Assembly: GCF_947497125.1 (NCBI RefSeq)
Contig: NZ_CANMFI010000003.1
Coordinates: 1 to 64,000 of the forward strand
Direction of reading: 5' to 3'
DNA from: an uncultured Polaribacter sp.
Lineage (GTDB): Bacteria; Bacteroidota; Bacteroidia; Flavobacteriales; Flavobacteriaceae
Length of the DNA stretch: 64,000 nucleotides
The position numbers and the translations under genes are program-made. Shown in pieces: positions 1 through 64,000 of the stretch (positions are counted from its first letter, which is position 1; each line of letters starts with the position of its first letter). The notes under the pieces are model-generated. The model made no database searches. It was not told the DNA's origin and was given only the letters and a program-made list of their open reading frames with translations.

Positions 1-224
1 CAGATATTAATGCTCTAGTCTTTTTTAATATAGAAGATACCGCTAAAAAGCGGCATAAGCGATTCACACGCTTTTCACAAAAAGTGAAAAGTGTTTTTGT
101 TTAGATGGGTATTTATCTAAAACAATAGTTCAGATATTAATGCTCTAGTCTTTTTTAATATAGAAGATACCGCTAAAAAGCGGCATAAGCGATTCACACG
201 CTTTTCATAAAAAATGAAAAGCGG
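1..224. repeat. Two direct copies (period 130 bp) of a ~94-nt element with two hairpins; the array may continue left of the window
   Basis: cagatattaatgctctagtcttttttaatatagaagataccgctaaaaagcggcataagcgattcacacgcttttca at 1 and again at 131; ccgc-taaaaa-gcgg plus cgcttttcac-aaaaa-gtgaaaagtg hairpins. Confidence 0.9.
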
Positions 225-232
225 TTCTCTGC

Positions 233-3200
233 TTACATGTTTCGTCGGTATTGCCCGCCAACTTTAAACAACGCTTCTGTTATCTGCCCTAAAGAACAAT
301 ATTTTGTTGCTTCCATTAACTTTTCAAATAAGTTATTATTCTGAATTGCAGCTTCTTGTAAAATAGCAATTTGCTCTACAACTTTGTTTGGATTTGCTTT
401 GTTTAACAACTCTTTGGTTTTAATTTGATATTGCTTTTCCGCTTCAGTTGCTCTAATTACTTCCGCTGGTTGAACCGTTGGTGATCCTTTAAAGCTCAAA
501 AAAGTATTTACACCAATTATCGGAAATTCTCCATTGTGTTTTAAGGTCTCGTAATATAAACTTTCTTCTTGAATTTTAGAACGTTGATACATCGTTTCCA
601 TCGCACCTAAAACACCACCACGTTCTGTAATTCTATCAAATTCATTTAAAACAGCCTCTTCTACCAAATCGGTTAATTCTTCAATTATAAAAGCACCTTG
701 AATTGGGTTTTCATTTTTTGTCAATCCTAATTCTTTATTGATGATTAGCTGAATTGCCATCGCTCTTCTTACAGATTCTTCTGTTGGTGTTGTAATCGCT
801 TCATCATACGCATTTGTATGCAAAGAGTTACAGTTATCGTTAATTGCATATAGCGCTTGCAACGTTGTTCTAATATCATTAAAATCGATTTCTTGTGCGT
901 GTAAAGAACGCCCTGAAGTCTGAATATGATACTTTAACATTTGTGCTCTTGGGTTTGCTCCGTACTTATTTTTCATTGCTTTTGCCCAAATTTTACGAGC
1001 AACTCTACCAATTACTGAATATTCTGGGTCAATTCCGTTTGAGAAAAAGAACGATAAATTCGGTCCGAATTTATTAATATCCATTCCTCTTGATAAATAA
1101 TATTCTACGTAGGTAAATCCGTTAGATAATGTTAGCGCCAATTGTGTAATTGGGTTGGCACCAGCTTCTGCAATATGATATCCAGAAATAGAAACCGAAT
1201 AAAAGTTTCTAACTTGTTTTTCAATAAAATATTCTTGTACATCACCCATCAAACGCAACGCGAATTCCGTTGAAAAAATACAGGTGTTTTGTGCCTGATC
1301 TTCCTTTAAAATATCGGCTTGTACCGTTCCTCTAACTTGTGCTAAGGTGTCTTTTTTTATTTGTTGATATACGTCCGAAGGCAACACTAAATCACCAGTT
1401 AAACCTAAAAGCATTAAACCTAAGCCATCATTTCCTTCGGGTAAATTTCCTTGATAAGTTGGTCTTTCTAATCCTTTTGAATCGTAAATTTCTTTAAATT
1501 TCGCTTCAACTTGTTTCTCTAACTTGTTTTCTTTGATGTATTTCTCACAATTTTGATCGATGGCAGCATTCATAAAAAAACCTAATAACATTGGTGCAGG
1601 ACCATTAATGGTCATAGAAACTGAAGTCATGTGATGGCTTAAATCGAAACCAGAATACAGTTTTTTAGCATCGTCTAAACAGCAAATAGAAACTCCTGCA
1701 TTTCCGATTTTTCCGTAAATATCTGGTCTTTCACCAGGATCGTTTCCGTATAAAGTAACAGAATCAAACGCAGTAGATAAACGTTTTGCATCCATTCCTA
1801 AACTTACATAATGAAAACGTCTGTTGGTTCTTTCTGGACCACCTTCACCAGCAAACATTCTTGTAGGATCTTCACCTGTTCTTTTAAATGGGTACAATCC
1901 TGCTGTAAATGGGAATTCTCCCGGAACATTTTCTTGTAAATTCCAACGTAATAAATCGCCCCAAGCTTTGTATTTTGGTAGGGCAATTTTCGGAATTTGA
2001 CTGTGTGAAAGCGATTCTGAATGTGTGTCTATCTTAATTTCTTTATCACGTACTTTAAATGTGTAAATAGGATCTTTGTATTTCTGAACTTTTTCTGCCC
2101 AGTTTAAAATGATTTCCCAATTGTATGGATCTAAATTTAATTTTACTTTTTCGAATTGTGCGATTAATAATTTTAAAAAGTCTTTGTCATCTTGAGCGGA
2201 GTCGAAAGACAGGATCTCATCGTTATCTAAACCAGATTTAGTAATAAAAGACTTCTCGACTGCGCTCGAAGTGACATCAATTAAAGATAAAATAGTTTGA
2301 TGAATTCCATATAGTTTTTGAGCTACTACAACTTGTGCATCAACTTGCGCATCATAACCTCTGTTGTTTTCTGCAATTTCAGATAAATAACGGACTCTAC
2401 TTGGCGGAATTACAAAGATTTTTTCAGACATTTCTTTGGTAATTTCCATGCTCGATTTTAAGTCGGCATTTGTCTTTTCTACCAATTTGTCCATAATACG
2501 TTTATACAACGTATTCATTCCTGGGTCGTTAAATTGTGATGCGATTGTTCCAAAAACAGGCATGTCATCCATATGAATATCCCACAGATTGTTATTGCGC
2601 ATGTATTGTTTTTTTACATCGCGAATAGCATCTAAAGCACCACGTTTATCAAATTTATTAATGGCAACTAAATCTGCAAAATCTAGCATGTCAATTTTTT
2701 CTAATTGTGTAGCAGCGCCAAATTCTGGGGTCATTACATACAAAGAAGTATCAGAGTGTTCTATGATTTCTGTGTCTGATTGCCCAATACCAGAAGTTTC
2801 TAAAATAATTAAATCAAACTCAGCTGCTTTTAAAACTTGTACAGCTTCATTTACGTATTTAGACAACGCTAGATTAGATTGACGTGTTGCCAAAGAACGC
2901 ATGTAAACGCGCTCGTTATTAATGGCATTCATACGAATTCTATCACCTAAAAGTGCGCCACCAGTTTTTCTTTTTGACGGATCTACAGAAATTAACCCAA
3001 TCGTTTTTTCTGGAAAATCGATTAAAAAACGACGCACCAATTCGTCTACCAAAGAAGATTTTCCTGCTCCACCAGTTCCTGTAATTCCTAAAACAGGAGT
3101 TTTAGAGTTTTTATTTTTAGTATGAATTTTTTCTAAAGTACTTTTTGCAACTTCAGGAAAGTTTTCTGCAGCTGAAATGGTTCTTGCAATGCTGCCAATT

Positions 3201-3685
3201 TCTTTTTTTGCTAAATCATCAATAGTTATGTTTAGTTTGTCACCAACGGCAAAATCAGAAGTCTTTACCAAGTCGTTAATCATCCCTTGCAAACCAAGTT
3301 CGCGTCCATCATCTGGAGAATAGATACGTGTAATTCCATAGTCCATCAATTCTTTAATTTCTTCAGGAAGAATAACACCGCCACCGCCACCAAAAATTTT
3401 AATGTGCTCCGCATTTTTTTCTTTCAATAAATCGAACATGTATTTAAAATACTCGTTGTGCCCACCTTGGTAAGAGGTAATTGCAATGGCATTTGCATCT
3501 TCTTGAATGGCACAGTTTACCACTTCTTCTACACTTCTGTCATGTCCTAAATGTATCACTTCAACCCCAGTAGATTGAATAATTCTGCGCATAATATTTA
3601 TGGCAGCATCATGACCATCAAAAAGTGCAGCAGCAGTTACAATTCTAACTTTATGTTTGGGTTTGTAAGTCGGTATTTGTTCCAT
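233..3685 (-). CDS. icmF: Fused isobutyryl-CoA/methylmalonyl-CoA mutase (B12-binding + MeaB-like GTPase + mutase domains)
   Basis: 1150 aa; N-terminal B12-binding domain (DGHDAA..), P-loop [15 protein letters not shown]-terminal mutase ([31 protein letters not shown]). Confidence 0.9.
2185..2276. repeat. Palindromic repeat element inserted in frame within icmF
   Basis: Minus strand reads TGTCACTTCGAGCGCAGTCGAGAAGTC...GAGATCCTGTCTTTCGACTCCGCTCAAGATGACA; imperfect inverted arms; encodes VTSSAVEKS...SFDSAQDD. Confidence 0.8.
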
Positions 3686-3852
3686 TCGTAATAAATGTTT
3701 ATTTTTAGTCTTGCAATTTACGGAAATCTTAAAAACTTACATGAATCTTTGTCTTTTTATTAATTGTAATTCGTGATTTTTAACTTAATTTTATACTAAT
3801 GGTGTGGCATAATTATTGATTAATAAAAAGTAGAATCTTTAAACGATTAGAT

Positions 3853-4407
3853 ATGAAATATATAAAAATGTTATTGGTAATTGCAGTAGTAGTTTTTTCG
3901 TCATGTAATACTGTTAAAGTTGTCACAGATTACGATGCCAAAGTAGATTTTGATCAATACAAAACATTTGCATTTTACAAACCAGGTATTGACAAGGCCG
4001 AAATTTCTGATTTAGATAAAAAAAGAATTTTAAGAGCAATAGAATTTGAATTGACAGCAAAAGGATTTGTAAAATCTGAAAACCCAGACGTTTTGGTAAG
4101 TATTTTCACAAAATCTAGAGAGCGTGTAAACGTCAATCAGAACAATTTAGGTTATGGCTTTGGATGGGGTTGGGGTTGGAATCCTTGGATGTTTGGAGGA
4201 GGTATGAACAATACCGTAAATATCTCTCAATATTCTGAAGGAACTTTATTTGTAGATTTTATAGACAAAGAAAAGAAAGAGTTAGTGTGGCAGGGGATAG
4301 GTACAGGAGCTTTAAAGATTCAGAATAGAGAAAAGAAAGAAGCGAGAATAAAAGAGTTTGTGAAAGAAATTATAGCTAAATTTCCACCAGGAGCTGAAAA
4401 CAAATAA
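3853..4407 (+). CDS. DUF4136 domain lipoprotein
   Basis: Lipobox FSSCN; DYDAKVDFDQYKTFAFYKP and C-terminal motif typical of DUF4136. Confidence 0.8.
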   Translation: MKYIKMLLVIAVVVFSSCNTVKVVTDYDAKVDFDQYKTFAFYKPGIDKAEISDLDKKRILRAIEFELTAKGFVKSENPDVLVSIFTKSRERVNVNQNNLGYGFGWGWGWNPWMFGGGMNNTVNISQYSEGTLFVDFIDKEKKELVWQGIGTGALKIQNREKKEARIKEFVKEIIAKFPPGAENK

Positions 4408-4410
4408 TTC

Positions 4411-4437
4411 AAAAGCGTTCGTTTAGAGCGCTTTTTT
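4411..4437 (+). terminator. Rho-independent terminator
   Basis: aaaagcg-ttcgtttagag-cgcttttttt. Confidence 0.6.
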
Positions 4438-4452
4438 TATGTTTTAAAATGA

Positions 4453-4632
<180 letters not shown>

Positions 4633-4677
4633 CTTTCTTGCTAATTTAGTTTCAAAGAAGTAAACAAATTCAATACA

Positions 4678-5388
4678 ATGATAAAAAAAATAATAGTTTT
4701 AGTGTTTGCAATTCAACTAGTAGGTTGTGCAGAATTACACAAGGTGGTAAGTAATTTGCCAAATGGAGCTAGCTTGTCTGAGCAACAAATAGGCAATGGT
4801 TTAAAACAAGCTTTAGACAATGGTATTAAAAATCAGGTATCTAAACTAACGGCCCAAAATGGCTTTTATAATAATGATTTGGTAAAAATTTTATTACCAG
4901 AAGAGTTACAGGCGGTAGATAAAGGTTTGCGTAAAATAGGTTTAGGTAATTTAGCAGATGAAGGGATTAAGGTTTTAAATAATGCTGCAGAAGATGCTGT
5001 AAAAACAGCTACACCTATTTTTGTGAATGCTGTAAAGGAAATGACTTTTACAGATGCAAAAAATATTCTTTTAGGAGAAACCAATGCAGCTACAAATTAT
5101 CTTCAATCAAAAACACAGCAAGACTTGCAACAAAGTTTTATGCCAGTTATAAAGGAGTCTTTTGGTAAAGTGGGTGCTGATAAGATTTGGTCTAATTTAA
5201 TTGCAAAGTATAATTCAATTCCTTTTGTTAAAAAAGCAAATCCAGATTTAACATCATATGTTACAGATCAGGCTTTAAAAGGTGTTTTTACGATGATTGC
5301 TTTAGAAGAAAAAGGAATTCGTGAAAAAACAGGACTTAGAAATACAAAATTGTTGCAGCAGGTTTTTGCGCTTCAAGATTCGAAATAA
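4678..5388 (+). CDS. DUF4197 domain lipoprotein
   Basis: Lipobox VGCA; ALDNGIKNQVSKLTAQNGFYNNDLVKILLPEEL...ATNYLQ. Confidence 0.85.
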   Translation: MIKKIIVLVFAIQLVGCAELHKVVSNLPNGASLSEQQIGNGLKQALDNGIKNQVSKLTAQNGFYNNDLVKILLPEELQAVDKGLRKIGLGNLADEGIKVLNNAAEDAVKTATPIFVNAVKEMTFTDAKNILLGETNAATNYLQSKTQQDLQQSFMPVIKESFGKVGADKIWSNLIAKYNSIPFVKKANPDLTSYVTDQALKGVFTMIALEEKGIREKTGLRNTKLLQQVFALQDSK

Positions 5389-5407
5389 TTATTTATAAAA
5401 TAGATTT

Positions 5408-5438
5408 AAGGTGTTACAATATGTAACACCTTTTTTTT
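5408..5438 (+). terminator. Rho-independent terminator
   Basis: ggtgttac-aatat-gtaacacc followed by T8. Confidence 0.85.
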
Positions 5439-5568
5439 GCCTTTTTGTTTTTACATTTATTAACAGGTAGTTTCGGTTTTACAACAAAAAAAAACAATTT
5501 CACAACCTTTTTTAGGATGCATACGATAATTCAAATAAATTTAGATGAAACTTTAAAATTGATGACCA

Positions 5569-5772
5569 ATGTTTTATTTAAACCGTTTGTATTTATGCGT
5601 TAGTGAAAAAAAGTTAAAAGAAGATTACATCAGATTGGTTGAAGAGTCTGATAATTATAGATTTGTAGATGAGGTTAAAAGTGATATGGCAGCTTTTAGA
5701 GCTATGAAAATTCTTGAAAAACTAAATAAAGTTAGTTTTTTAGAGAACGGTATTTCAAAAAGTAAATTTTAA
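5569..5772 (+). CDS. Hypothetical protein
   Basis: 67-aa ORF between convergent genes; no family recognised. Confidence 0.45.
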
Positions 5773-6587
5773 TGTTTTTTTAAAATTTCTGCCATTTCAT
5801 TTTGAAGTTCTTTTGCTTTTGTTGCAGCCTTTTCTGCAAAATCTAACCCATTAGAGGCGTATATAATTCCTCTAGAAGAGTTAATTAAAAGTCCGACATT
5901 GTCATTCAATCCATATTTACAAACGTCTTGTAAATTACCACCTTGAGCACCAACACCCGGAACTAATAAAAAAGAAGTAGGAACTATGTTTCTAATTTCT
6001 TTAAAATATTCGGCTTTAGTTGCCCCTACCACATACATTAAATTTTCACTATTTTTCCAGTTTTTAGAAGTTTCTAAAACTTCTTTATATACTTCTTTTC
6101 CGTTTATTTTTTTTGTTTGAAAATCGAAAGCTCCTTCATTAGAAGTTAAGGCTAACAGAATGGTGTGCTTGTCTTTAAAAGCTAAAAAAGGTTCTATAGA
6201 ATCTTTACCCATGTATGGTGCAACTGTTACAGAATCGAAAGCTAAGTCTTCAAAAAAAGCTTTCGCATACATAGAAGAAGTGTTGCCAATATCACCACGT
6301 TTTGCATCTGCAATAGTATATATTTCTGGGTGCTTTTCATTTAAATAGTTAATTGTTTTTTCTAGAGATTTCCAGCCTTTAATACCATAAGCTTCGTAAA
6401 AAGCAGTATTTGGTTTGTAGGCAACACATAATTGATGAGTTGCATCAATAATTGCTTTATTAAATTCAAAAATAGGATCGGCTGTTTTTAGTAAATGTGC
6501 CGGAATTTTGTTTAAGTCGACATCTAAACCAATACATAGAAAAGATTTCTTTTGCTTAATTTGATCAATAAGTGCTTGTGTTGTCAT
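5769..6587 (-). CDS. pyrF: Orotidine 5'-phosphate decarboxylase
   Basis: [46 protein letters not shown]; start moved to MTTQALI. Confidence 0.92.
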
Positions 6588-6703
6588 TTTGTTTGCTGAA
6601 AAAAAATAGTTATGCAAAAGTACTTATTTTTTGTTTTTAAAAATAAAATTGTGCTGTAAGTATTTAATATCTTGCAAGACTAATTTTTTAAAGAGAATAA
6701 CAG

Positions 6704-7195
6704 ATGATAAAAAAAGTATGTTTCCTATTAACAATTGTTTTTGTAAGTTGTAATTGTAACTCGCCAACAATTTTTACAGAAGAAGCTTTAAGTGAAAAAG
6801 TATATAATTTAAAGGATGAATCTTTTCTTTTTAAAGACATTCTAGCTAAAAATAAAGGAAAAAAGATTTTAATTGATGTTTGGGCTTCTTGGTGCAGAGA
6901 TTGTTTGGTTGGTTTGCCCAAAATAAAGCAGATACAGCAAGATTTTTCTGAGGTTGCTTATGTTTTTTTATCTGTTGATGAGCGAACAGCTTCTTGGAAA
7001 AGAACCGTAGAAAAGTATAACATAAGTGGGCAACATTATAATTTACCCAAGGGAATGAAAAAGGGTGATTTAGTCCGTTTTTTAAAAGTAAGTTGGATTC
7101 CTAGGTATTTAGTAATTGATGAAAATGGTAAAATCCTTGTTTTTAAAGCAACAAACGCAAAAGATTCTCAAATTACAAAAGCTTTAAAATCTTAA
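6704..7195 (+). CDS. TlpA/thioredoxin-like lipoprotein
   Basis: IDVWASWCRDCLVGLP active site (WCxxC), lipobox VSCN. Confidence 0.85.
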   Translation: MIKKVCFLLTIVFVSCNCNSPTIFTEEALSEKVYNLKDESFLFKDILAKNKGKKILIDVWASWCRDCLVGLPKIKQIQQDFSEVAYVFLSVDERTASWKRTVEKYNISGQHYNLPKGMKKGDLVRFLKVSWIPRYLVIDENGKILVFKATNAKDSQITKALKS

Positions 7196-7314
7196 ATATA
7201 AAACGTTTTAGTAACTATTTGAGATAATCAGTTTCTTTTCTTTTTTCATTTCTTAAATTTACATCAAAATAAAATAGTAGTAAAAACCTTGTTTAGGGTA
7301 AAAAAAATATAATT

Positions 7315-8073
7315 ATGAGAGCAAAAATAGTAGCTGGAAACTGGAAAATGAATAATGATAAGAAAGAAAGTAAGCAGCTTATAAAAGATTTAAAAAAATC
7401 GATCAAAAGATTGAAATTTAAAAATACACGTGTCATTGTTGCGCCAACTTTTGTTAATTTATCATCTTCAATAAAAGCGGCTAAAAAATCTAGGGTAGAG
7501 GTAGTTGCACAAAATATGCATCATGCAAAAAACGGAGCATATACTGGAGAAATTTCTGCAGATATGTTAAAGTCAATCGGAATTAAGACTGTTATTTTAG
7601 GACATTCTGAACGAAGAACTTATTTTAACGAAACAGACGCTTCTTTGGCTTTAAAAGTTGATGCTGTTTTAGCGAATGAATTAGAAACTATTTTTTGTTT
7701 TGGAGAGCTTTTAGAAGACAGAAAAGCTAACAATCATTTTGCTGTTGTAGAAAGTCAATTAACAAATGCATTGTTTCACTTAAACGCATCTGCATGGAGT
7801 AGTATTGTTTTAGCTTACGAGCCTGTTTGGGCTATTGGTACTGGCGAAACAGCAAGTGCAGAACAAGCTCAAGAAATGCATGCTTTTATTAGAGGCATTA
7901 TTGCTAAAAAATACACAACAGAGGTAGCAGATGCTGTTTCTATCTTATATGGTGGTAGTGTAAAGCCAGCAAATGCAGAAGAAATTTTTTCTAAACCAGA
8001 TGTAGATGGTGGTTTAATTGGTGGAGCAGCATTAAACGTAAACGATTTTACAGGAATTATTAAAGCAATCTAA
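7315..8073 (+). CDS. tpiA: Triose-phosphate isomerase
   Basis: VAGNWKMN, ILGHSERR, AYEPVWAIGTG, YGGSVKPAN. Confidence 0.97.
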   Translation: MRAKIVAGNWKMNNDKKESKQLIKDLKKSIKRLKFKNTRVIVAPTFVNLSSSIKAAKKSRVEVVAQNMHHAKNGAYTGEISADMLKSIGIKTVILGHSERRTYFNETDASLALKVDAVLANELETIFCFGELLEDRKANNHFAVVESQLTNALFHLNASAWSSIVLAYEPVWAIGTGETASAEQAQEMHAFIRGIIAKKYTTEVADAVSILYGGSVKPANAEEIFSKPDVDGGLIGGAALNVNDFTGIIKAI

Positions 8074-8104
8074 TTCGTATTTTCTAAAAGAAAACCAATA
8101 AATT

Positions 8105-8141
8105 TGCATCAAGATACTAATTATCTTGATGCATTTTTTTT
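8105..8141 (+). terminator. Rho-independent terminator
   Basis: tgcatcaagata-ctaat-tatcttgatgca followed by T8. Confidence 0.85.
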
Positions 8142-8153
8142 ATCACATTTTTT

Positions 8154-8990
8154 ATGGACAATATTTATATAGAATATAATTTTACAGCAACCCCAAAGGA
8201 ACCCGCAACAGAAATTTTAATTGCAGAACTTGGCAATGTTGGTTTTGAGAGTTTTGTTGAAAATGAAAATGGTGTAACAGCCTATATTCAGAAAGAAGTT
8301 TGGAAAACAACTATTTTAGATGATATTTTTATTTTAAATTCTGATGAGTTTTCTATAGAATACAATCAGAAAGAAGTTGCGCAAACAAATTGGAATGCAG
8401 AGTGGGAAAAGAACTTTTCGCCAATTCAAGTAGATGATTTGGTAAGTGTTAGAGCTCCTTTTCATCAGAATCCTAATTTAAAATATGATATTGTTATAGA
8501 GCCAAAGATGAGTTTTGGTACAGGGCATCATGAAACGACACACATGATGATTCAGCATCTCTTAAAATTAAATTTAGAAGATAAAAAAGTTTTAGATATG
8601 GGTTGTGGTACTGGTATTTTGGCAATTTTTGCTGAAATGAAAGGTGCGAATCCAATTGATGCTATTGATATTGATAACTGGTGTTATGAAAACTCTTTAG
8701 AGAATGTAACACGTAATAAGTGTACTAACATTAGTGTTTATGAAGGAGATTCATCTTTATTAACAAATAAAAAGTACGATGTTATTATTGCCAATATTAA
8801 TAGAAATATTTTATTAATGGATATGCAAATCTATACAAACTGTTTACATGAAAATGGTGTTTTACTTTTAAGTGGATTCTATCAAGACGATATTACTATC
8901 ATTGATGCAGAGGTATCTAAATACAATTTAAAATTAGAGACTTTTATTGAACGAAATAATTGGGTTGCTTTAAAATATAATAAATTGTAA
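8154..8990 (+). CDS. prmA: Ribosomal protein L11 methyltransferase
   Basis: EPKMSFGTGHHETTHMM, VLDMGCGTGILAIFAEMKGA. Confidence 0.93.
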   Translation: MDNIYIEYNFTATPKEPATEILIAELGNVGFESFVENENGVTAYIQKEVWKTTILDDIFILNSDEFSIEYNQKEVAQTNWNAEWEKNFSPIQVDDLVSVRAPFHQNPNLKYDIVIEPKMSFGTGHHETTHMMIQHLLKLNLEDKKVLDMGCGTGILAIFAEMKGANPIDAIDIDNWCYENSLENVTRNKCTNISVYEGDSSLLTNKKYDVIIANINRNILLMDMQIYTNCLHENGVLLLSGFYQDDITIIDAEVSKYNLKLETFIERNNWVALKYNKL

Positions 8991-9000
8991 TTTTGTAAGT

Positions 9001-9276
9001 ATGAGTACAAAAGAAAAAAAACAAGAACAGGTAGATGTTTTAGAACAGCAAGTTAATCAGCATGAGATTGTTTTGCATAATGATGATGTAAATACCTTTG
9101 ACCATGTGATAGATTCTTTAATTGATGTTTGCGATCATACCTTGGTGCAGGCAGAACAATGTGCAACATTGGTTCATTATAAAGGAAAATGTACCGTAAA
9201 ATCTGGTGAGTATAAAGATTTAGAGCCAAGATGTTCTAAATTGTTGCAATTGGGTTTATCTGCAGAATTAGTTTAG
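9001..9276 (+). CDS. clpS: ATP-dependent Clp protease adaptor ClpS
   Basis: IVLHNDDVNTFDHVIDSLIDVCDHTLVQAEQCATLVHYKGKCTVKSG. Confidence 0.93.
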   Translation: MSTKEKKQEQVDVLEQQVNQHEIVLHNDDVNTFDHVIDSLIDVCDHTLVQAEQCATLVHYKGKCTVKSGEYKDLEPRCSKLLQLGLSAELV

Positions 9277-9278
9277 GG

Positions 9279-9551
9279 ATGGATAATGTTTTTAAATATT
9301 ACCAGTTTTCTACTTTTTTTAAAGATAATTCTGGCGCTTTTTCAGGAAATGAAATAAGCTACACTTCTTTAAATGACACTCATTTTTTAATTTTTGAAAA
9401 AAAGAATACTTCATACGTACTTTACGTATCTAAATACCTGCAGAGAAGCGATATCGGTGTTGAAAAGCCATTAATTTTAGAGTTGTTGGTAGAAGACTAT
9501 GATAAAAGTTTACCAGAACATCGTTTAATGATTAAGCAATACTTATATTAA
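9279..9551 (+). CDS. Hypothetical protein
   Basis: 90-aa ORF abutting clpS, same strand. Confidence 0.6.
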   Translation: MDNVFKYYQFSTFFKDNSGAFSGNEISYTSLNDTHFLIFEKKNTSYVLYVSKYLQRSDIGVEKPLILELLVEDYDKSLPEHRLMIKQYLY

Positions 9552-9611
9552 GTAATTCTAGGGAAAATTTAACCAATTTCTTTGCTGTAATTTATAAATA
9601 TTAAGCACAAA

Positions 9612-9642
9612 AAAACCGTAACAAATTAATGTTACGGTTTTT
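9612..9642. terminator. Hairpin terminator, possibly bidirectional
   Basis: aaaaccgtaac-aaattaat-gttacggtttt. Confidence 0.7.
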
Positions 9643-9644
9643 AG

Positions 9645-9730
9645 TACTGAAGGCGGGACTTGAACCCGCACGGCCATTACTGACCACTGGATTTTAAGTC
9701 CAGCGTGTCTACCAATTCCACCACTTCAGC
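9645..9730 (-). tRNA. tRNA-Leu (anticodon TAA)
   Basis: GCTGAAGTGGTGGAATTGGTAGACACGCTGGACTTAAAATCCAGTGG...GCGGGTTCAAGTCCCGCCTTCAGTA. Confidence 0.96.
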
Positions 9731-9747
9731 ATTGGTATTTTGAATAG

Positions 9748-9819
9748 AGCGAAAGACGGGATTTGAACCCGCGACCCCCACCTTGGCAAGGTGATGCTCT
9801 ACCCCTGAGCTACTTTCGC
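9748..9819 (-). tRNA. tRNA-Gly (anticodon GCC)
   Basis: GCGAAAGTAGCTCAGGGGTAGAGCATCACCTTGCCAAGGTGGGGGTCGCGGGTTCAAATCCCGTCTTTCGCT. Confidence 0.96.
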
Positions 9820-10010
9820 AGTCTTTATTTTTATGAACTAAACTCTTAAAAAAGATAAACTAGAATATCTAATTATTAGAGCGGTGCAAATATAGTAAGT
9901 TTTGTGTCTTTTGCAAATTATTTTTTTACTTTTTTTTAAAAATAAATGAAGTTTTTTATAAGTACTTCTTTATGAGTTGCTAAAAAATATTTTATTTTTT
10001 TAATTAAAAT

Positions 10011-10046
10011 AAAAGAGGGAATTCTATTTAAAGAAATCCCTCTTTT
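10011..10046 (-). terminator. Terminator of the MFS-SDR operon
   Basis: aaaagaggga...tccctctttt stem. Confidence 0.65.
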
Positions 10047-10076
10047 AATGATTTATCATTTGATAATGCTAACGTT

Positions 10077-10841
10077 TTAGATACCCAACGCCTGTCCACC
10101 ACCAATTTGGATAGTTTCTGCAGTAATAAAAGCAGCATCTTTACTTGCTAAGAAAGATACAACACCTGCTACATCTTCTGGTTTACCTAATCTACCTAAC
10201 ATAATATTGTTTGCCCAAGAAGCAAAAACTTCTGGTTTTGTAGCTTTAATTTGTGCATGAAAAGGGGTGTCTATAGTTCCTGGAGAAACTGCATTTACAC
10301 GAATACCATATTCTGCTAAATCTTTAGCCAAAGCTCTTGTAATTGCGTGAACACCTGCTTTAGAAGTTCCGTAAATACCTGCCCCTGGTCCACCTGCATT
10401 CCAACCTGCGTTAGAAGTATAGTTAATGATAGATGCATTATCACTTTTCTTTAAAAAAGGAATTGCCGCTCTAGATGCAAAAAAAGCTGAATCTAAGTTT
10501 AATGCCATTACAAATCTGTAAAATTCAGTAGTCATTTCCTCGAAACGAGATCTACCCCCTAATCCACCTGCATTGTTTACAAGTACATCAATTTTACCAT
10601 ATTTTTCTCCTATTTTATTAATGTTAGCAGTTACTTCATCTTCTTTAGTAACATCAAAACCATAATATTCTGCGTTAATACCAGCGTCTTTTAATTCTTT
10701 TAATCTTTCAACACCTGCTGCGTCATCTATACCATTCATTATTACGGTATATCCATCATGACCTAGTCTTTTGGCTACTTCAAAACCAATACCTCCTGTT
10801 GCTCCTGTTACTATTGCTACTTTACTACTTGTATTACTCAT
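10077..10841 (-). CDS. SDR-family oxidoreductase, probable DEH reductase of alginate catabolism
   Basis: TGATGGIGFEVAKRL, NNAGG, YGTSKAGV; context of MFS and alginate genes. Confidence 0.8.
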   Translation of the reverse strand: MSNTSSKVAIVTGATGGIGFEVAKRLGHDGYTVIMNGIDDAAGVERLKELKDAGINAEYYGFDVTKEDEVTANINKIGEKYGKIDVLVNNAGGLGGRSRFEEMTTEFYRFVMALNLDSAFFASRAAIPFLKKSDNASIINYTSNAGWNAGGPGAGIYGTSKAGVHAITRALAKDLAEYGIRVNAVSPGTIDTPFHAQIKATKPEVFASWANNIMLGRLGKPEDVAGVVSFLASKDAAFITAETIQIGGGQALGI

Positions 10842-10872
10842 AATTATATAATTTATACTTTAATAATTTATT

Positions 10873-12147
10873 TTATTCTTTTACTGGGCCAATATTTTTT
10901 ATGAAGAAAAATATTGATAAAACTCCTAAAACGACTGATACGCAAATTGCAATAAACGCTGGTGTATAAGAACTAGTTGTTATTTGACCAACAAACCAGT
11001 TCATAATCATCGGAGATACTGCTGCAACAGTTCCTGCTAAACCTGCTAGTGTGCCTACTGAAGGTCCTTTAAATAAATCGCTAGAAATTGTTTGAATATT
11101 ACCAATTGCAAATTGAAAACCAAATAAAGCTAATCCTGCAAAATAGATAAACATCATAAAATCATCTGCTTTTACCAAAGTAATAATACATACGAAAGCG
11201 ATTAGAATCATAAGACCACCTAAAGAAATTGTTATTTTTCTTGAGATATCAACACTTAACTTTTTCATCAACTTACCTGTAAATACTCCACCTAATATAC
11301 TACCAACAGCTGCCATTAAGTAAGAAATCCACATTGTATCTGCAATCTGTTCTATACTTAAATTGTATTTGCTATTTAGATATATTGGCATCCAACCTGC
11401 AAAGAACCACCATATTGGTTCAATAAAAAACCTACACATTAATACACCCCAAGATTCTTTATGACTTAATATTTTAAGTACAGGTAAACTTTTAGATTTT
11501 ACCTCAGTTACATTATCTGGCTTTTCTATTCTATCAGAAATGATTAAGTCTCTCTCTTCTTGTGTAACCCAAGGATGTTTTTCTGGTGTAGATTTATTTA
11601 AAAATAACCATGGAATAACCCAAAGAATCCCTACAGAACCTAATATGATGTAAGTAGTTTTCCATCCAAATCTTGTATACAAAAAAACAATAACAAAAGG
11701 AGCAATTACGTTTCCTATAGAAGCACCTGCGTTAAAGATACCTTGAGCTATCGCTCTCTCTTTAACAGGGAACCATTCTCCGTTACTTTTTACCGCTCCT
11801 GGCCAATTACCAGCTTCACCTAAACCTAACAAACCTCTAAAAATAGATAGAGATACAATTCCTCTGGCAAATGCATGAAAAGCAGAGGCAACAGACCAAA
11901 TTATTATTGAAACTGTAAAACCAAGCCTTGTTCCAATTTTATCATATAATTTACCTGAAGCAAATTTACCTATCGCATAACATGCCATAAATATATTCAG
12001 CATAATCGCATAGTCTGCCTTATCCATTCCAAGATCTTCACCCATTTCTGGCCACAAAAGAGCAAATGCAGTTCTATCTATATAATTTATTACAGTTGCA
12101 ATAAATATTAATACAATTATCCACCATCTTAAACCTTTTATTTTCAT
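10873..12147 (-). CDS. MFS transporter, hexuronate (ExuT-like) type
   Basis: VINYIDRTAFALLWP, GLGEAGNWPGAVKSNGEWFPVKERAIAQGIFNAGASIGNVIAPF. Confidence 0.88.
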   Translation of the reverse strand: MKIKGLRWWIIVLIFIATVINYIDRTAFALLWPEMGEDLGMDKADYAIMLNIFMACYAIGKFASGKLYDKIGTRLGFTVSIIIWSVASAFHAFARGIVSLSIFRGLLGLGEAGNWPGAVKSNGEWFPVKERAIAQGIFNAGASIGNVIAPFVIVFLYTRFGWKTTYIILGSVGILWVIPWLFLNKSTPEKHPWVTQEERDLIISDRIEKPDNVTEVKSKSLPVLKILSHKESWGVLMCRFFIEPIWWFFAGWMPIYLNSKYNLSIEQIADTMWISYLMAAVGSILGGVFTGKLMKKLSVDISRKITISLGGLMILIAFVCIITLVKADDFMMFIYFAGLALFGFQFAIGNIQTISSDLFKGPSVGTLAGLAGTVAAVSPMIMNWFVGQITTSSYTPAFIAICVSVVLGVLSIFFFIKNIGPVKE

Positions 12148-12173
12148 AGTATGAACTGATTTTATATTTGTTA

Positions 12174-12205
12174 AATTGGTTTACCAATTTGGTTTACCAA
12201 AAATA
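12174..12205 (-). promoter_or_regulatory. Tandem TTGGTTTACCAA operator with overlapping -7 box (MFS-SDR operon)
   Basis: ttggtttaccaatttggtttaccaaaaata; minus strand begins TATTTTTG (TAnnTTTG). Confidence 0.8.
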
Positions 12206-12292
12206 AGTAATTAATACGACATAACAGACCTATAAAGTTGTTATTTTTAGATTTTTACAAGAATGATAAAAAAGGAGACTATTTTACGATGC

Positions 12293-12997
12293 TTAAGATG
12301 ATTGATAGCAATATTGATACAGCTCTTTAAAATGATCTTTCATTTTCTGTTTAGCCAATTGAGGGTTTTGCTCTTTTATGGCATCAAATATTGCTTGATG
12401 TTCTGCAATACCTCTTTTAGAAAGCCCAGCATCACAAACATGATGTTTTTGAAAGTTTGTAATAATTTCAGGGATTATGATTAACATAAAATTATTCATA
12501 GTGCTGTTACCACTTGCTTTTGATATTGCTAGATGAAAAAGTAAATCTTCTTGTACAGCGTCTTCTTCGTTGAGTACTTTATTTTTATATGCTATTAAAG
12601 CTTCTTCAATATAGTTTAAATCTTTTTCTGTTCTTCTGGTTGCAGCAAGTCGAACAGTTTTTAACTCTAAAAGAATTCTTGTTTCTACCAAAGATTTAAA
12701 ATCTGGTTCATCTAAACGAAGAATGTCTTCTATCATTCCGTTCATTGCAATAACACCAATATTAGCTACAAACGTACCGCTTTGTGGTATGGATTTTAAG
12801 ATGCCATAGAACTCTAGTTTTTGTATAGCCTCTCTAATACTACTTCTAGAAACTTCAAATTTATCAGACAACATTCTTTCAGAAGGTAATTTGTCTCCTG
12901 GTTCTAGGTTTTTAAAATTAATTAACTCTCCTATTTTAGAAATAATTTCTTTTTGTGTGTTAGAGTTGTCTATTTTATTTAATACTTCTAATTTCAT
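12293..12997 (-). CDS. GntR-family regulator, FadR/FCD type (candidate alginate regulator)
   Basis: GDKLPSERMLSDKFEVSRSSIREAIQKLEFYGILKSIPQSGTFV wHTH and all-helical FCD domain; start moved to MKLEVLN. Confidence 0.9.
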   Translation of the reverse strand: MKLEVLNKIDNSNTQKEIISKIGELINFKNLEPGDKLPSERMLSDKFEVSRSSIREAIQKLEFYGILKSIPQSGTFVANIGVIAMNGMIEDILRLDEPDFKSLVETRILLELKTVRLAATRRTEKDLNYIEEALIAYKNKVLNEEDAVQEDLLFHLAISKASGNSTMNNFMLIIIPEIITNFQKHHVCDAGLSKRGIAEHQAIFDAIKEQNPQLAKQKMKDHFKELYQYCYQSS

Positions 12998-13059
12998 ATT
13001 GTAAGCTTCACATTCAACAAGCAAAGATATTATTTTTTTTTTTTACATTTTATTCTAAA

Positions 13060-13100
13060 ACACACATTATTATCTTTTTAATATGTATAATAATGTGTGT
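13060..13100 (-). terminator. Inverted repeat, likely terminator of the SusC-SusD-PKD operon
   Basis: Perfect 14-bp arms acacacattattat / ataataatgtgtgt with 13-nt loop. Confidence 0.6.
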
Positions 13101-13110
13101 ATTTGTGTAT

Positions 13111-14100
13111 TTACATTGCTTCAATAACAACAGAGTCTACTCTTATTTCTTCATCACCACTATTATAACCAAAATCACCGCCACCGCCACCAGTTGATGG
13201 CCCGCCAATACCTCTTAATAAAAGTGCAACACTTGTGTTTGCGCCAGAATTAAAAGAGTAGGTGTTCGTTAAATATCCAGTATCGTCTGGGTTACTTTGT
13301 ACGGTTACATAAAGGTTATTAGCAGTATCTTCAACTTGACTAATTGAAGTGTAGCCAAAATCATCTTGTGGGTATTCTGCAGCTGTTGTAAAATATACAG
13401 GTGTGTAACCACTGATATAACCATTTCCTGCTAAAACTCTTAATTCAAATTGAGAAGGGTATGTTCCGCCAGATGGACTTTTAAAAGATGTAACAATTGT
13501 GATAGTATAATCTGCATTAGGTGCTACAGCAAATTCTTGATAAGCAAGATCTGGTTCGTTATTATCAAATTTAACAACATTGTCTGATCCACCGTTACCA
13601 GAACTTGATTCTCCTTGATCTCCAATACTTTTATTTATCCATCCTGCACAAGAACAATCAGAACCAGATGATTTAGCTTGTTTATCAAAATCAGCATTTA
13701 TTAAAATAGGGTCTGCAACGGCAGGAGCTTCTGGTTCTACAACTGTAATTTCTTCAGTGATTGTGTTTTCTACACCTAAATCATCTTTTGCAGTTAAAGA
13801 AACGGTGTAAGTTCCTTCACCTGAGTAAATATTATTAGGTTCTAAATCGGTTGAAGTATTTCCATCACCAAAATTCCAAGCATAACTTGTAGCGCTTATA
13901 GATTGATTGTTAAAGCTATAAGTTTTCCATGCGTCTGGACTACCTTCACCTTGTGCATAAGTAAATTTTGCTTCAGGTGGAGTAGCATCTGCAATAGAAC
14001 CTGCCTCAGGTAATTCATATTTCTCTATAATATCGCAACCCTGAAAAATAGTAATTGCTACTATTGCTGCTACGTAAATTATTTTTTTATTTATTGACAT
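13111..14100 (-). CDS. PKD-domain lipoprotein, SusE/F-position surface glycan-binding candidate
   Basis: Lipobox FQGCD; PKD motif SYAWNFGDGNTSTDLEPNNIYSGEGTYTVSLTAKD; follows SusD. Confidence 0.8.
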   Translation of the reverse strand: MSINKKIIYVAAIVAITIFQGCDIIEKYELPEAGSIADATPPEAKFTYAQGEGSPDAWKTYSFNNQSISATSYAWNFGDGNTSTDLEPNNIYSGEGTYTVSLTAKDDLGVENTITEEITVVEPEAPAVADPILINADFDKQAKSSGSDCSCAGWINKSIGDQGESSSGNGGSDNVVKFDNNEPDLAYQEFAVAPNADYTITIVTSFKSPSGGTYPSQFELRVLAGNGYISGYTPVYFTTAAEYPQDDFGYTSISQVEDTANNLYVTVQSNPDDTGYLTNTYSFNSGANTSVALLLRGIGGPSTGGGGGDFGYNSGDEEIRVDSVVIEAM

Positions 14101-14134
14101 AATTATATTGTTTTAATTATTTTTTTATTAAAGT

Positions 14135-15577
14135 CTAGTTATATCCTGGGTTTTGAGTTAAAACACCATTACTTAAACCAATTTCATTTTGTGGTATTGG
14201 CAATAACAAATCCGTAGAACTAAAGCTTCCGCCAGTTGCTGCAGAAAAAGCAGAAAGTACTTCCTGTGCTTTTCCTAATCGAATTAGATCGAATAGCCTG
14301 TGGTTTTCGAATGCTAATTCTACACGTCTTTCGTCTAATAATTCTTGTAAAGTAATTTCTGTTACCGGTGTTGGTAAGCCAGCTCTATTTCTAACTTTTT
14401 GAAAAGAAGTAATTGCTGCTCCCGAACTAGTTTCTGTTCCGCCCGCTAAAATAGCTTCTACATGCATTAGTAATATGTCTGAATATCTTAAAACGATCCA
14501 ATCATTACCTGCTAATCTTGGATCAATTCCATCAAATGTTTTACCATCTGCACCACCATCTTCACCGTTTGGTAAATATTTTGCTACTTGGTTTTGCGTA
14601 ATTTGAACAAGATCATTTCTGTAAGAAACACTTGTTCTATCACCGCCTAATAGATCTAAAGCTGCTTTTGCATCATTGGTAACATAATTTACTCCGACAG
14701 TTCGCCCAACTCCATTTAAGAATTCTGCAGAAAAATTTTGACTGTCTTGCGTAATTCCTTGAATAAAACCTATCGAAAAAATAACTTCATTATTATCTTC
14801 TTTATAGAAAACATCACTATAATTTGGTTCAAGAATATAACCACTTTCCATTACATCTTCTAAAAGTAACTGTGCTTTTATATATTCTTTTGTTGTTAAA
14901 TACACTTTTGCAAGTAAGCCTTGAGCACCAGCTTTAGAAGCTCTATTTTTAGATCCACCATTCTCAAGGTGTTCTACAGCAAACTTAAAATCTTCAATAA
15001 TAAAATCATAAATTTGATTTGTAGGTACTCTTGTAAATTGAATCTCAAGATCTTCGGGAGTTAATACTTTATCTACCAGAGGTATATCTCCGTATAAACG
15101 AACCATGTTAAAGTATGTATATGCTCTTATAAATCTTGCTTCAGCCTCATATTTATTTTTATTAGCTGCAGAAACAACGTCTAAGTTTTCTAAAACTTTA
15201 TTTGCTCTAAAAATTACATTGTAAAAACTTCTGTAATGATCGGCAACCAAGCCGTTTTCTGGTTGAACTCTAAAGAAATCAAAATCAGAAGCTTCTCCTT
15301 CACCACTTTTTGTTCTTGTATTATCACTTCTCATTTCTGTCACATAAAATTCCATTTGAATTCCATGGTTTGTGTCAGAGCGTGTGTCATTAACACCTTG
15401 TATACCATCGTACATATTAATAATACCAGAAAAAACTTGTTCTTCTGTATTGTAATAGTTTGCACCACTAACAGCTGCTGTTGGCACTGGATTCAAAAAA
15501 TCGTCACTACAAGAAACTGTGCTAAACAAAACTCCTAATAATGCTATAATTTTTATTTGTTTTTTAATTGTTTTCAT
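14135..15577 (-). CDS. susD: SusD/RagB family outer-membrane lipoprotein
   Basis: Lipobox VSCSDDFLNPVP; AEARFIRAYTYFNMVRLYGDIPLV; RRVELAFENHRLFDLIRLG. Confidence 0.95.
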   Translation of the reverse strand: MKTIKKQIKIIALLGVLFSTVSCSDDFLNPVPTAAVSGANYYNTEEQVFSGIINMYDGIQGVNDTRSDTNHGIQMEFYVTEMRSDNTRTKSGEGEASDFDFFRVQPENGLVADHYRSFYNVIFRANKVLENLDVVSAANKNKYEAEARFIRAYTYFNMVRLYGDIPLVDKVLTPEDLEIQFTRVPTNQIYDFIIEDFKFAVEHLENGGSKNRASKAGAQGLLAKVYLTTKEYIKAQLLLEDVMESGYILEPNYSDVFYKEDNNEVIFSIGFIQGITQDSQNFSAEFLNGVGRTVGVNYVTNDAKAALDLLGGDRTSVSYRNDLVQITQNQVAKYLPNGEDGGADGKTFDGIDPRLAGNDWIVLRYSDILLMHVEAILAGGTETSSGAAITSFQKVRNRAGLPTPVTEITLQELLDERRVELAFENHRLFDLIRLGKAQEVLSAFSAATGGSFSSTDLLLPIPQNEIGLSNGVLTQNPGYN

Positions 15578-15591
15578 TTGTATTGATTTTT

Positions 15592-18500
15592 TTAAAATTC
15601 GATATTTAACCCAATAGTAACTGTTCTGTTAATTGGAGAACCAGCTCTTTGATATCCAAAAGTTGTTGCTGATGTTGTATTAATAGATTCTGGATTAAAA
15701 CCTGTATAATCACTTGCTGTTAAATACATAAGGTTTTGTCCTGAAGCAAATAACCTAAGTTTAGATATTTTTAATTTTGAAGTAATATCACTATTAAAAG
15801 TATATCCTAAATTAACAGTTCTTAACGCAATGTATGAAGCATCTTGAATAATATCATTAGTAAATATTTTTTGCTTAATTAGATGTTGATCTGGAGTAGA
15901 AGATATAAAATCTTGAGCAGAACCAAACTGATTAAATAAATATTGATCACCCATGTTTCTTACTTCTGCTCCATGGCTTCCTTGAAACATAAAGCTACCA
16001 TCAAAGCCACCAATCTTAAACTCATTGGTAACACTCCAAACTAAATCTGGATAAGGGTCTCCTAATATTGTTTTATCGTCATTATCAATAACACCATCAC
16101 CGTTTAAATCTTTTACATATACATCTTGAGCTTCTGCGCCGATTGGATGATATGGATCAGAGATATATTCTAAAGGGATGTCTCTATCAACTACCCAACC
16201 ATAAAAAGAAGAAATTGGGTTTCCTACTTGATTTATCCATTCTGCTGCTCTTTTCGTATCTACATTTTGAATTTGACCATTAGAATCAGCAAAATCTAAT
16301 AATTCATTTTTGTTTCTTGAAGCTATTAAAGTTGTACCCCATTTAAAGTTTTGTTTCGAAATATTTTTTGTTCTTATTTCTAATTCAACACCACTATTTC
16401 TCACTTCACCCAGGTTAGACACTGCTTCTACAAATCCTGTTGTAGCAGAAACTGGATTAAAAAGTAATAACTGATCACTTGTTCTTTGGTAGTAATCTAT
16501 AGAACCAGAAATTCTATTATTAAAAAAGCCAAAGTCTATCGCCGGGTTAATTTCAATTGATCTTTCCCATTGTAAATTCGCATTTTCAATATTAATTGGA
16601 TTAAATCCTCCAACAATATTATTATCGATAACAGCTGTAGAGGACTGAATTAATGATAAATATGGGTAACTATCTACAACCGGATCTCCAGTTCTTAAAT
16701 TAGGGTTACCAGTAGTACCGTAACTAAATCTTAATTTTAAAAAGTTTAATATTTTACTATTTTTTAAGAAATCTTCTTTAGTAACTGTCCATCCAGCAGA
16801 AACTGCAGGAAAATTACCATATTTCTGGTTGGGACCAAAAGAAGAATATCCGTCACGTCTAAAACTAAGAGATACTAAATATTTGTCATCAAAAGCATAA
16901 TTAAATCTACCAAGATAAGACTGTAAAGCTCTTTCATATTTATAAGATTGTGCATCAGCAATTAAGGTTGCTCCTGAGATAGTTTGAATTAAATCAGATT
17001 CGTATCCTGTACCTCTAGAGCTCTCGAACTCCCAGTTCCATTTTTCTCTAGAAATACCAGCTATAGCATTTATTTCATGCTTACCAAATTCTTTATTATA
17101 AGTTAACAAATTATCTAATACATAGTGAATTCTGTTTTCCGAAGATAAATCAAGCTGTGCTGCTGCTGCACCATTTCTACTTGCTTTTACACCTTGCCAG
17201 CGATCTCTTTTTGTATTACCAAAATCTACAGAAAGACTCGATTTAAAATTAAGTCCTTTTGCTAATTTATACTTGGCATTAAAACTACTTAGTAATTTAA
17301 ATTTATAGTCGTTTCTATTTCTTTCTAAAACTTTTGCAGCAGGATTTGTATTTGATGTATTACTGATATCTACCAAAGTACTTCCGTCTCCATACAAATC
17401 ATAGTTGTCAAAATGACGTTGTGTTGCATAATCTCCTACTTTTACATCAGGATAAATATTTCTATCTACATACTGTATTGTGTTTTCATCATGATATACT
17501 GGCAACCAAGGTGTTTGTCTTAAAATATCATGAGTAGAACCATCAAAACGTCTTCTGTCTGAGTAAGAAGGTGCTATATTAGCTCCAAAAGACAATCTGT
17601 CATTTAACTTAGTATCTACTTTTATTCTCATAGAGTACTTGCTAAATTCATCTGTTAGTAATACACCTTCATCTTTTTGGTATCCTAGAGAAACACTAAA
17701 TTTTGTATTTTCACTACCACCTCTAGCTCCAAAAGAGTGGCTTTCTATGATACCTCCGTCAAAAATAACATCTTGCCAATCTCTATCTATACCTATTAAT
17801 TGTTTGTATTTAGTTTTGTCTGATAAAGACCCAACAGCAGCTAATTCTCTTTCTGCACTTTCTGCTATAGAGAAGTAATATTTACTACTTTGTCTTGCTT
17901 CTTTAAAACCTGTAAAAGTGTTATAGCTAAATTTTGTTTTCCCTTCTTTACCACTTTTTGTAGTAATTAAAACCACACCATTACCACCTCTAGACCCATA
18001 AATGGCACCTGAAGCAGCATCTTTTAATACTTCAAAAGATTCAACGTCATTCATGTCAATATTGGTTAAAAAATCACTACCAACCACCACACCATCAACA
18101 ACAATTGCTGGGTCAGAACTACCAGAGATAGAGCCTGTTCCTCTAATTCTAATGGTAGGTGCAGATCCTGCTTCTCCTTCTGTTGCCTGAATATTTACAC
18201 CAGATACTTGCCCAACTAAAGCCTCATCAACTCTAGCAACAGCAATTTGGTCTAATTTTTCACTTTTTACCTTGGAGATTGCACCTGTTAAATGGCTTTT
18301 CTTTTGAGTACCATACCCAACGATTACAATTTCTTCTAAGACATTATCATCGTCTTCTAAAAAAACATTAATTGTTTTTTGATTTACAAATGGTACTTTC
18401 TTAGTTTTAAAACCTAAATAAGAAAATTGAATAATTTCTCCTTGTTTTATTTTGATTTGATAATTACCATCAAAATCTGTGCTGGTTCCTTTATTTGTGC

Positions 18501-18645
18501 CAATAATAATAACATTAGCCCCTAAAATAGGTTCTCCGTCAGATTGCGATGTAACAGTACCTTTAATGGTTACTTCATTTTGAGCACTAGCTGTTGCGCA
18601 AAATAAAAGTAAAACAATAAAGGTAGACTTCATTTTTAAATTCAT
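15592..18645 (-). CDS. susC: SusC/RagA TonB-dependent receptor
   Basis: CarboxypepD_reg-like domain, EEIVIVGYGTQKKSHLTGAISKV, plug DAASGAIYGSRGGNGVVLITTK. Confidence 0.97.
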   Translation of the reverse strand: MNLKMKSTFIVLLLFCATASAQNEVTIKGTVTSQSDGEPILGANVIIIGTNKGTSTDFDGNYQIKIKQGEIIQFSYLGFKTKKVPFVNQKTINVFLEDDDNVLEEIVIVGYGTQKKSHLTGAISKVKSEKLDQIAVARVDEALVGQVSGVNIQATEGEAGSAPTIRIRGTGSISGSSDPAIVVDGVVVGSDFLTNIDMNDVESFEVLKDAASGAIYGSRGGNGVVLITTKSGKEGKTKFSYNTFTGFKEARQSSKYYFSIAESAERELAAVGSLSDKTKYKQLIGIDRDWQDVIFDGGIIESHSFGARGGSENTKFSVSLGYQKDEGVLLTDEFSKYSMRIKVDTKLNDRLSFGANIAPSYSDRRRFDGSTHDILRQTPWLPVYHDENTIQYVDRNIYPDVKVGDYATQRHFDNYDLYGDGSTLVDISNTSNTNPAAKVLERNRNDYKFKLLSSFNAKYKLAKGLNFKSSLSVDFGNTKRDRWQGVKASRNGAAAAQLDLSSENRIHYVLDNLLTYNKEFGKHEINAIAGISREKWNWEFESSRGTGYESDLIQTISGATLIADAQSYKYERALQSYLGRFNYAFDDKYLVSLSFRRDGYSSFGPNQKYGNFPAVSAGWTVTKEDFLKNSKILNFLKLRFSYGTTGNPNLRTGDPVVDSYPYLSLIQSSTAVIDNNIVGGFNPINIENANLQWERSIEINPAIDFGFFNNRISGSIDYYQRTSDQLLLFNPVSATTGFVEAVSNLGEVRNSGVELEIRTKNISKQNFKWGTTLIASRNKNELLDFADSNGQIQNVDTKRAAEWINQVGNPISSFYGWVVDRDIPLEYISDPYHPIGAEAQDVYVKDLNGDGVIDNDDKTILGDPYPDLVWSVTNEFKIGGFDGSFMFQGSHGAEVRNMGDQYLFNQFGSAQDFISSTPDQHLIKQKIFTNDIIQDASYIALRTVNLGYTFNSDITSKLKISKLRLFASGQNLMYLTASDYTGFNPESINTTSATTFGYQRAGSPINRTVTIGLNIEF

Positions 18646-18774
18646 AATTAATTGTTTTGAATTATACTTTAAGGTTAATTTATAAAGATCTCTAATGATC
18701 TTTTCTTTTTTAGATTTTAGTGAAAAAACGCTGTTTTACCCTATGTTTTAAGGAATAATAATTTATTTTCACGG

Positions 18775-18806
18775 TTTGGTTAACCAATCTGGTTATCCAA
18801 ATATAG
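18775..18806 (-). promoter_or_regulatory. Tandem operator with -7 box upstream of susC
   Basis: tttggttaaccaatctggttatccaaatata; minus strand TATATTTG. Confidence 0.8.
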
Positions 18807-18921
18807 TTTTTTTATTTTACTAATAAAAAAAAATGTTAATTATTTCAAAAAAAACTCTTAAAACAAAAGTATTTTAAACTTTATTCTGAGAGTTTTTTAA
18901 GATCAAAAAATTTATTATTGT

Positions 18922-19296
18922 CTATTTTTTGTCACTAAAATAAGAAGGCCCGTCACCTGTTAAAAAATCTTCTCTAACTGGGCTAAAAGTATCAATCAAC
19001 TGTCCTTCTTCAAGGCAAACAGCACTGTGTAATAAATTTGGTTCTATATAAACACCATCTCCAGCTTCTACAATTTTTTTTACGCCATCAATTTCAAATT
19101 CAAATTTACCAGAAACACAATAGGTTGCTTGCGTATGAAAATGTTGATGTGGCGCTCCTAAAGCTCCTTTATCAAATTTAACACTTACCATCATGATTTG
19201 ATTGTCGTATCCTAAAAATTTTCTTGAGACTCCACCACCTAGTTTTTCCCATTCTAACTCGTTTGCATTGATGTATTTTTCGCTAAATCGTTTCAT
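18922..19296 (-). CDS. KdgF-like cupin
   Basis: GGGVSRKFLGYDNQIMMVSVKFDKGALGAPHQHFHTQATYCVSGKFEFEIDG. Confidence 0.85.
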   Translation of the reverse strand: MKRFSEKYINANELEWEKLGGGVSRKFLGYDNQIMMVSVKFDKGALGAPHQHFHTQATYCVSGKFEFEIDGVKKIVEAGDGVYIEPNLLHSAVCLEEGQLIDTFSPVREDFLTGDGPSYFSDKK

Positions 19297-19316
19297 TGTT
19301 TTTACTTTTTTATGAT

Positions 19317-21581
19317 TTATTTATAATAATATGTTCCTGTCCAGGTGTAATTTGTTCCCTTAACAGTAGCAGTATGTTCTTTTTGAGAATTATTATTGGT
19401 ATTCGCTAAGATCAAAAGTTTCTCTTTGCCTGTTTTAAATGTAATTTTAATAGCGGTATAATCTACGGTATCAGTTAAAACTTCAATTTTAGAAAAATTA
19501 CTGTACGCATTTTTTGCAACTTCTTTTACAGGATCATAATTTCCGTGAGATTCTATAATAGAGGCATAGACTGTGTTTTGTGTGTTTTTCTTTCTAATAA
19601 TAATCGATGGATCTTTTCTAAGGTTAAATTCAGGATCATTGGCGCCAACTCTTGCCAAAATTAATTCATCGTCTTTATTTGTTGCCGAAGTTATTGTGTA
19701 AAAACGTTTATTGTCTAACCAGGTAAACTGAATGCTTTCTGCATTTGCTGTTCCAACACCCTCTTTCCAAATATGGTTGTAACCGTATTTATCGCCTAAA
19801 GGGGATAATGTTTTGGGTACATTATAGCTAAAACTAGTCGCTATAATTTGACCAAAATAATGAAAAGGTAAATCGTATTGATTGTTCTTGTTTGATTGTA
19901 CTTTATTGATATCGATAATAAAAGGTTTTTCTATATCTGCATCTTTTACCATCATAAAAGTTCTGTGCATTTCGGTTCCTGGATATGCGTTTTTTTCTTT
20001 GGCACTAACCAATTGAAAATTTGCATTGCTGGCATCAAAAATATATTTCTCAGGATGGTATTTGCTTCCTGTTTCAAAATCATACCCAAAATGAGAAGTC
20101 TCGTTTTGTGTAATTGTATTGTGTGCAATGGTCTGTTTTGCATAGGTTTTGTTTTCTTTTAAATAACCACCGCCATTTTTCTGCTCTACATTTACAAATC
20201 TAGACAAACCATAATCTTGCAGTACCTCATCGCCATTTTCGTACATAGAAAACGATAATTTATCATAATGTCCATGGCTAAGGCCTTGTGCCGCATACTT
20301 ATACACCAATGCCATTGTTTGCTTCTGATTATTGTAACGTAAGATACCTATACCACCTTCATCTCCTTTAGAACCGTCAGACAACTCCATAGATTCTTTT
20401 ACAAAAGGTTTTTCTGCACCATTCTTAAGAGCAAGTGCTACTTTTAAGCCTGTAGCATCTAACTGAACAGCACCTTGTTTTTTTGCAACAGATAGTAATC
20501 TTGCGTCTTGCTTGCCATAAAAATAGGCAATATCTACTGCGGATACCAAAGAAGAAGTGTAGTAAGACATTCCTTTCTGACCATCATTTAACGGAAAAAA
20601 CTCGCCATCTACATCTGTTAAATTCAACAAAGCGTCTACAGCTTTTATCAATACTCCGTTTTTGTATTCAAATATTTTTAAATCGGGTTTTTTGTTTTGA
20701 AGTGCTTCTGCAAAAATTAAAAAAGGATACATTGCATAACGTTGGTAATAAGGCCCTTCTGTGTAAAAACCATCAGGTGAAAAAGGAGAATCTACATTCG
20801 CTAAAAAACCTGCTTTTCCTTCTTTGTCATAAATAAAACCACCATCATTGTCCTTTTCAGTTAAATCTACATCACTTTTATCTAAACCATACAAAGCTCT
20901 GTTAATTAACTCTTCATCATCCATTACCAAACCAATCATACCAACGGCAACATTACCCCAAGTAGAGTGGTTGTGAACTCTGTTAAAGTACTTCGGATTG
21001 CCAACAGATAAAAAATCTGCATAAGGTCTAAATAAGTTTGTATTTAAATAGTCTGTTTGTTCTTTTGGCAACCAATCATATATACAATCATATGCCTGAC
21101 TGGTATAGGTTAGCCAATTAGAATCATTTAAACATTGCCAGAAAAATTTACCAGTTGCATAGCTTCTAGGTTCTGGATGGGTTTCAAATGTTGGAAAAAT
21201 TTTCGCATATGCTAACAACATATCTCTAACAAAAATTGCATATTTTTCATCTCCTAAAAGCTGAAACAACACCCCTGCTTTTTGCATGTTGGCATAATTT
21301 AATTTGTGTTGTGTATGCGTATAACCGCCTGCCATATCTTTTGGTACTGGTACTTCAATCCCTTTTTCAATTGCCGCATCTACATCTTCTTTCGTTTGTG
21401 CTAAAGTTTCATCAAAAAGAGGAACGTTACCTAAGTTTGCTTTTATTTCTGAAACACTTTTTGCGTTTAAAATTAAGTTTGGATGCTGATCCAATTCTTT
21501 ATTTTCAGGTGAATTGTTGCAAGAAATAAAGACTAAAATTAAACAAGCAATTAGAAGGTAACTGTATTTTTTTTGAATCAT
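19317..21581 (-). CDS. PL17-type oligoalginate lyase lipoprotein
   Basis: NRVHNHSTWGNVAVGMIGLV, heparinase II/III-like QGLSHGHYDKLSFSMYENGDEVLQDYG; start moved to MIQKKYSYLL with lipobox. Confidence 0.88.
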   Translation of the reverse strand: MIQKKYSYLLIACLILVFISCNNSPENKELDQHPNLILNAKSVSEIKANLGNVPLFDETLAQTKEDVDAAIEKGIEVPVPKDMAGGYTHTQHKLNYANMQKAGVLFQLLGDEKYAIFVRDMLLAYAKIFPTFETHPEPRSYATGKFFWQCLNDSNWLTYTSQAYDCIYDWLPKEQTDYLNTNLFRPYADFLSVGNPKYFNRVHNHSTWGNVAVGMIGLVMDDEELINRALYGLDKSDVDLTEKDNDGGFIYDKEGKAGFLANVDSPFSPDGFYTEGPYYQRYAMYPFLIFAEALQNKKPDLKIFEYKNGVLIKAVDALLNLTDVDGEFFPLNDGQKGMSYYTSSLVSAVDIAYFYGKQDARLLSVAKKQGAVQLDATGLKVALALKNGAEKPFVKESMELSDGSKGDEGGIGILRYNNQKQTMALVYKYAAQGLSHGHYDKLSFSMYENGDEVLQDYGLSRFVNVEQKNGGGYLKENKTYAKQTIAHNTITQNETSHFGYDFETGSKYHPEKYIFDASNANFQLVSAKEKNAYPGTEMHRTFMMVKDADIEKPFIIDINKVQSNKNNQYDLPFHYFGQIIATSFSYNVPKTLSPLGDKYGYNHIWKEGVGTANAESIQFTWLDNKRFYTITSATNKDDELILARVGANDPEFNLRKDPSIIIRKKNTQNTVYASIIESHGNYDPVKEVAKNAYSNFSKIEVLTDTVDYTAIKITFKTGKEKLLILANTNNNSQKEHTATVKGTNYTWTGTYYYK

Positions 21582-21597
21582 TTGTGTGTGATTTAAA

Positions 21598-21627
21598 ATT
21601 GGTAAACCAATTTGGTTTACCAAATAT
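21598..21627 (-). promoter_or_regulatory. Tandem operator with -7 box (PL17-KdgF operon)
   Basis: attggtaaaccaatttggtttaccaaatata; minus strand TATATTTG. Confidence 0.85.
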
Positions 21628-21685
21628 AGGTTTATTTCCCTTTTTAACAAAATTATGTGTTGCAATTAACAAATTATAAGCACAA

Positions 21686-21716
21686 AAAAAGTCCATTTAA
21701 TTAAAAATGGACTTTA
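21686..21716 (-). terminator. Terminator
   Basis: aaagtccattt-aattaa-aaatggacttt. Confidence 0.75.
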
Positions 21717-21735
21717 AAATAAAATATTTAACTTT

Positions 21736-23421
21736 TTATTCTATGATAACCTTTCTTGTTCCAACAAGGTTATTGCTAATTACTTTAACAATATAAATAC
21801 CTTTAGATAGTTTAGAAATATCAACTCTATTTGTTTCTCTGTAAGAATTAGCAACCTTTTTACCAATTAAATTATAAACTTCTATGTTAGTAATTTCATC
21901 TACAGAATTAACAAATATATAATCGTTTGCAGGGTTTGGATACACTTTTACATTAAGTAAGTTATTGCTATTAATACTTGCAACTGCAGGGCAATTTCCA
22001 AAAACATCTGCACCCGTTTCACCTGCTACATGTATTCTGTTTGCATAGGAGTTGTTATCTGTGTTTATACCATTTCCGTTTGTGCAAGAAAGTAAATCTT
22101 CTGAAGTATCTGTAGTTACATTAAACCATTTATATTCAAAGGCACTTTCAGGAGTTACTATTGCAGTATGTGTTCCGTCTCCATTATCTTTAGCGCCAGG
22201 ACCATGAAATTCACTCCAATTATTAAGGCTGTAATCCATAACAATAGTATTTCCAACAGGTGCAGTTACTACTAATTCTGTATAAGTAACACCTACTTGC
22301 TTAAATGAGTTAAAAATAAATGTTGGAGCAACATAAGTTTCAGTAGCCGCTACTTTTCTGTTACAATAAGAATTATAATCTGTGTTTATAGTATTTCCTG
22401 TCGGTAAATAAGCTGCTATATTATTTTCTAAAGCACCACCACCAACTAGCGGTATTAAATTTTCTTGAACATCACCTGCAGAAGTTCCGTAAACTTTCCA
22501 AACAAATTCAGCTTCAGTTACGCCAGACGCAAAAGTATAGCTATATTTATTTGCATCATTTGGGTCTACTGTAGCAGCATATTCTTCCCAGTTTCCAGAT
22601 ACGGTTGGTGTTACTATATTTACACCACCCGGATCCGCAGAAACATCTACAGAAACAGTAATGGTTTGTTGAGGAGTGTTTTTTACCATACTTATATTAT
22701 CGTAAAAAACCTCTGTAGATGCGTCTATTGCAGCCAAGGCTCTCACATAAATAACGGCCGTAGTTGTAGTGGCTGTAAATGTAAAAGTACTAGTTGTAAA
22801 TGTGTTGTTAGAAGCAGATCCCTTGCTTGGGTTTTCGTCATTTGTAATTTCAAAAAAAGCATCAACTCTACTATCAGAAGCACCATTTTCTAAGCCAACT
22901 TCAGTTGTTATTTCTTCGTTTAGGATAAATACTTCAGATGGAGTTCCAGCTGACTCAGAACGAGAATCAATAGAAAAAGTGTATTCAGAGCCAATTTCTA
23001 CTGCTATTTTTTGATACAATCTACGAGTAGAAGCTGAGACTACAGGATTTCCATCATCATATATTTTAAGGCCTCTTGTTTTATCTCCATTAGTATTATA
23101 TGTTCCATCAGAACTAGAGCCTGCTTGCTCATCAGGGTTATTACCACCTGCATAAGTATTTGAAATGTAGGTTTCTAAATCTGTATTATTCCACAAAGCT
23201 TTATAAGGGCTATCAATTGTTGCGCCAGTATTATCCTTTATTGTAGATGGGGGTGTCATATCCCATGCGTCTGCATTATCTCCAGTTTCTGCTGTATATT
23301 CATCTGCTGTACCATTTAGAGTAAGCTCTGTTTGTGCATAACCAGCAGTATAAAAAAAGCAAAGGAATAACAAAGAGTATAATAATTTTGTTTTTTTTGT
23401 AAAAAGTAATGTTGTCTTCAT
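21736..23421 (-). CDS. Secreted protein with tandem CBM-like domains and T9SS type A sorting domain; no recognised catalytic domain
   Basis: Signal peptide; C-terminal VYPNPANDYIFVNS...LSKGIYIVKVISNNLVGTRKVIIE; two internal modules ending in TDYNSYCNRKV / TDNNSYANRIHV. Confidence 0.75.
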   Translation of the reverse strand: MKTTLLFTKKTKLLYSLLFLCFFYTAGYAQTELTLNGTADEYTAETGDNADAWDMTPPSTIKDNTGATIDSPYKALWNNTDLETYISNTYAGGNNPDEQAGSSSDGTYNTNGDKTRGLKIYDDGNPVVSASTRRLYQKIAVEIGSEYTFSIDSRSESAGTPSEVFILNEEITTEVGLENGASDSRVDAFFEITNDENPSKGSASNNTFTTSTFTFTATTTTAVIYVRALAAIDASTEVFYDNISMVKNTPQQTITVSVDVSADPGGVNIVTPTVSGNWEEYAATVDPNDANKYSYTFASGVTEAEFVWKVYGTSAGDVQENLIPLVGGGALENNIAAYLPTGNTINTDYNSYCNRKVAATETYVAPTFIFNSFKQVGVTYTELVVTAPVGNTIVMDYSLNNWSEFHGPGAKDNGDGTHTAIVTPESAFEYKWFNVTTDTSEDLLSCTNGNGINTDNNSYANRIHVAGETGADVFGNCPAVASINSNNLLNVKVYPNPANDYIFVNSVDEITNIEVYNLIGKKVANSYRETNRVDISKLSKGIYIVKVISNNLVGTRKVIIE

Positions 23422-23459
23422 AAAAATAGATTTAAGGGTTATAATTAACTAAATTTTAA

Positions 23460-23493
23460 TTTGGTTAACCAAATTGGTTTTCCAAAAGTAACG
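23460..23493 (-). promoter_or_regulatory. Tandem operator with -7 box
   Basis: tttggttaaccaaattggttttccaaaagta; minus strand TACTTTTG. Confidence 0.75.
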
Positions 23494-23554
23494 AAATAAA
23501 TTTAGAAAAAAAAGTTGTTTTAATTAAACTATTTGTTTTTAAGCGACTTACATG

Positions 23555-25855
23555 TTAATACATCAACGTTTGTTTTAAATTCTCTTCGGTTTTTAAAATA
23601 CCAGAATTAGAAATAACATTGTTTGACGCCTTGTTATTTTTGGCTCCCCATAAAATAGAAACGTACTTCACGCTATTATTTTTAAAAGTATTGTTGTTAA
23701 TGTTTACATTATGAATACCATTGTGATTCAATAGTCTTTTATTCTTTTCTAAAGCAGCACAGTTTGTAAAAGTCGAGTTGGTGATTAGCAAGTTTCCGCC
23801 AATTGTAGATTCGTCATAACCACCTCTATAATAATCAATCACATTTTGTTTTACATTGTCAAAATTACAATTGTCTATTGTTAGGTATTCTGTATTGTAA
23901 TCCCCTCTATCATTAATTTCTTCTGATAATTCTAAACCATTTTCACATTTTAAAACAGAAGTATTTTTAAACGTAATTTGTTCTGCAAATGCTTGTTTGT
24001 ATACTTTTAAAGTATAGTTGAAATTACTGATTTCAGCGTTTAAAACATTCAATCCAAAGTGATTAGACATGTTCTTTTTTAAGGTTGCAAAAGCGTGATT
24101 TTTACGATTTCCTGTTAGTTTGATATTGTCTAAATTTAATATCCCATAAGGATTCAATTCAAAAACAGGCGTGTTATCTGCACCAGAAAAAATTATTTCT
24201 GCTTTGTTTTTAGATTGAATTGTAACTGTTTTATTAATAACCAAAGATTCGCTTACATTAAAAGTAGCAGCACTTAATTCAATAATATCTCCGTTTGCCG
24301 CTTCTTTTAATTTGGTAATCAATTCTGTCGTAGAATTTACAACATGTATTTTAGATTCTTTTGCTTGCACTTCATTAGAGAACCAACTAGCACCATATTT
24401 CGTTTTATCTAAAACGTCTAAGTTAATTTTATCAGCGTTTGCAACTGCACCAATTTGATTTGATGCAATTCTCGAATTACCCAATAAATCGGTTGAAATA
24501 ATATCAAAATCGAATCCTTTATAGATCTCAACATCAGAAAAACCAGCAGTTGGTATCGCAATGTCTGAACCAACATTTGTCAATGCTAACTCCTTAGAAA
24601 TAAAACCGTGGTCATTTTCTATTGAGACACTATTATTGTCTATAATATTACTCGCAAAGGTTACACCATCTGCTTTGTCGTGCTCTATAATTGGTGTTGC
24701 ATCGCCCTTAGAATTGTATATTACATTGTTTACAACTTCAGTTCTTAAGGCTCTTGCAGATCTAATTTCAGATTTTGGCAATACATCTTTTTGTGCTAAA
24801 TTTTGACCAACACCAAACTGAAAAGGCGCATCAGAATCTACAAATGTATTGTAAGCAACAACTACGTCTGTAACTTGGTTATATCTATTTAAAGGCGATT
24901 TCGGAATTCCGTTCATTACTGCAATCGGACTCCTAAAATTCTTTCCTTTTATTTTGTAAAATAAGTTATTAGTAACCCAATGCCCGGTGTTTATAATTCT
25001 AATTCCGCCATATTGTTCGTTTACGCCATCGCCAATAAAATAATTGCCATCAATAGTAACATAATTACCGTGTCTGGTAACCACAGAGCCTTCACTTTTG
25101 TAAAAGACATTGTTTTTTATAATGTTGAAATTAGTCTTACTCGATATAATTTCTACTTCACCATTACATTCTTCAAATAAATTGTTTGCAATTAGGGTGT
25201 TACTTGGGCTCATAGATGTAAAGCTACTTCCTAATTGAATTGTTTCGCCTCTTGCACCTCCTTTTCTTGGTCTTGGTCCAAAATGATTGTTGATTATTTT
25301 ATGGTAATTACGAATGCTTTGGTTTCCTTTTAAATCTACTCTTAAAGTAGGTCCACCATTTGTTTTTCCTGCTAAATAATTGTTGCTAAATTCGTTGTGT
25401 TTTCCATACAACTGTACCCATAAATTGTCTTGATCTCTTTCTAAATTATTAAAATCTAAAATAACACAATTTGTAACTTTACTATTGTTTGCCACATTTT
25501 TTGCGCTAGTTCTAAACGCAATTACATTCGTTTTAGGAGAGTGCCCGTTTCTAAAGAAAAGTCCATCTACTACTAAATAATTACCACTAATTTCTAAACT
25601 AGAGGTTCCTTCAATAAATACTTTTCCGGGAGTTGCTGCTTTTAGAGTAATCGGTTTTTCTTTGGTTCCTTCTCCTGTAAATTGTATGGCTATATCTTTG
25701 TAAACCCCTTCTTTTAAAACAATATTGTCTCCTGGTTGTAAGTCTTTTAACGCTTCTGTAAGTGCTTTAGAATTATTAACAGATATGTTGTTGTTTACAG
25801 TTGAATTACAAGAAAATAAGAAAAGTAAACTGACGATTAGTATAAAATTTTTCAT
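23555..25855 (-). CDS. PL6-type alginate lyase (parallel beta-helix) lipoprotein
   Basis: LKEGVYKDIAIQFTGEGTKEKPITLKAATPGKVFIEG; N-K-F beta-helix repeats; ETIQLGSSF; start moved to MKNFILIVSLLFLFSCN. Confidence 0.87.
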   Translation of the reverse strand: MKNFILIVSLLFLFSCNSTVNNNISVNNSKALTEALKDLQPGDNIVLKEGVYKDIAIQFTGEGTKEKPITLKAATPGKVFIEGTSSLEISGNYLVVDGLFFRNGHSPKTNVIAFRTSAKNVANNSKVTNCVILDFNNLERDQDNLWVQLYGKHNEFSNNYLAGKTNGGPTLRVDLKGNQSIRNYHKIINNHFGPRPRKGGARGETIQLGSSFTSMSPSNTLIANNLFEECNGEVEIISSKTNFNIIKNNVFYKSEGSVVTRHGNYVTIDGNYFIGDGVNEQYGGIRIINTGHWVTNNLFYKIKGKNFRSPIAVMNGIPKSPLNRYNQVTDVVVAYNTFVDSDAPFQFGVGQNLAQKDVLPKSEIRSARALRTEVVNNVIYNSKGDATPIIEHDKADGVTFASNIIDNNSVSIENDHGFISKELALTNVGSDIAIPTAGFSDVEIYKGFDFDIISTDLLGNSRIASNQIGAVANADKINLDVLDKTKYGASWFSNEVQAKESKIHVVNSTTELITKLKEAANGDIIELSAATFNVSESLVINKTVTIQSKNKAEIIFSGADNTPVFELNPYGILNLDNIKLTGNRKNHAFATLKKNMSNHFGLNVLNAEISNFNYTLKVYKQAFAEQITFKNTSVLKCENGLELSEEINDRGDYNTEYLTIDNCNFDNVKQNVIDYYRGGYDESTIGGNLLITNSTFTNCAALEKNKRLLNHNGIHNVNINNNTFKNNSVKYVSILWGAKNNKASNNVISNSGILKTEENLKQTLMY

Positions 25856-25877
25856 GGAAAAAAGACTTAAATTTTTA

Positions 25878-25910
25878 ATTGGTTTACCAAATTGGTTTAC
25901 CAAATATAGA
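25878..25910 (-). promoter_or_regulatory. Tandem operator with -7 box upstream of PL6
   Basis: aattggtttaccaaattggtttaccaaatata; minus strand TATATTTG. Confidence 0.85.
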
Positions 25911-26089
25911 GAGATCAAATGGAATTAGAAAATATTTACAAGATAAACATTAAATAGTCTTGTATTTATATGCTTGTAATTTATAAAATTCAGACTTAAT
26001 GCTTGCTTAAAAATAGTTGTTACTTAACCATTCTTTGGTTGATGTTTTTCTATAAATTGCTTTATTTTTTATGTCTAACTTAAAAATAG

Positions 26090-27181
26090 TTACTTTACAA
26101 AACACTTTAAAACTTTAACAGTTGCAGTGTTTTTTTTAAAGACAATAAAATATAGGCCTTTAGAAAGATTAGAAACATCTAGTGTCTCTTTTTCAATTCT
26201 TTTTTGAACTTCTATTTTTCTGCCAGAAAAATCGTACATTTTTATATCATTGTAATTTTCTGAATTAGCATTTTTAAAAGTTACAAGATTAGATGAAGGA
26301 TTTGGGTATAATAAAATATTCTCTGCCTTGTCTTTTAATGTTTTAATGTCGATATCTGTAGAAAGTGTACTAGGGTTTTCTTCTATACTAAAATCTGCAA
26401 ACTTCACAATTTCATCTTGTAAATCTTGTGCATTGTTTAAGCTTCTATAAATGCCCCATTTGGGTCTTGAAAAATCGGCGCCATCTTGCCACATATCTTT
26501 ATTAGCATCAGAATAACTTAAAAGTACCTGATTTGTTGCACTATTTTTAATTTCGATAGCATAACTTCCATAATTACTATACTTTATAGTTTCTGTTACC
26601 GATACCCAAGCACCTCTAAAGACGTCTAACTCTTTTGTTGCAATGGTGTTTTGGTCTGAAGTTGCTGTATATCGCAGCTCTAACCTATCAGGATTGCTTT
26701 TACGCACAGTTAAAGAAATCATAGGTATAGAAGCATAGGGTCCATCTACAGATTTTATTTGATGTATGTGTGTAAAACTAGCGGAAGGTTTAAAAGTTTC
26801 TGATAGTCTAAATTTCCACTTATATTGCACTGTTTCGCCATTTCTGGCAATTAAGTTTTCTGGAGAGTCACCATAGGTTTTAATCTCGTTTCTTTGCCTA
26901 TCGTCTACACCTTCTTTACAACGGTCATTGTCTGGAGAAACATGCAAATGAAACAAGAAAATATTTTTATTCAATTCGTTATCAAAAGCCTGCGTAATAT
27001 GTTTCCCAAAAGAATTATGATTGCAATCTGGTACTTCTACAACATTTCTATTAGGGTTAGCTAGTACAGAGTTAATTAATTCATAAGTATCAGAAACACC
27101 ATCTGCACTTAAGGTTATTTGCGAGTTTACAGCATTGGTTATTAATAAAAAAAATGATGCAAAAAAAAGTGTATTTTTCAT
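26090..27181 (-). CDS. Secreted predicted polysaccharide lyase (jelly-roll, heparin-lyase-I-like/PF14099-like) with T9SS sorting domain
   Basis: RQRNEIKTYGDSPENLIARNGETVQYKWKFRLSETFKPSASFTHIHQIKSVDG; C-terminal LYPNPSSNLVTFKN...LSKGLYFIVFKKN. Confidence 0.6.
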   Translation of the reverse strand: MKNTLFFASFFLLITNAVNSQITLSADGVSDTYELINSVLANPNRNVVEVPDCNHNSFGKHITQAFDNELNKNIFLFHLHVSPDNDRCKEGVDDRQRNEIKTYGDSPENLIARNGETVQYKWKFRLSETFKPSASFTHIHQIKSVDGPYASIPMISLTVRKSNPDRLELRYTATSDQNTIATKELDVFRGAWVSVTETIKYSNYGSYAIEIKNSATNQVLLSYSDANKDMWQDGADFSRPKWGIYRSLNNAQDLQDEIVKFADFSIEENPSTLSTDIDIKTLKDKAENILLYPNPSSNLVTFKNANSENYNDIKMYDFSGRKIEVQKRIEKETLDVSNLSKGLYFIVFKKNTATVKVLKCFVK

Positions 27182-27188
27182 AATTATA

Positions 27189-27220
27189 ATTGGTTAACCA
27201 ATTTAGGTCTTCAAATATAG
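27189..27220 (-). promoter_or_regulatory. Degenerate tandem operator with -7 box
   Basis: attggttaaccaatttaggtcttcaaatata; minus strand TATATTTG, one good palindrome only. Confidence 0.65.
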
Positions 27221-27516
27221 GTAAAAATATTTTTTGTTTATTTTGAAATAACTTAAAATAGAGTTTGTTTAAACTATTCATTATTTGCAATCATTATTTT
27301 TAAATGGTAATTTAAGACACATTTTATTCTTTTTTTAAAGAAGTTACCTCTTTATTCTTCTGATAAATAAACTTTTATATTTTTTACATTTTTTTTCAGA
27401 AAAAAACACATCCATTTTACCCCTATTTTACTGGGGTTTGGGTTAATTTAGTAAAGTTTTTATGTGTTATTTTAACTTTTTTTTATGTTAAAATGGGTTA
27501 AATTTAATTTAATGTG

Positions 27517-27573
27517 TATATTTGGGCAACCAATTTGGTAAACCAGTTTGGTAAACCAAGCTGGAAAACCAGT
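27517..27573 (+). promoter_or_regulatory. Extended operator array with -7 box upstream of second susC
   Basis: tatatttgggcaaccaatttggtaaaccagtttggtaaaccaagctggaaaacca: TATATTTG plus four phased half-site pairs. Confidence 0.85.
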
Positions 27574-27596
27574 TAAAATAATTAAATTTTAAATTC

Positions 27597-30500
27597 ATGC
27601 TTAAAAACAATTCAATTAGAAAATTTATCTTGAGCTTTTTATTGTTTGCATCTTTTGGTGCTTTTTCACAACAAAAAGTAACAGGTAAAGTAACGGATGA
27701 AGGTCAAGGAGGAGGAATTCCTCAAGTGAACATTCAAATTAAAGGAACCACAATTGGTGCCGCAACAGATTTTGATGGTAATTTTTCAATTACCACAAAA
27801 AATGCCACAGACATTCTTGTCTTTAGTTATTTAGGCTATAAGACACAAGAAATTACCGTTGGTAGTAAGACAGTAATTAACGTACAGATGGTAGAAGATG
27901 CTAGTTCTTTAGAAGAAATAGTAGTTGTAGGTTATGGTACTCGTAAAAAGAGTCATTTAACTGGTGCTATTGCTAAAGTAGGTGGTGAAGCTGTTGCAGC
28001 TATTCAAGCGGCTCGTGTCGATGATGCATTGGCAGGAAAGTTATCAGGGGTTTTAATTCAGAATCAAGATGGTTCTCCAGGTGCAGCTCCAAAAATTCAA
28101 ATTAGAGCAGCTTCTTCTGTTTCAGGAGCTTCAAACCCTTTAATAGTTGTAGATGGTTATCCTATTTCTGGAGGTATCGAAACTGTGAATCCAAATGATA
28201 TTCAAAGTTTAGAAATATTAAAAGATGCTGCTTCTGCTGCTATTTATGGTTCTAGAGGTGCAAACGGAGTTGTTTTAGTTACTACTAAAAAAGGAAAGTC
28301 TGGTAAAGCTAGCTTTAGTTATAATGCATACACAAGTGTTTCTAGTAAGTACAGAGACAATATACTTATGTCTGGCCAAGAATGGGCAGCTCATGCAAGA
28401 TCAGAAATTGCTGCAGGTAATTGGGATCTTACTCAAATTGATCCAGATTTTGTAGAATATAGATTAAATGCCTACGAAAACTCTCCAGGTTCTATTAGTC
28501 CAGAAGACTGGCTTTTTCAAAATGGATTTTCATCAAGTCACGATTTTAGTGTAAGCGGTGGATCTGAAGATGTTAAAGTTTTTGCTTCTATAGGTTATCA
28601 AGACATAGAAGGTGTTGTAATTACTCAAGCTTACGAAAGATTAAACGCACGTTTAAATGTAGATGCAAATCTCGGAGATAAGTTTAAAGCAGGAGTAAGT
28701 TTTAATGGTTTTGTATCTGACAGAGATATTTTAGGTCATGATATGAGAGATTTATTAAGAGCTACACCTGTTTCTCCTATATATCATACTGCAGAGTCTA
28801 TCGCGTTTGTACAAGCTTTAGATGCTGAAGCACAAAGTTTAGGCCTTGCTGCTTTTGACAATGGATATAGAGGTTCTGGTTATGAAGCAAATAGTATTTA
28901 TACTCTAGAGCCAGGTATGGCTGCACAAGATTGGCATTATGGTAGAGCTAACAATGGTATTGGTGGTTCTGGTGATGCAGGTCCTGCAGCAAAACTTGAC
29001 AATACTGATGCTTGGGAAAAAACTTTTTTTGGTAACGTAAGCTCTTATTTACAATACCAAATTATAGAAGGCTTAAACATAAAGACTGTTTTAGGTGGGG
29101 ATTTTAGAGACACACAAGCATATCGTCATAGATTGATTGGTTTTGACTCTAGAGCAAGAACATCTCAAACTTACAGAGACCAATACGATTTAAAAGTTTC
29201 TTCTGTTTTAAGTGAAACTACTTTAAACTACTCAAAAGAAATAGGGAATCATGATATATCTGCCGTAGTTGGTGTAGAATTTCAAACGACTTCTTATAGA
29301 GGAACAAACATAGATGGTAATAATGTGCCAGATGAAGCGATCCTTAATTATAATTTATTTACTCCGGCAGACTTAACTGTAACCGAAAGAAATGAAACTA
29401 GAGCAAGAGAAAGTGTATTTGGTAGAGTAAACTACGCATATAACGATAAATATTTAGCATCTGTTTCATTAAGAAGAGATGGTAGTTCTCAGTTCGGTTC
29501 TAACAAAAGATATGCAACTTTTCCTGCAGTTTCTTTAGGGTGGAATGCTCATAACGAAGCTTTTTTAGAAAATAATGAGGTTTTAAGTAAGTTAAAATTA
29601 AGAGCAAGTACTGGATCTTTAGGTACTACTTCTTTTTTAGGATCTTATGATGCTTTAAGTCTTTTAAGCCCATCGGCAACAATAGATGGTACAGGGTTTT
29701 TAATACCAACTAATGTTGCAAATGCTGATTTAACTTGGCAAACAAACACAGAGACTAATTATGGTATAGACTTTGGTTTTTTAAATAATCGTTTTACTAT
29801 GGGTGTAGATTACTATACTTCTAATATCGAAAATATTCTATTAGCAAAAAGCGTTTCTCAATTACATGGTACAGATAATGTAGTTTTAAATGCCGGAGAT
29901 ATTCAAAGTTTTGGTTTAGAATTTGAATTCGGAGCTAACTTAATTAGAAAAGATGATTTTTCTTGGAATATGGCAGCTAACCTATCTACAGTAAATACAG
30001 AAATTAAAGACTTAGATGGTTTAGATGAATTGCCTCAAGTAATTCACGGACAAAGTGGTAGAGGTGCAGTATTTAGAAACTATGTTGGAGGTCAAATTGG
30101 TGAAATGTGGGGATTAGAGACTACAGGTGAAGTTGAAATGATTTACTTAGAAGATGGTACAAGAAGCCCGAACAACCAAACAGGAGAATCTTATGTTGTT
30201 GACCAAAATGGAGACGGTATAATAGATAGAACAAAATCTGTTGAAGATGGAGGTGATTTAGTTAAGATAGGGCAAAACACACCAGATTTTTACTGGGGTA
30301 TGAGTCATAATTTAGCATACAAAAATTTTGACATGTCTATTCAAATTCAAGGTTCACAAGGAGCAGAAGTTTACAATGTAGATCCACTTTATTATGGCTC
30401 TCAATGGGGAGGTAGATTAGTAGATAGCTTTGATGCAAATGGTGATGGAATTGCAGATCATAATGGATTACACTACGAGCGTAATAGAAACCAGACTGAT

Positions 30501-30764
30501 GCAACAATTCAAGATGCTTCATACATAGCAGTAAGAAACTTAACAATTGGGTATACTCTTGATGCTGATATAGCTAACAAAATAGGTTTAAGTTCTGTAA
30601 GATTATATGGTGCTGCTTCTAACTTATTATATATCATGGGAGATGATTATACATCATATAACCCAGAAGGTACAAACACTACAGATCCAACAATTTATGG
30701 TGCTCAAGTTGGTGCAAGTCCAATTGTAAGAAGTTTTACTTTAGGTTTAAATGTTAACTTTTAA
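27597..30764 (+). CDS. susC: SusC/RagA TonB-dependent receptor (second copy)
   Basis: EEIVVVGYGTRKKSHLTGAIAKVGGEAV, DAASAAIYGSRGANGVVLVTTKKG. Confidence 0.97.
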   Translation: MLKNNSIRKFILSFLLFASFGAFSQQKVTGKVTDEGQGGGIPQVNIQIKGTTIGAATDFDGNFSITTKNATDILVFSYLGYKTQEITVGSKTVINVQMVEDASSLEEIVVVGYGTRKKSHLTGAIAKVGGEAVAAIQAARVDDALAGKLSGVLIQNQDGSPGAAPKIQIRAASSVSGASNPLIVVDGYPISGGIETVNPNDIQSLEILKDAASAAIYGSRGANGVVLVTTKKGKSGKASFSYNAYTSVSSKYRDNILMSGQEWAAHARSEIAAGNWDLTQIDPDFVEYRLNAYENSPGSISPEDWLFQNGFSSSHDFSVSGGSEDVKVFASIGYQDIEGVVITQAYERLNARLNVDANLGDKFKAGVSFNGFVSDRDILGHDMRDLLRATPVSPIYHTAESIAFVQALDAEAQSLGLAAFDNGYRGSGYEANSIYTLEPGMAAQDWHYGRANNGIGGSGDAGPAAKLDNTDAWEKTFFGNVSSYLQYQIIEGLNIKTVLGGDFRDTQAYRHRLIGFDSRARTSQTYRDQYDLKVSSVLSETTLNYSKEIGNHDISAVVGVEFQTTSYRGTNIDGNNVPDEAILNYNLFTPADLTVTERNETRARESVFGRVNYAYNDKYLASVSLRRDGSSQFGSNKRYATFPAVSLGWNAHNEAFLENNEVLSKLKLRASTGSLGTTSFLGSYDALSLLSPSATIDGTGFLIPTNVANADLTWQTNTETNYGIDFGFLNNRFTMGVDYYTSNIENILLAKSVSQLHGTDNVVLNAGDIQSFGLEFEFGANLIRKDDFSWNMAANLSTVNTEIKDLDGLDELPQVIHGQSGRGAVFRNYVGGQIGEMWGLETTGEVEMIYLEDGTRSPNNQTGESYVVDQNGDGIIDRTKSVEDGGDLVKIGQNTPDFYWGMSHNLAYKNFDMSIQIQGSQGAEVYNVDPLYYGSQWGGRLVDSFDANGDGIADHNGLHYERNRNQTDATIQDASYIAVRNLTIGYTLDADIANKIGLSSVRLYGAASNLLYIMGDDYTSYNPEGTNTTDPTIYGAQVGASPIVRSFTLGLNVNF

Positions 30765-30775
30765 AAAGAATAAAA

Positions 30776-32107
30776 ATGAAAAATAAATATATAAAATTAT
30801 TAGGATTATTGTTGATTGTTTCAGCATGTTCTACAGATTTAGATCAATCTCCACCAAATATTGCAAATGCAGATTCTTTAACAGACTTTTCAGGAGTTTT
30901 AAATGCAGCATATTACTACCAATTAGGTACTGTTACTCCAATGGCTGTTATGGGCGAGTTTAGATCAGACAATGCTTTTATGTTTGAAGAGCCTTACACA
31001 GAGTTTGATGAGTATGATAATGGGTTAACAACTATGGAAGATCAGTTTTTTCTTCCATTTTATAAGGCTTCATTTAAGTCTATATTAAGTGCAAATAACG
31101 TAATTATAAATTCTACTTCTAATGATGATATCGCAGAAGCAAAATTTTTAAGAGCCTTATCATATTTTAAATTGGTACAAGTTTTTGGAGATGTACCTGT
31201 TAATTTATCTGATGCACCAAGTTTTAATGATCCTTCAATATATGAAAGACAACCAAAAACAACTATTTATAATGATGTTATCATTCCAGATTTAACAGCA
31301 GCAATTGCCGCTTTAGATAACTCAAACTTATCAAGAGCTTCTAAAATTGCTTCACAAGCATTATTAGGTAAAGTATATGCAGCAATGGGTAACTATACTT
31401 TAGCAGAACCAATACTTGCTACTGTTTTAAGTTCAGCGGCTGGTGCAGGTGTAAGTTTAAAAACAAACTTTAGTGAAGTTGTTGGCGCTGCTAATGAAGG
31501 AAACTCTGAAATTATATACGCTACAAGAATAACTGGTTCTATAACCGATGAATATACTTATGCTTCTGATTTCTGGAACTGGTTTGTAGGTGATGATTCT
31601 AAGTCAGATTTCCCTGTAGATCAAGATTTAGTTGCTGCTTTTGATGCTAGTGATGCTAACGGAGGAGGTACAGATTTAAGAAGAGAATTTACTCTTAGTA
31701 CAGACGGTAAGACAGCAGTAAAGTACCCAAAAACAGGTGGTTTAGGGACAGAACATGATTGGATTGACATTAGATTGGCAGATATTATTTTATTACATGC
31801 CGAAGCTGCTAATGCAAACGGTACTGCAGCATCAACTGTTTTGCCTTTATTAGATCCTATTAGAACTAGAGCAGGTTTAACAAGTCTTACAGGTACAGTA
31901 ACTTCACAAGCAGATGTTGCTCAGGCAATTGCTAATGAAAGAAGATTAGAATTAGCTTTTGAAGGTCACAGATGGTTCGATTTAGTTAGAACTGGTATGG
32001 CTCAATCTGAATTAGGTTTTTCAGATGCTAACTATTTAGTTTTCCCGATTCCTGTTTCTGAAATTTTAGTTACAAACGGAGTAATCACGCAAAATGCAGG
32101 TTACTAA
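30776..32107 (+). CDS. susD: SusD/RagB family lipoprotein (second copy)
   Basis: Lipobox VSACSTDLDQSPP; EAKFLRALSYFKLVQVFGDVPV; RRLELAFEGHRWFDLVRTG. Confidence 0.95.
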   Translation: MKNKYIKLLGLLLIVSACSTDLDQSPPNIANADSLTDFSGVLNAAYYYQLGTVTPMAVMGEFRSDNAFMFEEPYTEFDEYDNGLTTMEDQFFLPFYKASFKSILSANNVIINSTSNDDIAEAKFLRALSYFKLVQVFGDVPVNLSDAPSFNDPSIYERQPKTTIYNDVIIPDLTAAIAALDNSNLSRASKIASQALLGKVYAAMGNYTLAEPILATVLSSAAGAGVSLKTNFSEVVGAANEGNSEIIYATRITGSITDEYTYASDFWNWFVGDDSKSDFPVDQDLVAAFDASDANGGGTDLRREFTLSTDGKTAVKYPKTGGLGTEHDWIDIRLADIILLHAEAANANGTAASTVLPLLDPIRTRAGLTSLTGTVTSQADVAQAIANERRLELAFEGHRWFDLVRTGMAQSELGFSDANYLVFPIPVSEILVTNGVITQNAGY

Positions 32108-32134
32108 AAAATAAATATTTGAATTTAGTTTTGA

Positions 32135-32170
32135 ATGGGCTTACAACAAAATGTTGTAGGCCCATTTTTT
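32135..32170 (+). terminator. Rho-independent terminator
   Basis: atgggcttacaac-aaaat-gttgtaggcccat followed by T6. Confidence 0.85.
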
Positions 32171-32380
32171 ATTACTATAAATCAACAGCCAATTAGTTAT
32201 TGCTAGCGCCTCTTTTGTTATGATTAAACAGTTGTTTTAAGGCTTTATTTTAGTATTGATAGACTTGTTAACTACTGTTGTGGTTACAAAAAAAAAGTCT
32301 TTTTAATCTTGTGAAAAGACTAAAAAAACTTTGATTTTTTAGATTGTATTTAAATTATTTATTGAGTGATTAATAAATAT

Positions 32381-33439
32381 TTATTCATTAGGATTTGTAC
32401 CGGCACCCACAGTAGCTTCTTTAAACCAAACTTCGGCATAGCAGCCATTAGCATATTGCTTAGCTATATTTCCATTGTAAGTTTCAGAGCCAGTACTCCA
32501 AACAATATTATCTTCGGGGTTTTTACCGTTAGTTTGGTTGTATGCACCTTGTTTAAAATACTGAATCTCTCCTGCATAGGCATTTTTACGTTCTATACCA
32601 TCTCTTCCAATTGCAGCATATAAAGACCAAATTTGTTGAGGTATATCTGATTTTTTAGAAAAGTCTGATTTTAATAAATTCTTAGTGAATTTAACAGTGT
32701 CATGATTTTTGCTTGAAAAAGTAAGATACATCATTCCTTTATATACATTTATTGTATAGCTAAATTCTTCACCTAATTCAATCCCATCTTTTGGTTCTTC
32801 AGGAAATGTTGTTGCATTTGGTCCAACCACAGACATATCGTTTCCCCAAACAGCAGTAGAGTAGTCCCATCTTTTAGAATTATCTACTTTGGTATTAATT
32901 TCATAATTCCAAAAAACAGATCCTTTTTGATGACCAGGAAATTTCTTATAAAAAATCTTTATTGGTTCGTTTTCATGGCCTTCATCACTATGAATTTGCC
33001 CTACTACAACAGAGTAAGAGGCAGCTACTCTTGCGTCGCCAGAGGTAGATACGTGTTGTACTTTTAATGTACCCGTTAATTTACCACCTGTTTCTGGTAT
33101 CCAATGTTTTTTTTGACCCAATTCTGTTCTTGTGTTACTTGATGTTTTAGAGGTAATACCAGAATTGGGTGTTTTGTAAACTACCCAGTCTGTTTTTTCA
33201 TCGTTGGCAACATAAAAAAAATCTTTTTTATCAAATTTTATCAGCTCGTCAGAGTATTCACCATCTCCTAAAAGAATTTTCCATTTGTCCATAAATGGAA
33301 TAACATCACTAGGGTATTTGATGTTTGTTTGCTCTTTAGCAGGTGTGTTTTTCTTAGTATTAGTACAGCTATTTGTTAATATGCTTAAGCTTAATATCAA
33401 AGTAGATCTTAAGATTGTTTTAGTAATTATTAGTTTCAT
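32381..33439 (-). CDS. PL7-type alginate lyase lipoprotein
   Basis: SSNTRTELGQKKHW, YSVVVGQIHSDEGHENEPIKIFYKKFPGHQKGSVFWNYE, GEIQYFKQGAYNQTNG. Confidence 0.9.
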   Translation of the reverse strand: MKLIITKTILRSTLILSLSILTNSCTNTKKNTPAKEQTNIKYPSDVIPFMDKWKILLGDGEYSDELIKFDKKDFFYVANDEKTDWVVYKTPNSGITSKTSSNTRTELGQKKHWIPETGGKLTGTLKVQHVSTSGDARVAASYSVVVGQIHSDEGHENEPIKIFYKKFPGHQKGSVFWNYEINTKVDNSKRWDYSTAVWGNDMSVVGPNATTFPEEPKDGIELGEEFSYTINVYKGMMYLTFSSKNHDTVKFTKNLLKSDFSKKSDIPQQIWSLYAAIGRDGIERKNAYAGEIQYFKQGAYNQTNGKNPEDNIVWSTGSETYNGNIAKQYANGCYAEVWFKEATVGAGTNPNE

Positions 33440-33468
33440 TTTTGCGTAAAATTAATTGTAAGTTTTTT

Positions 33469-33903
33469 TTAAAAATTACTTTCCTCTGCCATTTTTACAA
33501 CTCCTATAGTTAATATTATATTGGCAAATCTTCTTTGTTCTCCTGTTTGAATTATGAGAGTTGTATTTAAATCTCTAATTTTATCATAAAAAGCCCAACG
33601 CTCCATTTCATTCCAAGTTACATCTCCCAATAATTTTTTATAAGTATTGTGTATTTCTGCATTAGCTGCTGCAGGTTTTTCCATTACTGTGGCTCCTTGA
33701 ATAGGACAAATTTCTAAGATGCCTTTTAAAACGGTTAAAGAATCTAACAATCCTGGTTTAAAATTAAGATGAACAGTGGTTGCATTTTTACCAGCCATAG
33801 CTACAACAGGCAAATTGCCATCTGCAATTACAATTTGTGCAAAATGGCCAGATTTAGCAAGTACTTCTAAAATAGTTGGATGTATTACGGCAGTTTTTAG
33901 CAT
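33469..33903 (-). CDS. RbsD/FucU family sugar mutarotase-like protein
   Basis: LAKSGHFAQIVIADGNLPV, RWAFYDKIRDLNTTLIIQTGEQRRFANIIL. Confidence 0.8.
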   Translation of the reverse strand: MLKTAVIHPTILEVLAKSGHFAQIVIADGNLPVVAMAGKNATTVHLNFKPGLLDSLTVLKGILEICPIQGATVMEKPAAANAEIHNTYKKLLGDVTWNEMERWAFYDKIRDLNTTLIIQTGEQRRFANIILTIGVVKMAEESNF

Positions 33904-33922
33904 AAATTTAGTTTATCAGAAA

Positions 33923-34693
33923 TTACATATTGTAAACCCCACCGTTAATATCTAAAGTTGCACCTGTAATAAACCCATCGTATTCAGATGCTAAGTATAA
34001 AACAGCTCTTGCAACATCTGCAGCATTACCAGCTTTTTGAATAGGGATACCAGAAATTGTTTTAGCAGCCGACTCTTTGGTTGTGTGAGTATTATGAAAT
34101 GAAGTGCCAAGTATTAAACCTGGTGCAACAGCGTTTACTCGAGTACCTTGTGCACCTAATTCTGTAGAAAGAGCTCTTGTAAAGGTTAAAATAGCACCTT
34201 TACTTGTAGCATATACTAAAGAGCCAGGATGACCGCCTTTTCGTCCTGCTAGCGAAGCCAAATTAACAATGCTACTATGTTTATTTTTTGCTAAATATGG
34301 TGTTGCAGCTTTGGTTACAAATAACATAGACGTCATATTTACATCCATAACTTTGTGCCAAAAATCTGCCTCCATTTCATGTAGCATTTTTCTAGCGACT
34401 AAAGATCCGGCGTTATTTATTAAAATATCTAAACCACCTAAAAAGCTAACGGTTTTTTCTACAAGGTTAATTGCATCTGCTTCCTTTGTTAGATCGCCAC
34501 TTATAGCTATTGCTTTAACGCCATTTTTTAGTGCGTATTTTTTAAGTTGATTTGCGTTAGTTGCACTAGAAAAATAATGAATTGCAACATGAGCTCCCTG
34601 ATCGATAAAATGTTGTGTAATTGCCTCTCCTATTCCTTGTGCACCTGCAGTTATTAGTACCTTTTTTCCGGCTAGTTTGTTATTGTTTTTCAT
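33923..34693 (-). CDS. SDR-family oxidoreductase (second)
   Basis: TAGAQGIGEAITQHF, NNAG, VNLASLAGRKGGHPGSLVYATSKGA. Confidence 0.88.
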   Translation of the reverse strand: MKNNNKLAGKKVLITAGAQGIGEAITQHFIDQGAHVAIHYFSSATNANQLKKYALKNGVKAIAISGDLTKEADAINLVEKTVSFLGGLDILINNAGSLVARKMLHEMEADFWHKVMDVNMTSMLFVTKAATPYLAKNKHSSIVNLASLAGRKGGHPGSLVYATSKGAILTFTRALSTELGAQGTRVNAVAPGLILGTSFHNTHTTKESAAKTISGIPIQKAGNAADVARAVLYLASEYDGFITGATLDINGGVYNM

Positions 34694-34701
34694 TTGTTTT
34701 T

Positions 34702-35802
34702 TTATTTTTTGTGTAAATCATTTTTAGCAAAATAACCATCATTAGATACTGCCTCTTTACTAATTTTTAAACTTGCTTTTTTAAACCAAACCTCTGCATA
34801 ATTACCATCTTTGTATTGTTTTTCGATGTCTCCATTATGAGTTTCTGCACCAGAACACCAGTTTTTATTAACTGATGGCGATTTTCCGTTTGTTTGATTG
34901 TAACATCCTAATTTAAAAAAACATCCTTCGCCTTTGTATGCGTTTTTTTTCTCTAATCCGTTTTGGCCTATTGGTACAAAAAGTTTTTGTGTTTGTGCGG
35001 GTATGCTTTTAGGATTTGTATATTCTGATGCGATTAAGTTTTTTGTAAAAGTCTTTGTTTCATGTTCTGGACTAGAAAATATTAATGTCATAATGCCGTC
35101 TTTAACATTTACTTCATAACTAAATTCTTCTCCAAGTTTAATGCCTTCTGTTGGTTCTTCTGGCGGAGTGTTGGCATTAGAACCAACTACAGAAAAATCA
35201 TTGCCCCAAACTGCAGTAGAAAAATCCCACCTTAATGAATTGTCTTCTCCGGCTGTATTAATTTCATAATGCCAGAAAACAGAGCCTTTTGTATGACCAG
35301 GATAAATTTTATAGAATATTTTTAGCGGTTCGTTTTCATGATTATCGGCACTGTGTATTTGCCCAACAACAACCGAATGCGAAGCGGCTACAGTTTCATC
35401 TCCAGTTGCAGAAACATTCATTACTTTTAAAGTTGCTGTTAACTTGTCATTGGCTGTTTCTGGATACCATTTTTTTGCTTGCGCCAATTCTGTTCTTGTA
35501 TTGTTTGATGTACCATGAGTATCTCCGCCATTTGGCGATTTAAAGACCACCCAATCTCCTTGAGTATCCGTCGTGGTATAAAAGTAATTTTTATCTTCAA
35601 AATTATTTGCAATTCCAACGTTAGCTGCGTTGCCTAAAATTAATTTCCAATGATCAAAAAAGGGAATAACATTGCTAGCATACATTGTTTTCTCTTCATT
35701 TTTTTCTTCACTTTTTTTTGTTTTTTGTTTACAATTACTAAATGTTATAAGTAGGCCAAAAAGCAATACATAAAGAATACGTTTAGTGTTTAAAATTTTC
35801 AT
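34702..35802 (-). CDS. PL7-type alginate lyase lipoprotein (paralogue of 32381..33439)
   Basis: SNNTRTELAQAKKWYPET, HSVVVGQIHSADNHENEPLKIFYKIYPGHTKGSVFWHYE, FFKLGCYNQTNGKSP. Confidence 0.9.
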   Translation of the reverse strand: MKILNTKRILYVLLFGLLITFSNCKQKTKKSEEKNEEKTMYASNVIPFFDHWKLILGNAANVGIANNFEDKNYFYTTTDTQGDWVVFKSPNGGDTHGTSNNTRTELAQAKKWYPETANDKLTATLKVMNVSATGDETVAASHSVVVGQIHSADNHENEPLKIFYKIYPGHTKGSVFWHYEINTAGEDNSLRWDFSTAVWGNDFSVVGSNANTPPEEPTEGIKLGEEFSYEVNVKDGIMTLIFSSPEHETKTFTKNLIASEYTNPKSIPAQTQKLFVPIGQNGLEKKNAYKGEGCFFKLGCYNQTNGKSPSVNKNWCSGAETHNGDIEKQYKDGNYAEVWFKKASLKISKEAVSNDGYFAKNDLHKK

Positions 35803-35814
35803 ATTGTGTTTGTT

Positions 35815-36516
35815 TTAGTTGTTGTTTTCTATGTAATTAGATAATTTATAAAAATGTTTTTTCATCATTTCTGATGCTAAAATTTCATCATTTGCTTCAA
35901 TAGCTAGGTAAATATCCTCGTGCTTTTTAATTTCGGTTACTACTTTATCACCCTCACAAACGTCGCCTCTTTCGTAAGTAGATAGTATCGGAGGTGTTAT
36001 TAATAACATTAAAGAAACCATTGTGTTATTTTTACTAGCTTTTGCAATTGCCAAATGAAATAGTAGGTCTTCTTCTAAATAATCATCACCAATAGTTATT
36101 TTTGCTTTAAAGGCATTTAAGGCTTCTTTAATTCGAATTAAATCATCAGTTGTTCTTCTTTGTGCGGCTAATTTTACTATTTTAAGCTCTAGAGAAATTC
36201 TTGTTTCTGCTAATTCTTTAAAAGAGGGGCCGTTTAAAGCGATAATTTCATCAACAATACCATTAAAACCTGTTAAACCTATTGCTAAAATGGTACCGCT
36301 TTGAGACATCGATTTAACAACACCATAAAATTCTAATTTTCTAATTGCCTCTCTAATATGATTTCTTTTAACGTCAAATTTTTCAGACATTACTCTTTCA
36401 GAAGGTAATTTATCTCCACGTTCTAAATTTTTACTATTGATAAGATTTTTAATCTTAAAAATAATTTCATTTTGTAAAATTTTAGTTGTGCTATTGTCTA
36501 TTAAACTAATTTTCAT
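35815..36516 (-). CDS. GntR-family regulator, FadR/FCD type (second)
   Basis: GDKLPSERVMSEKFDVKRNHIREAIRKLEFYGVVKSMSQSGTIL; paralogue of 12293..12997. Confidence 0.9.
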   Translation of the reverse strand: MKISLIDNSTTKILQNEIIFKIKNLINSKNLERGDKLPSERVMSEKFDVKRNHIREAIRKLEFYGVVKSMSQSGTILAIGLTGFNGIVDEIIALNGPSFKELAETRISLELKIVKLAAQRRTTDDLIRIKEALNAFKAKITIGDDYLEEDLLFHLAIAKASKNNTMVSLMLLITPPILSTYERGDVCEGDKVVTEIKKHEDIYLAIEANDEILASEMMKKHFYKLSNYIENNN

Positions 36517-36541
36517 GAATAATTTTTTTTAATTAATATTT

Positions 36542-37816
36542 CTAAAAATATTCTAAAAGAGCCAGTACCCCGTTGTAAGAGATGATACAGGCAAATAAAA
36601 GTGATGCTATTAAACCTATGTTTACTAACAAATTGGTTTTATATTCTTTCATTACTTTTTTACTGTTTATCATTATTAGAATACCAAAAATTACAATTGG
36701 TAGTACAAAAACATTAAATACTTGCGATAGTATTTGAATTTCTATCGGATTTGCGCCAAAAGCAGGGCCAATAAGCGCAACTAAACAAGCTATGGCTGTA
36801 ATAATTCTAAATTGTTTAGAGTTGGTGTCTAAAGTGCCAGATTGATAATCTGCAATTAATAAAGGAGCAATTAATAAACAAGGAAAAATTGAAGATAAGC
36901 CGGCGCTTAATGCTCCAAAAAAGAAGATTGATACTGCCCATTTACCAGCTACAGGCTCTAATGTATTTGCCATATCTAAAACTTGGGTTACTTCTTTGCC
37001 CTCATAATACAGAGCGCCCGCGGCTACTGCCATTATAACGCCACTAATAATAAATATTAAAATAGCTGCTGTAATAGCGTCTTTTTTCTGCTGTCCTAAA
37101 TTTTTAATTCCCCAACCTTTTCCCTTTACAAATAATGGTCTTGATAGAAAAGTTGCAGAAGCCATGGTAGTACCTACAAAAGCAGCAACCAACATTTTGC
37201 CGCCGGTTACATTTGGTATTGTTGGTAAAAGTCCTTTGATAACATCTGTTGTTAATGGTTGTACAAAACATAAAGATAAAATGAATGATAAGCCCATTAA
37301 GGATACAAATATGACTAGTATTTTTTCGAAAAAACTATATTTTCCGACTAACATTAATAGATAAAAAACTACAATAATCAAGATAGCTATTGTTAAGACA
37401 GTTTCATATTTAAAGTTTGTTAGGTTGTCAAAGTTTAGTGCTAGAATTTCATAAATAATATTTGCCGAAATGCCTAAAATTCCCATTAAAGAATTCCATT
37501 GGCCAAAGGTAACTCCAACAATAATTAATAAGGCTAATGCCTTGCCAAACTTTATGTGTTTTTTAAATCCGTAGAGTGCCGTTTCTCCGGTAATTAAACC
37601 GTAATTACCATATGCGAACATTAAAATTCCTGAAAAAAAACAACTTAAAAACAATACCCATAAAAGTTGCATGTTAAACTTACTACCCGCGACAATCATA
37701 GAGGTTACACTGCCTGTGCCAATCGTATAGCCAATTGCAAAAATACCGGGACCGAAACCTAATATTATTGCGATTATTTTTGCTATGATAGACTTTTTTT
37801 CTTTCGTTATTTTCAT
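36542..37816 (-). CDS. Nramp-fold transporter lacking the canonical TM1 DPGN and TM6 MPH motifs
   Basis: GFGPGIFAIGYTIGTGSVTSMIVAGSKFNMQLLW aligns to Nramp TM1 with GTGS in place of DPGN; FVGTTMASATFLSRPLFV in place of GAxVMPHNLYLHS. Confidence 0.75.
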   Translation of the reverse strand: MKITKEKKSIIAKIIAIILGFGPGIFAIGYTIGTGSVTSMIVAGSKFNMQLLWVLFLSCFFSGILMFAYGNYGLITGETALYGFKKHIKFGKALALLIIVGVTFGQWNSLMGILGISANIIYEILALNFDNLTNFKYETVLTIAILIIVVFYLLMLVGKYSFFEKILVIFVSLMGLSFILSLCFVQPLTTDVIKGLLPTIPNVTGGKMLVAAFVGTTMASATFLSRPLFVKGKGWGIKNLGQQKKDAITAAILIFIISGVIMAVAAGALYYEGKEVTQVLDMANTLEPVAGKWAVSIFFFGALSAGLSSIFPCLLIAPLLIADYQSGTLDTNSKQFRIITAIACLVALIGPAFGANPIEIQILSQVFNVFVLPIVIFGILIMINSKKVMKEYKTNLLVNIGLIASLLFACIISYNGVLALLEYF

Positions 37817-37859
37817 AATCGTTGTTTTAGGTTTGTTTTATTTGATGTTCATTCTAATT

Positions 37860-39773
37860 TTAATTCCAGTTTGTATGATGATTTTTTTTCGACTCATCGT
37901 CTAATCTTTGATAGGTGTGTGCGCCAAAAAAATCTCTTTGTGCTTGAATAATATTTGCAGAGCTATATGCAGTAGTTATCCCATTAAAAAACTGAACAGC
38001 TTCTGATAAAGCAGGTGTATTTACATCGTTTAAGACACTTTGAGACACCACTTTTTTAGCTCCGTATCTATATGAATTTAATGAATTTAGTAATGTCGTA
38101 TCTGTTAAGATATTATTAGTTTCTTTAAGGGTTTCAACTAAGTTTTCCATTAGTGTAGATCTTATAATACAACCATTCGTCCATATTCTTGCAATTTCAC
38201 TTAACTGAATGTTCCAAGAGTGTTTTTTTGCTGCTTCATTAATCAACTTAAAACCTTGATAATGGTTTATAATTCTTGCAAATTGATACGCTTCATAAAC
38301 ATCATTTATGCTTAGTTGTAATTTTGGTATTTCAGTTTTAGTAATTTTTTCACTCAATTGCAAACGTTCCTCTTTATAAAAAGACGTATATCTAGAGAAT
38401 AGAGCAGAGGTTATTAATGTATTTGGTGTACCTAATTCTGCTGCAGCTATTGTAGCCCAATTACCTGTACCTTTATTTCCTGCTTTATCTAATATTTTTG
38501 TTACAAGCCAATCTTTACCTTCTTTCTTTTTTAAAATAATATTAGTTATTTCTAACAGATAACTTCCAGCAGTTTCTTTCCAGCTTTCTAAAATACTTGC
38601 AATTTCGTCTAGGTTTTTACCCATGGCTTCAAAAATGGTAACAACTTCTGCAAGTAACTGCATCTCTACATATTCAATGCCATTATGAACCATTTTAACA
38701 AATTGCCCGCTGCCTTCGGGGCCAACATAGGTGCAACAAGGCAATCCGTTTTTGTCTTTTGCTGCAATTTTTTCTAAATATAACTGTATGCTTTTATAGG
38801 CTTTTATATTACCACTTGGCATAATAGAAGGTCCTTTTAGGGCACCTTCTTCACCACCAGAAACTCCCGTACCAATAAAATGTATGCCTTTAGAAAGTAG
38901 ATAATCTAGCCGCTCTTTTGTTTTTTTATAATTAGAGTTGCCGCCGTCTATTAGAACGTCTCCTTTAGATAAATACGGTAGTAAATCTTCTATTACTAAA
39001 TCGATTGTTTTACCGGCATTAACCATTAACATTATTCGTCTTGGTTGTTCTAATGAGTATACAAAACTTGCAATATCATCAAAAGCTTTTGCGTTTGATA
39101 ATTCAGCATGAGCTGCTTTAAAATTTTTGGCAACGTTTTCTTCGGTATCGTTTACATGTCTGTTAAACATAGAAATTTTAACACCATTATTGGCTAAATT
39201 TCTACACAAACTTTTTCCCATAACTCCTAAACCAAAGAGTCCGAATTCTGATGTATTCATTAAGTTACTTTTTATGATTGCAATAATTTTTTTTGGTGAT
39301 AAATTGATGTCTATTTGTAAAGCATCTTCAGGGTTTTCTAAGATTTCAAATTGAGATTTAAGTAATTTTGATGGCATAAAATGATTCGATCTATTATTTA
39401 ATCTCTCATTAATTTTATCAAAAGACCCTGCCAAATGTACCCATACAGTTTGTTGCTTAATATCTTTATTTAATAGGTTTCTATAAGATGCTTTTAAAGC
39501 AGAACATACAATTACACAACTATTTTTTGCTAGTTGTTTTTTGGCTAATAGATTTAGTGTTTTTAGCCACCCGTTTCTATCATTGTCATTTAAAGGAATT
39601 CCATTAGCCATTTTTTCTATATTTTCTTTTGGATGATAATCATCTCCATCAAAAAAAGGAATGTTAAATTCTTTGGCAAGAAGTTTTCCGATAGTGCTTT
39701 TACCACAACCAGAAACTCCCATAATAAATATAATTTTAGCTTCGATATCCGTTTGATTTTTTTGGGTGCCCAA
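37860..39773 (-). CDS. Gluconokinase / 6-phosphogluconate dehydrogenase fusion (TTG start)
   Basis: IIFIMGVSGCGKSTIGKLLAKEFNIPFFDGDDYHP (GntK) then FGLFGLGVMGKSLCRNLANNG...IMPSGN...KMVHNGIEYVEMQLLAE (Gnd). Confidence 0.9.
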   Translation of the reverse strand: MGTQKNQTDIEAKIIFIMGVSGCGKSTIGKLLAKEFNIPFFDGDDYHPKENIEKMANGIPLNDNDRNGWLKTLNLLAKKQLAKNSCVIVCSALKASYRNLLNKDIKQQTVWVHLAGSFDKINERLNNRSNHFMPSKLLKSQFEILENPEDALQIDINLSPKKIIAIIKSNLMNTSEFGLFGLGVMGKSLCRNLANNGVKISMFNRHVNDTEENVAKNFKAAHAELSNAKAFDDIASFVYSLEQPRRIMLMVNAGKTIDLVIEDLLPYLSKGDVLIDGGNSNYKKTKERLDYLLSKGIHFIGTGVSGGEEGALKGPSIMPSGNIKAYKSIQLYLEKIAAKDKNGLPCCTYVGPEGSGQFVKMVHNGIEYVEMQLLAEVVTIFEAMGKNLDEIASILESWKETAGSYLLEITNIILKKKEGKDWLVTKILDKAGNKGTGNWATIAAAELGTPNTLITSALFSRYTSFYKEERLQLSEKITKTEIPKLQLSINDVYEAYQFARIINHYQGFKLINEAAKKHSWNIQLSEIARIWTNGCIIRSTLMENLVETLKETNNILTDTTLLNSLNSYRYGAKKVVSQSVLNDVNTPALSEAVQFFNGITTAYSSANIIQAQRDFFGAHTYQRLDDESKKNHHTNWN

Positions 39774-39792
39774 ATTGGTTAACCAAATATAG
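39766..39792 (-). promoter_or_regulatory. Operator with -7 box overlapping the 5' end of the GntK-Gnd ORF
   Basis: gtgcccaaattggttaaccaaatata; minus strand TATATTTGGTTAACCAATTTGGGCAC. Confidence 0.75.
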
Positions 39793-40154
39793 TGTTATTT
39801 ATTTAATAATTTATAAAACCTATTCGAAATTTATGTGTGAAGCTTTATTAAGCATTTTATGTCTTAAAAAAGAATAGTGATTTTAGTGATTAAAAAACAG
39901 TTTCTGTAAGTTGTAATAATCAGTTCATTATACATCGGAGTGTAGTTTACGACGTATCTTGTTATTATTTTTGGGTAAAAAAATAGTATGATTTAATTAA
40001 CGGATAGTTCAATTAGAATTTTTTTAATTCAAACTGAAATAACCAACCGAAACCTTGTATGTAGTAATTTGGTTTTTTTTAGTTGTATAAAAGTAAATAA
40101 CCACTCATTTATAAAGAGGGCAAAACTAAGCTTATAACAAGGTTTTTATACTTT

Positions 40155-42536
40155 TTAATATTGTAAACCAATCTGAACACCAGTATCGTTATTTTCTTTT
40201 AACAATACCGATTTTTTACTTGGAATAAACAAAAGATTATCTTCCCATTTTGGATTTTTATACAAAAGAGCTGTTTCTTTTGCATTCTTACTTATTTTAG
40301 GAAAACCAGCATCATGAAACAAGGAGTTTTTAATAAAATGATTGCTTCCTTTTAAAGAAACTGGAGTTTCTACTCTATAGCTGTCTACAAAAACAGTGTT
40401 AGAAATTTCTACAATATGAATTCCGTTTGCTCTAATTGTATAACCTTTTTCTTGATTGTAAACATTGCTAAAAACACAGTTTTCAATCACTAATTTTCCT
40501 CCAGGGAGTTCTACCGTTGGAGTGTTTCTAATATAGTTTATAGCAGCTTCTTCAATATCTTTAAAAACACTATTTTTTAGAATGATTGTGTTTGCATTGT
40601 AAAAACCAACTTCATCTTTGTCATATGACAAGTTTAAGCCTCTATAACTGTTTTCAAACCTAGTATTTACAAAGCTTAATGTATCTGCTTTTGTACCGTT
40701 ATATGCTTTAAAGATGCTTCCTCCGTCTGTATTTGTGAAGTTTTTAAAAATTACATTATCAACAAAAACACTATACAAGCCATTTTCTTTTTTATCAGGA
40801 GAAACAATGGCATATTTTGGACTAGACGCTTCGCCGTCTAAAATTAAATTATGTAGATTTAGTTTAAAACCTTCATTTACCCTGAAAAAATAGGTCAACG
40901 GTTTGTCTAAATTTTCTTTTGATGTAAGTATAGAAGCACCACCTTTATCACCTTCTATAATTATGTTTTTAGATATTTTTATTGTTTTTTCTAAAACATA
41001 CTCGCCTGTTTTTAAAATAATTTTAGAACCAGCACTAGCTTTGTCTATTGCCTTTCTTAATGTTTCAATACCGGGTTCTACTACAATATCTTTAGGTTTT
41101 ACAATTGGTGCAACAATGTTTGGTTTCCAACCGGTACCTGCTCTTAAGCTTAACGCTTTTGGTAATTTTTTAGCATCTAAATTAAAGGCACCAACATTAA
41201 AAACAACTCTTTTTGTTTTAGTAATATCTTCAGAAAAACTAAGGTTATTTTTAGTGGCTTTTAACAAATCTGGATTTTCTTTTGTTGGTACAGGAACAGT
41301 ACCTATCTCTTTCCAACTCACTTTGGTAGCCGAAAAACCATTTTCGGAAGTACCCAATGCATCTAGATAATTAGAATTAAAATTCACATCAGTATTCTCA
41401 TCAAGAATAAGTACATTTTTTTGTGCTGTATTGTTAAAAACCAAGTTATTAGAAAAATTCACGTTTTTGGGTGCAAGAGATTTTTCTTCATCTTTACCCT
41501 CGCCAAAAGAAATTGGACCTGAATTTATAATGGTATTATTTTGGATATCTACATTTGTAACTTGTTCATATCTGTTTAAGGGCGAGTTTGGCACACCATT
41601 CATAAGAACAATAGGACCTCTATAACCATCACCTTGCAAACCAATCATTAAATTATTTCTAATAATGTGTCCAGAATTGATAACACGAATTCCGCCAGTC
41701 TTAGATAATCCATTCCCTAAAAACACATTTCTTTCTACCAAAGCATTATCGCCATGACGTAGCGTTAATGATCCTTTGCTGCCAATAAACAAGTTGTCTC
41801 TAAAAACATTATTACCAGACTTGTTTGAAATAATTTCAATTTCACCATCGCAACCCGCAAAAACATTTCTTTCTACCAAAGTATTTGAAGATTTTTTAGA
41901 ATTGGCGCTTGTACCAATACGAATGGTTTCTCCTCCGTTTACTCCTAATTCTGGTCTTGCGCCAAATAAGTTGTTATCAATTCTATGATTATTCTCTGTG
42001 TGTTCTTCGCCTTTTAGCCAAACCACTAAAGTAGTTCCAGGACTTACTTTGCCTGTAAAATTATTATGATCTACTCGGTTATTTTTTCCCCAGATATCTA
42101 CCCAATGGTCTTTAATACCTTCGGCAACTTTATAATATGAAATGGTAGAGTTTGTAAAACGACAATTATTTGCAAATTCTTTAGAGTTTTTTCTGAATTG
42201 TACTACAGATTTGTAAGTAGAAGTACCGTCTTTAAACCATAAACCACTTACAATTACATGTTCTCCGTAAATATTTAAAGTAGAATTACCAGAAATAATT
42301 ACTTCGCCAGGGGTTTCTGCTTTTATAATAATTGGCGCATCTTCTGTGCCAAAACCACCAGCATTTAATTTAACATCTTTCCAAACACCATTTTTTAAGA
42401 TAATAACTTCTCCTGGTTTTACAGATTTTACAGCTGCATTAAATGCTTCTATCGAAGCTACCTTAATTTCTTGGGCATTTAGTTGTACGTTAATTAAGAC
42501 TGTAAAAAGGATAGCAGTAAGAGTTGTTTTTTTCAT
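40155..42536 (-). CDS. PL6-type alginate lyase (paralogue of 23555..25855)
   Basis: LKNGVWKDVKLNAGGFGTEDAPIIIKAETPGEVIISGNSTLNIYGEHVIVSGLWFKDG; ETIRIGTSANSKKSSNTLVERNVFAGCDGEIEIISNKS. Confidence 0.88.
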   Translation of the reverse strand: MKKTTLTAILFTVLINVQLNAQEIKVASIEAFNAAVKSVKPGEVIILKNGVWKDVKLNAGGFGTEDAPIIIKAETPGEVIISGNSTLNIYGEHVIVSGLWFKDGTSTYKSVVQFRKNSKEFANNCRFTNSTISYYKVAEGIKDHWVDIWGKNNRVDHNNFTGKVSPGTTLVVWLKGEEHTENNHRIDNNLFGARPELGVNGGETIRIGTSANSKKSSNTLVERNVFAGCDGEIEIISNKSGNNVFRDNLFIGSKGSLTLRHGDNALVERNVFLGNGLSKTGGIRVINSGHIIRNNLMIGLQGDGYRGPIVLMNGVPNSPLNRYEQVTNVDIQNNTIINSGPISFGEGKDEEKSLAPKNVNFSNNLVFNNTAQKNVLILDENTDVNFNSNYLDALGTSENGFSATKVSWKEIGTVPVPTKENPDLLKATKNNLSFSEDITKTKRVVFNVGAFNLDAKKLPKALSLRAGTGWKPNIVAPIVKPKDIVVEPGIETLRKAIDKASAGSKIILKTGEYVLEKTIKISKNIIIEGDKGGASILTSKENLDKPLTYFFRVNEGFKLNLHNLILDGEASSPKYAIVSPDKKENGLYSVFVDNVIFKNFTNTDGGSIFKAYNGTKADTLSFVNTRFENSYRGLNLSYDKDEVGFYNANTIILKNSVFKDIEEAAINYIRNTPTVELPGGKLVIENCVFSNVYNQEKGYTIRANGIHIVEISNTVFVDSYRVETPVSLKGSNHFIKNSLFHDAGFPKISKNAKETALLYKNPKWEDNLLFIPSKKSVLLKENNDTGVQIGLQY

Positions 42537-42557
42537 GGGAATTAAATTAACACTAGT

Positions 42558-42590
42558 TTATTGGTAAACCAATTTGGTAAACCAAAAATA
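42558..42590 (-). promoter_or_regulatory. Tandem operator with -7 box upstream of PL6
   Basis: ttattggtaaaccaatttggtaaaccaaaaata; minus strand TATTTTTG. Confidence 0.85.
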
Positions 42591-42610
42591 AGATTATTTT
42601 TTTGTAAAAA

Positions 42611-42642
42611 AAAATACCTGTAAATCTTGTTTACAGGTATTT
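42611..42642 (-). terminator. metK terminator
   Basis: aaatacctgtaaa-tcttg-tttacaggtattt. Confidence 0.75.
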
Positions 42643-42662
42643 GTTGTATGTCAAAGAAGAGT

Positions 42663-43919
42663 TTATAAATTAAAAGCCTCTTTTATAGTAGCAACATAAT
42701 CTAATTTTTCCCAAGTAAAAGTTTCTACTTCTTCAGAAACAGTTTCTCCCATTGGGTTTGTAAATGTTACTTTTTTTATTTCTGGAGTTCTACCCATGTG
42801 CCCGTAAGCAGCAGTTTCTGAGTATATAGGTGTTCTTAATTTTAGACGTTGTTCTATAAAAAACGGACGCATGTCAAAAATTTCTTCTACTTTTTTACTA
42901 ATCTCTCCATCTGTTAGATTTACGTTGGCTGTGCCATACGTTTCTACATTAATACTAGTAGGTTTTGCCACACCAATAGCATAAGAAACTTGTACCAATA
43001 CTTCTTTACAAAGCCCTGCTGCAACTAAGTTCTTAGCAATATGTCTGGTTGCATACGCACCAGATCTATCTACCTTACTTGGGTCTTTACCAGAAAAAGC
43101 ACCACCACCGTGAGCGCCTTTACCACCATAGGTGTCTACAATAATTTTTCTTCCTGTTAATCCAGTATCTCCATGTGGTCCTCCAATAACAAAAACACCA
43201 GTTGGATTGATGTGATAGGTAATTGTATCTGTAAATAATTTTTGAATATGTACAGGTAATTTTGCAACTACTCTAGGAATTAAAATGCTAATAATATCTT
43301 TTTTAATTTTAGCAAGCATTACTTCATCAGAACTATCAAAATCATCGTGCTGTGTAGAAATTACAATGGCATCTATTCTTTGAGGTACATTGTCATCAGA
43401 ATACTCAATCGTTACTTGAGATTTTGCATCAGGTCTTAAATACGTTATGTCTTTGTTTTCTCTTCGGATTGCAGCCAATTCTATTAAAAGTCTGTGCGAT
43501 AACTCTAAAGCCAAAGGCATGTAGTTTTCTGTTTCATCGGTTGCATACCCAAACATCATTCCCTGGTCTCCGGCACCTTGTTCTTCAGGGCTTTTTCTAT
43601 CTACACCTTGGTTTATATCTGGCGATTGCTCGTGAATAGCCGACAGCACACCACAAGAGTTTCCATCAAACATATACTCACTTTTTGTGTAGCCAATTTT
43701 ATTAATAACATCTCTGGCTATTTTTTGAACATCTAAATAAGTTTCAGATTTTACTTCTCCGGCTAAAATAACTTGTCCGGTGGTTACTAGCGTTTCGCAA
43801 GCAACTTTACTGCTTTTATCAAAGGCTAAAAAATTATCAATTAAAGCATCAGAAATTTGATCTGCTACCTTATCTGGGTGTCCTTCAGAAACACTTTCTG
43901 ACGTAAATAAATATGACAT
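42663..43919 (-). CDS. metK: S-adenosylmethionine synthetase
   Basis: [67 protein letters not shown]. Confidence 0.97.
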
Positions 43920-44315
43920 AACTATTGTTGTTTTGTATTAGGAACTCTAAAAAAGATTGCAAATAGCTAAAAGGAGTAGATTATTACTGCTTTAGCATTT
44001 TGTTCTACTAACATGATTTAGTTTTTTAAAACATGTAGAAAGAGGTTGCAATCAGTTCAAATTTTTCCTCTATAATTCTTTGCAAAGTTACGTTATAAAT
44101 TGAATACCCAATATTTTTTTTAATAATTTTTTGTGATGACATCATCGATAAAATATTTTTAGTGCTAAATTTCACATCATTTTATAGAATAGTTAAAACG
44201 AACTTGATAAAAATGTGAAATCGATATAAATTTAAAATAATTTGCTTTTTATTAGGATATTAAAATTTTCTGAACATATATTTGCACTCACAAAGTTCAA
44301 TAACTTATTGAAATG

Positions 44316-44435
44316 TTATCAAGAAAGGCAGAGGGATTAGACCCAATGAAGCCTTAGCAACCCTTTTCGTGAGGAAAAGAAGGTGCTAAATTCTACTTAA
44401 TTTTAAATTCATTTATTTAAAATTGGATAGATAAC
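44316..44435 (+). ncRNA. SAM-I (S-box) riboswitch upstream of metY
   Basis: gttatcaagaaaggcagagggattagacccaatgaagccttagcaaccctttt..ggtgctaaattctac...gataac. Confidence 0.92.
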
Positions 44436-44560
44436 TCAAAAACAAGTACACAGCCGTGTAGTTGTAAAAATTCTTAATAACATTTTTCTAGTAAGTACAT
44501 CAGTAAAAAACGAAACTGATGCATTTTGACTTATTTATTAACTCAAAAAAAAACAGAAAA

Positions 44561-45835
44561 ATGAGTACATTACAATTAGCAACAAACGCATTACATGCAG
44601 GGCATGATGTAAAAGCAAACGGAGGAACAAGAGCGGTACCTATTTATCAAACATCTTCGTATGTTTTTAACAACTCAGAACATGCAGCCAATCTTTTTTC
44701 ATTAAAAGAATTAGGGTTTATTTACACCCGTTTAAACAATCCAACAAATCAAATTTTACAAGACCGTTTGGCAGCTGTAGAAGGCGGAATTGGTGCCGTA
44801 GTTTTCGCATCAGGTACCGCAGCAATCTCTACAGGATTATTAACTCTTTTAAAAGCAGGAGATCATATTGTAGCTTCTAGCAGCTTGTATGGCGGAACCT
44901 ATAATTTGTTAAGCGTAACCTTACCAAGATTCGGAATTACAACTACGTTTGTAGATGCTTCTAATCCTGCTAATTTTGAAGCAGCTGTTAAAGATAATAC
45001 CAGAGCGTTTTTTGTTGAATCTTTAGGGAACCCAAAGCTAGATGTGTTAGATTTAGAAGCAATTTCTGCACAAGCAAAAAAGGCAGAAGTTCCTTTTATT
45101 GTAGACAATACGGTAGCAACTCCGGTATTATTAAATCCAATTAAACACGGTGCAGATATTGTAATTCATTCGCTTACAAAGTATATTGGCGGACAAGGAA
45201 CTTCTTTAGGAGGTGCCATTGTAGATGCGGGTACTTTTAATTGGGCAAATGGTAAGTTTCCAGAATTTACAGAACCATCTGCAGGGTATCATGGTTTAAA
45301 ATATTACGAAACTTTAGGCGCAGCATCGTTTACGTTTAAATTAATTTTAGAAGGCTTACGAGATTTTGGTGGCGCGTTAAGTCCTACCAACGCTTTTAAT
45401 ATCATACAAGGATTAGAGACTTTACCAGTTCGTATCAAACAACATTCAGAAAATGCATTGGCATTGGCAAAATGGTTAGAGCAACAAGATGAAGTTGCAT
45501 GGGTAAACTACCCAGGTTTAGAAAGTAATAAGTACAAAAAATTAGCAGATAAATACTTGCCAAAAGGACAAAGTGGTATTGTTACCTTCGGACCAAAAAA
45601 AGGATTTGAAGCTGCAAAAATAATTGCAGATAAAACAAAAGTTTTTTCTTTGTTAGCAAATATTGGCGATACCAAATCGTTAATAATTCACCCAGCAAGT
45701 ACTACACATCAACAACTTAATGCAGAAGAGCAAGCAAGCGCTGGTGTTGGGCAAGATTTAATTAGATTGTCTGTTGGTATTGAAGATTTAGAAGATTTAA
45801 AAGCAGATTTAAAAGCAGCTTTTTCAGAAATTTAA
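44561..45835 (+). CDS. metY: O-acetylhomoserine aminocarboxypropyltransferase
   Basis: QTSSYVF, SLTKYIGGQGTSLGGAIVDAGTFNW (PLP lysine), SLGNPKLDVLDLEAI; start moved to MSTLQLAT. Confidence 0.93.
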   Translation: MSTLQLATNALHAGHDVKANGGTRAVPIYQTSSYVFNNSEHAANLFSLKELGFIYTRLNNPTNQILQDRLAAVEGGIGAVVFASGTAAISTGLLTLLKAGDHIVASSSLYGGTYNLLSVTLPRFGITTTFVDASNPANFEAAVKDNTRAFFVESLGNPKLDVLDLEAISAQAKKAEVPFIVDNTVATPVLLNPIKHGADIVIHSLTKYIGGQGTSLGGAIVDAGTFNWANGKFPEFTEPSAGYHGLKYYETLGAASFTFKLILEGLRDFGGALSPTNAFNIIQGLETLPVRIKQHSENALALAKWLEQQDEVAWVNYPGLESNKYKKLADKYLPKGQSGIVTFGPKKGFEAAKIIADKTKVFSLLANIGDTKSLIIHPASTTHQQLNAEEQASAGVGQDLIRLSVGIEDLEDLKADLKAAFSEI

Positions 45836-45854
45836 AATAGTTTAAAAGTGTTTA

Positions 45855-45905
45855 TTTGAGCGTAGTTTAGAGAGTTTAAGTTCTCGAAACTATGCTCAGA
45901 CAGAC
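45855..45905. repeat. Degenerate palindromic repeat of the same family as the icmF insert
   Basis: tttgagcgtagtttagagagtttaagttctcgaaactatgctcagacagaca; ~17-bp imperfect stem. Confidence 0.7.
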
Positions 45906-45931
45906 AAATATCTATAAAACACAAAAGTATC

Positions 45932-48900
45932 TTGGAACATCCGTTGCAACATATCAACATAAAAAACTTTACCACAGAACTGGGGGTTTCTATTGCTGAA
46001 ATTAATTTGAGTTATCAGGTTTTTGGGCAAAAGTTAGGCACTGCGCCCGTTGTTTTAATAAATCATGCATTAACTGGGAATAGTAATGTTGCAGGTTCTG
46101 ATGGTTGGTGGCAAGATATTGTAGGAGCAGAAAAGACAATAGACACTAATAGTTATACGATACTTTCTTTTAATATACCTGGCAATGGTTTTGATGGTTT
46201 TTTGATTGAAAATTATAAAGATTTTATTGCAAGAGATGTAGCTCGTATTTTTTTAGAAGGTCTGCATCAGCTACAAGTAACCACTTTATTTGCATTGATT
46301 GGTGGATCTTTAGGTGGTGGTATTGCTTGGGAAATGTTAGTTTTAAATACAAAATTAACGCAACATTTTTTACCAATTGCAACCGATTGGAAATCGACAG
46401 ATTGGTTAATTGCGAACTGTCAAATTCAAGAACAATTTTTGGTAAACTCTAGCAATCCTGTGCATGATGCGCGTATGCATGCCATGTTGTGTTACAGAAC
46501 GCCAGCATCTTTTAAAGAGCGTTTTCACCGATCTAAAAAAGACAATTCTACCATTTTTAATGTAGAAAGTTGGTTGTTACATCATGGCGAAAAGCTACAA
46601 GAACGCTATCAGTTATCATCTTACAAGTTGATGAATCAACTATTAAAAACCATCGATGTTACTCAAAATGAGGAAAAAAGTATCGATGTTTTAGATGAAA
46701 TAGAAGCTAGTATTCACATAATTGGTGTAGATTCTGATTTGTTTTTTACTGCGGAAGAAAACCGAGAAACGTTTAAAAAGTTAGCGTTAACAAAAGAAAA
46801 TGTTACCTATCACGAAATTAAATCGGTACACGGGCATGATGCATTTTTAATAGAGTACGATCAATTGCATAAAATGATAGCACCTATTTTTAACAAAGAA
46901 TACAGAGAACAGAAAATGAAAATACTAAAATTTGGAGGCAAATCTTTAGCAAACGGACTTGGGTTGCAAAATACCATAGCAATTCTTTTAGAGAAGCTTA
47001 AAAATAACCAAAAAATAACTGTTGTAGTTTCTGCAAGAGGAAATACTACTGATGATTTAGAGGAACTCTTAGAAAAAGCAAGGATTAAACAAGACTATAA
47101 ATCCGCATTTCATTCGTTTAAAGAATACCAACAATTGCCCAATAATTCAGTAGATTTATCTACAGAGTTTAACACTTTACAAACTATTTTTGAAGGGGTG
47201 TCTTTGTTAGGTGATTACAGTTCTAAAATTAAAGATGAAGTTTTAGCACAAGGAGAATTACTCGCTGTAAAAGTGGTTGTTAGCTTACTTGAAAAAGAAG
47301 GAGTTTTAGCCAATGCAGTCGATGCTAGAAAGCTACTTATTACAGATGATAATTTTAGCAATGCATTGCCTATTAATGCAGTATCATCAGAAAATGTGAT
47401 TTCTTATTTTTTAAAGAATACCAACAAAGTTAATGTTGTAACTGGTTTTATTGCGGCAAATAAAAAAGGAGAAACCACTACTTTAGGCAGAAATGGTAGC
47501 AATTATTCTGCTGCGCTTTTGGCCAATTATTTAGATGCAGAAGAGCTTCAAAATTACACGCACGTAAGTGGTATTTTTACGGCAAATCCTGATTTGGTTG
47601 CCGATGCCAAAAAAATAGAAAAATTATCTTTTTCAGAAGCCAATGAGTTGGCAAATTTTGGTACTACAATTTTACACGCAAAAACCATCATACCTTTATT
47701 AGAGAAAAACATCAATTTAAGAATTTTAAATACGTTTGATAAAGAAGATAAGGGCACTTTAATAACCGCTGAAACATCAGAAAAAGGGATTAAATCTATC
47801 TCTACAATAGAAAATGTTTCGTTGTTAAACCTTGAAGGTAGAGGTCTGTTAGGTAAAGTAGGGGTAGATGCCAGAATTTTTAAGGCGTTAAGTGACAAAA
47901 ACATTAGTGTTAGTATTGTTTCGCAAGGTTCTTCTGAAAGAGGTATCGGTTTAATTATCAATTCAGACAAAGCAACAGAGGCTGTTTTGGCTTTAGAAGC
48001 TGCTTTTGAAAGTGATTTTTATTCGCAAGATGTAAATCACATTTCTATTGTAGATAATGTGGCCGTTATTTCTATAATTGGTCAAGATTTAAGTGCCTTT
48101 CATTTGCCATACAATGCGTTGATTAAAAATCAAATTGTACCGTTATTATTTAACAATACCGTAACCGGAAAAAACGTGAGTTTGGTGGTTAAAAAAGAAG
48201 ATTTAAACAAGGCTGTAAATGTCATTCATGGTCAGGTTTTTGGTATTGCAAAGAAGATAAATATTGCCGTTTTTGGCAAAGGATTGGTTGGCGGAACGCT
48301 TATTCATCAAATTATAGAAAACGCAGCGTCTGTATTAGAAAGAAGAAATATACAGCTCACTATTTTTGCGGTTATCAGTTCAAAAAAAGTGTTGTTAGAT
48401 AAACAAGGTATTTCAGATAATTGGGAGCAAGCGCTTCAAAATTCTGAATCAACAACACCTTCTATAGAAAGTGTTATTAGTTATGCCAAAACACATCATT
48501 TAGAAAATTTAATTGCCGTAGACAATACCGCAAGTGTTTCTTTTGTAGAAAATTACATTCCGTTAATTGCTGCTGGTTTCGACTTGGTTTCATGTAATAA
48601 AATAGCCAATACATTGTCTTTTGATTTTTACAAAGAAATACGTAATAAGTTACAACAATACAAGAAACAGTATTTATACGAAACCAATGTTGGTGCTGGT
48701 TTACCTTTAATCGATACCATTCGTTTGTTGCATGAATCCGGAGAAAATATCACTAAAATTAGAGGTGTTTTTTCAGGAAGTTTAAGCTATTTATTTAATA
48801 CTTTTTCAGAAGAAAATAAACCTTTTTCTGAGGTATTAACGGCAGCAATAGAGTTAGGATATACAGAACCAGATGCTAGAGAAGATTTAGGTGGAAATGA

Positions 48901-49333
48901 TGTGGCAAGAAAGTTATTAATTTTAGCCAGAGAGCTAGAGTTAGAAAATGAACTGTCTGATGTTCGCATTCAAAATTTAATTCCAGAATCTTTAAGAGCA
49001 GGAACTTCAGAGCGTTTTTTATCTAGTCTAGACTTGATGAATACTGAATATCAACAGGTAAAAGAAGCACAAAAAGAAGAGCATGTATTAAGATATATTG
49101 GCGAATTAAGTGGCGATTTATCTAAAGACACAGGAAATTTAGAAGTAAAACTAGTTTCTGTTCCTAAAAATTCGCCTTTGGGTTCTTTAAAAGGTTCAGA
49201 TGCTATTTTCGAAATTTATACAGAGTCTTATGGCTCACAGCCATTGGTTATACAAGGCGCAGGAGCAGGAAGTAAGGTAACGGCAAGAGGGGTTTTTGGC
49301 GATATTTTACGATTGGCTAAAAACGGTTTATAG
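45932..49333 (+). CDS. Fusion of homoserine O-acetyltransferase (MetX-like) with aspartate kinase-homoserine dehydrogenase (TTG start)
   Basis: NHALTGNSNVAGSDGWWQDIVG, IGGSLGGGIAWEM, VHGHDAFLIEYD then MKILKFGGKSLANG (AK), GKGLVGGTLIHQI, GVFSGSLSYLFNTF, YTEPDAREDLGGNDVARKLLILARE (HSD). Confidence 0.9.
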   Translation: MEHPLQHINIKNFTTELGVSIAEINLSYQVFGQKLGTAPVVLINHALTGNSNVAGSDGWWQDIVGAEKTIDTNSYTILSFNIPGNGFDGFLIENYKDFIARDVARIFLEGLHQLQVTTLFALIGGSLGGGIAWEMLVLNTKLTQHFLPIATDWKSTDWLIANCQIQEQFLVNSSNPVHDARMHAMLCYRTPASFKERFHRSKKDNSTIFNVESWLLHHGEKLQERYQLSSYKLMNQLLKTIDVTQNEEKSIDVLDEIEASIHIIGVDSDLFFTAEENRETFKKLALTKENVTYHEIKSVHGHDAFLIEYDQLHKMIAPIFNKEYREQKMKILKFGGKSLANGLGLQNTIAILLEKLKNNQKITVVVSARGNTTDDLEELLEKARIKQDYKSAFHSFKEYQQLPNNSVDLSTEFNTLQTIFEGVSLLGDYSSKIKDEVLAQGELLAVKVVVSLLEKEGVLANAVDARKLLITDDNFSNALPINAVSSENVISYFLKNTNKVNVVTGFIAANKKGETTTLGRNGSNYSAALLANYLDAEELQNYTHVSGIFTANPDLVADAKKIEKLSFSEANELANFGTTILHAKTIIPLLEKNINLRILNTFDKEDKGTLITAETSEKGIKSISTIENVSLLNLEGRGLLGKVGVDARIFKALSDKNISVSIVSQGSSERGIGLIINSDKATEAVLALEAAFESDFYSQDVNHISIVDNVAVISIIGQDLSAFHLPYNALIKNQIVPLLFNNTVTGKNVSLVVKKEDLNKAVNVIHGQVFGIAKKINIAVFGKGLVGGTLIHQIIENAASVLERRNIQLTIFAVISSKKVLLDKQGISDNWEQALQNSESTTPSIESVISYAKTHHLENLIAVDNTASVSFVENYIPLIAAGFDLVSCNKIANTLSFDFYKEIRNKLQQYKKQYLYETNVGAGLPLIDTIRLLHESGENITKIRGVFSGSLSYLFNTFSEENKPFSEVLTAAIELGYTEPDAREDLGGNDVARKLLILARELELENELSDVRIQNLIPESLRAGTSERFLSSLDLMNTEYQQVKEAQKEEHVLRYIGELSGDLSKDTGNLEVKLVSVPKNSPLGSLKGSDAIFEIYTESYGSQPLVIQGAGAGSKVTARGVFGDILRLAKNGL

Positions 49334-49488
49334 TTTTTGGTTGAACACAGACACTAAAAAATGAAAGCAAAATATAACAATCTTTATTTTCAAAAATGAG
49401 GATAATTAAAGAATTAAAAAAGTTTTAATTGATAGTTGTTGGTTGTAACTTTCAACCATTAGCCACCAACCAAAAACCACATACCAAA

Positions 49489-50658
49489 ATGAACAAACAT
49501 TTCGAAACACAAGCAATTAGAAATCAAACTGAAAGAAGTCAGTTTTTAGAACACTCTACACCTTTATATTTAACTTCTAGTTTTGTTTTTGAAGATGCTG
49601 AAGAAATGAGAGCTTCATTTGCCGAAGAAAAACAACGTAATTTATACAGTCGGTTTACAAATCCGAATACCACAGAATTTACAGAAAAAATAGTTCAGAT
49701 GGAAGGTGCCGAGGCAGGATATGCTTTTGCAACCGGAATGTCTGCTATATTTTCAACATTTGCTGCATTATTAAATGCTGGCGATCATGTGGTTTCTTGT
49801 AGATCTGTATTTGGCTCTACACATAGTATGTTTACCAAGTTTCTGCCAAAATGGAACATAGAAACTTCTTATTTTAAAGTGAATGAAGTTGATTTGGTTG
49901 AAAGTTTGATCAAACCAAACACAAAAATTTTATACATAGAAACCCCTACAAATCCGGCAGTAGATATTTTAGATTTAGAATTGATTGGTAAAATTGCCAA
50001 AAAACACAATCTTATTTTTATTGTAGATAATTGCTTTGCAACACCTTACGTACAGCAGCCAATTAAGTTTGGTGCCGATTTAGTTATTCATTCTGCTACA
50101 AAACTAATAGACGGGCAAGGACGTGTTTTAGGTGGTGTAACTGTTGGGAAAGCAACTTTAATGCGAGAAATTTACTTATTTGCAAGAAATACAGGACCTG
50201 CCATGTCTCCTTTTAATGCGTGGGTGTTGTCTAAAAGTCTTGAAACATTGTCCGTTAGGGTAGAAAAACATGCAGAAAACGCTTTAAAAGTTGCAGAATT
50301 TTTAGAAACTCAAAAAAATGTTTCGCTGGTTAAATACCCTTTTTTACAATCCCATCCACAATACAATATTGCTAAAAAACAAATGAGTTTAGGTGGTAAT
50401 ATTGTTGCTTTTGAAATTAAAGGAGGTATTGAAGCTGGCAGAAAATTTTTAGACAACATAAAAATGTGTTCATTATCTGCAAATTTAGGAGATACAAGAA
50501 CCATTGTTACACATCCTTCCTCTACAACTCATGGTAAATTGTCTGAAGAAGATAGGTTAGAGGTTGGCATAACAAAAGGATTGGTAAGGGTTTCTGTTGG
50601 TTTAGAAAATGTAGCAGATATTATTGCCGATTTAGAGCAAGCTTTAAATGGATACTAA
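49489..50658 (+). CDS. Cys/Met PLP enzyme: O-succinylhomoserine sulfhydrylase / cystathionine gamma-synthase-like
   Basis: PLYLTSSFVFEDAEEMRASFAEE, HSATKLIDGQGRVLGGV; start moved to MNKHFETQAIR. Confidence 0.9.
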   Translation: MNKHFETQAIRNQTERSQFLEHSTPLYLTSSFVFEDAEEMRASFAEEKQRNLYSRFTNPNTTEFTEKIVQMEGAEAGYAFATGMSAIFSTFAALLNAGDHVVSCRSVFGSTHSMFTKFLPKWNIETSYFKVNEVDLVESLIKPNTKILYIETPTNPAVDILDLELIGKIAKKHNLIFIVDNCFATPYVQQPIKFGADLVIHSATKLIDGQGRVLGGVTVGKATLMREIYLFARNTGPAMSPFNAWVLSKSLETLSVRVEKHAENALKVAEFLETQKNVSLVKYPFLQSHPQYNIAKKQMSLGGNIVAFEIKGGIEAGRKFLDNIKMCSLSANLGDTRTIVTHPSSTTHGKLSEEDRLEVGITKGLVRVSVGLENVADIIADLEQALNGY

Positions 50659-50736
50659 ATTTTAAGTATCACATTCTTTTATTTGCAAAATTAGTATCTC
50701 TTTTGCTATCTTTAGTATTTATTTTATTGTTCAGAC

Positions 50737-51942
50737 ATGGTTAAGCTATTAAAATTTACTTGTACAGTTATAGTTGGTGTTTTTTTATTTGGATGCAGTT
50801 CTAAAGACAGCAATGAAGAAGCTATAAACGAAATTTTAGAAGTCTCTTTATTGTCTGAGTTTTCTTCTAGGCAAAGTTCTCAATCTGTTACGGTAACTGC
50901 TAACATGTATTGGTATACGAACAATACGAATAATTGGATTTTTGTTAGTCCTACTTTTGGAACAAATAATGGTGAAATTGAGATTTCTGTAGCAGAAAAT
51001 CTATCAGACCAAAATAGAACCGGAACTGTCACGGTTATAGGTGGTATTATTTCAAAAACAATTACAATTACACAATTGGCTAGAGATGAAAGTACTGATG
51101 TTTTAGATGCTACCAAAGCACCTTCTGAAAATTTCGATTTATCTACCTGGAACTTAAGCATACCTGTTGATAAAGGAAACGGAACAGCAACTACAATTAC
51201 TGTTAGTCAGCTAAATGATGATTTTGAAAATGGCAATTATTTTTACACGGCAGCAGACGGTGGAATGGTTTTTAAATGTCCGGTTAATGGTTTTAAAACT
51301 TCTGCAAATACAAGTTATACTAGAGTAGAATTGCGAGAAATGCTTAGAGGTAACAATACCAATATTAATACCCAAGGCGTTAATAAAAATAACTGGGTTT
51401 TTGGTACAGCACCAGCAGCAGATATCAATGCGGCTGCAGGTTATGATGGCGAAATGAATGCAACACTTGCGGTAAATCATGTAACAACAACAGGGAGTAA
51501 TAGCCATGTTGGTCGCGTAATTATAGGGCAAATTCATGCCAATGATGATGAGCCGATACGTATTTATTACAGAAAATTACCTAACAACCAACTTGGGTCT
51601 ATTTATTTTGCACACGAACCTAGAGATGGTTTTGGTGCAGAGCAATGGCATGAAATGATTGGCTCTAGAAGTAATACAGCTTCTAACCCATCAGACGGAA
51701 TTGCATTAAACGAAAAGTTTAGTTACACCATTAAAGTTGTTGGAGATACTTTGACAGTAACAATCAGAAGAGAGGATAAAAGTAATGTTGTAAAAACTGT
51801 AAATATGGCAACTAGTGGTTACAATGTTGGTGGGCAATATATGTATTTTAAAGCAGGTGTGTATCAGGGTAATAATTCTGGTGATGCAGATGATTATGTA
51901 CAAGCAACTTTTTATGCCTTAGAAAAAAGTCATACAAATTAA
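50737..51942 (+). CDS. BACON domain + PL7-type alginate lyase lipoprotein (third PL7)
   Basis: Lipobox FGCSS; BACON NTNNWIFVSPTFGTNNGEIEISVAENLSDQNRTGTVTV; SYTRVELREMLRG, VGRVIIGQIHANDDEPIRIYYRKLP, YFKAGVYQGNN. Confidence 0.9.
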   Translation: MVKLLKFTCTVIVGVFLFGCSSKDSNEEAINEILEVSLLSEFSSRQSSQSVTVTANMYWYTNNTNNWIFVSPTFGTNNGEIEISVAENLSDQNRTGTVTVIGGIISKTITITQLARDESTDVLDATKAPSENFDLSTWNLSIPVDKGNGTATTITVSQLNDDFENGNYFYTAADGGMVFKCPVNGFKTSANTSYTRVELREMLRGNNTNINTQGVNKNNWVFGTAPAADINAAAGYDGEMNATLAVNHVTTTGSNSHVGRVIIGQIHANDDEPIRIYYRKLPNNQLGSIYFAHEPRDGFGAEQWHEMIGSRSNTASNPSDGIALNEKFSYTIKVVGDTLTVTIRREDKSNVVKTVNMATSGYNVGGQYMYFKAGVYQGNNSGDADDYVQATFYALEKSHTN

Positions 51943-51974
51943 GACAGTCTTTTTAAAACACTTATATTAGCGCT

Positions 51975-52388
51975 ATGCTTTCTAAAAAGACGAAATACGG
52001 TATTAAAGCACTTACTTTTCTTGCAAAACAAGAAGATAAAACTCCTGTTGCTATTGCTACAATTTCTAAAAGTGAAAATATATCATTAAAATTTTTAGAG
52101 AGTATTCTTTTAACACTTCGTAAAAACGGAATTTTAGGATCTAAAAAAGGAAAAGGTGGCGGTTATTATTTGTTAAATAGCCCATCAAATATACCTATGA
52201 CCTCTGTAATGAGAATTTTAGAAGGGCCAATATCTATGGTGCCTTGTGTAAGTTTAAATTTTTATGAAAAGTGTGATGATTGCCCTGATGAAAATGCGTG
52301 CTCTGTGCATAAATTAATGATTCAGGTAAGAGACAATACCCTTAAAATATTTAAAAACACTTCTTTAGCAGACCTTTGCAAAGACTAA
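51975..52388 (+). CDS. Rrf2-family transcriptional regulator
   Basis: MLSKKTKYGIKALTFLAKQ, ISLKFLESILLTLRKNGILGSKKGKGGGYYL, CxxCPDENAC. Confidence 0.93.
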   Translation: MLSKKTKYGIKALTFLAKQEDKTPVAIATISKSENISLKFLESILLTLRKNGILGSKKGKGGGYYLLNSPSNIPMTSVMRILEGPISMVPCVSLNFYEKCDDCPDENACSVHKLMIQVRDNTLKIFKNTSLADLCKD

Positions 52389-52491
52389 AACTCTCCTTGT
52401 AATTCTTTCGTTTTTTTTGTAAAGTCATATTTTCAATAATCACCTTATTGTAGTTTCATATTCGCAAATAATTTATACTATTATTATTAAT

Positions 52492-52592
52492 CTATTAAAT
52501 CGATAGGGTAGTTAGATTTTTTAGCGCTCATTTGTTTTGTAGACTTAAAATTTAATGTAGGTTTGCATTATCCTACTAAATAAATAGGGTAT
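52492..52592 (+). promoter_or_regulatory. Promoter with two direct copies of CTAnTAAATnnATAGGGTA; candidate Rrf2 operator for the cys operon
   Basis: ctattaaatcgatagggtagt (52492) and ctactaaataaatagggtatt (52573); TAGGTTTG -7 box at 52558. Confidence 0.6.
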
Positions 52593-52611
52593 TATTTTGA
52601 ATTAATTTGCT

Positions 52612-52875
52612 ATGATTTTAAATCAAGTCATTTTTAGTAGGAAAACACGACGTAAAGGTTTTGAAGAAGATATTGCTTCAGAAAAACCTTTGCGAAGTGT
52701 TATAAAAGCATTGAGTTGGAGAGTTATTGGAACGCTAGATACGCTGGTGGTGTCTTATATACTTACAGGTAAAATTGGTTTAGCAACCTCAATTGCATCC
52801 ATAGATTTTATAACAAAATTAGTATTGTATTTTTTTCATGAAAGAATATGGAACAAAATAAAATGGGGAAAATAA
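52612..52875 (+). CDS. DUF2061 membrane protein
   Basis: RSVIKALSWRVIGTLDTLVVSYILTGKIGLATSIASIDFITKLVLYFFHERIWNKI. Confidence 0.88.
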   Translation: MILNQVIFSRKTRRKGFEEDIASEKPLRSVIKALSWRVIGTLDTLVVSYILTGKIGLATSIASIDFITKLVLYFFHERIWNKIKWGK

Positions 52876-52879
52876 GAAG

Positions 52880-53488
52880 ATGAATTTAGAGCAGATAAAT
52901 AAAGAATTAAAAGATAAGAGTCCGAAAGAAATAATTAATTGGGCCATTTCTATATCAGAAAAGCCAATAGTTACTACCAATTTTAGACCCTATGAAGTTG
53001 CAATTTTACAGGCAGTTTCAGAAGTGCAAAAAAACATAAAAGTTATTTGGTGCGATACTGGTTACAACACACCGCAAACCTATAAACATGCCGAAGAAAT
53101 TATTAAAAAACTACAGTTAAACGTTCAATTGTATGTTCCAAAACAAACAGTTGCACATAGAAATATTGTGTTAGGTGTACCTTCTATAGAAGACCCAAAG
53201 CATGCTGTTTTTACCCAACAAGTAAAATTAGAACCTTTTACAAGAGCCATGCAAGAACACAAACCAGATGTTTGGTTTACTAATTTGAGAAAAGGACAAA
53301 CTGCTTTTAGAGATGGTATTGATATTGTTTCTAAAAGTAAAGACGGAATTGTAAAAGTGAGTCCGTTTTATAACTGGATAGATACTGATTTAGATGCGTA
53401 TTTAGCCAAATTGAATTTGCCGAATGAATTTACGTATTTCGATCCTACAAAAGTAGAAAACAACAGAGAATGTGGTTTGCATATCTAA
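52880..53488 (+). CDS. cysH: Phosphoadenosine phosphosulfate/APS reductase
   Basis: IKVIWCDTGYNTPQTY, WFTNLRKGQTAFRDGID, C-terminal RECGLHI; no CC..CxxC iron-sulfur motif. Confidence 0.88.
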   Translation: MNLEQINKELKDKSPKEIINWAISISEKPIVTTNFRPYEVAILQAVSEVQKNIKVIWCDTGYNTPQTYKHAEEIIKKLQLNVQLYVPKQTVAHRNIVLGVPSIEDPKHAVFTQQVKLEPFTRAMQEHKPDVWFTNLRKGQTAFRDGIDIVSKSKDGIVKVSPFYNWIDTDLDAYLAKLNLPNEFTYFDPTKVENNRECGLHI

Positions 53489-53499
53489 AAGACATGATA

Positions 53500-54405
53500 A
53501 TGAATCAAAAAACAATACAAGTAGATGCTTTAGAAAGTGAAGCCATTTATATCCTTAGAGAAGTAGTAGCACAGTTTGAAAAACCTGTATTGCTTTTCTC
53601 TGGTGGAAAAGACAGTATTACATTGGTAAGATTGGCTCAAAAAGCTTTTTACCCCGCAAAAATACCTTTTCCGTTAATGCATATAGATACAGGGCATAAT
53701 TTTCCTGAAACAATAGAATTTAGAGACCGATTAACCAAAGAATTGGGGGTAGAATTAATTGTTAGAAATGTACAAGACAATATAGACAATGGTTCTGTAA
53801 AAGAAGAAACGGGCAAATATGCCAGTAGAAATATGCTGCAAACAGAAACCTTGTTAGATGCTATAGAAGAGTTTGGTTTTGATGCTTGTATTGGAGGTGC
53901 AAGAAGAGATGAAGAAAAAGCAAGAGCAAAAGAAAGAATTTTTTCTGTTAGAGATGATTTTGGACAATGGGATGAAAAAAACCAGCGTCCGGAAGTATTT
54001 GATATGTTAAACGGAAAAATAGATTTAGGACAGAATGTTCGTGTTTTTCCAATCTCTAACTGGACAGAGCTAGATGTTTGGTCTTACATAGAAAAAGAAG
54101 CTATCGAAATACCATCGATTTATTTTGCTCACAAAAGAAACATTTTTTACCGAGATGGGTTTATTTGGTCTGCAGACGATGCTGTTGTGTATCGAGATGA
54201 AGAAGAAGAGGTTGTAGAACAAATGGTGCGTTTTAGAACTGTGGGCGATATGAGTTGTACTGCCGCCGTTTTATCTGATGCAGTAGATATTGCAAAAGTA
54301 GTAGAAGAAATTAGAGATTCTTCTATTTCAGAAAGAGGTGCTAGAATAGACGACAAACGTTCTGAAGCCGCTATGGAAAAAAGAAAACAACAAGGGTATT
54401 TTTAA
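53500..54405 (+). CDS. cysD: Sulfate adenylyltransferase subunit 2
   Basis: PVLLFSGGKDSITLVRLAQKAFYP, GGARRDEEKARAKERIFSVRD; start moved to MIMNQK. Confidence 0.95.
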   Translation: MNQKTIQVDALESEAIYILREVVAQFEKPVLLFSGGKDSITLVRLAQKAFYPAKIPFPLMHIDTGHNFPETIEFRDRLTKELGVELIVRNVQDNIDNGSVKEETGKYASRNMLQTETLLDAIEEFGFDACIGGARRDEEKARAKERIFSVRDDFGQWDEKNQRPEVFDMLNGKIDLGQNVRVFPISNWTELDVWSYIEKEAIEIPSIYFAHKRNIFYRDGFIWSADDAVVYRDEEEEVVEQMVRFRTVGDMSCTAAVLSDAVDIAKVVEEIRDSSISERGARIDDKRSEAAMEKRKQQGYF

Positions 54406-54463
54406 AATCATTTAAGTAATAAGCTTTATGTTATAAGCAACATATAGCCTACAGTAAAAAAAT

Positions 54464-55711
54464 ATGAACGTACTAAAAATAGCAACAGCAGGTAGTGTAG
54501 ATGATGGTAAAAGCACCTTAATTGGGCGCATTTTATACGATACAAAATCATTAACAGACGATAAGTTAACTGCAATAGAAGAAAAAAGCAAACAACGTGG
54601 TTTCGATTATTTAGATTTTTCTCTTGCAACAGATGGTTTGATTGCCGAACGCGAGCAAGGAATTACCATAGATGTAGCTCATATTTATTTTTCTACAAGA
54701 AAAAAGAGTTTCATTATTGCAGACACGCCTGGGCATGTAGAATATACAAGAAACATGGTAACTGGTGCCTCAACAGCGCAAGCTTCTATTGTTTTAATTG
54801 ATGCAAGAAACGGTGTTGTAGAGCAAACATACAGACATTTTTTTATCAATAATTTATTACGTATTAAAGATGTTGTAATTGCTATTAATAAAATGGATTT
54901 GGTAGATTTTTCTGAAGAAAAATACAATACCATAAAAGGTGAAATAGAGTATTTAGCAAGTAAAAGTGGTTATAAAAATCAGCAGTTAACATTTATTCCT
55001 TTGTCTGCTTTACAAGGAGATAATGTGGTTGATAAATCTGAAAATACACCTTGGTATACAGGAGAAACTTTGTTACATCATTTAGAAAATTTACAAGCAA
55101 CAGATATTAATGAAGTATCTCAAGTACGTTTTCCGGTACAAACAGTTATCAGACCAAAAACAGCAGAATTTCATGATTTTAGAGGCTATGCAGGTAAAAT
55201 CTATGGTGGTGATTTAGAAGTAGGAGATGAAATTTCTGTATTGCCATCACAGACTAAATCAAAAATTAAAACAATACACTTTTTTGATACGGAATATCTA
55301 AAGGCTAAAAACGGTAGTTCTGTAACCATTACTTTGGAAGACAATGTAAATGTAAGTAGAGGAGATATGTTGGTTAAAGTAGCAGAGCAACCAACGGTTA
55401 CAAAACAATTAAATGCAACTGTTTGTTGGATGGATAAAGAGCCTTTGCAAGCTTCTCAGAAATATTACATAAAACATGGTGTTAATGATGCGCAGGCAAA
55501 AATCACTCAATTATCGAGTATTATAAAAACAGATTTTTCTGGAAAAATTGACAATCCTACAGCATTAAAATTGAATGAAATAGGAGACATTCAATTAAAA
55601 TTAAGCAAGCCTCTATTAGTGGATGCTTATAATAAAAATAAATCGAACGGTTCATTTATTTTAATCAATCCGAAAACAAACAATACAGTTGGTGTCGGTT
55701 TTATCCGATAA
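54464..55711 (+). CDS. cysN: Sulfate adenylyltransferase subunit 1 (GTPase)
   Basis: ATAGSVDDGKSTLIGRILYDTKSL, DTPGHVEYTRNMVTGAS, INKMDLVDF. Confidence 0.95.
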   Translation: MNVLKIATAGSVDDGKSTLIGRILYDTKSLTDDKLTAIEEKSKQRGFDYLDFSLATDGLIAEREQGITIDVAHIYFSTRKKSFIIADTPGHVEYTRNMVTGASTAQASIVLIDARNGVVEQTYRHFFINNLLRIKDVVIAINKMDLVDFSEEKYNTIKGEIEYLASKSGYKNQQLTFIPLSALQGDNVVDKSENTPWYTGETLLHHLENLQATDINEVSQVRFPVQTVIRPKTAEFHDFRGYAGKIYGGDLEVGDEISVLPSQTKSKIKTIHFFDTEYLKAKNGSSVTITLEDNVNVSRGDMLVKVAEQPTVTKQLNATVCWMDKEPLQASQKYYIKHGVNDAQAKITQLSSIIKTDFSGKIDNPTALKLNEIGDIQLKLSKPLLVDAYNKNKSNGSFILINPKTNNTVGVGFIR

Positions 55712-55724
55712 AAAAATAAGAAGC

Positions 55725-57830
55725 ATGCAAAGTTTTAGAACAGAAATAGAAAATCCGATTGTAGAAAAAGACATTCTAGAATTAGAAAGAAAAATTCAAC
55801 TTTTTAAAGAAGGAAAAATAGACGAAGAACGTTTTAGAAGTCTTCGTTTGGCAAGAGGTGTATATGGTCAGCGTCAGTTTGGTGTGCAAATGATTCGTAT
55901 AAAATTACCTTACGGAAAAGTTACAAGTCAACAATTGCATAGAATTGCAGATGTTTCAGACGAGTATTCACGTGGAAGATTGCACATTACCACAAGGCAA
56001 GATATTCAAATTCATCATGTAAGTTTAGACAGAACGCCAGAATTATGGGCGCAATTAGAAAAAGATGATATTACTTTAAGAGAAGCTTGTGGCAATGCAG
56101 TTAGAAATGTAACGGCATCTGAAACTGCTGGTATAGATATTGATGAACCTTTTGATGTTTCGCCGTATGCAGATGCTACATTTAAATTCTTTTTACGAAA
56201 CCCAATTTGTCAAGAAATGGGACGTAAATTTAAAATGTCTTTTTCAGGAACAGAGAGTGACACTGCGATTAGTTTTATTCATGATTTAGGCTTTATTGCA
56301 AAAATAAAAACAGAAAACGGAGTTGTAAAAAAAGGGTTTAAAGTATTGTTAGGTGGTGGTTTAGGATCGCAACCAAGACATGCAGATGTTATTTATGATT
56401 TTTTAGAAGAAGATCTTTTAATACCAACTATAGAAGGAGTTTTAAGAATTTTTGATCGTTTTGGAGAACGTGCAAAAAGAGCAAAAGCAAGATTAAAATT
56501 TTTGGTAAAGGATGTAGGAATCAATGCTTTTTTACAATTAGTATCAGAAGAAGTAGCAGCTTTAGAAAACAAAACTTTTAAAGTAGATACTACCGATTTT
56601 GAACAACCAATTTCTTTTATAGAAAACACAATACCTTCTGTAGCAATAGATGATGAAGTTGGTTTTAATAAATGGAAAGAAACCAACGTTATCCAACAAA
56701 AACAAGCTGGTTTGTTTGCTATCGGAATAAAAGTACATTTAGGAGATTTTTATACACCAAAAGCACGTTTGCTAGCAGATTTAGTGTATAAGTATGCTGC
56801 AAATGAAATTCGTTTAACATTGCGTCAGAATATTTTAATCCGTCATGTAAGAGAAGAACTATTGCCTTTCTTTTATGTTGAGTTACAAAAATTAGGATTT
56901 GCCAATTCTGGCTACAATTCTACTGCAGATATTACGGCTTGCCCGGGTACAGATACCTGTAATTTAGGAATTGCAAGTAGTACTGGTATTGCTGTTGTTT
57001 TAGAAAAGGTGTTAGAAGAAGAATATCCAAAGTATTTAAATAACAAAGAAATAGCCATTAAAATTAGTGGTTGTATGAATGCTTGTGGGCAACACAACAT
57101 GGCGCATATTGGTTTTCAAGGAATGTCTATCAAGGTTGGTAATTTACAAGCACCCGCTTTACAAATTTTAATTGGTGGTGGTATTTTAGGAGATGGACAA
57201 GGACGTTTTTCTGATAAATTGATAAAAATACCAAGTAAGAGAGGTCCTGAAGCTTTGCGTGTTCTTTTAAATGATGTTGAGAAAAATCAGCAATCAAAAG
57301 AAACTTTTTTAGAGTATTATGATAGGCAAGGGAAGATTTATTTTTATGACTTGCTAAAAACACTTTCTGATACTACAAATTTAGAACCGAATGATTTTAT
57401 AGATTGGGGGCATTCTGAAAACTATGTAAAAGCAATTGGAGTAGGTGAATGTGCTGGTGTGGTTATCGATTTAATTGCCACTTTATTGTTTGAAAGTGAA
57501 GAAAAAATAACCAATGCAGAGCAGGCATTGCAAGAAAATCAATTTTCAGATAGCATTTATCATGCCTATACATCGCTTGTAAATACGGCAAAAGCATTGT
57601 TAATCGCAGAAAATATCAAGACAAATACACAAGCTGTAATTGTTTCAGACTTTCAAAAACATTTTGTTGAAACCAATAAAATTGAATTGAATGGTTCTTT
57701 TGAAGCATTAGTGTATCAGATTAAAAAAGAGAAACCAACAAAAGCATTTGCAGAAAGCTATATAAACGATGCAAAATCGTTTTACAAAAAAGTGGCTGCT
57801 TTTAGAAAATTAGAGGTAAGTCATGTATAA
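55725..57830 (+). CDS. Nitrite/sulfite reductase with C-terminal HEPN-like extension
   Basis: RGRLHITTRQDIQIHHV, TACPGTDTCNLGIASS, KISGCMNACGQHNMAHIGFQG (siroheme/4Fe-4S); C-terminal SDSIYHAYTSLVNTAKALLIAENIKT. Confidence 0.9.
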   Translation: MQSFRTEIENPIVEKDILELERKIQLFKEGKIDEERFRSLRLARGVYGQRQFGVQMIRIKLPYGKVTSQQLHRIADVSDEYSRGRLHITTRQDIQIHHVSLDRTPELWAQLEKDDITLREACGNAVRNVTASETAGIDIDEPFDVSPYADATFKFFLRNPICQEMGRKFKMSFSGTESDTAISFIHDLGFIAKIKTENGVVKKGFKVLLGGGLGSQPRHADVIYDFLEEDLLIPTIEGVLRIFDRFGERAKRAKARLKFLVKDVGINAFLQLVSEEVAALENKTFKVDTTDFEQPISFIENTIPSVAIDDEVGFNKWKETNVIQQKQAGLFAIGIKVHLGDFYTPKARLLADLVYKYAANEIRLTLRQNILIRHVREELLPFFYVELQKLGFANSGYNSTADITACPGTDTCNLGIASSTGIAVVLEKVLEEEYPKYLNNKEIAIKISGCMNACGQHNMAHIGFQGMSIKVGNLQAPALQILIGGGILGDGQGRFSDKLIKIPSKRGPEALRVLLNDVEKNQQSKETFLEYYDRQGKIYFYDLLKTLSDTTNLEPNDFIDWGHSENYVKAIGVGECAGVVIDLIATLLFESEEKITNAEQALQENQFSDSIYHAYTSLVNTAKALLIAENIKTNTQAVIVSDFQKHFVETNKIELNGSFEALVYQIKKEKPTKAFAESYINDAKSFYKKVAAFRKLEVSHV

Positions 57831-58590
57831 AACACCAAAATTAACAGTAGTTGGCGCTGGGCCAGGAGACGAAGATTTAATTACGTTAAAAGCAATTAAA
57901 GCGTTAAAAAATGCCAATGTAGTTTTATATGATGCTTTGGTGAATGAAGCGTTATTAGAGTATGTAAACCCTGATGCAGAACTTATTTTTGTTGGAAAAA
58001 GAAGAGGTTGTTACAGCTATCAACAAGAACAAATTAACGATTTAATTGTAGCAAGAGCACAAACAGATGGTCATGTAGTTCGTTTAAAAGGGGGCGACCC
58101 TTTTATCTTCGGACGAGGTGCAGAAGAAATGGAATATGCAGCAAAATTTGGAATAGAAACAGCCATGGTGCCAGGAATTTCATCTTCTTTAGCGGTACCA
58201 GCTTCTCAAAACATACCAGTTACAAAACGCGGAAGTGCAGAGAGTTTTTGGGTGATAACAGGAACCACAAAAGCACACAAATTGTCTGATGATGTTGCGT
58301 TGGCAGCGAAATCTAATGCAACTGTTGTGGTGTTAATGGGCATGGGAAAATTAGCAGAAATTGTAGCTTTATTTCAACAAGAAAATAAAAATGATTTGCC
58401 AGTTGCTATCATTCAAAACGGAACAAGAAGTAACGAAAAAGTTGGTATTGGTACTGTAGATACTATTTTAGAAATTGTTAAAGAAAAAGAGTTAAGCAAT
58501 CCTGCAATTATTGTTTTAGGAGAAGTTGTAAGACACAAAGCTATTTTGGCAAATGTTCAACAAGAATACTTAGAAGAAGTATTTGTGTAA
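57823..58590 (+). CDS. cobA: Uroporphyrinogen-III C-methyltransferase
   Basis: VGAGPGDEDLITLKAIKAL, VRLKGGDPFIFGRGAEE, VPGISSSLAVPA. Confidence 0.95.
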   Translation: MYKTPKLTVVGAGPGDEDLITLKAIKALKNANVVLYDALVNEALLEYVNPDAELIFVGKRRGCYSYQQEQINDLIVARAQTDGHVVRLKGGDPFIFGRGAEEMEYAAKFGIETAMVPGISSSLAVPASQNIPVTKRGSAESFWVITGTTKAHKLSDDVALAAKSNATVVVLMGMGKLAEIVALFQQENKNDLPVAIIQNGTRSNEKVGIGTVDTILEIVKEKELSNPAIIVLGEVVRHKAILANVQQEYLEEVFV

Positions 58591-58596
58591 TTATTT

Positions 58597-59175
58597 GTGA
58601 TGGAAAGAAATAATCTATATCCTATTTTTTTAAAAACTAAAAACTTACAAGTTTTAATTGTTGGCGGAGGTTTTGTAGCAGAAGAAAAACTAACTTTTTT
58701 GTTGAAATCGAGTCCAGATGCCAATGTAACCATGGTTTCGCCAATGTTTAGAGAAGATACTATTGCTTTGTCTAAAAAAGGAAATGTAAAACTCATCAAT
58801 AAAAAGTATAGCAGGCGATATTTAAAAGGGAAACATATTGTGGTTGCAACTACAGACATTCCTAAAGTAAATGAAACTGTTTACAAACATTGTAGAAAGC
58901 GAAGTATTTTGGTAAATGTTGCCGATAATCCTCCTTTTTGTGATTTTTATATGGGCGGAATTGTAACCAAAGGCAATGTAAAAGTGGCCATTTCAACCAA
59001 CGGAAAATCGCCAACAACAGCCAAAAGATTGCGTCAGTTTTTTGAAGATGTAATTCCAGAAAATGTAGACGATTTAGTGAAAAATTTAAACGAATACAGA
59101 AAAACAATCAAAGGGAACTTTGAAGAAAAAGTAGAAAAGCTAAACGAGTTTACAAAGAGTTTGGTAGAAAAGTAA
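58597..59175 (+). CDS. Precorrin-2 dehydrogenase / sirohydrochlorin ferrochelatase-type siroheme synthase
   Basis: YPIFLKTKNLQVLIVGGGFVAEEKLTFLLK, VNVADNPPFCDFYMGGIVTKGNVKVAISTNGKSP. Confidence 0.92.
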   Translation: MMERNNLYPIFLKTKNLQVLIVGGGFVAEEKLTFLLKSSPDANVTMVSPMFREDTIALSKKGNVKLINKKYSRRYLKGKHIVVATTDIPKVNETVYKHCRKRSILVNVADNPPFCDFYMGGIVTKGNVKVAISTNGKSPTTAKRLRQFFEDVIPENVDDLVKNLNEYRKTIKGNFEEKVEKLNEFTKSLVEK

Positions 59176-59200
59176 AAGCGAAGCGTAAAAAGCAAAAAAA

Positions 59201-60256
59201 ATGATTACAACAGACATATTAATTATTGGAGCAGGACCCACAGGATTATTTACCGTTTTTGAAGCAGGATTGTTAAAGTTAAAATGCCATTTAATAGATG
59301 CATTGGCACAACCTGGCGGGCAATGTTCAGAGATTTATCCGAAGAAACCAATTTACGATATACCTGCATATCCAGAGATTTTAGCAGGAGATTTAACCCA
59401 TAAATTGTTAGAACAAACAAAACAGTTTGAGCCAGGTTTTACTTTAGGAGAAAGAGCAGAAACTATAGACAAACAAGAAGATGGTACTTTTATTGTAACC
59501 ACTAATAAAGGAACAAAACATCATGCTAAAATTGTTGCAATTGCAGGTGGTTTAGGTTCTTTTGAACCAAGAAAACCTAAAATTGAAGGGTTAGAGAAGT
59601 TTGAAGATAATGGTGTTGAATACATTATTAAAGAACCAGAACTATACAGAAACAAAAGAGTTGTCATTTCTGGTGGTGGAGATTCTGCTTTAGACTGGGC
59701 AATTTTCTTGTCTGATGTTGCCGAAGAGGTAACTTTAATTCATAGAAGAAATGAGTTTAGAGGAGCTTTAGATTCTGTTGAAAAAGCACAAGAATTAAAA
59801 AACTTAGGGAAAATTAATATCATAACTCCAGCTGAAGTAAAAGGAATTTTAGGAACCGATAAAGTAACGGGTGTTGCCGTAGAAAAAGAAGGTGAAGATG
59901 CATTTATCATAGATACCGACCATTTTATTCCGCTTTTTGGACTTTCACCTAAATTGGGGCCTATCGCAAATTGGGGTTTAGAAATCGAGAAGAATGCCAT
60001 TAAGGTAAACAATGCTTTAGATTATCAAACCAACATAGAAGGCGTGTATGCAATTGGAGATGTAAACACGTATCCAGGTAAATTAAAATTGATTCTTTGT
60101 GGTTTTCACGAGGCAACTTTAATGTGCCAAAGTGCTTATAAGCGAATTTTTCCTGACAAAAAATATGTAATGAAATATACCACTGTTGGCGGTGTAGAAG
60201 GTTTTGATGGAACTAAAAAAGAAGCGCCAAAAGCAGTTGTAAAAGCGATAAATTAA
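59201..60256 (+). CDS. NAD(P)/FAD oxidoreductase, ferredoxin-NADP reductase type 2
   Basis: IIGAGPTGLFTVFEAGLLKLKCHLIDALAQPGGQCSEIYPKKPIYDIPAYP, GGGDSALDWAIFLSD, YAIGDVNTYPGKLKLILCGFHEA. Confidence 0.92.
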   Translation: MITTDILIIGAGPTGLFTVFEAGLLKLKCHLIDALAQPGGQCSEIYPKKPIYDIPAYPEILAGDLTHKLLEQTKQFEPGFTLGERAETIDKQEDGTFIVTTNKGTKHHAKIVAIAGGLGSFEPRKPKIEGLEKFEDNGVEYIIKEPELYRNKRVVISGGGDSALDWAIFLSDVAEEVTLIHRRNEFRGALDSVEKAQELKNLGKINIITPAEVKGILGTDKVTGVAVEKEGEDAFIIDTDHFIPLFGLSPKLGPIANWGLEIEKNAIKVNNALDYQTNIEGVYAIGDVNTYPGKLKLILCGFHEATLMCQSAYKRIFPDKKYVMKYTTVGGVEGFDGTKKEAPKAVVKAIN

Positions 60257-60313
60257 AGATTGCTAATTAGTTTTTTAAAAATGTTTTAGATTTTCTATAG
60301 TAAGTATTATTAG

Positions 60314-60416
60314 AAGCTATTTCCAGCTTTCAGCACTCGCTTTTTTGCTAAAAAGGCAAAAAGAGCTCAAACAAATGCTTCTATCTGGGCTAAACCAGTT
60401 TGAAACTAAATGCTGA
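60314..60416. repeat. Intergenic repeat-like element with internal hairpin
   Basis: aagctatttccagctttcagcactcgcttttttgctaaaaaggcaaaaagagctcaaacaaatgcttctatctgggctaaaccag. Confidence 0.55.
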
Positions 60417-60540
60417 CTGGTAATTAGTAGTTAATTTAAAAACAAAAGACTTTACAGCTTTCTAGTGCTGAATTTGATTCAGTATCAATGAGGTCTAACC
60501 AATCAAATTTCTTACTTTTGATGTTTGATAAATGTAGATA

Positions 60541-60873
60541 ATGAGTGTAGATATAAATATTAAGATTACAGACAGAAATGGTGTAACACATGAGGTAGTT
60601 GCTCCAACAGACATGGCCATGAATTTAATGGAGGTTGTGCGTTCTTATGAACTGGCAGAAGAAGGTACCATTGGTGTTTGTGGCGGTATGGCAATGTGTG
60701 CCTCTTGCCAATGTTATGTAACATCAAACACAGCATTACCTGAAATTTCTGATGATGAAGATGCCATGTTAGCAGAAGCTTTTAACGTGCAAGACAACAG
60801 TAGGTTAGGGTGTCAAATACAAATGACTCCAGAAATGGATGGATTAGAAGTGGCATTAGCTCCAGAAATGTAA
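60541..60873 (+). CDS. 2Fe-2S ferredoxin
   Basis: GVCGGMAMCASCQCYV...EDAMLAEAFNVQDNSRLGCQIQM. Confidence 0.95.
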   Translation: MSVDINIKITDRNGVTHEVVAPTDMAMNLMEVVRSYELAEEGTIGVCGGMAMCASCQCYVTSNTALPEISDDEDAMLAEAFNVQDNSRLGCQIQMTPEMDGLEVALAPEM

Positions 60874-60880
60874 GATTAAA

Positions 60881-61639
60881 ATGAAAGAGGTAGATGAAAT
60901 GGTGGCTTTAAAAAATTATAGCATGTGTTTAAGAGATGCGGTAGCTATTTTTACAAAAGAATTAATTAATTGCTTGTTTGATACTAATTATCAAAAACAA
61001 AAAGCAACCGAAACGCAGATTCAATTTTTTAAAATATTAGAGCGTTTAGAGCTAGGGAAAGAGCCTGGTTTTTGGTCAGATTTTGAAAAGTCGTTTCCAG
61101 AAATTAGAAAAAAATTAGATTTAGACGCGCAGGCAGCTTTGCAAAGAGATCCGGCAGCAAAAAGTATTCGAGAAATTTATTTAGCGTATCCGGGTTTTTA
61201 TGCCATTGCAGTATATCGATTAAGTCATCAATTATTACAACAAGAAATACCTGTTTTACCTAGAATGATGAGCGAGTTTGCTCACGGAGTTACAGGGACA
61301 GACATTCATCCTGGAGCACAAATTGGCGATGCTTTTTTTATAGATCACGCTACCGGTATTGTTATCGGAGAAACGACTGTTATAAAAGACAATGTAACTA
61401 TTTTTCAGGGAGTTACTTTGGGAGGTATTCAAGTTAAAAAAAGTATGGCGTTTACAAAACGTCATCCAACCATAGAAAGTAATGTTATTATTTACGCAAA
61501 TGCTACTATTTTGGGAGGAGATGTAATTATTGGACAAAACTCTATTATTGGCGCCAATGTATGTGTTACAGAGTCAATTACAGAAAATTCTATAGTTACA
61601 GTACAATCTGAAAATAACATTTTTCAAAAAAGAAATTAA
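60881..61639 (+). CDS. cysE: Serine O-acetyltransferase
   Basis: GTDIHPGAQIGDAFFIDHATGIVIGETTVIKDNVTIFQGVTLGG, left-handed beta-helix hexapeptides. Confidence 0.93.
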   Translation: MKEVDEMVALKNYSMCLRDAVAIFTKELINCLFDTNYQKQKATETQIQFFKILERLELGKEPGFWSDFEKSFPEIRKKLDLDAQAALQRDPAAKSIREIYLAYPGFYAIAVYRLSHQLLQQEIPVLPRMMSEFAHGVTGTDIHPGAQIGDAFFIDHATGIVIGETTVIKDNVTIFQGVTLGGIQVKKSMAFTKRHPTIESNVIIYANATILGGDVIIGQNSIIGANVCVTESITENSIVTVQSENNIFQKRN

Positions 61640-61640
61640 A

Positions 61641-62534
61641 ATGAAAACAAAAAGTATTATAGATTTTGTAGGAAATACACCATTGGTAGAAGTGCAAAAT
61701 ATCTTTAAAAAAGAAGGAGTTACTTTGTTATTAAAGTTAGAAGGCAACAACCCCGGAGGAAGTGTAAAAGATAGAGCTGCTTTCAACATGATTTCTGAAG
61801 CTTTAAAGAGAAAAAACATAAAAAAAGGCGATACTTTAGTTGAAGCAACAAGTGGTAATACAGGAATTGCATTGGCTTTAATGGCAAAAGTTTTAGGTGT
61901 GCATATGGTTTTGGTAATGCCAGAAAATGCGACTGTAGAGCGTGTTAAAACAATGCGTGCTTACGGAGCAAAGGTTGTGTTAACAGATCAGAAATTAGGA
62001 ATGGAAGGTGCAAGAGATTATGCCTTAAAACTAAAATATAAAAAAGGGTATTACCGTTTAAATCAGTTTGATAATACAGACAATTCTAAAGCACATTACA
62101 AAGGTACTGGTCCAGAAATTTGGAGAGACACAGAAGGGCAAGTAACACATTTTGTGTGTACTATGGGAACCACAGGAACTATTATGGGAGTTTCAGACTA
62201 TTTAAAAGAGCAAAACCCAGACATTGTAATTACAGGTGTTCAGCCAAAAGAAGGTGCCAAAATTCCTGGAATTAGAAATTGGCCAGAAGAATATTTGCCA
62301 GCAATTTTTAATAGAAGAAAAATAGATGCAGTTATAGATGTAGATGAGGCAGAAGCAAAAGCAATGACGCAAAAGTTAGCCGAAGAAGAAGGCATTTTTG
62401 CTGGCATGAGTAGTGGTGGTTCTGTGGCGAGTGCAATTAAAGTTGCGCAGCAATTAGACAAAGGAGTTGTAGTTGCTATTGTGTGTGATAGAGGAGATCG
62501 ATATTTGTCTTCATCACTTTATGAAAAAGAGTAG
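61641..62534 (+). CDS. cysM: Cysteine synthase B type
   Basis: IIDFVGNTPLVEVQN, LEGNNPGGSVKDRAAFNMI, VEATSGNTGIALA. Confidence 0.94.
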   Translation: MKTKSIIDFVGNTPLVEVQNIFKKEGVTLLLKLEGNNPGGSVKDRAAFNMISEALKRKNIKKGDTLVEATSGNTGIALALMAKVLGVHMVLVMPENATVERVKTMRAYGAKVVLTDQKLGMEGARDYALKLKYKKGYYRLNQFDNTDNSKAHYKGTGPEIWRDTEGQVTHFVCTMGTTGTIMGVSDYLKEQNPDIVITGVQPKEGAKIPGIRNWPEEYLPAIFNRRKIDAVIDVDEAEAKAMTQKLAEEEGIFAGMSSGGSVASAIKVAQQLDKGVVVAIVCDRGDRYLSSSLYEKE

Positions 62535-62609
62535 ATTTTATCACATAAAACTACCACAAATAAAAAATAATCCGTTACTTTGTAACGCAGTTCATAAACT
62601 TATTAATTC

Positions 62610-62769
62610 GTTATCACGAAAGGCAGAGGGATTAGACCCAGTGAAGCCTTGGCAACCTCTCAAGTTATGAGAAAGGTGCTACATTCTACGAATAGATATT
62701 AGATTTTTCTAGTATCTTTTTAGTTCTTTCAATCTTTATTGAAAAGAGCTATATCATTCGACAGATAAC
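62610..62769 (+). ncRNA. SAM-I (S-box) riboswitch upstream of metH
   Basis: gttatcacgaaaggcagagggattagacccagtgaagccttggcaacctctcaagttatgagaaaggtgctacattctac...gataac. Confidence 0.92.
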
Positions 62770-62823
62770 AGAGAAAACTTCCCTTTTCCTGATGACATAT
62801 TGATAAAAATTATCAAAAAAAAT

Positions 62824-63819
62824 ATGTCTAATATTTACAAAGCTTTACAAGAAAGAATTTTGGTTTTAGATGGTGCTATGGGTACCATGCTACAAGCCTA
62901 TAAATTTACAGAAGAAGATTTTAGAGGAGCACGCTTTAAAGACTATCCAACTCCACTTCAAGGTAATAACGATTTACTTTCTATTACCCAGCCAGCGGCT
63001 ATAAAAACCATTCATGGTAAATATTTTGAAGCGGGTGCAGACATAGTAGAAACCAATACATTTTCAGGGACAACTATTGCTATGGCAGATTATCAAATGG
63101 AAGATTTGGTGTATGAGCTTAACTATCAATCTGCAAAATTGGCCAAAGAAGTTGCCGATGAATATACTGCAAAAGAACCTCATAAACCTCGTTTTGTAGC
63201 GGGTTCTGTAGGGCCAACAAATAGAACGGCAAGCATGTCTCCGGATGTAAATGACCCTGGTTATAGAGCTGTAACTTTTGATGAATTAAGAATTGCATAC
63301 AAACAACAAGTAGAAGCTTTAGTAGATGGCGGTGTAGATGTATTTTTGGTAGAAACGGTGTTTGATACTTTAAATGCAAAAGCAGCATTATTTGCGATAG
63401 AAGAGGTTAAAGAAGAAAGAAATATGGATATACCTGTAATGTTAAGCGGTACAATTACAGATGCTTCTGGTAGAACATTATCTGGACAAACAGCAGAAGC
63501 TTTTTTAATTTCGGTTTCTCACATTCCATTATTGTCTGTAGGTTTTAATTGCGCACTTGGTGCCAACTTATTGCAGCCGCATTTAGAGGCAATAGCCAAT
63601 AAAACAGATTTTGCAATTTCTGCACATCCAAATGCAGGATTGCCAAATGCTTTTGGTGAGTATGATGAAACGCCAGAGGAAATGGGCGAGCAAATAGAAG
63701 AGTATCTAAAGAAAAATTTAATAAATATTATTGGTGGTTGTTGTGGTACAAGTCCAGAGCATATTCGAGTTATTGCAAATATTGCCGCCAAATACAAACC
63801 TAGAGTAGTTGCTGGGTAA
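62824..63819 (+). CDS. metH: Methionine synthase homocysteine-binding module only (split MetH)
   Basis: [58 protein letters not shown]; stops after Hcy domain. Confidence 0.93.
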
Positions 63820-63906
63820 TGGTTTTTGGTTGATGGTTTACATCTAAAGGTAAATAAATTTAGAAATAAGATCAACAACTATCAACTAAAACAAAGAACT
63901 AAAAAA

Positions 63907-64000
63907 ATGAATTATACAGAGTTAGATGTTTGGAAATATTCGAGAGAATTGGTTAAGTTGGTATATATACTAACAAAATCTTTTCCTAATGAAGAACTTT
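63907..64000 (+). CDS. Four-helix-bundle (23S rRNA IVS-like) protein, truncated by window end
   Basis: MNYTELDVWKYSRELVKLVYILTKSFPNEEL, typical N-terminus of the family. Confidence 0.75.
   Translation, partial: MNYTELDVWKYSRELVKLVYILTKSFPNEEL

Follow-up and report, generated by a model that had tools for sequence, protein, structure and literature searches.

In a stretch of 64,000 nucleotides from an uncultured Polaribacter sp. (the window), the gene at 36542-37816 on the minus strand encodes a GTGS-type Nramp-fold carrier (P0001) that is probably an importer of a sugar acid and not of a divalent metal. Judged from sequence and genomic context, the likeliest substrate would be an aldonate such as gluconate, to which we assign the greater part, though not all, of our confidence in a sugar-acid importer. 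The reading of a repurposed LeuT-fold carrier for sugar acids had been put forward in an earlier annotation of the same DNA (the first-pass annotation), and it is now supported by the clade to which P0001 belongs, by its context, by the presence of GntP in the same slot elsewhere and by a shared operator. If these proteins are indeed sugar-acid carriers, a group of bacterial 'metal transporters' would be misnamed in genome annotation, aldonate use by alginate-degrading marine Bacteroidota would gain a missing permease, and it would become possible to test what the Nramp outgroup carries, with a substrate to begin from. It would also mean that one fold shifts between metals and organic acids by few substitutions.

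Fold, metal-site residues and family position

The ORF of P0001 starts with ATG, codes for 424 amino acids and has exactly the boundaries that the first-pass annotation had assigned to it. P0001 matches the Pfam family Nramp (PF01566) with 210.3 bits (E 5e-62; gathering cut-off 29.8), which is its only Pfam match, GntP (PF02447) giving none, and it also scores above the cut-off of NCBIfam NF037982, 'Nramp family divalent metal transporter' (84 vs 50 bits). An AF2 model calculated from an alignment of 55 relatives (pLDDT 85.9, pTM 0.85) adopts the LeuT/Nramp fold, and its best PDB matches in Foldseek are EleNRMT and DraNramp, at TM-scores of about 0.8 (0.8-0.88). The Pfam match and the predicted fold thus bear out the Nramp-like protein of the first-pass annotation, which had proposed structure prediction as a check. 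Three groups have been described within PF01566, namely Slc11, NRMT and an orphan outgroup (PMC9606685). The metal motif is missing from Nramp-related proteins (PMC12873925), and it has been suggested that the outgroup forms a bridge to carriers whose substrates are not metals (PMC4072509).

Alignment with DraNramp, BfraNramp and EleNRMT locates the replaced metal-site residues. The TM1 motif DPGN (D56-N59 of DraNramp) is replaced by G33-T34-G35-S36 (codons at 37709-37720, minus strand), as the first-pass annotation had noticed, and all four residues are invariant in 65/65 relatives. In TM6, the canonical A-T-V-M-P-H aligns with T216-T217-M218-A219-S220-A221, so that M230, P231 and H232 become A219, S220 and A221 and both the metal-ligand Met and the His are Ala (codons of M218-A219-S220-A221 at 37154-37165, minus strand). 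The earlier description of this change as MPH to MAS was right in that the motif is gone, but its register was off by one, the M of MAS lying at the V229 position. The equivalents of D56, N59, M230 and H232, and of the TM3 Glu treated next, are all replaced in the core clade (defined by E below 1e-170), in agreement with the claimed loss of the metal ligands. Two further changes were absent from that account. The TM3 Glu common to MntH and NRMT (E134 in DraNramp) is missing; its column holds G112 in one of two alignments and I113 in the other, with no acid in the TM3 core in either. Furthermore, an invariant Arg, R226 (codon at 37139-37141, minus strand), occupies the position of DraNramp H237 in TM6b, the inner-gate His of canonical Nramps, which in DraNramp helps to seal the inner gate together with Q89 and Y54 (PMC10185341). 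Taken together, the substitutions in TM1, TM3 and TM6 and the presence of R226 mean that all cation ligands are missing and that one positive charge is added.

P0001 shares the fold of canonical MntH/Nramp proteins such as DraNramp and BfraNramp (TM about 0.8), but none of the canonical Slc11/MntH features, namely DxxN in TM1, A/CxxM and His in TM6 and the TM3 Glu, is found in it. EleNRMT (PDB 7qia) is its best PDB match in both sequence and fold and likewise has no TM6 Met; the TM6 motif of NRMT, TxxA/T, is present (T216xxA219), yet the TM1 motif DxxG is not, and NRMT keeps the TM1 Asp and the TM3 Glu, carries Mg and Mn and forms a separate, fully supported clade. The orphan outgroup described by Cellier (PMC9606685) resembles P0001 in a TM1 without Asp and with G-x-G, but it has GPGT there and His at the R226 position. 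A tree of 51 rows, a test also proposed in the first-pass annotation, places P0001 in a single GTGS clade of 27 rows (support 100/100), apart from canonical Nramps/MntH, from NRMT and from the GPGT outgroup, the latter sampled from plasmid records and Bacteroidota only. GTGS and R226 are common to every GTGS row of this tree, including proteins of gut Bacteroidota and one of E. coli.

The operon and its shared palindrome

The carrier gene is the second of a tight series of seven minus-strand genes separated by gaps of 8 to 43 bases. It lies between GntK-Gnd, a gluconokinase/6-phosphogluconate dehydrogenase fusion 43 bp upstream (37860-39773; TIGR01313 and TIGR00873 above curated cut-offs), and a GntR-family FCD regulator of NanR/LldR/UxuR-like type (35815-36516; PF00392 and PF07729), which is followed by a PL7 alginate lyase (34702-35802; PF08787), an SDR oxidoreductase (33923-34693; PF13561), an RbsD/FucU-type mutarotase (33469-33903; PF05025) and, as the final operon gene, a second PL7 alginate lyase (32381-33439; PF08787). 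The first-pass annotation had named these neighbours correctly; the second PL7 gene is to be added. In the translation of GntK-Gnd, the P-loop and the Gnd motifs GVSGGEEG, VKMVHNGIEY, KGTG and QRDFFGAH are present. Its TTG start at 39773 is probably too early, since a perfect copy of the palindrome TTGGTTAACCAA (39775-39786), the putative operator of the operon, lies directly ahead of GntK-Gnd.

Copies of this palindrome with at most two mismatches occur 22 times in the window, against 8.0 ± 2.7 expected; they precede MFS, SusC, PL17, PL6 and other alginate genes and are often paired 13 bases apart. The form TTGGTWWACCAA is found 19 times genome-wide, 13 of these in this locus, while a reversed control pattern has 3 copies, and the four copies outside the window that were inspected all lie within ORFs. 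Tandem operators stand upstream of a PL6-type lyase gene (40155-42536, minus strand, PF14592; operators at 42561 and 42574). Likewise, operators at 12176 and 12189 precede the ORF at 10873-12147 (minus strand), whose product we take, from reading its sequence, to be an MFS carrier of the same regulon and a second inner-membrane transporter of the locus. The palindrome is thus probably the operator of an alginate regulon, to which the carrier belongs because the same element precedes its operon and the other alginate genes; the GntR protein of the window presumably binds it. Among relatives, an operator with at most one mismatch precedes GntK-Gnd in 11/33 cases (background mean 1.9). In most of the others, lyase genes precede GntK-Gnd, and hence the promoter may be located further upstream.

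Looking along the window from 12176 to 42585, one finds TTGGTWWACCAA palindromes before nearly every gene group of the alginate locus, often in tandem. Also in the window, a SAM-II riboswitch (43982-44076) and a SAM-I riboswitch (44313-44437) lie on opposite strands, 236 bases apart, between metK and a methionine-synthesis gene, and a further SAM-I riboswitch is located at 62608.

Neighbourhoods of the relatives and the GntP slot

A survey of genome neighbourhoods, the third test suggested beforehand, covered 71 loci of the core clade, in which L101 and L036 denote a single place. Enzymes of gluconate, KDG or galactonate type lie within 8.5 kb in 57/71 of these loci, and sugar-acid enzymes, alginate lyases or SusCD are nearby in 67/71. 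With the same query set, sugar-acid enzymes were found in none of 20 random regions, nearly all drawn from clade-bearing genomes, and in none of 20 regions around GPGT Nramps, a further difference from that outgroup. The Fisher p of 2e-11 against each control is overstated, as the loci are related to one another and include a few duplicates, and as the queries were picked from these very neighbourhoods. The variety of contexts is the heavier evidence: core-clade members adjoin GntK-Gnd, or KdgK with KDPG aldolase, or DGOK (2-keto-3-deoxygalactonokinase) with an aldolase and an SGL gluconolactonase-like protein, or a galactonate-dehydratase-like protein, and the enzymes of all four context types act on six-carbon sugar acids. 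The first-pass annotation had held that homologues occurring mostly outside carbohydrate loci would speak against its reading; the core clade is found mostly inside them.

In the DISPLACEMENT comparison, the GntK-Gnd fusion occurs, at 44-57% identity, in other Bacteroidota where this Nramp does not adjoin it. In five of eight such loci, two of them from the window's own genus (G088, G313), the gene adjoining the fusion, with the same orientation, encodes a GntP-family gluconate permease. Conversely, where GntK-Gnd adjoins the Nramp gene, 16 of 20 genomes, the source genome included, hold no PF02447 protein, and GntP and this carrier are both present in the remaining four. The pattern is that of one permease swapped for an unrelated one: GntP and P0001 share the operon slot beside GntK-Gnd and, by prediction, the same job, but they are different protein families and the resemblance would be one of function only. 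In one genome, that of Christiangramia lutea, a shortened GntK-Gnd adjoins GntP (L208:4624-6959) while another GntK-Gnd stands with the Nramp gene (L015), possibly a replacement in progress. In Polaribacter sp. MSW5 (L065:10001-11271), the Nramp gene, and apparently GntK-Gnd too, is split into two ORFs, either a real pseudogene or a sequencing error.

Core-clade members occur in 8/396 sampled Bacteroidota genomes, with wider GTGS members in others. The carrier is thus not a housekeeping gene, and its patchy distribution fits a niche catabolic role. Since none of the sugar-acid enzymes sought are found near the wide GTGS members of gut Bacteroidota (0/14 loci), whose carbohydrate loci are of another kind (GH2, GH20, TonB receptors), we claim the sugar-acid substrate class for the core clade only.

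Substrate, mechanism and the wider family

We propose that P0001 would act as an inner-membrane importer of a six-carbon sugar monocarboxylate, working by alternating access as other LeuT-fold carriers do. A gluconate-type aldonate would enter via the carrier, be phosphorylated by GntK and then be oxidised and decarboxylated by Gnd to ribulose 5-phosphate, and the operon would be controlled together with the alginate genes through the shared palindromic operator. Gluconate or a close aldonate is the best fit on account of the GntK-Gnd neighbour and the swap with GntP; saturated mannuronate or guluronate might also be the source of such an aldonate. Within the protein, the carboxylate and the sugar would be met by backbone amides and hydroxyls of the unwound TM1 loop (IGTGS), and R226 would contribute a positive charge to the pathway's inner half, where a contact with the substrate is our guess. 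Transport itself, the identity of the substrate, the coupling ion and the role of R226 are the parts of this scheme that we infer. Several observations go against it: free gluconate is not an expected product in an alginate regulon, which leaves room for another aldonate or a keto-deoxy acid as the substrate; four of the 20 genomes have GntP as well as this carrier; and the locus also encodes the MFS carrier, the ordinary candidate for DEH, just as at L036, L040 and L044 the Nramp gene shares one operon with an MFS gene and is not the sole candidate importer.

A variant in which P0001 carries an acid derived from alginate, namely DEH, KDG or a saturated uronate, instead of an aldonate such as gluconate is possible, if rather unlikely, and takes most of the confidence in a sugar-acid importer that the aldonate leaves over. 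The operator common to the carrier operon and the alginate genes, the PL7 and SDR genes within the operon and the KdgK/Eda contexts among relatives all suit it, yet the MFS carrier has its own operators, the adjoining kinase and dehydrogenase score above cut-off for gluconate and 6-phosphogluconate, GntP fills the same slot elsewhere, and KdgK and Eda, the usual DEH/KDG route, are encoded far from the locus in this genome. That P0001 still imports a divalent cation (Mg or Mn), serving metal-dependent enzymes of the locus, we consider improbable. A TM1 without D, a TM3 core without acid, the added invariant Arg, a clade apart from NRMT and MntH and the catabolic neighbourhood all speak against it, as does a window without a metal riboswitch, including the M-box, which is found with only some NRMT members. 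It is favoured by the Nramp fold, by the retained TxxA half of the NRMT motif, by the report of YcsG (see below) as a Mn importer (PMC10448178) and by the Mg and Mn transport of EleNRMT, the closest solved relative (PMC8806188). Redundancy within PF01566 gives no argument against a metal role, because P0001 is the sole protein above the cut-off of this family in its genome, where ZIP-family genes are present.

Two further readings seem to us very improbable. Sugar acids chelate divalent ions and the fold is common to metal carriers, so a sugar acid might be co-transported as a complex with the metal as bridging cation; however, no cation ligands are left and none of the data requires such a complex. 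Export of an overflow acid or of a toxic pathway intermediate would accord with the other importer, such as MFS, encoded in some of the loci, but P0001 stands in the place of GntP, a family of uptake permeases that is missing from most of these genomes.

The first-pass annotation knew of no characterised Nramp-family sugar-acid transporter, and we found none in the literature either; there is, however, an organic-acid precedent. Genetics show that Corynebacterium glutamicum needs its NRAMP-family protein PxpT to grow on 5-oxoproline (PMC13274462). YcsG of Bacillus subtilis shares 50% identity with PxpT and has been described as a carrier of 5-oxoproline and also as one of Mn (PMC13274462, PMC10448178). 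Like P0001, which we set beside them by description only, both belong to the NRAMP family and are encoded within an operon for the breakdown of a carboxylate; unlike it, they are tied to 5-oxoproline and a pxpABC operon, and no pxpABC genes were found beside P0001 in the window when the proteins of its operon and of the flanks were scanned with Pfam. The Mn report for YcsG is the main caution for the sugar-acid reading.

The direction implied by 'loss of ligands' may be reversed, since others place metal-site-less Nramp relatives outside the canonical Nramps (PMC12873925, PMC9606685), and such proteins could predate the canonical site. We tentatively suggest, giving it somewhat less than an even chance, that metal-site-less Nramp relatives (GTGS, GPGT and others) would mainly be organic-acid carriers that bind the carboxylate by the TM1 G-x-G loop, that the DPGN of true Nramps would derive from this loop and that P0001 would represent a sugar-acid branch. 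The comparison for carboxylate binding by G-x-G is with APC amino-acid carriers. Second Nramp copies in clade-bearing genomes were at one point taken for canonical MntH; this was wrong, the aligned copies being of GPGT type.

Organic-acid enzymes are again the neighbours of metal-site-less Nramps on two plasmids: in Mesobacillus, a GTAD-type protein adjoins 3-oxoacid CoA-transferase/thiolase genes (L125:5935-7203), and in Haloarcula, a haloarchaeal GPGT-type member of the orphan outgroup adjoins hydantoinase/oxoprolinase genes (L122:5971-7179). The GTGS Nramps of gut-type Bacteroidota lie in a conserved locus with a TonB receptor, GH2, GH20, an SSF carrier and a sugar-isomerase-like TIM barrel (L109:872-17001). 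On the chromosome of E. coli SK1144 (L130:8083-9312), a GTGS Nramp with the invariant Arg is located between genes for an enoyl-CoA hydratase and an FAD oxidoreductase, with CoA transferase and LacI regulator genes alongside, an arrangement resembling an operon for the use of a carboxylate; DNA that matches the stretch is present in 827/5426 E. coli genomes, in 546 of them over at least 80% of the query.
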